The position numbers were made by a program, and so were the translations under genes. The notes beneath the pieces are model-generated. The model was given only the letters and a program-made list of their open reading frames with translations. It did not search any database and was not told the DNA's origin. A stretch of 41,465 nucleotides of DNA from Myxococcales bacterium (GTDB taxonomy: Bacteria > Myxococcota_A > Polyangia > JAAYKL01), in assembly GCA_012522445.1 (NCBI GenBank), contig JAAYKL010000018.1:1-41465 (forward strand), written 5' to 3'. Of the stretch, positions 1 to 41,465 are shown one piece after another. Within the stretch, counting starts at the first letter, position 1, and every line of letters starts with the position of its first letter.

Positions 1-26
1 CCCAACAAATAGTGTATTCTTCTTCA

Positions 27-111
27 CGACCAACTCCCTTCGTATGTAGCTCTGTGCTACGTTTTTCAACATTCGCAGTATAACCTACGATTTTGCGATC
101 GGAGTTGGTCG
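27..111. other. Three-stem folded element (possible noncoding RNA)
   Basis: An 11-bp perfect inverted repeat (27-37 with 101-111) closes the element. Inside it are a 7-bp hairpin including one G-U pair (44-50 with 56-62, loop 51-55) and a 5-bp hairpin (73-77 with 94-98). Together they would form a three-way junction about 85 nt long. It resembles no tRNA or riboswitch I recognise. It could be an RNA, a recombination site or an element end, and strand and function are unknown. Confidence 0.4.
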
Positions 112-131
112 CTCCATACTGACTACACCGT

Positions 132-247
132 GGGATGTTGCACGGCATTGGGATGCATGAAAAACCCGCAAAGGGCACCCCGTCAACGCGGGATATTGCA
201 CGGCATTGGGATGCATGAAAAACCCGCAAGGGGCACCCCGTCAACGC
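132..247. repeat. 58-bp tandem repeat, two copies
   Basis: Copy 1 spans 132-189 and copy 2 spans 190-247. They abut exactly and differ at two positions (GGGATG versus GGGATA near the start, and CGCAAA versus CGCAAG). A degenerate third stretch with CACGGCATGAAAAA follows at about 257-270, which suggests an older array. There is no spacer, so it is not CRISPR. Confidence 0.9.
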
Positions 248-306
248 GGAAAAATCACGGCATGAAAAAGCCGTCCGGGGCGCGTTAGACGCACGGGAGA
301 AAAAGT

Positions 307-326
307 CAGTGCACATATGTGCACTG
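307..326. repeat. 20-bp perfect palindrome
   Basis: The half-site CAGTGCACAT is followed directly by its reverse complement, giving a perfect 20-bp palindrome. Such a site could bind a dimeric regulator or extrude as a cruciform. It lies about 270 bp before the start at 592, too far for a simple promoter operator of that gene. Confidence 0.6.
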
Positions 327-382
327 TGTAACCCTCTGAAATCATTACACATTATTTTACGTTTTTGAAATTCGGCCAAATA

Positions 383-433
383 CTGTCCCGTCGCGAGACA
401 GATATTGTCCCGTTTTGGACGACAAAAAACGGG
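383..433. promoter_or_regulatory. Tandem TGTCCCGT operator-like sites
   Basis: TGTCCCGT occurs at 384-391 and again at 406-413, exactly 22 bp apart, or two helical turns. The first copy is the left arm of an imperfect inverted repeat (CTGTCCCG / CGAGACAG, 383-401, one mismatch in eight). The second lies in GTCC-N6-GGAC, and CCCGTTTT (409-416) can also pair with AAAACGGG (426-433). This is the geometry of paired binding sites for one dimeric protein on the same DNA face. The protein is unknown, and an element terminus is the alternative reading. Confidence 0.35.
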
Positions 434-500
434 GCGAAAACGACCGGACAAAGAACCGACCGGATACGTACAGCGCTCGTGACACCCTTTGGGGTCGCTA

Positions 501-529
501 TTGATCATGTGTGGTGATTCTGGGATGAT
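501..529 (+). promoter_or_regulatory. Weak sigma70-like promoter before the OMP gene
   Basis: TTGATC (501-506) and GATGAT (524-529) are 17 bp apart, each matching four of six bases of the -35 and -10 consensus. The position, about 60 bp before the start at 592, is plausible. The match is weak and could be chance. Confidence 0.25.
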
Positions 530-591
530 GCCGCGTAGTTTTGGGGATGGTGTCGCGTCGTCCACAAACACGCCACAACGGAGAATCCACA

Positions 592-1311
592 ATGGCCCAC
601 CGCATTTCCATACACGGCGTTTTGCTAGCCCTGCTGCTCTGCGCCCATCCACTGCACGCCGACGACGCCGAGCCGACGCTCACAGCGGCCGATGCCCAAG
701 ACGAAACCAGCGAAGCCGACGAAACCAGCGAAGCCGACGAAACCAGCGAAGCCGACGAAACCAGCGAAGCCGAGCAACGAATGCCCCGCTCTCTGTTTTT
801 GCTGACCTACACGATGGCCAATGCGCTGGGCACCGACTACATCCCGAGCTTCAGCCCCAAGGGCATCTCCTTCGGCTACCGCTTCCACCTCACACCGCGG
901 TTCGCCATCGGCCTCCTCTTTTCGTGGCAGGCCTTTGACACCAAGCACGTCACCACACAAAGCTACGCTGACGACACCATGACGATTCGCGGCACACAAC
1001 TGCGCAGCCGCACCGTGATGCCCCTGGTGGCCACCGCACATTACAATTTCAAAATCCACAAAGAGCGCGTCCTCTTTTTTGTGGGCCTGGAGACCGGCGC
1101 TTACCACGTCGCGTCTACCGAGGATTATCCCTGGGTTTATTTTTCGGACAGCCAATGGCACTGGGGCTTTGCGCCCGAGATCGGCATGCGGCTCGCCCGC
1201 GTCAAAATTCCCCTTTACCTCAGCATTAAATACACCCTCATGGTTCCCAATTCCGAACAAGGCACGCAATCCATGTTGGGCTATCACATCGGATTGTCGT
1301 GGGCCCGTTGA
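592..1311 (+). CDS. Outer-membrane beta-barrel-like protein with ETSEAD repeats
   Basis: A 239-residue exported protein of unknown specific role. Residues 1-23 form a signal peptide (positive start, leucine-rich core, likely cleavage after LHA). Four copies of the hexapeptide DETSEA follow (about residues 37-60), giving an acidic linker. The rest alternates polar and hydrophobic residues with many aromatics, as in small outer-membrane beta-barrels, and ends in a strand-like YHIGLSWAR. The start is the ATG at 592 with GGAG eight bases upstream. An upstream in-frame TTG at 541 would add residues unlike a signal peptide and was rejected. The TPR gene follows after 34 bp in the same direction. 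The barrel call rests on composition and pattern, not on a recognised family. Confidence 0.75.
   Translation: MAHRISIHGVLLALLLCAHPLHADDAEPTLTAADAQDETSEADETSEADETSEADETSEAEQRMPRSLFLLTYTMANALGTDYIPSFSPKGISFGYRFHLTPRFAIGLLFSWQAFDTKHVTTQSYADDTMTIRGTQLRSRTVMPLVATAHYNFKIHKERVLFFVGLETGAYHVASTEDYPWVYFSDSQWHWGFAPEIGMRLARVKIPLYLSIKYTLMVPNSEQGTQSMLGYHIGLSWAR
700..771 (+). repeat. 18-bp coding tandem repeat (4 copies)
   Basis: Four identical 18-bp units (GACGAAACCAGCGAAGCC) encode DETSEA. Unit length is a multiple of three, so slippage would change linker length without breaking the frame. Confidence 0.95.
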
Positions 1312-1345
1312 ACCGCAACACCCGGACGACACACAGGAGAATGCC

Positions 1346-2623
1346 ATGTCTTTTTTTTCTTGGCTCATGGGCGGCACCTTTGAGAGCAACCAAAAAACCG
1401 CTGACGAGCTCTTTGCCAAGGGCTCCTTTGGCGAGGCGCGCCTCTCGTATGAACGCGCGTTGCGCCGGGCAGGTGAACCGCACCGCAACCAAGTCGAGCC
1501 CGTTCGCGAACGCATCCTAGAGTGCCGCAAAAACCTCGCTGAGCGCTGCATCCAAAACGCCACAACCTTCATTGAAGAGGGCGAATGGGAGTTCGCACAA
1601 GAGGAGCTCGACAACGCATTGCAAATCCTCGACACCCCCGAAATCGCCGACGCCGTTGCCGCGCTCGCCGATCGCCTCGAAGCCGCGCAAGCCCGCGCCG
1701 TCGTCGAAGAAGATGACGAGATGTCCGAAGAGGAGCTCATCGCCATCATCGCCGGCACCTGGTCGTCGCCCCGCGCCGAGGAGTACAACCAGCTACCGGA
1801 TGTCTTCTTTCAAGCGATGTTGGCAGCCCATGAAGGCGACCACCAACGGGCTTTCGACACCATCGAGACGCTCATTCAAAATCACGACGACTCCTTTGCG
1901 CTTTGCTTCTTGCACCTCGAACGCGCGCTGCAAGCCGCCGCCCTCGAAAAATGGGACGACGCCGAGGCATCTCTCCGCACCTTCTTGGCCCTCCCCGCCA
2001 TTCCCGAGAGCCTCGAAGAACGCGTCAGCGCCCACACGATGCTCGCGACGCTGCTCGATAAAAAAGGCGACGCCGACGCCGCCGAGGAAGCGCTAAAAGA
2101 AGCGGTGAAATTGATGCCCAAGAACCACGTCCCCCTCTTGAACCTGGGCATCTACCTGCGCAGCAAGGGCGATTGGCAACGCGCTCTGCGCACCCTCGAA
2201 AACTGCCGCGCCATCATGGGCACCAGCGGGCCGCCCGACATTCGCGTCTTCAAAGAGACCGGCCTCACCTATGCCGCCATGGAGCGCCCCCAGGAGGCCC
2301 TCGGGTGGTTTGAAGCCGTGTACGAGTACTACATGAAGCAGGGCAACTTGAAGCAGCTCGACCCCGAAACCGGCGTCTTGCTCGCCAAGGCCTACGAAGA
2401 CGACGGGCGCCTGCAGGACGCCTGCAACATTTACCGCCACCTGGCCAGCGGCGTCGATGTCGGCAACCACTTCTTCTATCACCTCGCCACAGCGCGCCTG
2501 CTCAAAGCCGCCGGTGGGGACCCCGCGACGTTTCACACCTACATGACCCGCGCCGCCGAGCTCGCCCAAAGCGATGAAGACCGCGCCGCGCTCGACGCAC
2601 TCAACGCCGACGCCGCTCCATGA
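1346..2623 (+). CDS. TPR-repeat protein
   Basis: A 425-residue protein with no signal peptide, probably cytoplasmic or membrane-associated, built largely of helix-pair repeats of TPR type. TPR-like stretches are visible near residues 15-60 (ADELFAKGSFGEARLSYERA), 200-260, 265-330 and 335-400. An acidic segment (VVEEDDEMSEEE) lies near residue 125. TPR arrays are protein-binding scaffolds, so no catalytic role is implied. The start at 1346 has AGGAGA upstream; the much longer in-frame reading would overlap the preceding gene. Its stop overlaps the start of the glycosidase gene (ATGA at 2620-2623), so the two are probably translationally coupled. Confidence 0.85.
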   Translation: MSFFSWLMGGTFESNQKTADELFAKGSFGEARLSYERALRRAGEPHRNQVEPVRERILECRKNLAERCIQNATTFIEEGEWEFAQEELDNALQILDTPEIADAVAALADRLEAAQARAVVEEDDEMSEEELIAIIAGTWSSPRAEEYNQLPDVFFQAMLAAHEGDHQRAFDTIETLIQNHDDSFALCFLHLERALQAAALEKWDDAEASLRTFLALPAIPESLEERVSAHTMLATLLDKKGDADAAEEALKEAVKLMPKNHVPLLNLGIYLRSKGDWQRALRTLENCRAIMGTSGPPDIRVFKETGLTYAAMERPQEALGWFEAVYEYYMKQGNLKQLDPETGVLLAKAYEDDGRLQDACNIYRHLASGVDVGNHFFYHLATARLLKAAGGDPATFHTYMTRAAELAQSDEDRAALDALNADAAP

Positions 2624-3759
2624 ACCCCAAGCGCCTGATATCCATTTTGTCGCTGTCGCTGTGCCTCGGGACCGCTGCCTCCACATCGGCGTCTCCCCAT
2701 TTCGAACCCCTGTCGGCCCTGGCCAACACATTGCCTGCCCACGCCCTCACCGCGCCTTCACCGCGCATCAACGGCATCACCATCGCCCCCATCGAAGACA
2801 GCCAACTGGGCTTTGTCGGCTACGGAAGCCCGCGCTGCAAAATGGCCATCGACGAGCTGCCGCACCTCGGCGCCAACTGGGTCTCCCTGACGCCCTTCGG
2901 CCGCATGGAGAACCTGGAAGACACCTTCATCATCCACGACTTCGAGATCCCCGTGGCCCAAAACGAGCAATACATCCGCGACACAGCGCGCTGGGCACAA
3001 CAGCGCGGACTGCGCGTGGCCCTCATCCCGCACTTGTATGTGATGAGCGGACAGTGGCGCGGCGACATCGACTTCCCCAAAGCGGCGCAATGGGCCACCT
3101 GGTTTGCCGCTTACAAACAATACCTCCTGCGCTGGGCCGCCGTGGCGCGCGACATCTCGGCCGATCTCTTCTCCATCGGCGTGGAGTTCAAGAGCAGCTC
3201 CAACTACCACGAGGAAACATGGCGGCAGCTCATCGCCGAGGTGCGCCGCGTTTATCCGGGCCCCCTCACCTATTCGGCCAACTGGGACGAGGTGGAGCAA
3301 GTGCCGTTTTGGGATGCCCTGGACCACATCGGCATCAACGCCTTTTGGCCCCTGGCGCGCAAACCCGGCGACGGCTACGCCATCATCCGCGCCATCACCG
3401 AGATGCTCGCCGATGAACTCGAAGCGCTATCGGTTTTCTACGGCAAGCCCATCCTCTTCACTGAGATGGGCATCAAGAGCGCCACCGACGCGGCCTTAGC
3501 GCCTTGGGAGTGGCCGGAGCACCTCTCGGGGATGCGCTACGACGAGGCCTATCAGGCCATGGCCTACGACGCTTTCTTCGATGCCATGCGCCCTCGAAGC
3601 TGGTTCTCCGGGCTATTTATCTGGAAGTATTTCGCCGATCCCTTTGACGAGACCCAAGAGGCGCTCACCGGCTTCACACCGCGCGCGAAGGCTGCCGAGG
3701 CCGTCCTGTCGCGCCATTTTTGGGCCCCGCCCCACACCACCTTCGCCCCTATTTTTTAA
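2620..3759 (+). CDS. Exported glycoside hydrolase, GH113-like TIM barrel
   Basis: A 379-residue exported protein with a signal peptide (about residues 1-24) and a single (beta/alpha)8-type domain resembling GH113 beta-mannanases and related clan GH-A proteins. Clan GH-A enzymes use two glutamates. Here the likely acid/base is Glu189 (SIGVEFKSS, end of strand 4) and the likely nucleophile is Glu282 (ILFTEMGIKS, strand 7). Aromatic subsites such as NAFWPL (240-245) and the late W in LFIWKYF fit sugar binding. The substrate is not deducible; beta-mannan is the family precedent. The ATG overlaps the stop of the TPR gene by 4 bp. The signal peptide lacks a lipobox, so it is probably periplasmic or secreted. 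Confidence 0.82.
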   Translation: MNPKRLISILSLSLCLGTAASTSASPHFEPLSALANTLPAHALTAPSPRINGITIAPIEDSQLGFVGYGSPRCKMAIDELPHLGANWVSLTPFGRMENLEDTFIIHDFEIPVAQNEQYIRDTARWAQQRGLRVALIPHLYVMSGQWRGDIDFPKAAQWATWFAAYKQYLLRWAAVARDISADLFSIGVEFKSSSNYHEETWRQLIAEVRRVYPGPLTYSANWDEVEQVPFWDALDHIGINAFWPLARKPGDGYAIIRAITEMLADELEALSVFYGKPILFTEMGIKSATDAALAPWEWPEHLSGMRYDEAYQAMAYDAFFDAMRPRSWFSGLFIWKYFADPFDETQEALTGFTPRAKAAEAVLSRHFWAPPHTTFAPIF

Positions 3760-3777
3760 CTACGCGCGGCGGACAAG

Positions 3778-4233
<456 letters not shown>

Positions 4234-4348
4234 AGCAGTCTCTCTTTCCGTCGGCGCACGCATGCTGCCGCAACGCCAATGCTGCAAAGCAGGCATTGAA
4301 CCAATGTTAGCCCGGTTCGACGCGTGGTGTCAGTTTTTTCTTAGCGCA

Positions 4349-6427
4349 TCAAAAAAGAGAGGTTTGCACGCCGCCCGACGCGGGACCGCCACCTTTTTTT
4401 CCGCTGTTGGCCTTGTCATCTGTTGCGGGCGGTGACGTGGGCGAAGAGGGTTTCGGTGCCGCTGTGGGATCGGGCTTGGGGTCGGGGTCGGGGTCTGGAT
4501 CGGGCTTGGGCTCTGGCTTGGTGTCGCGCAGGCGCTTCATCCGCACGACGGACTTGGCGCTCAACCGGGCGCCGCGTGCCTGTGGCCCCACCATCTCAAT
4601 GTCGCCCAAATTGACTTCGATTTCGTTGATGCGCTGCCGCTTGCTGGGGACAAAGGTCAACCGCAGCACGTCGTCAACGTCGCCCGGCAACAAGTAGTCG
4701 AGGGAGCCCGCCTTGTCTTTGATGAGCTCGTACTCCCGGTCTTTGATGAACTTGTGGATGTGTACTTTCTTGGCAAAGGCGACGCGGTCTTTGTTGCGGT
4801 ACACCACCGTAAACACGGCGCCATTTTCGATGTCAAAGGCGTCCCAATACAGCACCTTGCCCGGGATGAGCATCTTCTCGGCGGGACCCACAATGCGGTA
4901 GGAGCCGTCCTTGCTGACAAAGAGCACGCGGTCGTACTCGCTCATGGTGATGACGTAGTGCGAGTTTTTCACTTCGCTGCCGAAGAAGCCCGTCTCCTCG
5001 TCGTAGCCCACGCGGATGTTTTGGCGCGCCACGGTCCTGCGGTCCACCGACTCGAAGACCTCGATGCGCGACATGCGCGGATACTGGGCACCATATTTGT
5101 CGATGAGCCCCTGCAAGTAGGCGATGGTGGTCTGCGTGAGCGCCTTGAGTTTGCGCTGCACGTCTTTGAGAGACGCCAACACTTCATCGAGTTGGCGGCG
5201 GTTGCGGCCGATGTCGTAGCGAGAGATGCGGCGGATGCGCAGCTCCAACAGGCGCTCCACGTCTTCGTCGACCATGGGGCGCACGAAGCGCTTTTCAAAT
5301 GGCTTCATGCCCTCATAAATTTCCATGACCACGCGCGCTTCGGTCTTGGCCTCTTCAATGCGCTTGTAGACACGCTCTTCGATAAAGATTTGCTCCAGCG
5401 TCAGCCAGTGCTGCTTGTCGAAGAGCTTGCGCTGCTGGAGCTCGAGTTCGGCGCAGATTTGATCGCGCAGCCGGTCGGTTAAATAGCGCAGGGTTTCGCT
5501 GACGCCGAGCTCCGCGGGATGTCCGTCGCGGATGGCGACGATGTTCGACGAGATGGAGACCTCGCAGTCGGTGTAGGCATACAACTGCGGGATGAGCTCG
5601 TCGCTGTGCACGCCCCGGGGCAGGTTGATTTCGATCTCGACGTGATCGGTGGTGTAATCGTTGATGGTGCCAACCTTGAGCTTTCCCTTTTGGGCCGCGT
5701 TTTCAATGGAGGCGATCACGCTCTCGGTGGTGGTGGAGAAAGGCACCTCGCGGATGATGACGCGCTTGTCGCCCTCTGCCTCAATCCGCGCGCGCACTTT
5801 GACCTTGCCGCGCCCGTCGTCGTACTCGGAGACATCGACGATGCCGCCCGTGGGGAAGTCGGGAAACACCTGCGCCGGCTTGTAGTTGAGGATGTCGATT
5901 TGCGCCTGGAGCAGCTCCGTGAAGTTGTGGGGCAAAATTTTGGTGGCCATGCCCACCGCGATGCCCTCGACCCCCAGCAACAGCAGCACCGGCAGCTTCA
6001 CGGGCAAAAACACCGGCTCCTTTTTGCGGCCATCGTAGCTGTCGCGAAACTCGGTGAGCTCTTTGTTGAAGAGTGTTTCGCGGGCCAGCTCGGTCAGCCG
6101 GCACTCGATGTAGCGCGCCGCCGCCGCCGCGTGCCCCGTGATGATGTTGCCGAAGTTTCCCTGCTTCTCGATGAAGTACTCTTTGTTGGCCAGCACCACC
6201 AAGGCATCGCCGATGGAGGCGTCGCCGTGGGGGTGGAGCTTCATCGTTTCGCCGATGATGTTGGCGACTTTGTGAAACTTGCCGTCGTCGGTTTCGAAGA
6301 GGGTTTGCAGGATGCGGCGCTGCACCGGCTTGCAACCGTCGCGGACGTCGGGGATGGCGCGGTCCACAATGACGTAGCTCGCATATTCGAGAAAGTTTCG
6401 TTCCATCAAGGGATCGAGCGTTGACAT
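4349..6427 (-). CDS. parC: DNA topoisomerase IV subunit A (ParC)
   Basis: The DNA cleaving and rejoining subunit of a type IIA topoisomerase that decatenates and relaxes DNA together with ParE. The 692 residues contain the winged-helix cleavage core: VQRRIL (35-40), HPHGDASIGD (65-74) and the catalytic tyrosine Tyr106 in AARYIECR. The tower/coiled-coil region follows, then a short, divergent C-terminal domain. No GyrA box was seen, which favours ParC over GyrA. The equivalent of E. coli GyrA Ser83 is alanine (Ala70), while the Asp87 equivalent is kept (Asp74). The last roughly 50 residues are a Pro/Asp/Lys-rich disordered tail ending in QTSLF, which resembles a beta-clamp-binding motif. It follows parE by 24 bp in one operon. 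Confidence 0.9.
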   Translation of the reverse strand: MSTLDPLMERNFLEYASYVIVDRAIPDVRDGCKPVQRRILQTLFETDDGKFHKVANIIGETMKLHPHGDASIGDALVVLANKEYFIEKQGNFGNIITGHAAAAARYIECRLTELARETLFNKELTEFRDSYDGRKKEPVFLPVKLPVLLLLGVEGIAVGMATKILPHNFTELLQAQIDILNYKPAQVFPDFPTGGIVDVSEYDDGRGKVKVRARIEAEGDKRVIIREVPFSTTTESVIASIENAAQKGKLKVGTINDYTTDHVEIEINLPRGVHSDELIPQLYAYTDCEVSISSNIVAIRDGHPAELGVSETLRYLTDRLRDQICAELELQQRKLFDKQHWLTLEQIFIEERVYKRIEEAKTEARVVMEIYEGMKPFEKRFVRPMVDEDVERLLELRIRRISRYDIGRNRRQLDEVLASLKDVQRKLKALTQTTIAYLQGLIDKYGAQYPRMSRIEVFESVDRRTVARQNIRVGYDEETGFFGSEVKNSHYVITMSEYDRVLFVSKDGSYRIVGPAEKMLIPGKVLYWDAFDIENGAVFTVVYRNKDRVAFAKKVHIHKFIKDREYELIKDKAGSLDYLLPGDVDDVLRLTFVPSKRQRINEIEVNLGDIEMVGPQARGARLSAKSVVRMKRLRDTKPEPKPDPDPDPDPKPDPTAAPKPSSPTSPPATDDKANSGKKGGGPASGGVQTSLF

Positions 6428-6451
6428 AAAAAAGCTCCCGTAAGAATGGGC

Positions 6452-8281
6452 TCAGGCCAAGTCCGCAATCAGCCTGTCCACGATGAACTGTTTGCGTTCC
6501 GGCGTGTTTTTGCCCATGAAGAAATCCAAGGTTTTGGTGATGTGGCTCATCGACTTTACCGTGACCGGCACGAGGCGCATGTCCCCTCCGATGAAGTGCG
6601 AAAACTCTTTGGGGCTGATCTCGCCCAGGCCCTTGAAGCGCGTGATCTCGGGCTTGGCGATTTTCTTGGCCGCCGCGTCCCGCTCTTTTTCGCTGTAGCA
6701 GTAGTGGGTCTCCTGCTTGTTGCGCACGCGAAACAGGGGCGTCTCCAGAATGTATACGTGTCCCTTGAGCACCAGCTCGTCGAAGTAGCGCAAGAAGAAC
6801 GTGAGCAGCAGGTTGCGGATGTGCATGCCGTCCACGTCGGCGTCGGTGGCGATCACGACCTTGTTGTAGCGCAGGCCTTCAATGCCGTCCTCGATGCCCA
6901 AGGCGCGCATGATGTTGTACAGCTCTTCGTTTTTGTAGATGGCGTCGCGCTTGAGGCCGTGGCAGTTGAGGGGTTTGCCCTTCAGCGAGAAGATGGCCTG
7001 GGTGTAGACATCGCGCGACTGCACCATGGCGCCGCCCGCCGAATCGCCCTCGGTGAGGAAGATGAGGGTGTCTTCGCGGCGATCGAGTTTTTTGCTCTCG
7101 GGCGAGGCGTCGTTAAAATGCACCTTGCTGTCGATGAGCTTGGGGATGCGGATGGCCACCTTTTTGGCGCGCTCGCGGGCCTCCCGCTTGATGGAGGAGA
7201 GCTCCTTGCGCACGCGCTCGTTTTGCCGGATTTTTTCGAGCAGCTTTTCGGCATCCTGGGGGTTTTTGTGCAGCCACATCTCGACCTGCTCTTTGACCAC
7301 CTGCAGCACCCAAGGGCGCACGTCCGTGGAGCCGAGCTTGTTCTTCGTTTGGCTCTCGAAGACCGGGTCTTGTACCTTGACCGCCACGGCGCCCACCAAG
7401 CCGTCGCGCACATCCTCTCCGGCGAAATTTCTCTTGGCGAACTCGTTGATGCCCTTGAGCACGCCCTCGCGAAAGGCGCTCTGGTGCGTGCCGCCGTCGC
7501 TGGTGTACTGGCCGTTGACAAAGCTGAAGTAATTTTCGCCGTAGTTGTGCGTGTGGGTAAACGAAAACGAAATGTGCGTATTGGTGTAATCGACGCACTC
7601 GTACACCGTGGGCTCTTTGTCGATTTCCTCTTCCAGCAGATCGCGCAGGCCGCGTTTGCTCAAAAACGTTTGGCCGTTGTAAACGAGCGAGAGCCCGGAG
7701 TTTAAGTAGGCGTAGTAGCGCAATCGGTGGTCGATGAACTCCTCGCGCCACGCGTACTCGCCAAAGATGTCGACATCCGGCGTAAAGCGCACGAAGGTGC
7801 CGTCGCGCTCCGTGGTTTTTCCCGTCTCTTCATTTTGCAGCAACCCCTTGCCAAATGTGGCGCGGCGAAATTTCCCCCCGCGGTAGGCCACCACCTCGAA
7901 GTCGCTCGACAGGGCGTTCACGGCCTTGGTGCCCACGCCGTTTAGGCCCACCGAAAATTGAAACACGTCGTCGTTGTACTTGGCGCCGGTGTTGATTTCG
8001 CTCACGCATTCGATGAGTTTGCCCAAGGGGATGCCGCGGCCGTAGTCGCGCACCGTCACGGTGTTGTCGCGGCGCGTCACCTCGATGCGCTTGCCGTTGC
8101 CCATAATGAACTCGTCGATGCTGTTGTCGATGACCTCTTTCAGCATGACGTAAATGCCGTCTGCGGGATTGCTGCCCGTGCCAATGCGACCGATGTACAT
8201 GCCCGTACGCAGGCGAATGTGCTGCAGGGCATCCAGGGTTTTCACCGACTTTTCGTCGTATACCACTTCTTTTTTTGTCAT
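6452..8281 (-). CDS. parE: DNA topoisomerase IV subunit B (ParE)
   Basis: The ATPase subunit of topoisomerase IV, 609 residues, close to the size of short ParE/GyrB proteins without the large GyrB insert. The GHKL ATP site is clear: EVIDNSIDEF near 48, DYGRGIP (Mg/ATP motif) and VGLNGVGTKAVNALS (ATP lid). The C-terminal TOPRIM domain has LTEGDSAGGA and TDADVDGMHIRN, and FKGLGEISPKEF follows. The start is the ATG at 8281 with AAGGAA (8286-8291) five bases upstream; a much longer upstream reading has no support. It is the first gene of a parE-parC operon and is transcribed away from the cobalamin adenosyltransferase gene across a 153-bp gap. Confidence 0.92.
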   Translation of the reverse strand: MTKKEVVYDEKSVKTLDALQHIRLRTGMYIGRIGTGSNPADGIYVMLKEVIDNSIDEFIMGNGKRIEVTRRDNTVTVRDYGRGIPLGKLIECVSEINTGAKYNDDVFQFSVGLNGVGTKAVNALSSDFEVVAYRGGKFRRATFGKGLLQNEETGKTTERDGTFVRFTPDVDIFGEYAWREEFIDHRLRYYAYLNSGLSLVYNGQTFLSKRGLRDLLEEEIDKEPTVYECVDYTNTHISFSFTHTHNYGENYFSFVNGQYTSDGGTHQSAFREGVLKGINEFAKRNFAGEDVRDGLVGAVAVKVQDPVFESQTKNKLGSTDVRPWVLQVVKEQVEMWLHKNPQDAEKLLEKIRQNERVRKELSSIKREARERAKKVAIRIPKLIDSKVHFNDASPESKKLDRREDTLIFLTEGDSAGGAMVQSRDVYTQAIFSLKGKPLNCHGLKRDAIYKNEELYNIMRALGIEDGIEGLRYNKVVIATDADVDGMHIRNLLLTFFLRYFDELVLKGHVYILETPLFRVRNKQETHYCYSEKERDAAAKKIAKPEITRFKGLGEISPKEFSHFIGGDMRLVPVTVKSMSHITKTLDFFMGKNTPERKQFIVDRLIADLA

Positions 8282-8375
8282 ATATTTCCTTAGAGAAATC
8301 CGCTGAACAAATGAACCTCTACGCGCTAGATGCCTACCACCAACGCCCGTCTTTATCAATGCGCTGTTCGAACTT

Positions 8376-8391
8376 GCGCTTTCCAAAGCGC
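8376..8391. promoter_or_regulatory. 16-bp inverted repeat in a divergent promoter gap
   Basis: GCGCTTT-CC-AAAGCGC is a perfect inverted repeat with 7-bp arms. It lies between the divergent parE and cobalamin adenosyltransferase starts and overlaps a weak promoter-like pair (TTGCGC, 16 bp, TATCTT). It looks like an operator for a dimeric regulator, which is not identifiable here. Confidence 0.35.
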
Positions 8392-8434
8392 TGCCTATCT
8401 TGGGCAAGTGGGTGGCGAAAGGGTTACGAACACA

Positions 8435-9019
8435 ATGGTTTACACACGCACTGGAGACACCGGGCACACCCGATTGGCCAATGGCACAACGGTGGACAAG
8501 CATTCGATTCGCGTGGAAGCCTACGGCGCCATCGACGAGGCCATCGCCAGCCTGGGACAGGCCCGCGCCATCTGCGCCATTCCCCGTCTGCAACAAATTC
8601 TGTGCTTTTTGAGCCAGCGCTATTTCAACGGCGCCGCTGTCATCGCGAACCCGGCCGAAAACCAAGACATCGCCATTGCACCGCGAGACATCGCCATCGT
8701 CGAACGGTACATCGACCAAATTTCGCCCTTGCTGCCGCCCCTCGCAGGTTTCATTTTGCCCGGCAGCACCCCGTTAAACGCGGCGCTGCACATGGCGCGC
8801 ACCATCACCCGCCGCGCCGAGCGCCGCCTGTGGGAGCTCGCCTCCGTTGAATTGATCGATGCCCCGGTGCTCAAATTCTTCAACCGCGCCTCAGACCTGC
8901 TCTTTGTCAGCGCCCGCTACGCCGATCACCTGGTCAACCAACCCGATCACCTGTGGGACAAACACTGGGAGCCCAGCCCGCCCAACGCCTCAGGCACCTC
9001 CAACGCCGCGGGTACCTAG
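8435..9019 (+). CDS. ATP:cob(I)alamin adenosyltransferase, PduO type
   Basis: This enzyme transfers the adenosyl group of ATP to reduced cobalamin, making coenzyme B12 in the cytoplasm. The 194 residues follow the PduO-type pattern: N-terminal YTRTGDTGHTRLANG (phosphate binding), RVEAYGAIDEAIASLG, then FILPGSTPLNAALHMARTITRRAERR and KFFNRASDLLFVSARY, which match the conserved ARTVxRRAER and LNRLSDxLFxxAR blocks. Family length is about 180-190. The ATG at 8435 begins exactly where the family begins; the ribosome site is weak. The last 16 residues are a Pro/Ala/Ser-rich tail. No other cobalamin gene is in the window, so it may serve salvage. Its stop shares a CTAG with the mfd stop. Confidence 0.9.
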   Translation: MVYTRTGDTGHTRLANGTTVDKHSIRVEAYGAIDEAIASLGQARAICAIPRLQQILCFLSQRYFNGAAVIANPAENQDIAIAPRDIAIVERYIDQISPLLPPLAGFILPGSTPLNAALHMARTITRRAERRLWELASVELIDAPVLKFFNRASDLLFVSARYADHLVNQPDHLWDKHWEPSPPNASGTSNAAGT

Positions 9020-12000
9020 CGCAACGCCCGCATCTTCAGATGCTGCAAAAAGCGGATGGCACCGCTGGCGCCCGCAGGCTCGCCGGGCAGAAATGTTTGC
9101 GAGAGGCGAAAGTCCGACGTGAAGCGCAACTGCGACGGGGCGTCCTCCACCAGCTTCAGCAGGCGCTCCGGGCACAAGCGGGTGCGCTCGTCGAGGTGAC
9201 ACACCACGCGCTGGGCGTTGGCGTCCAGCCCCACAATGACCAGCTCGCGGCACAGGGCCCGCGCGGTCATGCCCTCGATGAATTGCTCGGCCTCATCGGG
9301 CAACGGGCCAAAGCGGTCGATGAGTTCAGCGGCGATGGCGCGCACCTCGGGTTCGTCTAGGGCCAGCGACAGGCGCTTGTAGTACTGCAGGCGCTGCCCC
9401 ACCTCGGGAATGTACGCCGCGTCGATGTAACCGGGCTGATCGAGGGTGAGCTCGGGCTCCACCGGCGGCTCGGGGACGCGCCCTTGCAACACCTGCGCCG
9501 CTTCGTCGATGAGTTCCATGAACATCTCGAAGCCCACCAGGGACGCCTCCCCGGACTGCTCGGCCCCCAACAGATTGCCCGCGCCGCGAATCTCCAAATC
9601 CAGCGAGGCCAGCGCAAAACCCGAGCCGAGTTCGGTGTAACGCGTCAAGGCCTCCACGCGGCGTCGCGCGTCGTCGGAGAGCATCTCCAGCGGCGGCACG
9701 ATCAAAAAGGCAAAGGCCTGGGTGTCGGTGCGCCCCACGCGGCCGCGCATCTGGTAGAGCTGCGCCAGACCCAGGGTGTCGGCGCGATCGATGAGGATGG
9801 TGTTGGCCCGCGGGATGTCGAGGCCCGACTCGATAATGGCCGAAGAGACGAGCACATCGACGCGGCCTTCCATGAAGTCGCGCATCACTTGCTCGAGCGC
9901 GGTCTCGTTCATCTGCCCGTGCCCCACCGCCACCCGCGCCGCCGGTACCAGCTTGCGGACGCGATCCGCCACGCGCTGGATGCCGCGCACGCGGTTGTGA
10001 ACGAAGAACACCTGCCCGTCGCGACCCAACTCGCGCTCAATGGCCTGGCGGATCACCGCGTCGTCGTCGTGGCAGATCACGGTGCGAATGGGGCGGCGGT
10101 TGAGGGGCGGCGTGCTGATACAGGAGAGATCGCGCAGGCGCAACAACGCCATGTTGAGGGTGCGCGGAATGGGGGTGGCGGTCATGGCCAACGTGTCCAC
10201 CGAAGCCTTGAGGGCGCGGATGCGCTCTTTGTGGGCCACGCCAAAGCGGTGTTCCTCGTCGACGACCAGCAAGCCGAGTTGTTTAAAGTGAACGTCGGCC
10301 GAAAGCAGGCGATGGGTGCCGATGACGATGTCGCAGGTGCCCGACTTCAAGGCGCCGACTGTCTCGGTGTTTTGGGCGGGCGTGCGAAAGCGGCTCAGCA
10401 TGCGGATGTGCAAGGGCCACGCCGCAAAGCGCTTGCGAAAGCTCTCGTAATGCTGTTGCGCCAGCACCGTGGTGGGCACCAGCACCGCCACCTGCAGCCC
10501 GCTCATGACCACGCGAAACGCCGCGCGCATGGCCACCTCGGTTTTGCCAAAGCCCACGTCGCCGCACACCAGGCGGTCCATGGGGCGCTCGGCCTCCAGA
10601 TCGGCCAAGACCTCGTCGATGACCTGCTGTTGGTCCGGCGTCTCTTCAAAGGGAAAGGCGGCTTCAAATGCGCGAAACATATCGTCGGCTGGCGCCAGGG
10701 GCGGGCGCTTGGAGAGGTTGCGGCGCGCGTAAATGTCGAGGAGCTGCGCGGCGATCTCCATGGCGCGTTTGCGTGCGGCGGTGCGCGACACCGAAAAGGT
10801 TTGTCCCCCCAGGCGGTCGAGGGGCGGATGGGTTTCAGAGGCCGACTGGTATTTTTGAATGGCGCTTAAGCGGTACACCGGCAGGTAGAGCTTGTCGTTG
10901 TTGCGGTAGGCCAGCAGCAAAAAGTCCATCTCGGCGCCGTGGATGTTTTGGCGCACCAGGCCCAAGTACTTGCCGATGCCGTGCTCGGCGTGCACCACCA
11001 AGTCTCCCGGGGTGAGCATGCGCAGGTCCAGCGCGCCCGCGCCCTTGGGACCGTGTCGCCTGGCGGTACGCGCCCGCTGCCCAAAGATGTCGGCCTCGCT
11101 CAACACGCAGAGCCCCTCGCCCGGGAGGATGCCGCCGCGGGCCAGCTCGCCCACATCGAGATACAGCCCCGGCCTCATGCGCAGGTCGTGTCCGGTCAGC
11201 GGCTTCGCGTCCATCTGGCGCGAATGAAACAGCGCGGCCAACCGCTCGCTCTGCCCCTGCGTGTGCGACACGATGATGACGCGATAACCGTCCTCTACCA
11301 TCGCGTCCAAAAGCCGCGTCAGAATATCGAGGATGTCGCGCCCCTCGGCCTGGCTGAGCGCCCGCAGGGTTTGCCCGCCCAGGGTCATCACTTCGCGCGC
11401 GTTCATGTCCAGCGCGTCACCCGCCGCCAACGGCGATGTGTACACCCCCATGCGCTGGCGCAGTTCTTCCGCGACGCCATCCGCCTCCGCCACCAAGTCT
11501 GAAAACGAAAACGCGGGATGTCCGGCGTCCACACTGCGCGCATGGGCCAAACGCAATTGATCGTTCGCTCGGGCCATGGCCAAGAAGATCGCCTCGGGGT
11601 CTTCGGCCACCACGATGGCATCCTCGGGAAAGTAGTGATGCAAGGGGACGAGGTGGGGTTCAAAGGCGGGCAAAAACCCGTGCACGCCGGCCACCGAGAG
11701 CCCGTTTAAGACGTCGTCGATCAAGGCCTTGGAGCGCCCCGTGGGCACATTCACCGCGTCGCAGATCTCGCGCAATCGGTCGGCGATATGCGTGTGCCCC
11801 GCCACCTCTTCGGGCAACACCATCTGCCGCGCCGGATGCAGCGTTACCGCGTCGAGATGTGCCACGGTCTCCTGGGTGTCGACGCCAAATACGCGGATGC
11901 TCTCCACGGTGTCGTCGAAAAACGCGATGCGAAACGGATGGGCAAACCCCGGCACAAACACATCGACGACAAAGCCCCGCACGGCGCAATTGCCCGGCTC

Positions 12001-12540
12001 TTCCACCAGGGGCGCCTGCCGATAACCGCTGCGGTGCAGCCACGACGAAAACTGCGCGCGCGGCAAGACGTCGCCCACGCCAACGGAGAGGCAATGGGCC
12101 ACCAGTCTTTCTTTGGGCTGCTGCCGCAACAGCAAGGTGTCGGCGCTCAGCACGCAAAATCCCCACGGGGACGCCGCGGGATGCGCCAAGCGAAACAGCG
12201 TGTGCAGGCGGCGCATGGCGGTGCGCCGGTCGGGAATGACTTGGTCCCAGGGCGTGGCATCCGTCGGCACAAAGCGCAACACGTCTTGGGGCTGCCCCAG
12301 GCGTTCGCTCCAATAGCGCAGGTCGCGCTTGAGGGCCACTGCGGCGGCCGGGGTCTCCACAATGGCGACGATGGGGCGCTGCGTGTCCCTTTGCAGGTGG
12401 GCCAGCAAAAAAGCCAGGGCCATCCCCGAAGCGCCGCGCAACGGCAACGCGCCGTGTTCCGCATAATGCCGCAACAACGCCGAGCTCGAAGCGCCGTGTC
12501 CTGGAGCGGGCCAGTTCAGAAATTGTACGAAGGGGGCCAA
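9016..12540 (-). CDS. mfd: Transcription-repair coupling factor
   Basis: Mfd recognises RNA polymerase stalled at DNA damage, displaces it by ATP-driven translocation and recruits UvrA. The 1174 residues show the whole domain order: UvrB-homology region (about 1-340), linker, RNA-polymerase interaction domain (about 505-575, GDLVVHAEHGIGKYLGL), a RecG-like translocase with Walker A GDVGFGKTE (660-668), Walker B VVDEEHRFG, motif III TATPIPRT, and motif VI MRGRVGR. The C-terminal TRCF domain that masks the UvrA site follows. The size is typical. The start is a TTG at 12540 with no good ribosome site, nine bases after the PilZ gene stop; coupling to that gene is likely and the exact start is uncertain. 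Confidence 0.93.
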   Translation of the reverse strand: MAPFVQFLNWPAPGHGASSSALLRHYAEHGALPLRGASGMALAFLLAHLQRDTQRPIVAIVETPAAAVALKRDLRYWSERLGQPQDVLRFVPTDATPWDQVIPDRRTAMRRLHTLFRLAHPAASPWGFCVLSADTLLLRQQPKERLVAHCLSVGVGDVLPRAQFSSWLHRSGYRQAPLVEEPGNCAVRGFVVDVFVPGFAHPFRIAFFDDTVESIRVFGVDTQETVAHLDAVTLHPARQMVLPEEVAGHTHIADRLREICDAVNVPTGRSKALIDDVLNGLSVAGVHGFLPAFEPHLVPLHHYFPEDAIVVAEDPEAIFLAMARANDQLRLAHARSVDAGHPAFSFSDLVAEADGVAEELRQRMGVYTSPLAAGDALDMNAREVMTLGGQTLRALSQAEGRDILDILTRLLDAMVEDGYRVIIVSHTQGQSERLAALFHSRQMDAKPLTGHDLRMRPGLYLDVGELARGGILPGEGLCVLSEADIFGQRARTARRHGPKGAGALDLRMLTPGDLVVHAEHGIGKYLGLVRQNIHGAEMDFLLLAYRNNDKLYLPVYRLSAIQKYQSASETHPPLDRLGGQTFSVSRTAARKRAMEIAAQLLDIYARRNLSKRPPLAPADDMFRAFEAAFPFEETPDQQQVIDEVLADLEAERPMDRLVCGDVGFGKTEVAMRAAFRVVMSGLQVAVLVPTTVLAQQHYESFRKRFAAWPLHIRMLSRFRTPAQNTETVGALKSGTCDIVIGTHRLLSADVHFKQLGLLVVDEEHRFGVAHKERIRALKASVDTLAMTATPIPRTLNMALLRLRDLSCISTPPLNRRPIRTVICHDDDAVIRQAIERELGRDGQVFFVHNRVRGIQRVADRVRKLVPAARVAVGHGQMNETALEQVMRDFMEGRVDVLVSSAIIESGLDIPRANTILIDRADTLGLAQLYQMRGRVGRTDTQAFAFLIVPPLEMLSDDARRRVEALTRYTELGSGFALASLDLEIRGAGNLLGAEQSGEASLVGFEMFMELIDEAAQVLQGRVPEPPVEPELTLDQPGYIDAAYIPEVGQRLQYYKRLSLALDEPEVRAIAAELIDRFGPLPDEAEQFIEGMTARALCRELVIVGLDANAQRVVCHLDERTRLCPERLLKLVEDAPSQLRFTSDFRLSQTFLPGEPAGASGAIRFLQHLKMRALR

Positions 12541-12549
12541 CGGGGTTCG

Positions 12550-14019
<1,470 letters not shown>

Positions 14020-14087
14020 AAGAACCTCTCAAACCGAAAAACAACTGTTCATTATTTGCTTGGTCGCGCCCAACAAAAGCGCGCGCA

Positions 14088-14714
14088 TCAATTCTTCGTC
14101 ATGGTCATGGTGAACTTCATTTGCTTTTCTTTGTTGTCGTTCAACACGCCATTTCCTGTGCCCGAGTATTGCTTGTCGCTCTTTTTCAACATGCGGGCTT
14201 TCACGTCAAACTTGCCCAGCGGGCCGAGGGTGTACGCCCCAATGACGTAGAAGCCTGCCGCCTTGGGATCGGAGATGGTGCCGCGCATGCCCACCGCGCC
14301 AGTGGGACCCACTTGCAGCGTGCCCTCGCCGGTGCGCGTAATGCGGCAGCCCGTGGCCGGCGGCGCGATGCCCAGGGGGAAATCGTCGCTGGTGATGGTG
14401 CAGGTATAGTTGCCCAACAGCTCGTCGCCTTCGGTGGAGGGCCCGGCGATGGGCGCGTCGACATTGCTGCTGGCGGGCTTCTTCGCGGTGCCGCCCGCTT
14501 TGGCTTCGGGCTGCGCTTCTTCTTCTCCGGTGTCGACGGCGGCGGCAGCCACAGGCGTCAACTCAGTGCGCGGTGGCGCTGGCGGCGCAACGGTTTCAGG
14601 GACGACCTCGGGAACCGGGGCAGGCTGCGGTGCGGCGCCTTGGATCAAGTCACAGGCCGACAGAAAAAACAGGGTGGTGAATGCCAAACATACGATTCCA
14701 ATTTTGTTTCTCAC
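14088..14714 (-). CDS. Lipoprotein of unknown function
   Basis: A 208-residue lipoprotein. The GTG at 14714 is chosen because AGGAGG lies five bases upstream (14720-14725) and the protein then starts with a normal signal peptide, MRNKIGIVCLAF, and the lipobox LSAC. A Pro/Ala/Glu-rich linker (to about residue 100) is followed by a beta-rich domain with two cysteines that may pair (NYTCTITSDDF and TGCRITRTG) and regularly spaced strands ending KQMKFTMTMTKN. The compact beta pattern recalls small lipocalin-like domains, but I recognise no family. It sits between rhomboid and PilZ genes in the same direction. Confidence 0.78.
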   Translation of the reverse strand: MRNKIGIVCLAFTTLFFLSACDLIQGAAPQPAPVPEVVPETVAPPAPPRTELTPVAAAAVDTGEEEAQPEAKAGGTAKKPASSNVDAPIAGPSTEGDELLGNYTCTITSDDFPLGIAPPATGCRITRTGEGTLQVGPTGAVGMRGTISDPKAAGFYVIGAYTLGPLGKFDVKARMLKKSDKQYSGTGNGVLNDNKEKQMKFTMTMTKN

Positions 14715-14719
14715 GATAT

Positions 14720-14725
14720 CCTCCT
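14720..14725 (-). promoter_or_regulatory. Ribosome binding site fixing a GTG start
   Basis: A perfect AGGAGG on the minus strand, five bases before GTG at 14714. It rules out the upstream ATGs at about 14738 and 14822, whose products would not begin with a signal peptide. Confidence 0.85.
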
Positions 14726-14743
14726 CGTTTTGAAACATTCCAG

Positions 14744-14765
14744 AGGCCTCGATGGAGGCTTTTTC
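14744..14765 (+). terminator. Plus-strand intrinsic-terminator-like hairpin
   Basis: On the plus strand GCCTC-GATG-GAGGC, extendable by one G-U and one A-U pair, is followed by five T. That is the form of a rho-independent terminator. No plus-strand gene precedes it, so it may stop antisense transcription into the minus-strand operon or act as a leader hairpin of the lipoprotein mRNA. Confidence 0.4.
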
Positions 14766-14843
14766 TGAAATTGTTAATGCTGAGACTGTCGCAGAGATTA
14801 CATGAAGCGACGGTTTTTTCAAAGAAGGAACAAATGAAAACCG

Positions 14844-15545
14844 CTAATTCCAGTACCCGCCACCCGGCGGTGGTCGGCGCTCGTCACGGCTCACCGAACG
14901 CAGATGACGACGCCTCTTGCGGCGCTGCCAAAGGGCAAACAAGCGCGACGGTCGCCAGTAGCCCGTGACCAACAACGCACCGGTGGCCAAGCCCCCCAAA
15001 TGGGCGGCGTGACTGACACCTGAGGTGCTCCCGGTAATGAACTCGAGCAGCGCAAAGCCAATGGGAATCACGGCGAAAACCCACCCCTTAATGGGCAAGA
15101 CACCAAACAAGTAGACCAGCCGCCTCGGCAGCACCAAGGCCCAAGCCGCCACCAAGCCGTACACAGCGCCAGAGGCCCCCACGGTAGACGCGCCCGGAGA
15201 CAGCCACCAACCGCTCACCAGCACCACGACACCGGCGCTCACACCGCAAATCAAATAAAACTTGAGAAAGGCCCGCCCGCCCCACATTTGCTCCAACGAA
15301 CCGCCAAACATCCACAAAAACAAGCTGTTGAGCAAAATGTGCATGAAGTCGCTCGCGCTGTGCAGCCACATGTACGTCGCCAATTGCCACACCCATCCCG
15401 CCCCCAAAACATCGGCGGGCCGCAGCGCCAACAGCTCGTAAATCTCGGGAAAGCCAGCGCGCACCGTCAGCACCGACAGCAGCCAAATCACCGCATTGGC
15501 GATGAGCAACTTCTTCACGACGGGGGTTAGGGGCCAGGGACGCAT
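14844..15545 (-). CDS. Rhomboid-family intramembrane serine protease
   Basis: A polytopic membrane protease that cleaves substrates within the bilayer. The 233 residues hold about six membrane segments. The catalytic serine is in GASGAVYG, the histidine is in SHAAHLGG, and an upstream HILLNSLFLWMFG matches the conserved H-x-x-x-N oxyanion region, so the active site looks complete. The start is uncertain: ATG at 15545 (chosen) or TTG at 15572, which adds nine residues; neither has a strong ribosome site. A basic tail (WQRRKRRR) follows the last helix. It lies in the minus-strand run, 60 bp after the zinc-ribbon gene. No substrate is evident, though membrane-anchored neighbours are candidates. 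Confidence 0.9.
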   Translation of the reverse strand: MRPWPLTPVVKKLLIANAVIWLLSVLTVRAGFPEIYELLALRPADVLGAGWVWQLATYMWLHSASDFMHILLNSLFLWMFGGSLEQMWGGRAFLKFYLICGVSAGVVVLVSGWWLSPGASTVGASGAVYGLVAAWALVLPRRLVYLFGVLPIKGWVFAVIPIGFALLEFITGSTSGVSHAAHLGGLATGALLVTGYWRPSRLFALWQRRKRRRHLRSVSRDERRPPPGGGYWN

Positions 15546-15605
15546 ATCTCGCTCATACACGGGCGGCGGCAAAAGAAATAGCCTTGTTGTTCGCGCGCGA
15601 CGGGC

Positions 15606-17546
15606 TTAGGGGCCGCACTCGGATTTGCGGAACCGCGCTTCGAGCTGCGTGAAGTCTTCGGCGGTGCGCACTTGTCGCAGGGCCGCAAAGTAGGTCTCGG
15701 TGTCTTTAAAATTGCCGCGGATGAGCACGCCTCGCTCGGTGCTCCCCCGCTGTTTCATGCAGGACATGCGCGCCACCGTCAGGGCCACGCGCTCTGCCGA
15801 AAAGGCACCGGATCTCAACTCGTCAATGGCCTCGCTGTAGCGCGGCGCGCCGGGGTGCAAGCGCGACGCCGTCTCCCATGCGTCCAGGGCTTGGGCCACA
15901 TCGCCCTGCCACAGCCGAAACATGGCGATAAAGGCGTGGGCCTCGGCCTTCACACGCGCGTCCTCAGAGATTTTTTCGGCCTCCAGCGCCGCCTGTTGCA
16001 CGGCGTCGAAGTCCTCTTTTTGCGCCGACACTTCGCACAACCGAAGCCAGGGCAAGCCCAGGGACGGCGCCGTCTGCGCGGCCTCACGAAACGACGAACG
16101 GGCGGCGTCTAAGCGGCGGTTTTGCAACTGCCGTTCGCCCTCGCTCACCTTGACCAGGGCCTGTTCGCGGCGTTGCACAACTTCGTCGAGCGCGCGCATC
16201 GCATCGCGATCAGAAAACACCAGCAGGGAGCGCCCCGCCACAAAATGGTAACGGACGCGCATGCTGCGATCGTCGAACTGCATCCCAGCGCCGTGGGTGA
16301 ACGACTGTTGCTTTTCGGGCTCTGTTTCCAACATCGCGAGCACGTCGTCGAAGTCGAGGCGCGTCGCATCCCGGTGCTGCTGCAGGCGTATGGCGACCAA
16401 TTTCCCCGCGTAAAACCACAGCGAAGCGACCGGCGCGTCGCTGCGTCCCTCCGCCGTAGCGAGGACCAACTCGCGCAAACCCGGGACGCCGTCCAACGCC
16501 ACCGCCGCTGTGCCCGGCGCGTGTGAGAACCAACCGAGGACGGCTTCTTCGGCGTGGCCAAACAAGTCGCAAATGCCCGGCCGCTGTTGCGCTTTTAGGG
16601 CATCGTGAAGGCGCTCTCCGAAGGGGAGGCTGGGATAGGCGCCAAAGGGCAAGCACGCGTTGGACGACGACGCGCGTTCCTGCGGGGCCGCTGCGCCGGG
16701 GCCGGGGGGTGCCTTGTCGGTCTCGGCATCGGCCGCGCGCTGTGATGCAGAACGAGACGCCTCGTTATCGCTCGTAGGTTGTTTCGCATCGGATGAGGCG
16801 TCGGCGACAACCTCAGGGGCATCGCCGCGCACCGACGACAGCGCCGCGATGAGCAACAACACGCCCAACGCCGCAGCCGCCACGTGCCACCAGCGCATCC
16901 CCCGCATAATAGGCGACAGCCGCGACGGCAGCTTGGCTTCGTTGCAGCGCTGCAAAAAAGACACCGAGAACACCGGTGACAACAAGCGCGCCAACACATA
17001 GGGGTACGCCGTCATCCGCAGCGTGGTCCAGGCGTTGGCCCCCACGCGGCTCACCCAGCGCGCCCCGCGTCGACACTGCGTCTTTCCGCGGGCAAGCATC
17101 GCGGCTGTGCGTGAGGCGCCCGCTGGTTCGTCCAGCGACTCCAACATCGACAAATCGATGTCCGTGGTGTTGTCGACCTCTAGCTCGACCAGTTGCGAGA
17201 TGTCGTCGGGTTCCGGAATCCACGCTTCATCGGCATGGGGAGCGGCGGACGGTGCGGTCTCCGGCGACGCAACGCGGGGCACGGCCAACGGCGGACGCGG
17301 TGTCGGAGAGGGGGGATTCTCCACGGGCGCAGAAATGCCCGCGAGTGTCTTTTTGCCGATGGCGGGTCTCCCGGATAGCGCGCCCGCAGGCTTTGCGCTC
17401 ATGATCATGGGCGTCGGCGGCGGCGGCATGCTCGGACGCGGTATGGTCGAAGGCACCTGGCGCACCCGATAACCGCAATGCGGACACTGTTCTTTGCTCG
17501 CCGAAATGACGTGCCGACAAACGGGGCAGACGATTTTCTTTGTCAT
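15606..17546 (-). CDS. Zinc-ribbon, single-span membrane protein with TPR domain
   Basis: A 646-residue protein of unknown function. A zinc ribbon opens it: Cys7, Cys10, Cys21 and Cys24 in CPVC and CPHC. A Pro-rich linker and an acidic stretch (DISQLVELEVDNTTDIDL) follow. There is one membrane segment at about 219-238, then a second low-complexity linker and a folded external domain with a cysteine pair (NACLPFG and GICDLFG). The C-terminus has two or three TPR-like helix pairs (QNRRLDAARSSFREAAQ and LWQGDVAQALDAWETASR). N-in topology is likely, with the ribbon in the cytoplasm. It lies 48 bp after the NuoH-like fusion gene in the same direction, so the two may act together at the membrane. 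Confidence 0.8.
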   Translation of the reverse strand: MTKKIVCPVCRHVISASKEQCPHCGYRVRQVPSTIPRPSMPPPPTPMIMSAKPAGALSGRPAIGKKTLAGISAPVENPPSPTPRPPLAVPRVASPETAPSAAPHADEAWIPEPDDISQLVELEVDNTTDIDLSMLESLDEPAGASRTAAMLARGKTQCRRGARWVSRVGANAWTTLRMTAYPYVLARLLSPVFSVSFLQRCNEAKLPSRLSPIMRGMRWWHVAAAALGVLLLIAALSSVRGDAPEVVADASSDAKQPTSDNEASRSASQRAADAETDKAPPGPGAAAPQERASSSNACLPFGAYPSLPFGERLHDALKAQQRPGICDLFGHAEEAVLGWFSHAPGTAAVALDGVPGLRELVLATAEGRSDAPVASLWFYAGKLVAIRLQQHRDATRLDFDDVLAMLETEPEKQQSFTHGAGMQFDDRSMRVRYHFVAGRSLLVFSDRDAMRALDEVVQRREQALVKVSEGERQLQNRRLDAARSSFREAAQTAPSLGLPWLRLCEVSAQKEDFDAVQQAALEAEKISEDARVKAEAHAFIAMFRLWQGDVAQALDAWETASRLHPGAPRYSEAIDELRSGAFSAERVALTVARMSCMKQRGSTERGVLIRGNFKDTETYFAALRQVRTAEDFTQLEARFRKSECGP

Positions 17547-17594
17547 GGGCGCACTCTAACAAAGGCGATGGCAAGTCTCAATATCGGCATGCGC

Positions 17595-19247
17595 TCACCG
17601 CAGGAAACGGCGCAGCGCAGTGAGCCAAAGCCGAAAGAAGAAAAATCCCGTTCCCCCAAAGGCCAACGCTGTGCCCATGGCGCGCGCCGAGGCGGAGAGG
17701 GGGAGCAAGGGCCAACAGAGCGCACCCACCGCAAACAACGGCAGCAGGCCCGCGCGCAAATAGGGCGCCCACCGCACCTTGGGGACGCGCCGACGCTCGC
17801 TGCGGTGCACACGGCCCAACCATCGCGCTGCAAAGGCGATCAGCAAGGTCTTCCCGGCAAACACCAGGGAGGGCAGCACCAGTTGCAAGGCCCGCGGCAG
17901 GGGCCAGGCGCTACCCGAAGGCCATCCCCCGAAGAAAAACGCGGCGCTGAGGGCGGCACCCGAAAACAAAAACACCCAAGCCGCCACCGTCTCGATGGGA
18001 TGCGGCGACTCCACAGAGCGCGACGCCGAAGGCCACAGCAACGCCAGGGTCCACAACCCCACCAACATGGCCAGCGGATTGTCGAAGATCAGCCATCCAA
18101 AGGCGATGCGGTGCTGCACTTCGGAGACCTCGGCAAGCCCCGCGGCCTGGGCGAGCCACACCCCCACGCCCAGCGTGCAGACCGGCGCCATCCAGTGCGC
18201 CCCAAAGCCGAACAGTCGCGCGGTCCACTTGGCGCGGCTGTACACGGCGGCCAGCAACATCGCCCCCGTTGCCGCGCTGAAGAGCACCGCGGTCGCGACA
18301 AACGAGAGCTTGGGTTGCGCCGACAAAAGGGGCAGCAACAAGGCGGGGATGGTCCCCAGGCTGTAACCGATGGCGCTGCTCGCAGCAATGCGCGGGCGCT
18401 CTGTTTTGCCCTTTGACGTTGCGGGAGCGCGCAGGGCAAAAGCAAAGAAAAAGGCCAAGGCCAAGGCCGTCAGCAGCACCGCGAAGAAGTCGTCGCGCGG
18501 CATGAGCCAAAAAGAAGCCGCGTCGGTTTGCATCAAGCGCTCTGTGCCGTCGGGGTCCACAAACACAAAGGAGTGCGCCACCTCCAGGTGCAACCCCGTT
18601 ACATCAGCTAAGTGGTGGATCGCCACGCCGTCCACCATGTGCAAGCGCGCCCCCGTCGATACGCCATGTCGGGCCGCCACCGTTCCGGGAAACACCTGCA
18701 CCACCTGCACACCAGACTCGCCCTCGTCTACGCGCAACCCCAACCCTTGCAGCGCCTCATGCCCGGCACGCGCGCTGAGCGCCTCCTTGGCCAGCCCCGC
18801 GCCGCCGGGATACAGTTGCAGCCGCACGCCGGTTTTCTCCGCGGCGATGCGCACATCGGTTTGGCGCAGCGGCGTGGGAAAGGACACCTCGACGCGCCCC
18901 TCGAAAAGCGCGGATTCTGCGCAGAGCTCCGCCATGTTCAAGGTGTTCATCTCCACTTCCACCCATGCGGGATTGGGGCACTTGCCCTCTAGCGTGACCT
19001 TGCGCACTTGCGGCGCCTGAAAGGCCGAGACGCGCAGGTGGCCGTCGAAAGTGACCTGCACCGGACCCTCGACAAAGCCCTCGCCGCGGATGCGCAGCAC
19101 ATCTCCGGTTTCGAGGCTCTCGGGTTCCACGGTGTGAATGGTGGCCAGATCTACAGAGAGGCGGGGGTGGCACGCGACCAGCAACCCCAGGGCAACGATG
19201 AGCCGTACACCCCAGGTGGCGCTACTGGGCCGCTGTGCGAATGGCAT
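17595..19247 (-). CDS. TIG-PDZ-NuoH-like membrane fusion protein
   Basis: A 550-residue protein. The N-terminus is lipoprotein-like ([14 protein letters not shown], lipobox LVAC with Cys26). Residues 36-125 resemble an IPT/TIG fold ([20 protein letters not shown]). Residues 165-235 resemble a PDZ domain ([26 protein letters not shown]). Residues 253-540 carry about eight membrane helices. Their order of landmarks fits NuoH/HycD, the complex I membrane subunit 1: [19 protein letters not shown] and [15 protein letters not shown] with a basic loop. The family's acidic quinone-site loop, of ENRxPFDLPEAE type, is replaced by [16 protein letters not shown]. The homology call is by eye and redox function is doubtful. 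The start at 19247 lies inside the end of rpe (26-bp overlap); a longer reading lacks a signal peptide. Confidence 0.7.
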
Positions 19248-19881
19248 GAATGGCCGCGCGGTAATCGCTGGTGCCGTAAACGGCGTTGCCAGCCACCAGT
19301 GTGTCGGCGCCTGCTTCAATGACGGCGCGAGCGGTTTGCGGGTTGATGCCGCCATCCACCTCCAGGCGTATGGGTCGCCCCGAGGCGCGGATCATGTCGC
19401 GCACGGCGCGGATACGGGGCAGCGCGGATGGGATGAACTGTTGTCCGCCAAAGCCTGGGTTCACGCTCATGATGAGCACCAGGTCGACCAAGTCGATCAC
19501 CGGCTCTAGCGCGTGCAAGGGCGTGGCTGGATTGAAGGATACGCCCGCACCCACGCCGAGATCGCGGATCTGTTGCAAGGTGCGGTGCAAGTGGATGCAA
19601 GCTTCGGCGTGTACGGTTAAATAGTTGGCCCCCGCCTCGGCAAAGGCCGCCAAGTGTTGCTCGGGGTGCACGATCATTAAATGGACGTCCAGGGGCAACG
19701 CCGTCGCCTTGCGGGCCGCGCGCACCACCAGGGGTCCGATGGTGATGTTGGGCACAAAGACCCCGTCCATGACGTCGACGTGAATCCAGTCGGCGCCCGC
19801 CACCTCCACGGCTTTGATCTGGGCGTCGAGTTGACCGAAGTCCGCCGAAAGAATGGATGGCGCAATTACAATGTCCGTCAT
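19222..19881 (-). CDS. rpe: Ribulose-phosphate 3-epimerase
   Basis: It interconverts ribulose 5-phosphate and xylulose 5-phosphate in the pentose phosphate pathway. The 219-residue TIM barrel has all family landmarks: [13 protein letters not shown] at the N-terminus (catalytic Ser/Asp region), [14 protein letters not shown] (metal and catalytic Asp), LDVHLMI, the phosphate-loop region [12 protein letters not shown], and [11 protein letters not shown] with the second catalytic Asp. The ATG at 19881 is chosen because it places IAPSILS at the usual distance and has GAGG upstream; a longer reading adds residues overlapping the RHH gene. The RHH gene is 25 bp upstream and the NuoH-like gene overlaps the 3' end. 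Confidence 0.95.
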
Positions 19882-19906
19882 GGGCATCCTCGCAATGTCG
19901 GTTGCA

Positions 19907-20101
19907 TTACTTTTGCGGGTCGGCGATGAGCGGCAGTTGCCCGGGCAACACATCGCGGTGATGCGCGAGCACCATGTCGATACCCTCGCGGATGTACACC
20001 GCCACCGGCACCTTGGTGCGCCGGCTGAGCTCCTTGAGCTGCTGGTCTTGCGACTCCGTAATGTAAATGGTGGTAGATGTTTTCTTGGATCCGGCCGTCA
20101 T
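19907..20101 (-). CDS. Small ribbon-helix-helix DNA-binding protein
   Basis: A 64-residue protein with the CopG/Arc pattern. A short beta strand (KTSTTIYIT) is followed by helix 1 ([14 protein letters not shown]), a turn (KVP) and helix 2 ([15 protein letters not shown]). Such proteins bind DNA as dimers through the strand, often as autorepressors or antitoxins. No toxin reading frame adjoins it, so a toxin-antitoxin role is not supported; it is a standalone regulator heading the rpe group. AAAGGAG lies seven bases before the ATG. The AT-rich inverted repeat at 20123-20138 just upstream is a natural candidate operator. Confidence 0.8.
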
Positions 20102-20122
20102 GCATCGGCTCCTTTAAATGCA

Positions 20123-20138
20123 ATATATCGCCATATAT
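20123..20138 (-). promoter_or_regulatory. AT-rich inverted repeat, candidate promoter/operator
   Basis: ATATAT-CGCC-ATATAT lies about 22 bp before the RHH gene start. On the minus strand it gives -10-like hexamers (TATATT). The same dyad could be bound by the RHH dimer, giving autoregulation. This is inference from position and symmetry. Confidence 0.35.
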
Positions 20139-20227
20139 AACACTACATCACCGCACCGACAAGCGCGCAACGCGTCGCGCACCGGTACGCCGGTTGTTCG
20201 ATTGGTTTTGTCGCAGATGGGGTGGAT

Positions 20228-22931
<2,704 letters not shown>

Positions 22932-22933
22932 GC

Positions 22934-24478
<1,545 letters not shown>

Positions 24479-24485
24479 GACTCCT

Positions 24486-24872
24486 CTACACCTTGAGTGC
24501 TTTCAACTGGTTCAGCGCGTGTCGTAACGTGCCATCCATCTCGTGATCGGCGGTGCGGACCAAGATACCGCCCAACAAGGACGGGTCGGTTCGCTCGCGC
24601 AAGTGAAGTGTTTGCGTTTGAAATGCCTGGCGCAATTTGCTGGCGATCAACGTGCGGGTGCTGTCGCTTAGCGGACGCGTGCTCGATACTTCGGCGACCA
24701 AGACACCGCGCATCAGCAACGCCGATTCGATGCTCATCACCAATGTATCGGCCTCTTTTATGCGCCGGGTCTCAACGAGATAGGCTGCCAATTCATCGAT
24801 GACAGCGGAACGCCCCGCTAGCAATTGATCGGCCACGTAATTGGCCAATTGGCGCCGGCTAAAAAGACTCAT
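24486..24872 (-). CDS. atpH: ATP synthase F1 subunit delta, short form
   Basis: The peripheral-stalk subunit joining F1 to subunit b. Only 128 residues are encoded, against about 175-180 in typical members. The C-terminal part aligns well: [40 protein letters not shown] and a final [12 protein letters not shown]. The N-terminal helical bundle is represented only by its last part ([35 protein letters not shown]). It is not an assembly break, because the upstream overlap with atpF is a normal ATGA junction. Either the stalk contact is reduced or another protein compensates. Confidence 0.85.
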
Positions 24873-25411
24873 GCGATCTTGATCCCTTCAACCGCCGAAC
24901 GGATAAGCTGTTCGTCCACTTTGTCGGTCACCACGCTGCCGATAACCTTTTCGGTGGCGGCCGCAACCAACGTAAGCGTCTCTTGCTGCAGCGCGACCCT
25001 CGCTTTGGCCACTTCATTTTGCAGCTCGACTTCGGCCGCGGCGATAATCTGGTCGGCGCGCTCTTGCGACCGCTTTTCGGCTTGATCGATCATCGCGTTG
25101 GCTTCCACCTTGGCGCTGGCCAAAATTTCATCGGCATCCCGGCGCGCACCCTTGAGCATTTGCTCAATGTCGGCTTGTGCTTTCAGCGCGTTTTTCTCGG
25201 CGTCGGCCGCGGCCTTCAAGCTGTCGGCGATCGCTTGCTCGCGCTTGTCGAGCATCGCGTTTAGCTTGGGAAAGACAAACTTGGTCAAGACGAACAGCAG
25301 CAGCAAAAACGCAACCATCTGCAGCAGCAGCAGTTGCCAATCGATGCCCAGCTCTTCGAGGATTGTCTTTTGGGCCACCTCAGCCGCCAAACTGGTAACC
25401 GCTGGGATCAT
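24869..25411 (-). CDS. atpF: ATP synthase Fo subunit b
   Basis: The membrane-anchored peripheral stalk. The 180 residues have one membrane helix (about 25-45, LLLLQMVAFLLLLFVLTKFV), then FPKLNAMLDKREQAI, a family signature, and a long charged, heptad-like helix that dimerises. A hydrophobic pre-helix of about 20 residues precedes the span. It overlaps atpE at its start and atpH at its stop by 4 bp each, so stoichiometric translation is coupled. Confidence 0.95.
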   Translation of the reverse strand: MIPAVTSLAAEVAQKTILEELGIDWQLLLLQMVAFLLLLFVLTKFVFPKLNAMLDKREQAIADSLKAAADAEKNALKAQADIEQMLKGARRDADEILASAKVEANAMIDQAEKRSQERADQIIAAAEVELQNEVAKARVALQQETLTLVAAATEKVIGSVVTDKVDEQLIRSAVEGIKIA

Positions 25412-25632
25412 TGCTGGCCGAGAATCGTGGGTCCGATGATGGCCACAACGATGGCGATAATGGCCAGGGCGTCAACAAACGCCACCGCCAAAATCATCAA
25501 GCCTTGGTATTCTTTGATCTTCTCGGGATTGCGTCCAGCGGCGTTCAACGCTGCCGTGCCGATCAGTCCGGCACCGAGGGCCGCACAGGCCGCAGGAATG
25601 GCATAGGTGAGAGCAAATGCAAGTGCGTTCAT
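25408..25632 (-). CDS. atpE: ATP synthase Fo subunit c
   Basis: The rotor-ring subunit that carries ions across the membrane. The 74 residues form two membrane helices joined by the polar loop GRNPEK. The ion-binding carboxylate is the Asp in ILAVAFVDALAI (helix 2). The helix-1 glutamine and helix-2 glutamate/serine of Na+-type rings are absent (Ala at the Gln position), so the ring is probably proton-coupled. The start at 25632 has AAGGAGATA upstream; the longer reading upstream is spurious. Confidence 0.95.
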   Translation of the reverse strand: MNALAFALTYAIPAACAALGAGLIGTAALNAAGRNPEKIKEYQGLMILAVAFVDALAIIAIVVAIIGPTILGQQ

Positions 25633-25687
25633 GGTGTTTGTATCTCCTTTGCTTTTGATGGGCGTGATTGAACCATCAAATGAACCA

Positions 25688-26512
25688 TCAAGAACCGGAA
25701 GGGGTTTGATGTTCCGATAAATGTTTTTCGGGCGGGTCGCCATGGCTGACCAGACCCAGCGAAATGAAAACCGTCGTCAACATGAAGAAGACGTATGACT
25801 GAATGAAGCCAATAAACAGCTCGAACAGCATGAAGGGCAACAGCGCCACGCCTGCGGCATAGCTGGTGAGAAAGCCAACCATAATGAGCAAGACTTCGCC
25901 CGCAAACACATTGCCGAACAGACGCAGGCTGAGGGCCAGCATGCGGGACAATTCGGAGACAATTTCGAGCAAGCCGACAAAGGAACCGATGGGATCGCGG
26001 AAGGGATTGACGATGTAGCGGCCGACATTGCCCCAAAAGCCGAGGGCCCTCGCCGCATAAATTTGTGCGGTGACCATGCTGATAATGGCCAGGGCGAACG
26101 TGGTGTTCATGTCGGCGAGCAGGCCGCGGTAAATCGGTAGCGGGTGGCTGCCCATGGTGCTGACGGAGCCGACAAAGGGCAGGATGCCAATCCAGTAGTT
26201 GGCCAAAATGGTGAAGAACAGCGCGATGGGCAAGGGGGCGATTTTGCGCGCCAGTTTTTTATCGCCGATGATGCCCTCGACCTTTTGATACAGGGTTTCG
26301 TAGCCCCAGGTCATCACGCTGACAAAGTGGTTTTTGCGACCGTGCTTGAGGCACCAAACGGTGTAAAAAAAGGCGGCGAGCACGATGGCGTAGCCCAAAA
26401 CGCCCATCAGCATCGAGTTGGTGACTTTGAAGAACCCAAGTTGAAAAATGGTATCGGCGGCAATGTCGATATGGGGCTTTTTTACATCGGCTGCAGCGGA
26501 AAGCAGGGTCAT
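25688..26512 (-). CDS. atpB: ATP synthase Fo subunit a
   Basis: The stator subunit with the half-channels that load the c-ring. The 274 residues hold five to six membrane helices. The essential arginine sits in MLALSLRLFGNVFAGEVLL, and the last helices contain FELFIGFIQSYVFFMLTTVF, both diagnostic. The start at 26512 is preferred (AAGGTG upstream) over a reading beginning ten codons earlier. It heads the atp operon. No atpI or second b gene precedes it. Confidence 0.95.
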   Translation of the reverse strand: MTLLSAAADVKKPHIDIAADTIFQLGFFKVTNSMLMGVLGYAIVLAAFFYTVWCLKHGRKNHFVSVMTWGYETLYQKVEGIIGDKKLARKIAPLPIALFFTILANYWIGILPFVGSVSTMGSHPLPIYRGLLADMNTTFALAIISMVTAQIYAARALGFWGNVGRYIVNPFRDPIGSFVGLLEIVSELSRMLALSLRLFGNVFAGEVLLIMVGFLTSYAAGVALLPFMLFELFIGFIQSYVFFMLTTVFISLGLVSHGDPPEKHLSEHQTPSGS

Positions 26513-26682
26513 GGGTAGCACCTTTCGGTCGTTTCCGAACAATATGCAAAGACGAGCCGCTTGCTATTTACCGCGACAGCATAACGAACACAAGGCAGAT
26601 TTGGAAAAATGTACGTTTAAAACGCCGCATTGGGCTGGTGTGCACGCCTATGTAACAGTTGGTGTCTTCGAGGGTGTGGCGC

Positions 26683-27123
26683 TTACTGCGATCGGACGTT
26701 TCGCGTCACCAAAACCGGGCATCCCGCCCCTTCGAGCACGCGGGTGACCACGCTGCCCATCACCATGCTCTCCAGCACGGAGAGTCCGCGTGAGCCGATG
26801 ACAATCAAATCACAGGCCAGCTCTTCCTCGACATTTAAAATGACGTAGTCGGGGCGACCGCTGCGCGTCAAGAGGGTCACATCCAAACCGGAGGGGGCGA
26901 GAATCTCTTTGTAGGTTTCGAGCATGGCCATGGACTTCGCTTCATTGGCTTGCCGCACTTGCTCGGCGTTGGCGCCTCCCAGGGTCATGTGCACCGGCTC
27001 CGTGACGTGGAGCAGGTAAACCTTGGGCTTGTGCGCACTGACCAACTGCGCGCCATATCGAACCGCTTCCTTGGAAAATTGCGACCCATCGACAGGCATC
27101 AACACCGTGTTTATTTGCAACAT
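26683..27123 (-). CDS. Universal stress protein (UspA family)
   Basis: A 146-residue cytoplasmic single-domain Usp. The start is the ATG at 27123 with GGAGGAG upstream. Strand 1 is NTVLMPVDGSQFSKEAVRY. The C-terminal signature IGSRGLSVLESMVMGSVVTRVL keeps the G-x2-G-x9-G-S ATP-binding pattern, followed by GCPVLVTRN. ATP-binding Usp proteins bind but rarely hydrolyse ATP. It lies between the antiporter gene (61 bp upstream) and the atp operon, a context suggesting a link to membrane energetics. Confidence 0.93.
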   Translation of the reverse strand: MLQINTVLMPVDGSQFSKEAVRYGAQLVSAHKPKVYLLHVTEPVHMTLGGANAEQVRQANEAKSMAMLETYKEILAPSGLDVTLLTRSGRPDYVILNVEEELACDLIVIGSRGLSVLESMVMGSVVTRVLEGAGCPVLVTRNVRSQ

Positions 27124-27184
27124 ACCTCTCCTCCTCAATACACAATGCAATTTGTGACCGCCGCAGCCAGCGGACAGCATTCAT

Positions 27185-28633
27185 TTAATGAAAGAACAAG
27201 AAAGTCATTAACACGAACAGCGGTATCAGAATGGCCAGCGACCAAAGCATGTAACCGAAGAAGCTGGGCATTTTAATGCCACCGGACTCGGCGATGGAGC
27301 GCACCATAAAGTTGGGGGCGTTGCCGATGTAGGTGTTGGCGCCCATGAAGACCGCGCCGGCTGAAATGGCCATGAGCGTGCCCACCTCTTGCATCAGCAC
27401 TTCGGGGACACCACCCGCGGTGTTGAAAAATACGAGATACGTTGGCGCGTTGTCCAAGAAGCCCGATAGGGCACCGGTGAGCCAGAAGTACATCGTGTGG
27501 TTGTCGGCGCCTTCGGCGGTTTTGACCATGGCGATGATGCCGCTTAGCGCGCCCTCGGAACCCGCCTTCAAAATGGCGATGGCCGGGATCATGGAGAGGA
27601 AAATGCCGGCGAAGAGCTTGCCCACTTCGAGGATGGGCTCCCAGCCAAATTCGTTGTAGCGGCGGATGCTCACCGGCGTGATTTTGAGGCTGATGCCCGC
27701 CAAGACGAGCAGCATTACGTCGCGGGCGATGTTTTGCAATTCGATGTCGACTTGGAAGACCGTGAAATGTGCATCGGGTTTCCACAAACCGCTCACCAAC
27801 ACGCTGGCCACCACACCGGCGAGCAGCAACAGGTTGTAGCCGCCCTCCAGCCGCAATTTGCCTTCCTTGTCGCCCCCTTCGGGAACGGGCTTGCCCTCTT
27901 TGGCGTACAAGTACGAATCGACGGCGAAATAAAGCGCGAGCAAAATACCCGCCAGCACCGCCACGGGGAGCGCCAAGTGGGTGAATGTCCAAAAGAAGCT
28001 CACGCCCTTAAGGAAGCCCAAGAACAGCGGTGGGTCGCCCAAGGGGGTGAGGCTGCCGCCGATGTTGGCCACCAAAAAGATAAAGAAAACAATGGTGTGC
28101 ACTTTGTATTTGCGGTGCGCGATGGCCCGCATCAAGGGGCGGATGAGCAGCATGGCGGCGCCGGTGGTCCCCATCCAGCTCGCGATGAGGGTGCCGATGA
28201 CCAAGATGAGGGTGTTGACCTGGGGCTTGCCCACCAGGGAGCCCCGCAGACAGACGCCCCCCGAGATGGTGAAGAGCGCCAACAAAAGAACAATAAAGGA
28301 TATGTATTCAAGAAAGAGCGTGTGGGCCACCGCGTAGATGGCCGCTCCCATGCCGTGAAAAATCGCAAAGGGAACGAGAAAGGCCAGGGCCCAAAACGCC
28401 GAGATTTTGCCGTAGTGGTGGTGCCAAAAATTGGGCGTGACGAGCGGCAACAGGGCGATGGACAGCAACATGCACACAAAGGGGATGACCCATACCACGC
28501 CGAGTTGTTTGCCCAACGCTTCGGATTGTTCGTGCAAGTTCACCGTAAGAGATTCGGAAAACAAAAACATCCCGACAAACGCCCCAATGGCCAGGAGTGC
28601 CAACAGGGATAGCCAACCCGCTTTCTTACGCAT
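27185..28633 (-). CDS. Na+/H+ antiporter, NhaD / CitMHS-like family
   Basis: A 482-residue transporter with about 12-13 membrane segments, of the ion-transporter superfamily that includes NhaD and ArsB. Diagnostic loops are NIGGSLTPLGDPPLFLGFLK in the first half and GFLDNAPTYLVFFNTAGG plus MGANTYIGNAPNF in the second, the two re-entrant substrate loops. A cytoplasmic charged loop (KEGKPVPEGGDKEGKLRLEGG) separates the halves. Na+/H+ exchange is the most likely activity. Dicarboxylate transport is the alternative, since family names mix both. It is the first gene of the antiporter-usp-atp block. Confidence 0.85.
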   Translation of the reverse strand: MRKKAGWLSLLALLAIGAFVGMFLFSESLTVNLHEQSEALGKQLGVVWVIPFVCMLLSIALLPLVTPNFWHHHYGKISAFWALAFLVPFAIFHGMGAAIYAVAHTLFLEYISFIVLLLALFTISGGVCLRGSLVGKPQVNTLILVIGTLIASWMGTTGAAMLLIRPLMRAIAHRKYKVHTIVFFIFLVANIGGSLTPLGDPPLFLGFLKGVSFFWTFTHLALPVAVLAGILLALYFAVDSYLYAKEGKPVPEGGDKEGKLRLEGGYNLLLLAGVVASVLVSGLWKPDAHFTVFQVDIELQNIARDVMLLVLAGISLKITPVSIRRYNEFGWEPILEVGKLFAGIFLSMIPAIAILKAGSEGALSGIIAMVKTAEGADNHTMYFWLTGALSGFLDNAPTYLVFFNTAGGVPEVLMQEVGTLMAISAGAVFMGANTYIGNAPNFMVRSIAESGGIKMPSFFGYMLWSLAILIPLFVLMTFLFFH

Positions 28634-28738
28634 TTATCATCCTCCTTCATCGGCAAAACAGCGCACTGCACTATAAAAACAGCGACTCGTTTGGAACACA
28701 AAACACTGCGGATTGCCAGATTTTCATGGCGAGATGTA

Positions 28739-28782
28739 CAAAAAAGCCAAAATGGATGGCGCTTTGTTGCGTGCCGCGCCGA
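28739..28782 (-). terminator. Candidate ribA terminator
   Basis: Just after the ribA stop the minus strand offers GGCGC...GCGCC (28758-28780), and then GCCA-N7-TGGC (28746-28760) followed by six T. Each stem is short, so the call is weak, but the position before the antiporter gene fits. Confidence 0.3.
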
Positions 28783-28790
28783 GGTGCCAA

Positions 28791-29588
28791 TCACAACTCG
28801 GGCAACGCGTGGCCCTTTTGTTTTTTGGCGCGCAAATAGCGCAAATTGTGCTGCCCCACCCCCGTCACGTGCGACACCACCTCGGCCACGGGCTGGCCAT
28901 TGTCCTCGAGCTGGCGTCGTTTCGATGGGTTGTTGGACATCAGCCGAACCGGCGCGCCTTTTAAGAAATAGCGCAACACCGCAGCGGCATCCGAAAAGTC
29001 CCGCGAATCTTCGGGGAGCCCCAATGACACATTGGCCTGGTATGTGTCTTGGCCTTCATCCTGCAACAGATAAGTAACGGCCTTGGCCCACAACCCGATG
29101 CCGCGCCCTTCGTGACTCGACATGTACACCACAGCCCCGCCTTGTGCCGCAATCGCCGCAAAGGCCGCTTCGAGCTGCGGTCCGCACTCGCACCGCATGG
29201 AGCCAAACACGTCGCCTGTCATGCAACACGAATGCACGCGCACCAGGGGAGGGGGCGCTGATGGATTGGCAAACCCCGGCGACATGAGGATGGAGTTCAC
29301 CGACATGTGCTGCTGTAACAGCGTGCGAAACGCCTCCGGCGCCCCGTCGGGTACATTCGCTGCGCTGCGCTGAACTTGGCGCAACTCCACGCGCCGCACA
29401 AAGGCATACCAATACAGTTGGTGCTCTTTACCGGCCACCAACACCGGCAGGGGAATGGGCCCCAGCAATGAAATCACATCGCCGTTGCTGACATCGCTGT
29501 CCAGCACTTCTCCGCGCAAATTCAACGCGACCAAGCGCCCGCTCTTCAGGAGTTTTTCTTTGATTTTTTGATCGACGTAGCTGAACAA
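28791..29588 (-). CDS. ribA: GTP cyclohydrolase II
   Basis: It converts GTP to 2,5-diamino-6-ribosylamino-pyrimidinone phosphate, formate and pyrophosphate, the first step of riboflavin synthesis. The 265 residues contain the zinc site VRVHSCCMTGDVFGSMRCEC (Cys in CCM and in CEC), the catalytic-loop SSHEGRGIGLWAKAVTYLLQ and VRLMSNNPSKRRQL, all family signatures. No DHBP-synthase domain is fused. The first roughly 110 residues are longer and more divergent than in E. coli RibA (196 residues in all). The start is a TTG at 29588, 26 bp after the sulfatase-like gene, with AAAGGG upstream. No other rib gene is nearby. Confidence 0.9.
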   Translation of the reverse strand: MFSYVDQKIKEKLLKSGRLVALNLRGEVLDSDVSNGDVISLLGPIPLPVLVAGKEHQLYWYAFVRRVELRQVQRSAANVPDGAPEAFRTLLQQHMSVNSILMSPGFANPSAPPPLVRVHSCCMTGDVFGSMRCECGPQLEAAFAAIAAQGGAVVYMSSHEGRGIGLWAKAVTYLLQDEGQDTYQANVSLGLPEDSRDFSDAAAVLRYFLKGAPVRLMSNNPSKRRQLEDNGQPVAEVVSHVTGVGQHNLRYLRAKKQKGHALPEL

Positions 29589-29614
29589 AATAGCGCCCTT
29601 TATAGCAATTTTGA

Positions 29615-31867
29615 TTACGGTTTGCCGCCGTGCTGGTGGGGTGTGTCGTTGGAAACAGGCGAGGGAGCTTGGGGCGCAGGTGGCGGATTAACCGGTGTTG
29701 CCGACCCGCTGGGCAAGCCGTCTTTGCGCTGCGGTGTCTTGCGCGGTGCCGGTTTCTGAGCTGCCTTGGCGCCCTTCGCGTCCGTGTTTTTTTTGTCTCC
29801 TGCTTTGACAGCAGGCTTTGGGGTTGGCGCATAAACAATGCGTGTACGCGCCTCTCGAATGCGCAGATAATTGTCTAACAACTTCTGCAGTTTTTGTGCA
29901 GCGGCTGTATCGGTGTGAAAAATGTCATGCTGTTCGCCCATATCCTTTTCTAAATTAAAGAGTTCGAAGGATTGAGACACCAAATTAGCATGCAAGCGAT
30001 ATGAGCCGTGTACCAGTGCCACTTCAGAACGACTCGTGCCCAAAATTTCACTAAACACAGCGCCGTCGGTGAGCATCATTACTGGCCCCAAATCCGAACG
30101 CATGCGCTCCTGAGCCGCCCAGGACAATGTGGGAGATCCCTGCGCCAAGAGCCAGGGAAAGGTGTACAGCGAAGACACCGGACGGGTCACGCGATGTCCG
30201 GCCACTTTCGGAATGCGCACGAGCATCGCCACCCGCGCCACCTCTTGGTACAAGCTGTCGTGATACTGCCGCCCGTGTTCTTTAAACTCATCGCCGTGGT
30301 CACCCATAACGATGAGAATGGTTTTGTTCCATTGCCCCGTGCTCTTTAAGCGATCCACCAAAAACCCAATCTGCTCATCGCTAAAGCGAATCTCTTGGCG
30401 AAACCGATCCATGTCTGTTTTGTCGGGCATGTCGGGATAGTGCGCCAAATAAGGTGCGTGTGGGCTTGAGAAAAACACCCAGCCAAAAAAGGGTTTTTTG
30501 TCACCCCTTACGCCATCGATGGCCTGTGCGGCTTCCTGGGAAATCTCGAGGTCGCAATCAGGGTCGAGGGTCGAAGGACAAACCAATTTGTTGACATCAA
30601 AGCCCTGGCCCAGTCCGTGATTGCGCTTCTCAAAGACCGAAGAAATATTATGCGTGACGCGAAAGGTTCTATACCCCGCACCGCGAAACAAATCGGAAAC
30701 CCGCAACTCAGACTTGTCGAGGGTGCCGAAGATCGTATTTCGGCTTAAGTGGATTTTTGTAAACGCCGGATAGGTCATGGCCAGCATGCTCGACACCACC
30801 ACCATGGTCCTTATGCTCGGCGACCAGGCGCTGTCAAAGACAAAGGCCCCTTCGTCGTGCAACAGTTGCAGCAGACGCGGCGTGGTGTTGCGCTTGGGGT
30901 CGAAGAGCGACGTTTGGTCGTAGCGCAGGGCCTCCACCGTGATCCACAAAACGTTGTAATTGTTGAGGCGGAAATTGGGGGGCAGCTCGGGCATGCCCGA
31001 CATTTCTTTAAAGATGTCGACGCCATCAGATGCTGGTGCAAGATCGGCAGCATTCGCTTCGGCAGATCGCGTAAGTTTTTCCAGTTGATCAACCGCGAGG
31101 CTGTCGGCCTGCCCTGGCAGCGTAAAGCGCGCATAAAGCGAGCGGGATGCGGCAGCCCATTCCGGCGAGAAGGGAAGCCAACACAAAACGAGCAAATGAA
31201 CGGCCACGACCCCCAAGAGGCGTCGAATCCACTGCCGCGGCCATGCGTTGCGCGGCACCAAGCGGTACAACAAAACCGCCAGTCCGCCGCTCATCAGCGC
31301 AAAGGAGAGCTGCAAGACCGACAGGTGCAAAGTGGGATAGGTTTGCCGAAACAAGAGCTTGTTGAGCACGTGCATGACAATGCCCAGCGCGAGAAACAGG
31401 GACGCAAACGCCCACTGGTAGGGCTTGGCAGACCAGCCGGGAAAGGGGCGCGTGGGGGGCCACATAAAAAACAGGGCCATGCCAGCAACCGCGATGCCCA
31501 ACAGGGCAAACAGCAGCATGAGCGGAATATGGCCTTCGAAGCGCTCATACGAGATAAGGGTGTGGTAACCCGCCAGCGCCAATGCCACGGACAGCAGGAT
31601 GACCAGGACGACCGCCCAGCGGTGCCACCGCGTTCCGGTCGGAAAATGCGCGCGCAGCAATCCCAGCCAAAACAAAAACCACATCGGCACCATCAAGTGC
31701 TTGGCATTGCCCGCGCAGGTGAGGAAGAACAGCCGCGGCACATGCCACAGGGTTTGGCTGTAAATACGAGCGGGGACCTCAAAGAGTTCGACAACCGATA
31801 CCGCCACGAGCGCCAACAGGGTCGTTATTAAGAGCGCCCAGGACGCGACATGCGATTCTCGTTTCAT
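29615..31867 (-). CDS. Membrane-bound sulfatase/phosphoethanolamine-transferase-fold protein
   Basis: A 750-residue inner-membrane protein. Residues 1 to about 235 hold some seven membrane helices. A globular alkaline-phosphatase/sulfatase-type domain follows (about 305-640). Metal-site motifs are NVLWITVEALRYDQ, where the usual second Asp is Glu, and VMGDHGDEF with the later HG. The nucleophile region WSPSIRTMVVVSSMLAM lacks a CxPSR sulfatase motif and offers Ser or Thr instead, as in LtaS/EptA-like enzymes. The C-terminal about 90 residues are Lys/Pro/Ala-rich and disordered. It probably modifies envelope lipids or glycans; the substrate is unknown. It lies upstream of ribA by 26 bp. Confidence 0.8.
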   Translation of the reverse strand: MKRESHVASWALLITTLLALVAVSVVELFEVPARIYSQTLWHVPRLFFLTCAGNAKHLMVPMWFLFWLGLLRAHFPTGTRWHRWAVVLVILLSVALALAGYHTLISYERFEGHIPLMLLFALLGIAVAGMALFFMWPPTRPFPGWSAKPYQWAFASLFLALGIVMHVLNKLLFRQTYPTLHLSVLQLSFALMSGGLAVLLYRLVPRNAWPRQWIRRLLGVVAVHLLVLCWLPFSPEWAAASRSLYARFTLPGQADSLAVDQLEKLTRSAEANAADLAPASDGVDIFKEMSGMPELPPNFRLNNYNVLWITVEALRYDQTSLFDPKRNTTPRLLQLLHDEGAFVFDSAWSPSIRTMVVVSSMLAMTYPAFTKIHLSRNTIFGTLDKSELRVSDLFRGAGYRTFRVTHNISSVFEKRNHGLGQGFDVNKLVCPSTLDPDCDLEISQEAAQAIDGVRGDKKPFFGWVFFSSPHAPYLAHYPDMPDKTDMDRFRQEIRFSDEQIGFLVDRLKSTGQWNKTILIVMGDHGDEFKEHGRQYHDSLYQEVARVAMLVRIPKVAGHRVTRPVSSLYTFPWLLAQGSPTLSWAAQERMRSDLGPVMMLTDGAVFSEILGTSRSEVALVHGSYRLHANLVSQSFELFNLEKDMGEQHDIFHTDTAAAQKLQKLLDNYLRIREARTRIVYAPTPKPAVKAGDKKNTDAKGAKAAQKPAPRKTPQRKDGLPSGSATPVNPPPAPQAPSPVSNDTPHQHGGKP

Positions 31868-32021
31868 CGATAAAGTAATCCTTAAGGTTGTGCGGCCAGC
31901 AGAATGCCCACCTGGTGTGCAGTGCGGTGTCGAGTCCCGTGGTTAAATACGCTCACAAGATTCGCGTCAAGGGCAAATCCAGATTCGCCGCCCCGCGCAC
32001 CAGCAGAACGCCAACGAAATG

Positions 32022-32606
32022 TCACAGAAAATAATCGGGTTCGTTGCCGGGTTTCCACTTCACGTTGCATCCCATGGAGGGCTTCTGTCCGGCTTCATCG
32101 ATGGGGTCGCCCGCGAGCAGGGCATCGATGGAGGTGCGCAAGTCTGCGCCGGTAACTGGCGTGTCGCTCCCCGGACGGCTGTCGTCGAGCTGGCCGCGGT
32201 ACACCAGGCGCTGTTGCGCATCGAACAGAAAGAAGTCGGGCGTGCATGCGGCGGTGTAGGCCTTGGCCACTGCTTGGCTCTCATCGTAGAGCACCGGAAA
32301 CACGAAGCCCAAGTCGCGGGCCATTTTCTGCAGGTGTTCCGGGGCGTCCTGCGGATAGGCGGCGATGTCATTGGCGCTGATCGCCACAATGCCCAGCCCC
32401 GACGGCGCGTAATCGCGGCCCAGATCGGCCAGCGCGGTGGCGACGTGCTGCACATAAGGACAATGCACGCTGATAAACATCACCAGCAATCCGCGGGCGT
32501 CGGCAAAATCGCCGAGGCGCACCTCGCTGCCCGAAACGACATCGGGGAGTGAAAAGGAAGGTGCCGGTGTTTGCAGGGGCAACATAGTGGATGCGGTCCT
32601 TGCCAT
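32022..32606 (-). CDS. Thioredoxin-fold AhpC/TSA-like protein
   Basis: A 194-residue redoxin. Residues 10-30 (TPAPSFSLPDVVSGSEVRLG) and FISVHCPYVQHVATAL (Cys49) mark the thioredoxin-like fold. The family pattern HCPYVxHI with TPDFFLFD and the C-terminal PSMGCNVKWKPGNEP is present. There is no CxxC, so it is not a classical disulfide reductase; a one-cysteine peroxiredoxin-like role or pairing with Cys in AACTP is possible. No clear signal peptide is seen, although an alternative start at 32585 exists. Its promoter region is the 78-bp gap to the metallopeptidase gene. Confidence 0.85.
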   Translation of the reverse strand: MARTASTMLPLQTPAPSFSLPDVVSGSEVRLGDFADARGLLVMFISVHCPYVQHVATALADLGRDYAPSGLGIVAISANDIAAYPQDAPEHLQKMARDLGFVFPVLYDESQAVAKAYTAACTPDFFLFDAQQRLVYRGQLDDSRPGSDTPVTGADLRTSIDALLAGDPIDEAGQKPSMGCNVKWKPGNEPDYFL

Positions 32607-32684
32607 TTTTTACCTGTCTTTCTGCGCTGAGAAGCGCGGTTACGTGCGGTGGTTTCTGCCGCGTTGTCGCACATTGCCACGACG

Positions 32685-34283
32685 TTACTTGCCCGGAGCG
32701 CGCTGCAACAACTGGCAATGGGCTTCGGCGGTGGCGGCGTTGTTCACATCGCCAATGCGCCGATAGGCCTCGCTCAAACGACAGTGCACCTGGGATTGAA
32801 ACGGGTCGATGGCGATGGTTTGCAAGAGCGACAAAATGGCCTCCTGTGCTTTGTCCTGTCGCAATCGGGCTTCGGCCAACTGCAGGTGCAACACCGCTTG
32901 AAACGGATACAGGCGAATCAGCGGTGCCAAGAAATCCACAGCGTGATCGAGCTGATGCAGATCAATGTAACAACCGGCAATCCGCTGCGCAATGTCGGGC
33001 GCGGCGACGCGGTTCTCTTCGGCGGCGGCTTCGTATTTTTCGAGGGCTTCGCGCAGATGACCGCGCAGGCGCAGCAAGTCGCCGAGGCGCAACTGACGCC
33101 GCACCTCCGTGTCGTAAAACTCTCGGTCGGGGATGTCACGGGATTGCGCGCCAGCGACGAAGCGCTTCTTTAAAAACGGTGCGATGGTGCGCGGGGTCAG
33201 GTGTTTGGCGGTCACCTCCTTTTCCCACCACATCCGCAGCTTGCGCATATCGGCGCGCGTCGTTTTGGCCAGCAGCGACTCCAGGGAGTGTCCATCCGCC
33301 ATCTCTCGCAACAGCGCGGCCATCCAGTTTTCGTCCGCGGCGTGCGTGTTGACAAACTGCATGAAGCTCAAGGCCTGCGCATAGGCCAACACCGCGTCTT
33401 CTTGGCTGGGCATGAACGACACCGATGGGTGAAAGCGGCGAAAGGGAATCAGGCGTCGCTCCGTCGCTGCGCGTTCCAACAAAAAGGCCTCTTCGGGGCT
33501 CAACTCGCCGGGGATGAGGTTGCGCCAGGCCGCTTCGTAATACTTGGCCACGCCCTCCTGCAGCCAAATGGGCGCGCGGTTTCGCGACAAGCGCGTAATG
33601 AAAACATGCGTGAGTTCGTGCGCCAGCGTGTCGAGCCAGGGGTAGCCGCCACTGATGATGCGCGGCGACAAAATCATGATGCGGTTGTAGCGCGACATGG
33701 CCACCGTCGCCGTGGTCTCGATGCGATCGATGGACAGGCCACTCATCGCGGCGAAGTCCGACACCGATGCCAAGATATAGACGCGCACCGGCATGTCGGG
33801 CTTGTCCCCAAAGACCGCCTGGAGCGCATCCAGTTGTCGGTTGAGGATGTCGTCGGCGCGTCCCGCCAGCAGGGCGTCCCGCAGGTCGGTATACGCAATC
33901 TGGAAATGCCCGTGCCGCCCCTGTTCGGCTTGCCGTGCGCTGAGCACCGCCATGGTGGCCTGGGCGCGATCCCGCCAGTTTTTCCAATCCAGCTCGGTTT
34001 TGGAAGCGCCGATGGCCGCCAAAAAATGCGCGTAGGCCGTGGCGTAGTCGCCTTGAAAGAAGGCAAGTTTTCCGCGCAGATACATCGCAGCAGGGGTCTC
34101 CGAGGCCGGTGCGGTCAGCGCCGACAAATGCTGCTCAGCCATGGCCATCTGCAGTGACTCCAGCTCCGCGTCGATGGCGGCAAAGGGCTCGGCGAGGGAC
34201 TGTCCGTGGGCAACAGCCGCTCCCAGGCATAGCGACAAGGCGAAAAAAAGGCCGCCGCCAAATTTAATGCACCAGGGCTTCAT
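32685..34283 (-). CDS. Exported gluzincin metallopeptidase with TPR repeats
   Basis: A 532-residue periplasmic protein with a signal peptide (about 1-27, ending VAHG). An N-terminal TPR-like stretch (LRGKLAFFQGDYATAYAHFL) precedes the peptidase core. The zinc site HELTH (222-226) and the third ligand Glu243 in PIWLQEGVAKYYE match peptidase clan MA gluzincins. C-terminal TPR pairs (about 395-520) end in EAYRRIGDVNNAATAEAHC. Catalytic residues are intact. The ATG at 34283 lies 20 bases inside the end of the upstream DUF4175-like gene, so translation is coupled and the two products probably work in one envelope process. Confidence 0.87.
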   Translation of the reverse strand: MKPWCIKFGGGLFFALSLCLGAAVAHGQSLAEPFAAIDAELESLQMAMAEQHLSALTAPASETPAAMYLRGKLAFFQGDYATAYAHFLAAIGASKTELDWKNWRDRAQATMAVLSARQAEQGRHGHFQIAYTDLRDALLAGRADDILNRQLDALQAVFGDKPDMPVRVYILASVSDFAAMSGLSIDRIETTATVAMSRYNRIMILSPRIISGGYPWLDTLAHELTHVFITRLSRNRAPIWLQEGVAKYYEAAWRNLIPGELSPEEAFLLERAATERRLIPFRRFHPSVSFMPSQEDAVLAYAQALSFMQFVNTHAADENWMAALLREMADGHSLESLLAKTTRADMRKLRMWWEKEVTAKHLTPRTIAPFLKKRFVAGAQSRDIPDREFYDTEVRRQLRLGDLLRLRGHLREALEKYEAAAEENRVAAPDIAQRIAGCYIDLHQLDHAVDFLAPLIRLYPFQAVLHLQLAEARLRQDKAQEAILSLLQTIAIDPFQSQVHCRLSEAYRRIGDVNNAATAEAHCQLLQRAPGK

Positions 34284-37194
34284 AGTACTTCCGTATGGCC
34301 TCGCGATAGGTGTCGGGCATTTTGGATTTCATGGCTTCAATGATCTCTTTGCGAAACTTTTTGGGCACCTGGTAATCCGCGGGCAGCGGGATGATCACCT
34401 CGCTCTCGCGCGGCAGCGGATGGGTGTCGACCAGCGGGATCTCCTGCCCTGTGCGCAGCTCCTTTCGCAAATTGGCCAAGGCCTCGATCACCTGACTCTG
34501 CGCGTTGAGGGCGCGTTGCAGCTCTTTGTTTTCGAGGGACGACACGCCGGTCTTCATGTCCTCGACTACCGCGTCCAGGGTTTGCGACGCGCGCCGCGAA
34601 ATGTATCGCGTATCGCCCTCTTGCTCGCGCAGCCATTTGATGAGTTTTCGCGTCCGGGCCAACAAATGGCGTTGTTCCGCGGCCCTGATCTTGGCGGCCC
34701 GCTTATCGGCTGCGGTAAAAATTTGCCCGGGCCTGGGAAAGGACGCGTCGATGTCGGCGCGTAGCTCCGCGTTGAGCTTGACGATTTTTTCCAGGGAGTC
34801 CGAAGAGGTCTTCCCGGCGCTCTGCAGCCATTCGTCCAAACTCGCCGCCGATTGACGCGCCTGCTCCAAATCCCCTTGTCCAATGGAAAACTCCAAGTCG
34901 CCCAACATGCGCGACAGGGCTTTGCTGTCTTCTTTTTTCCACTGCGCATCGGCGAGCATCGCCGCGGAGATTTTTTTCATCTGCGACACCCGCGCGAGTT
35001 GACGCACGACCCAGTCGTCGATCTTTTTTTGCATGAGCGAGATCAGTTGCTCTTTGTAGCGGCGCTCCAAGGCCAGCGTGTCGCGGCGCACCTGGACTTG
35101 CGTCGCCTCGATGGCCTGTGTCCGCGTCATCAGATTGTCCATGAACTTTTCTTCTTCGCCAAATCGCTCGGTGCGAAACGCCATCCGCCCGCTCTCAAGC
35201 GACGCCATCAATGCGGCGACATCCCGCTTGATGCGCTCCGCCAAATGGACCGCGCTCGCGACATCCCCCGCGGCCAACAGCTCTCGCAAATGCTGCAGGG
35301 CCGCGTGCAGGTCTTGTCCGCCGGACAGCGATGGCTGCACGTGGTGATAGGAGACCTGGCCCCGGATTTCTTCGAGTTTTTCGCGCAGTTGCACCAGTTG
35401 CGCTTCCATGCGCGCGATGGTGTCCAGCAGGGCGCCTCGCACGCGCTCAGACCGATTGTCATCGTATTGGCGCACCAATGTTTCGAGGTGATTGCGCTCC
35501 TTTTCGAGCCACTCTCCCCGCGCGCCCAACGACTTGAACTGCTGCTCGAGAATCATGTCGTCCACCCGGACGATGGCAGTTTCAATCAGGCGCACAAACA
35601 CCCGGTTGACGCTGATTAAGCGCTGTTTGTTTTTCGCCGCATTGCGCATCAGGCGAGATTCGTGAATCAACTGGTTGGAGAGGTCTTGGCGCACCCGAAT
35701 CCACAGCTCGCGCATCAGGGGAGAGATGCCCGCGTTGTCCTCCATGTCCACGATCAGTTTGGCGATGCCCGACAGCACATCTTCGGTGCTGTTGCGCAAA
35801 TTCACGTGTTCCAGTTCCTGCATGGCCGCATCGCGATGACGCATGCGCTTGGCGAGCAAGTCCACCATCTTGTCGAGCAGCTCTCCCTGCCGACGCACCA
35901 GATCTGCGCGTTGGCTCAACGGCGTGCGCACCCGCACCAGCAGGGGCTCGGAGCTGCCCGACTTGGGACCGTGCACCGTGTCGTTGTCGAAGGCCTGCAA
36001 CACCAACTCCACCTGCGCGTTTTCTCCGGTGGCAATCGCCCCCAACGACCACAAATACTTACCGGACACGCTTTCCTCAGCGGCGGTGTGAAACGCGTTG
36101 ATCGTGCGGCGCGATTCGTTTTGCTCTGCCCCCCTCACGATCAAATCGATGCGGCTCAAGCTGTGATCATCTATCGCTTCGTACTGCAGCAGAATTTCGC
36201 CGTTCATCTCCATCTCGACACGCCCCACCGGGGAGAGCAGTTTGATAAACGGATGCTGATCCGCCTCTAGGCTCACCGGCGTTCGCGGTCCGTGCACTTC
36301 CTTGGTTCGGCTGGAGAGCGACACCGAAAACCAGTCGCCCTCCATAAAGGCAAAGCGCCCCGACACGCTGCCATCGGGCGCCACATTTAGGGCAAAGCGC
36401 GCCCCCGTGGACAGCAGGACAAATCCGTCCACGGCGTCGGGCAAAAGAGAACGCGCCTGCAGGGCGATCTCGGTCCCGGCCGGCGCCCGCACCCCGCCCG
36501 ATACGCCTGTCAGCACACGCGCTTCTCGCTGGAGATAATGCGGATAGCGCAACGTCACCACCATGTCGGAGACAACCGGGGAGACCTCGTCGACGCGCCC
36601 CATGAGCCCGGGCACCTGCGGTTCGGAGAACAACAAGCGCCACCCGGTAGATGCAACGGCGGGTCGCACCCACACCATCGACGCAAAGGCCATCATCGAC
36701 ACTGCCAGAAAGAGCATCGGCAGCGCGAGCATCCGCAGTGGAAACACCGCTGCCGGAGAAATGCCCAACAAGTGCTTGCGGGCGTCCTGCAGCGCAGCGG
36801 CGAGCAGATCTTCGGAAAACGCCGCGGGAGAAGGCAGACGGCTAAACTCACTGGCCGAACGCATGGACGATGCCAAGTCCGGAAACGCGTTGCCCAAAAT
36901 CCGCGCCATGCCGTCGGCAGCTTGGATGCGCCGCCACGGGCGCCACAATGCCACCGCGATCACGAAAGCCACCACGGCGATCAACAGGCTCCATCCCGCG
37001 ACGCGCACCCCCAGCCCGCCCCACCAACCCAGGGCAAAAATAAGCGCCGTAAAAATGAGGATCGCGGTGCCCAAACACCAGGCCAAACCGCTGGTGAGGG
37101 TGAGGCGACGACCGCGCGTTTGCAATGCGCCGAGCGTCTCGGTGAACTCTTGTGAGGCCTTTACGAAGCCCGCATTTTGTGTATGGCTATCCAT
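34264..37194 (-). CDS. DUF4175-like large coiled-coil membrane protein
   Basis: A 976-residue inner-membrane protein of unknown function. Three or so membrane segments lie in the first quarter (near 35-55, 60-85 and 155-175), with a short cytoplasmic stretch between. A beta-rich region (about 190-400) is followed by long charged helices (about 430-900) with heptad-like character (LVQLREKLEEIRGQVSY and ERIKRDVAALMASLE). The overall plan resembles DUF4175/TIGR02302 proteins. The ATG at 37194 is preferred to a reading 14 codons earlier; neither has a strong ribosome site. It overlaps the metallopeptidase gene by 20 bp and is divergent from the ParA-like gene. Confidence 0.75.
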   Translation of the reverse strand: MDSHTQNAGFVKASQEFTETLGALQTRGRRLTLTSGLAWCLGTAILIFTALIFALGWWGGLGVRVAGWSLLIAVVAFVIAVALWRPWRRIQAADGMARILGNAFPDLASSMRSASEFSRLPSPAAFSEDLLAAALQDARKHLLGISPAAVFPLRMLALPMLFLAVSMMAFASMVWVRPAVASTGWRLLFSEPQVPGLMGRVDEVSPVVSDMVVTLRYPHYLQREARVLTGVSGGVRAPAGTEIALQARSLLPDAVDGFVLLSTGARFALNVAPDGSVSGRFAFMEGDWFSVSLSSRTKEVHGPRTPVSLEADQHPFIKLLSPVGRVEMEMNGEILLQYEAIDDHSLSRIDLIVRGAEQNESRRTINAFHTAAEESVSGKYLWSLGAIATGENAQVELVLQAFDNDTVHGPKSGSSEPLLVRVRTPLSQRADLVRRQGELLDKMVDLLAKRMRHRDAAMQELEHVNLRNSTEDVLSGIAKLIVDMEDNAGISPLMRELWIRVRQDLSNQLIHESRLMRNAAKNKQRLISVNRVFVRLIETAIVRVDDMILEQQFKSLGARGEWLEKERNHLETLVRQYDDNRSERVRGALLDTIARMEAQLVQLREKLEEIRGQVSYHHVQPSLSGGQDLHAALQHLRELLAAGDVASAVHLAERIKRDVAALMASLESGRMAFRTERFGEEEKFMDNLMTRTQAIEATQVQVRRDTLALERRYKEQLISLMQKKIDDWVVRQLARVSQMKKISAAMLADAQWKKEDSKALSRMLGDLEFSIGQGDLEQARQSAASLDEWLQSAGKTSSDSLEKIVKLNAELRADIDASFPRPGQIFTAADKRAAKIRAAEQRHLLARTRKLIKWLREQEGDTRYISRRASQTLDAVVEDMKTGVSSLENKELQRALNAQSQVIEALANLRKELRTGQEIPLVDTHPLPRESEVIIPLPADYQVPKKFRKEIIEAMKSKMPDTYREAIRKYYEALVH

Positions 37195-37274
37195 GGCTGC
37201 ATCATCTATTGCCGTCGCAACAACGCACCATAACACAACCGCATTCGGGGCATGAACCCCACAGGAGAAGAAAC

Positions 37275-38825
37275 ATGGCCATCACCCAACGACGCATTAT
37301 TGCGGTGGCCGGTTCCAAGGGCGGCGTGGGCGCCAGCATGGTGGTGGCCAACCTGGGGTTCTTTCTGGCCCAAATCGGAAAGCGCGTCCTCTTGGTCGAC
37401 TGCCATCGCGATAGCGCTGGGCTCCATGCCTGGCTGGCCATCCAACGCCCCGAAAAAGGCCTCGATGACCTCTTATCGGGCCAATGCAGCACCGCCTCCG
37501 AAGCCGCCGCAGAGACCCGCATCAACGGGCTCTACCTCCTGGCCAGCAGCGCCAACCCCATGCGCGCCACCCACTGGCGCCCCGAGGAGGTCGCCACCCT
37601 GCAGCAGCACCTCGCCACCATCGAAGCCGACTACATTATCCTCGACCTGCCCAGCGGCACCCGCCCCGCGGTCCTCCCCCTTTTGTGGGCAGCGGATTAT
37701 CCCATCATCGTCTCCCAAGCCACCGGTGACGCCATCGAATCCGCCTACCACCTCATGAGCGCCGCCTGGTGGCACCGGGCACAACGCGCGCTCGCCGCCA
37801 TCGACACCGATGACGACACCGCCGGCACCCTGCGCGAAGCGGTGATGCGAAACACACAACTGCGCACCCCGCGGGCCACCATGGCCCACATCGCCTCCCA
37901 CGCGGAGTCTGCGGAGTGGCTGCCGAAATTCGAAGCCGAACTCAGCGCCTTCCGGCCCCTAATTATCGTCAACCAAACGCGCATTAAAGAGGATGAAGAA
38001 CTCGCCGGTGCCATGCGATCCGCGGCCACGCGCTGGCTCGGCCTCATCCCCGAGGTCCTGGGCTCCATCGGGTGGGACGACAACGTGTGGTTGGCGTTGC
38101 GCCGCAGCAAACAGCTCCTCATCGATTTCACCAACACCCGGGCCAGCCGCGACCTCGAGCAAATCGTGCGCCGCCTGTTGCAATTGCAACACCGCGAGCA
38201 CGCCTCGCTCCCCCTGCCACCGCCCCTGGACGCCCAAAACCTCTACGAAGTTCTCGAGGTGTATCCCGGCGCCTCCGAGGAGGAAATCCGCCGCGCCTTC
38301 AAGCAAATCCGCACCTGGTTTGCCCCCGACAGCATCGCGGTTCAAGGCGTTTGCTCCGAGGCCGAACGACAGCACTTTCAACAACTGGCCGAAGACGCCC
38401 ACGCCCTGCTCGTCGATCGCTTCCGGCGACGCGAATACGACCGCACCCACTTCCCCGACGGGTTTTCAGCGCTCTCCGAACGCCCTTATGCCGCCCGCGA
38501 GCCCATCGGCGGCGCTGTCTTGGCCGCGCGGGAGACCCTCCCCGAGGTGGTGCTGCGCGACGACCAGTTTGTCGATGGCGCCTTTCTCGGCCGCATCCGC
38601 AAAGAGCACAATGTCGAGCTCGTCGACATCTCCAACCGGGCCAAAATCTCAGTGGCCTATCTCAGGGCCATCGAAGAGGAGCGCTTCAACGACTTGCCCG
38701 CCGCCGTCTTCACCCGCGGTTTTGTGCACGAGTTCGCCCGCTACTTAAAAATCGACCCGCGCCGCGCCACCAACGACTTCATGGCCAAGTACGAATCCTT
38801 CATGGAGCACCGAAAATCGAAATAA
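37275..38825 (+). CDS. ParA/MinD-like, J-like and RodZ-like HTH fusion protein
   Basis: A 516-residue cytoplasmic protein with three modules. Residues 1-300 are a MinD/ParA-type P-loop domain. Its Walker A is GSKGGVGAS (13-21): the signature Lys15 is kept, but the usual P-loop lysine is Ala20, as in some CpaE/TadZ proteins. Walker B is YIILDLPSG. Residues about 321-395 resemble a J domain (LYEVLEVYPGASEEEIRRAF), but HPD reads APD (350-352). Residues 431-505 match the RodZ-type helix-turn-helix (FLGRIRKEHNVELVDISNRA). There is no membrane span. AGGAGAAG precedes the ATG. It is followed by tolQ and tolR and probably has a spatial-organisation role; exact function unknown. Confidence 0.85.
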   Translation: MAITQRRIIAVAGSKGGVGASMVVANLGFFLAQIGKRVLLVDCHRDSAGLHAWLAIQRPEKGLDDLLSGQCSTASEAAAETRINGLYLLASSANPMRATHWRPEEVATLQQHLATIEADYIILDLPSGTRPAVLPLLWAADYPIIVSQATGDAIESAYHLMSAAWWHRAQRALAAIDTDDDTAGTLREAVMRNTQLRTPRATMAHIASHAESAEWLPKFEAELSAFRPLIIVNQTRIKEDEELAGAMRSAATRWLGLIPEVLGSIGWDDNVWLALRRSKQLLIDFTNTRASRDLEQIVRRLLQLQHREHASLPLPPPLDAQNLYEVLEVYPGASEEEIRRAFKQIRTWFAPDSIAVQGVCSEAERQHFQQLAEDAHALLVDRFRRREYDRTHFPDGFSALSERPYAAREPIGGAVLAARETLPEVVLRDDQFVDGAFLGRIRKEHNVELVDISNRAKISVAYLRAIEEERFNDLPAAVFTRGFVHEFARYLKIDPRRATNDFMAKYESFMEHRKSK

Positions 38826-38867
38826 CTTTTTTTTGTTCCGCGTTCCGAAATCAGGTAATAGTGAATT

Positions 38868-38883
38868 GTTCAATATACTGAAC
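38868..38883 (+). promoter_or_regulatory. Promoter with inverted repeat before tolQ
   Basis: GTTCA-ATATAC-TGAAC is a perfect 5-bp-arm inverted repeat enclosing TATACT (38874-38879), a good -10 hexamer, 39 bp before the tolQ start. The -35 is poor, which suggests an activated or repressed promoter. The arms resemble but do not match known LexA spacing. Confidence 0.4.
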
Positions 38884-38917
38884 ACGCAATCATGTGTTGC
38901 TCGCACTGGAGATCGCA

Positions 38918-39679
38918 ATGAATCACCCAATTAGCGTTTTTTTGGCTGGCGCCACCGGCGCATCCGACACGCCTGCCTCTGGCAGCGTCGCGCAACTGCT
39001 GCAGCTCGTCACCACCGCTTCCCCCATTGTTCGCACCATCTTCTTCATCTTGGTGGCCTTCATTCTCCTGTGCATCTTCATCACGATTTACAAGTTCATC
39101 CAAATCCAACGCGCGCAGCGACAAACCCGGCGTTTTCTCAACGTCTTCTGGAGCGCCAAGCGCCTCGAGGTCATCTACCAAGCCGCCGAAGCGCAGCACC
39201 GCAGCCCGGTGTCGCAACTGTTTAAGGCCGGATACATCGAGCTCTCCCGGCTCAAAGGCCCGCGCGATCACAAAGAAAACACCGCCGCTGCCACAGACGA
39301 AGAGACCAGCGCCGGCGGCATCGGAAACGTCGAGCGCGCCCTGCGCCGCGCCGCCACCACCGAAATCACGCACCTCGAGAGCATGGTCCCCATCTTGGCC
39401 ACCAACGGCGCCACCGCCCCGTTCATCGGGCTCCTGGGCACGGTCATCGGCATCATGATCTCCTTCTTCGACATCAGCGCCAGCGGATCCACGGGCCTCG
39501 ACGTCGTCGCCAAAGGCATCTCCGAAGCCCTGCTCGTCACCGCGGTGGGCCTCGTCTCCGCCATTCCCGCCGTCATCTCCTACAACTACTTTCAGCGCCG
39601 CATCCACGTGCTCTCCGCCGAAATGGACAACTTCTCCGCCGACTTTCTCAACATCGTGAAACGCCATTTTCTCAAGTAG
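38918..39679 (+). CDS. tolQ: MotA/TolQ/ExbB-family proton channel
   Basis: An inner-membrane subunit that, with TolR/ExbD, turns proton flow into motion for envelope work. The 253 residues have a short N-terminal periplasmic part, TM1 (about 39-60), a cytoplasmic loop rich in charge, and TM2/TM3. The family signature ATAPFIGLLGTVIGIMISF, with the conserved threonine, and LLVTAVGLVSAIPAVISYNY are both present. The ATG at 38918 has GGAG upstream. tolR follows after 9 bp. No tolA, tolB or pal is in the window, so the pair could equally be an ExbBD-type or gliding/Agl-type motor. Confidence 0.9.
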   Translation: MNHPISVFLAGATGASDTPASGSVAQLLQLVTTASPIVRTIFFILVAFILLCIFITIYKFIQIQRAQRQTRRFLNVFWSAKRLEVIYQAAEAQHRSPVSQLFKAGYIELSRLKGPRDHKENTAAATDEETSAGGIGNVERALRRAATTEITHLESMVPILATNGATAPFIGLLGTVIGIMISFFDISASGSTGLDVVAKGISEALLVTAVGLVSAIPAVISYNYFQRRIHVLSAEMDNFSADFLNIVKRHFLK

Positions 39680-39688
39680 GAGGTCGGG

Positions 39689-40135
39689 ATGCCCAAACTG
39701 CCAAACGGCCGCTCCGGCTCGGTGATGAGCGAAATCAACATCACGCCCTTCGTGGATGTGATGCTGGTGCTGCTCATCATTTTTATGATCACCACCCCCA
39801 TGATGGGCAAGGGGGTCGACATCGAATTGCCCAAGGCCGACGCCCAACCCATGGAAGTCGACGAGTCCAAGCTCGTCATGACCATCGACAGCGAGCGCCG
39901 CGTCTTCCTCGGCGAAACCCTCGTGCCCAACGAGCGCCTCGAAGAGGCCCTCCTGAGCAACGAACGCCTACAGCGCGAAGGCGAGCTCTACCTGCAGGCC
40001 GATCAAAACATCCCCTACGGCTTCGTGGTGCAGGTCATGGCCATCGTCAAAAAAGCCGGCATCCCCAAGCTGGGCATGATCACCGACCCCATGCAAACCG
40101 ACTGGCCGCCCACCGCCGACGCCAGCGCACCATAA
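39689..40135 (+). CDS. tolR: TolR/ExbD-family motor subunit
   Basis: The partner of TolQ, 148 residues. A short cytoplasmic start (MPKLPNGRSGSVMSEINITP) leads into the single membrane helix with the proton-relay aspartate in FVDVMLVLLIIFMI. The periplasmic domain (about 45-135) keeps the ExbD pattern, DIELPKADAQPM, then LYLQADQNIPYGFVVQVMAIVKKAG. A strong AGGAGG precedes the ATG. It is the last gene of the plus-strand group, convergent with folE. Confidence 0.93.
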   Translation: MPKLPNGRSGSVMSEINITPFVDVMLVLLIIFMITTPMMGKGVDIELPKADAQPMEVDESKLVMTIDSERRVFLGETLVPNERLEEALLSNERLQREGELYLQADQNIPYGFVVQVMAIVKKAGIPKLGMITDPMQTDWPPTADASAP

Positions 40136-40150
40136 CGCACGCCACCGCCG

Positions 40151-40164
40151 CGCTGTTAACAGCG
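40151..40164. terminator. Palindrome between convergent tolR and folE
   Basis: CGCTGTT directly abuts AACAGCG, a 14-bp perfect palindrome that can fold as CGCTG-TTAA-CAGCG. It lies in the 71-bp gap between two convergent genes, where a two-way terminator is expected. No T tract follows on either strand, so it may instead be a protein site. Confidence 0.3.
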
Positions 40165-40206
40165 GCAGACCAACACCATTTGCGGATGACACAGTTGCCG
40201 GTGCGG

Positions 40207-40788
40207 CTATTCTTCGGCGCCGATGACAGTGAGGAATTCGTTGCGCAACACCGCCTCGGTGCGAAAGGCACCAGCGTACTCGGAGGTGATGGCGCGGCTG
40301 CCGGGTTTGCGCACCCCGCGGATCACCATGCACAACTGTTCGGCGTCGATGATGCAGGCCGCACCCGCGGCGCCCAGGTGCGTCATCAGCGCGTCGCAGA
40401 CGTTTTTTACGATGTCCTCTTGGAGGGTGAGGCGGCGCGAATAGCAGTCGAGCAGCTCGGCGATGCGCGAAAAGCCGACGATGCGCGTGGTGGGCACATA
40501 GGCGATGTGCGCGATACCGTGACAGGGCATGAGGTGGTGCGGGCACATCGACTGAAAGGTGAGGTTGCGGATGACGACCATGCCGTGATCGCTGCGGGCC
40601 TCCATCGTGCTTTGCAAAATAACGCCCGGATCGGCGTCGTAGCCGTTGAGCAGATCGTCGAGCCAGGTGTTGGCGGTGCGCACGGGCGTGTCGAGCAATT
40701 CGGGATAGCGCCCCGGAGAGCGATCGACGGCGCGCAGCACGTCTTCAAAGGCCTTGGTCAAACGGGCGAGTTTTTCATCTCTGGTCAT
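40207..40788 (-). CDS. folE: GTP cyclohydrolase I
   Basis: It converts GTP to 7,8-dihydroneopterin triphosphate, the entry to folate and related pterins. The 193 residues are shorter than E. coli FolE (222) but complete in the core. The zinc/catalytic stretch MCPHHLMPCHGIAHIAYVP contains Cys-x2-His-His, SRIAELLDCYSRRLTLQEDI matches the helix after it, and IIDAEQLCMVIRGVRKPGS has the third zinc ligand Cys. The N-terminus, which forms the outer helices, is only about 60 residues. The ATG at 40788 is the natural start. It follows the NFU-type gene in the same direction. Confidence 0.93.
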   Translation of the reverse strand: MTRDEKLARLTKAFEDVLRAVDRSPGRYPELLDTPVRTANTWLDDLLNGYDADPGVILQSTMEARSDHGMVVIRNLTFQSMCPHHLMPCHGIAHIAYVPTTRIVGFSRIAELLDCYSRRLTLQEDIVKNVCDALMTHLGAAGAACIIDAEQLCMVIRGVRKPGSRAITSEYAGAFRTEAVLRNEFLTVIGAEE

Positions 40789-40795
40789 GTCTTTT

Positions 40796-40830
40796 TAAAA
40801 TGCCGGGAGCGCCGGAGCGCCAGGTGGCAT
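40796..40830 (-). terminator. Candidate intrinsic terminator between NFU-type gene and folE
   Basis: On the minus strand ATGCC (40826-40830) can pair with GGCAT (40800-40804) around a second GCGC stem, followed by TTTTAAAAAG. The hairpin starts on the stop codon of the NFU-type gene and would partly separate its expression from folE. The internal loop is irregular, so strength is uncertain. Confidence 0.4.
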
Positions 40831-41051
40831 CACTCCGGAATAATGCCTGTGATTTCGGGGATTTCGGCCTGCAGGGCCCGCAAGACGCCCATTTGCAGCG
40901 TGATTTGGGCCGACGGGCAACCGCGACAAGCGCCCTGAAGCGCCACCTTCACGTTGTTGCCATCCATGCCGCGGTATTCAATGCCCCCGCCATCGCGTTC
41001 CAGTGCCGGGCGAATGTGCTCGTCGATGATCTTAATGATTTTTTCTTCCAT
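40830..41051 (-). CDS. NFU/NifU C-terminal-domain Fe-S scaffold protein
   Basis: A 73-residue protein consisting only of the NifU C-terminal domain. The pair Cys42/Cys45 in GACRGCPSAQIT is the cluster-binding CxxC; two subunits share one 4Fe-4S cluster in the family, which delivers clusters to client enzymes. RPALERDGGGIEY is a conserved N-terminal block. AAGGAA lies upstream of the ATG. Standalone proteins of this size are common. Only the -10-like TATAGT at 41112-41117 is visible as a promoter. Confidence 0.93.
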   Translation of the reverse strand: MEEKIIKIIDEHIRPALERDGGGIEYRGMDGNNVKVALQGACRGCPSAQITLQMGVLRALQAEIPEITGIIPE

Positions 41052-41111
41052 GATGTGTTTCCTTCAGTTGTGGATGCAGACAACCCATGAACCCCGCAAA
41101 CGGGTGCCGAG

Positions 41112-41117
41112 ACTATA
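41112..41117 (-). promoter_or_regulatory. -10-like hexamer upstream of the NFU-type gene
   Basis: TATAGT on the minus strand, about 60 bp before the ATG, is a good -10, but no matching -35 lies at 16-18 bp. An activator-dependent promoter is possible. Confidence 0.25.
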
Positions 41118-41229
41118 CATGAATCACCGCATTCTAGCCTGCAAAAACAACGCGATTTTCAGTCTCACAGACAGTCCACCTTGTCTGCCACAGTAGCCGT
41201 AAAAGATATCCGTGTGTTTGGTCTTGCCC

Positions 41230-41465
41230 TGAATTTGTGGACAGCTGACTTAATGGGGATAATCCCCGGAGGGGGCAGTGATGTCCAAACGAAAAAGAAG
41301 AACATTTACGAAAGAGCAGAAGGCTGACGCGGTGCGGTTGGTACGGACGAGCGGAGAGTCGATCGGGACGGTCGCCCGTAACCTCGACATCGGTGAAAAC
41401 TCGCTGCGGCAGTGGGTTGCGCAGGCCAACATCGATGAGGGCAAGGGCCCCGAGGGCGCCTGGAC
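41230..41465 (+). mobile_element. IS3-family insertion sequence, left end, cut by window edge
   Basis: From about 41230 (TGAATTTGTGGACAGCTG) the sequence looks like the left end of an IS3-family element, running into the first transposase frame at 41281. A near-palindrome GGGGAT-A-ATCCCC lies between. The exact end cannot be fixed because the right inverted repeat and target duplication are outside the window. Confidence 0.6.
41281..41465 (+). CDS. IS3-family transposase OrfA, partial
   Basis: The open frame begins MSKRKRRTFTKEQKADAVRL and runs past the window end (61 complete codons seen). It is the N-terminal helix-turn-helix of IS3/IS911 OrfA: a basic start, an AVRLVRTSGESIGTVARNL helix and an ENSLRQWV recognition helix. 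OrfA binds the element ends; in the family OrfB is made by programmed frameshifting as an OrfAB transposase. GGAGGGGG lies upstream of the ATG. No stop is seen, so intactness is unknown. Confidence 0.85.
   Translation, partial: MSKRKRRTFTKEQKADAVRLVRTSGESIGTVARNLDIGENSLRQWVAQANIDEGKGPEGAW

Follow-up and report, generated by a model that had tools for sequence, protein, structure and literature searches.

In the Myxococcales bacterium analysed here, the A subunit of topoisomerase IV (ParC) ends in the pentapeptide QTSLF, which very probably acts as a beta-clamp-binding motif, carried on a flexible tether that would hold topoisomerase IV to the sliding clamp DnaN. The gene lies on contig JAAYKL010000018.1, of which a stretch of 41,465 nucleotides (the window) was analysed. 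A sequence-only reading of the window had called QTSLF a beta-clamp-binding-like motif, and this is supported by its conservation in 13 of 13 orthologs of the family and in 50 of 59 of the phylum, by an identical QTSLF in the DNA polymerase III alpha subunit of the same genome, and by a DnaN that keeps its pocket segments. A hook conserved to this extent suggests that the untangling of DNA may be tied directly to the copying machinery in many Myxococcota.

The parC locus and the C-terminal tail

The parC gene (4349..6427, minus strand; positions are those of the window) encodes, by ORF translation and profile matches, a topoisomerase IV subunit A of the PRK09631 type with 692 amino acids, and parE, encoding subunit B (6452..8719, minus strand; PF00204, Toprim and HATPase_c), lies directly upstream. 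ParC matches PF00521 with an E-value of 3e-100 and the NCBIfam model NF007209 (PRK09631) with 840.9 bits, the cut-off being 644, while the best solved-structure match of its model is 9a68, an integrative model of ParC–ParE, with gyrases next. The catalytic tyrosine is presumably the one within the segment AAARYIE, and no GyrA box was seen in the 692 residues. One further homolog is present in the genome, a GyrA on another contig (G000:C58) with the GyrA box QHRGGKG and the C-terminus EPEEENG, which is without an end of the Q-x-x-L-F type. The profile matches, the adjoining parE and the separate GyrA with its box confirm the naming of the two genes as ParC and ParE. The listed parE ORF opens at an early TTG and shows homology only from about residue 148, the gyrB/parE models matching from residues 148–154, and the true start is probably near 8281. 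The source assembly comprises 3.1 Mb in 143 contigs and is 88% complete; its named close relatives are Deltaproteobacteria MAGs, which NCBI places in Myxococcota.

Short repeats occur at other places in the window. A lipoprotein-like ORF (3778–4296, minus strand) has a long (Thr-Asp)n tail for which near-perfect short repeats code, a protein predicted to be secreted or in the outer membrane (ORF 541–1311) has four ETSEAD-type repeats in its early part (700–780, plus strand), and an intergenic unit of ~60 bases is repeated twice near the window start (~125–255).

Translation of the parC ORF bears out the sequence-only reading that the protein ends in QTSLF and a stop: the C-terminus reads ...GKKGGGPASGGVQTSLF, or in a longer extract ...KKGGGPASGGVQTSLF, followed by the TGA stop codon (4349..4351, minus strand), with the motif at residues 688–692 (4352..4366, minus strand). 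The AlphaFold2 model, built on an alignment of 22 relatives, folds confidently to about residue 634 and is unstructured over residues 635–692 (~58 residues), with pLDDT below 50 over 635–653 and 655–692 and block means of 33–45 from residue 641. These values and the composition also fit the description of the tail as disordered and rich in Pro, Asp and Lys; the linker, which includes the motif and is additionally rich in Gly (residues ~635–692; 4352..4525, minus strand), is delimited by pLDDT and by divergence among relatives. Since the model is unstructured over this stretch, the tail is predicted to be a flexible linker that presents the pentapeptide at the open terminus. Among relatives having a tail, the linker is 27–76 residues long and divergent in sequence, and the linkers before the motif in the family orthologs allow no confident alignment. 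An internal QRKLF in ParC, 361 residues before the end, likewise has the form Q-x-x-L-F and was rejected as a motif, not being kept in relatives. A PCNA-type PIP-box (Qxx[ILM]xx[FY][FY]) is ruled out for the tail, which ends in QTSLF-stop.

Conservation across Myxococcota

The GTDB family of the window was sampled with 14 genomes, of which 13 have a ParC ortholog. All 13 orthologs carry Q-x-[ST]-L-F, and in 12 of them it forms the exact C-terminal end. The family motifs are QTSLF (five genomes including the source), QRTLF (two), QRSLF, QTTLF, QFSLF, QISLF, QITLF and, in genome G006 (locus L011), QYSLFSDE with three residues after the motif. The end proposed as a clamp motif is thus kept throughout the close relatives, and, among the other families of the phylum in which this type of ParC occurs, most have it as well. 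In the remaining family genome (G005, 96% complete) a PRK09631-type ParC was not found, only a weaker GyrA-like match, and among the conventional ParC/GyrA homologs examined from related families there was no such end.

The phylum sample comprises 379 genomes, mostly fragmented assemblies, and this type of ParC is present in 51 of them. Two loci were excluded from the tail count, L153 (G286), with an unreadable C-terminus, and L159, cut by a contig end. A C-terminal Q-x-x-L-[FL] was found in 50 of the 59 readable orthologs. The ends are QGDLF, QGRLL, QGKLL, QGELL, QPELF, QAELF, QGSLF and QRDLF (the last in L161 of G228) in family f36, QTALF, QTSLF and QGALF in f44, QSSLF and QTSLF in f47, and QQQLL in f32. 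Among 49 counted ends the Gln and the Leu are invariant, the last residue is Phe in 38 and Leu in 11, and position 3 favours Ser, Asp, Thr or Glu. Such fixed residues beside a freely changing linker are the mark of a putative short linear motif under selection. Shuffling of the 40 C-terminal residues in each of 58 orthologs from the phylum predicts 0.011 ends of the form Q..L[FL] against 49 seen, a ratio between related sequences that is not to be read as a probability; the fiftieth end, QRDLF of L161, comes in addition to this set.

The nine exceptions among the 59 are the QYSLFSDE end, seven tail-less ParCs, and one long basic tail without the motif (L158). The tail-less proteins, from families f48, f27 and f10, extend just 10–16 residues past the last conserved segment; with no tail present, this clade manages without the motif, which is a point against the tether. 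The ParC of L158 (G368) has a long Lys/Arg-rich tail, and the tree groups it with f36, while its genome is filed under f48. A tree of the ParC cores with 81 rows, from a quick search that left several weak deep forks, requires a minimum of five changes of state, with two lone carriers placed apart from the main group.

Clamp-binding motifs of the same genomes

For a short motif the best yardstick is what the organism itself uses elsewhere. The DNA polymerase III alpha subunit of the source genome (L208, G000:C114) contains an identical QTSLF, within RDRLSGQTSLFDALAQ. In phmmer searches against the PDB, its segment SGQTSLFDALAQ aligns with GQFDLFG of 7pu7 and, in the E. coli structures 5fku, 5fkv and 5fkw, with GQLDLFGVLAEE of the alpha chain. 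In alpha this segment is established as the clamp-binding motif, which the deposited E. coli complex reportedly has in a form made stronger than the native QADMF. The alpha subunits of relatives have QTSLF in five genomes, QISLF in G006 and QIDFF in G010; those of other families have QTTLF (f44), QESLF (f36 and f47) and QGSLF (f47), and those of other phyla are alike (QGSLF, QLSLF, QISLF, QNSLF, QMSLF). The Y-family polymerase of the source genome has QMELF near its C-terminus, the corresponding enzymes of relatives having QLSLF, QQELF, QEDLF or QLDLF at that place. The DnaN of the source genome (L239) aligns with solved clamps and keeps TDGHRL, FPSYDQVIP (FPxYxxVxP) and a terminal MPMR, segments which presumably line the binding pocket. 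With the same motif types in alpha and in Y-family polymerases, and with the pocket segments of DnaN kept, the ParC tails follow the clamp grammar of the clade.

The published consensus is Q-L-x-L-F, mostly C-terminal (PMC4549789; PMC9690074). ParC has Thr at position 2, where Leu is preferred, though not obligatory, so that the affinity of its tail for the clamp may be modest. Thr stands at this position in alpha, too, both in the source genome and in five relatives. The earlier count of four fitting positions out of five holds for the E. coli-type consensus QL[SD]LF, and with the alpha subunit of this very genome as reference all five positions fit. Like the pentapeptides QL[SD]LF and QLxLF of Pol III alpha, Y-family polymerases, mismatch-repair proteins and transposases, the ParC end has Gln at position 1, Leu at 4 and Phe at 5, together with a small or acidic residue at 3, a place at the extreme C-terminus behind a flexible linker, and the very pentapeptide of its own alpha subunit. 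ParC is the sole convincing gene of its genome ending in Q-x-x-L-F, the other matches to Q-x-x-L-F-stop falling in short or antisense-looking frames, so that a wider set of C-terminal clamp clients is not derivable from this genome.

A conserved terminus might instead bind another cytosolic partner, such as an SMC complex or an FtsK-like translocase, the likeness to clamp motifs being convergence. E. coli ParC is recruited by MukB via its C-terminal domain (PMC3950513; PMC5061553), a case alike in that the C-terminal region of ParC serves recruitment and different in that a folded domain meets the MukB hinge there, as against a linear motif for DnaN here. Conserved ends of another kind in Lentisphaeria ParCs, for example DEDTPFFLE, likewise indicate that such tails can evolve other docking peptides. 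The invariant Gln at −5, Leu at −2 and final Phe or Leu are, however, what the clamp grammar asks for, and all five residues are found again, unchanged, at the clamp site of the alpha subunit in this genome, which makes another partner an unlikely explanation. It is very unlikely that the hydrophobic end is a degradation signal setting the level of ParC: short C-terminal peptides on disordered linkers can generally serve as degrons, but this would leave the invariant Gln and the preference for Ser, Asp, Thr or Glu at position 3 unexplained, and L011 has three residues past its motif. Least probable of all, and largely refuted by the conservation data, is a neutral relic of chance or shared ancestry, for although the orthologs are related, so that their tails are not independent, and a single Q-x-x-L-F ending per genome is not improbable, Gln, Leu and Phe/Leu stay where linkers of 27–76 residues have changed past alignment, the 49 ends seen far exceed the 0.011 expected, and the core tree needs few changes of state, loss of the motif usually being loss of the tail.

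Proposed role, known systems and occurrence outside the phylum

If the terminus binds the clamp, QTSLF would dock in the hydrophobic pocket of DnaN that Pol III alpha occupies via its own QTSLF, and topoisomerase IV, as an A2B2 enzyme with two ParC tails, would offer two such peptides. It could thereby stay close to clamps; the most plausible ones are those that remain on freshly copied DNA after the fork has passed. Precatenanes form in that region and need unlinking, and with the remaining DnaN as a dock the tail would increase the amount of decatenase on the spot. Binding itself is very probable, while the place and timing of action and better decatenation behind the fork are more tentative. 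The broader proposal, that topoisomerase IV of Myxococcota is a regular clamp client, recruited and concentrated on precatenanes by clamps behind the fork through a docking site common with the polymerase's identical peptide, is one to which we give even chances.

Vertebrate DNA topoisomerase II alpha was reportedly found to bind PCNA by Niimi et al. 2001 (cited in PMC9674351). The enzyme is also listed among PCNA partners in a table of the review PMC9690074. This case is alike in that a type IIA topoisomerase is joined to a sliding clamp via its C-terminal region, and different in that the clamp is PCNA and not DnaN and that no sequence is in common with the bacterial tail; the two links must have evolved separately. 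The carrier described here, a type IIA topoisomerase, differs from the known bacterial clamp partners, the consulted part of the bacterial column of the same table containing no topoisomerase. In Caulobacter, ParC is likewise a topoisomerase IV A subunit at the replisome and moves with it, without demonstrated contact (Wang and Shapiro 2004, cited in PMC4470285); the consulted part of PMC4470285 attributes this to FtsK and mentions no clamp motif. For E. coli and B. subtilis, topoisomerase IV is reported to be spread largely evenly across the nucleoid (PMC12448304), which would count against a tether, though the ParCs of these species are of another type than PRK09631. Two recent reviews of replication in E. 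coli and B. subtilis (one of them PMC12448304) describe topoisomerase IV, in the parts consulted, without a clamp link.

The clamp motif as such is thus known, as are its consensus and its mostly C-terminal position, and what appears to be new is the motif on an essential client, topoisomerase IV. The open-access literature yielded no report of a ParC–DnaN motif; subscription literature lay mostly outside the search, so priority is not proven. On how topoisomerase IV comes to the linked sister duplexes that the fork leaves behind, the Caulobacter account (PMC4470285) and that for E. coli and B. subtilis (PMC12448304) differ, and a conserved linear clamp motif, if true, would explain this for one phylum in simple molecular terms. 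An essential enzyme and drug target would also join the bacterial clamp clients, as a bacterial parallel to vertebrate topoisomerase II alpha and PCNA.

Outside the phylum, 80 named loci and Lentisphaeria genomes were sampled, SAR324 and Planctomycetota being represented only by named loci. Most of the 80 loci are without a Q-x-x-L-F type ending. The reading that every PRK09631-type ParC has the motif was rejected, since it is absent from the majority of loci in Spirochaetes, Verrucomicrobia and Acidobacteria, and likewise in Planctomycetota. The likely carriers stand isolated: L074 (Planctomycetota, GQQSLF-stop), L097 (SAR324, NQLSLLPVK) and L255 (Lentisphaeria, QPTLF). The ends of L074 and L097 are possibly independent gains of the clamp motif. 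These isolated clamp-like ends, together with the other conserved ends of many Lentisphaeria ParCs (QPELGF, DEDTPFFLE), suggest that the tails of PRK09631-type ParCs may repeatedly become docking peptides. If the similar ends in SAR324 (QLSLL), Planctomycetota (QQSLF) and Lentisphaeria (QPTLF, perhaps QPELGF) are true clamp motifs, the link would have evolved several times.

Two further conserved types of ParC end were observed. The loci L040, L046, L063, L064, L100, L105, L253, L265 and L268 end in QP[EDT][LF]GF, which is like the hexapeptide clamp form QLxLxL, and the Lentisphaeria ParCs L254, L256, L257, L260, L262, L266, L267 and L269–L271 have a terminal ~(I)DE[DSN]xPFFLE after long disordered linkers.
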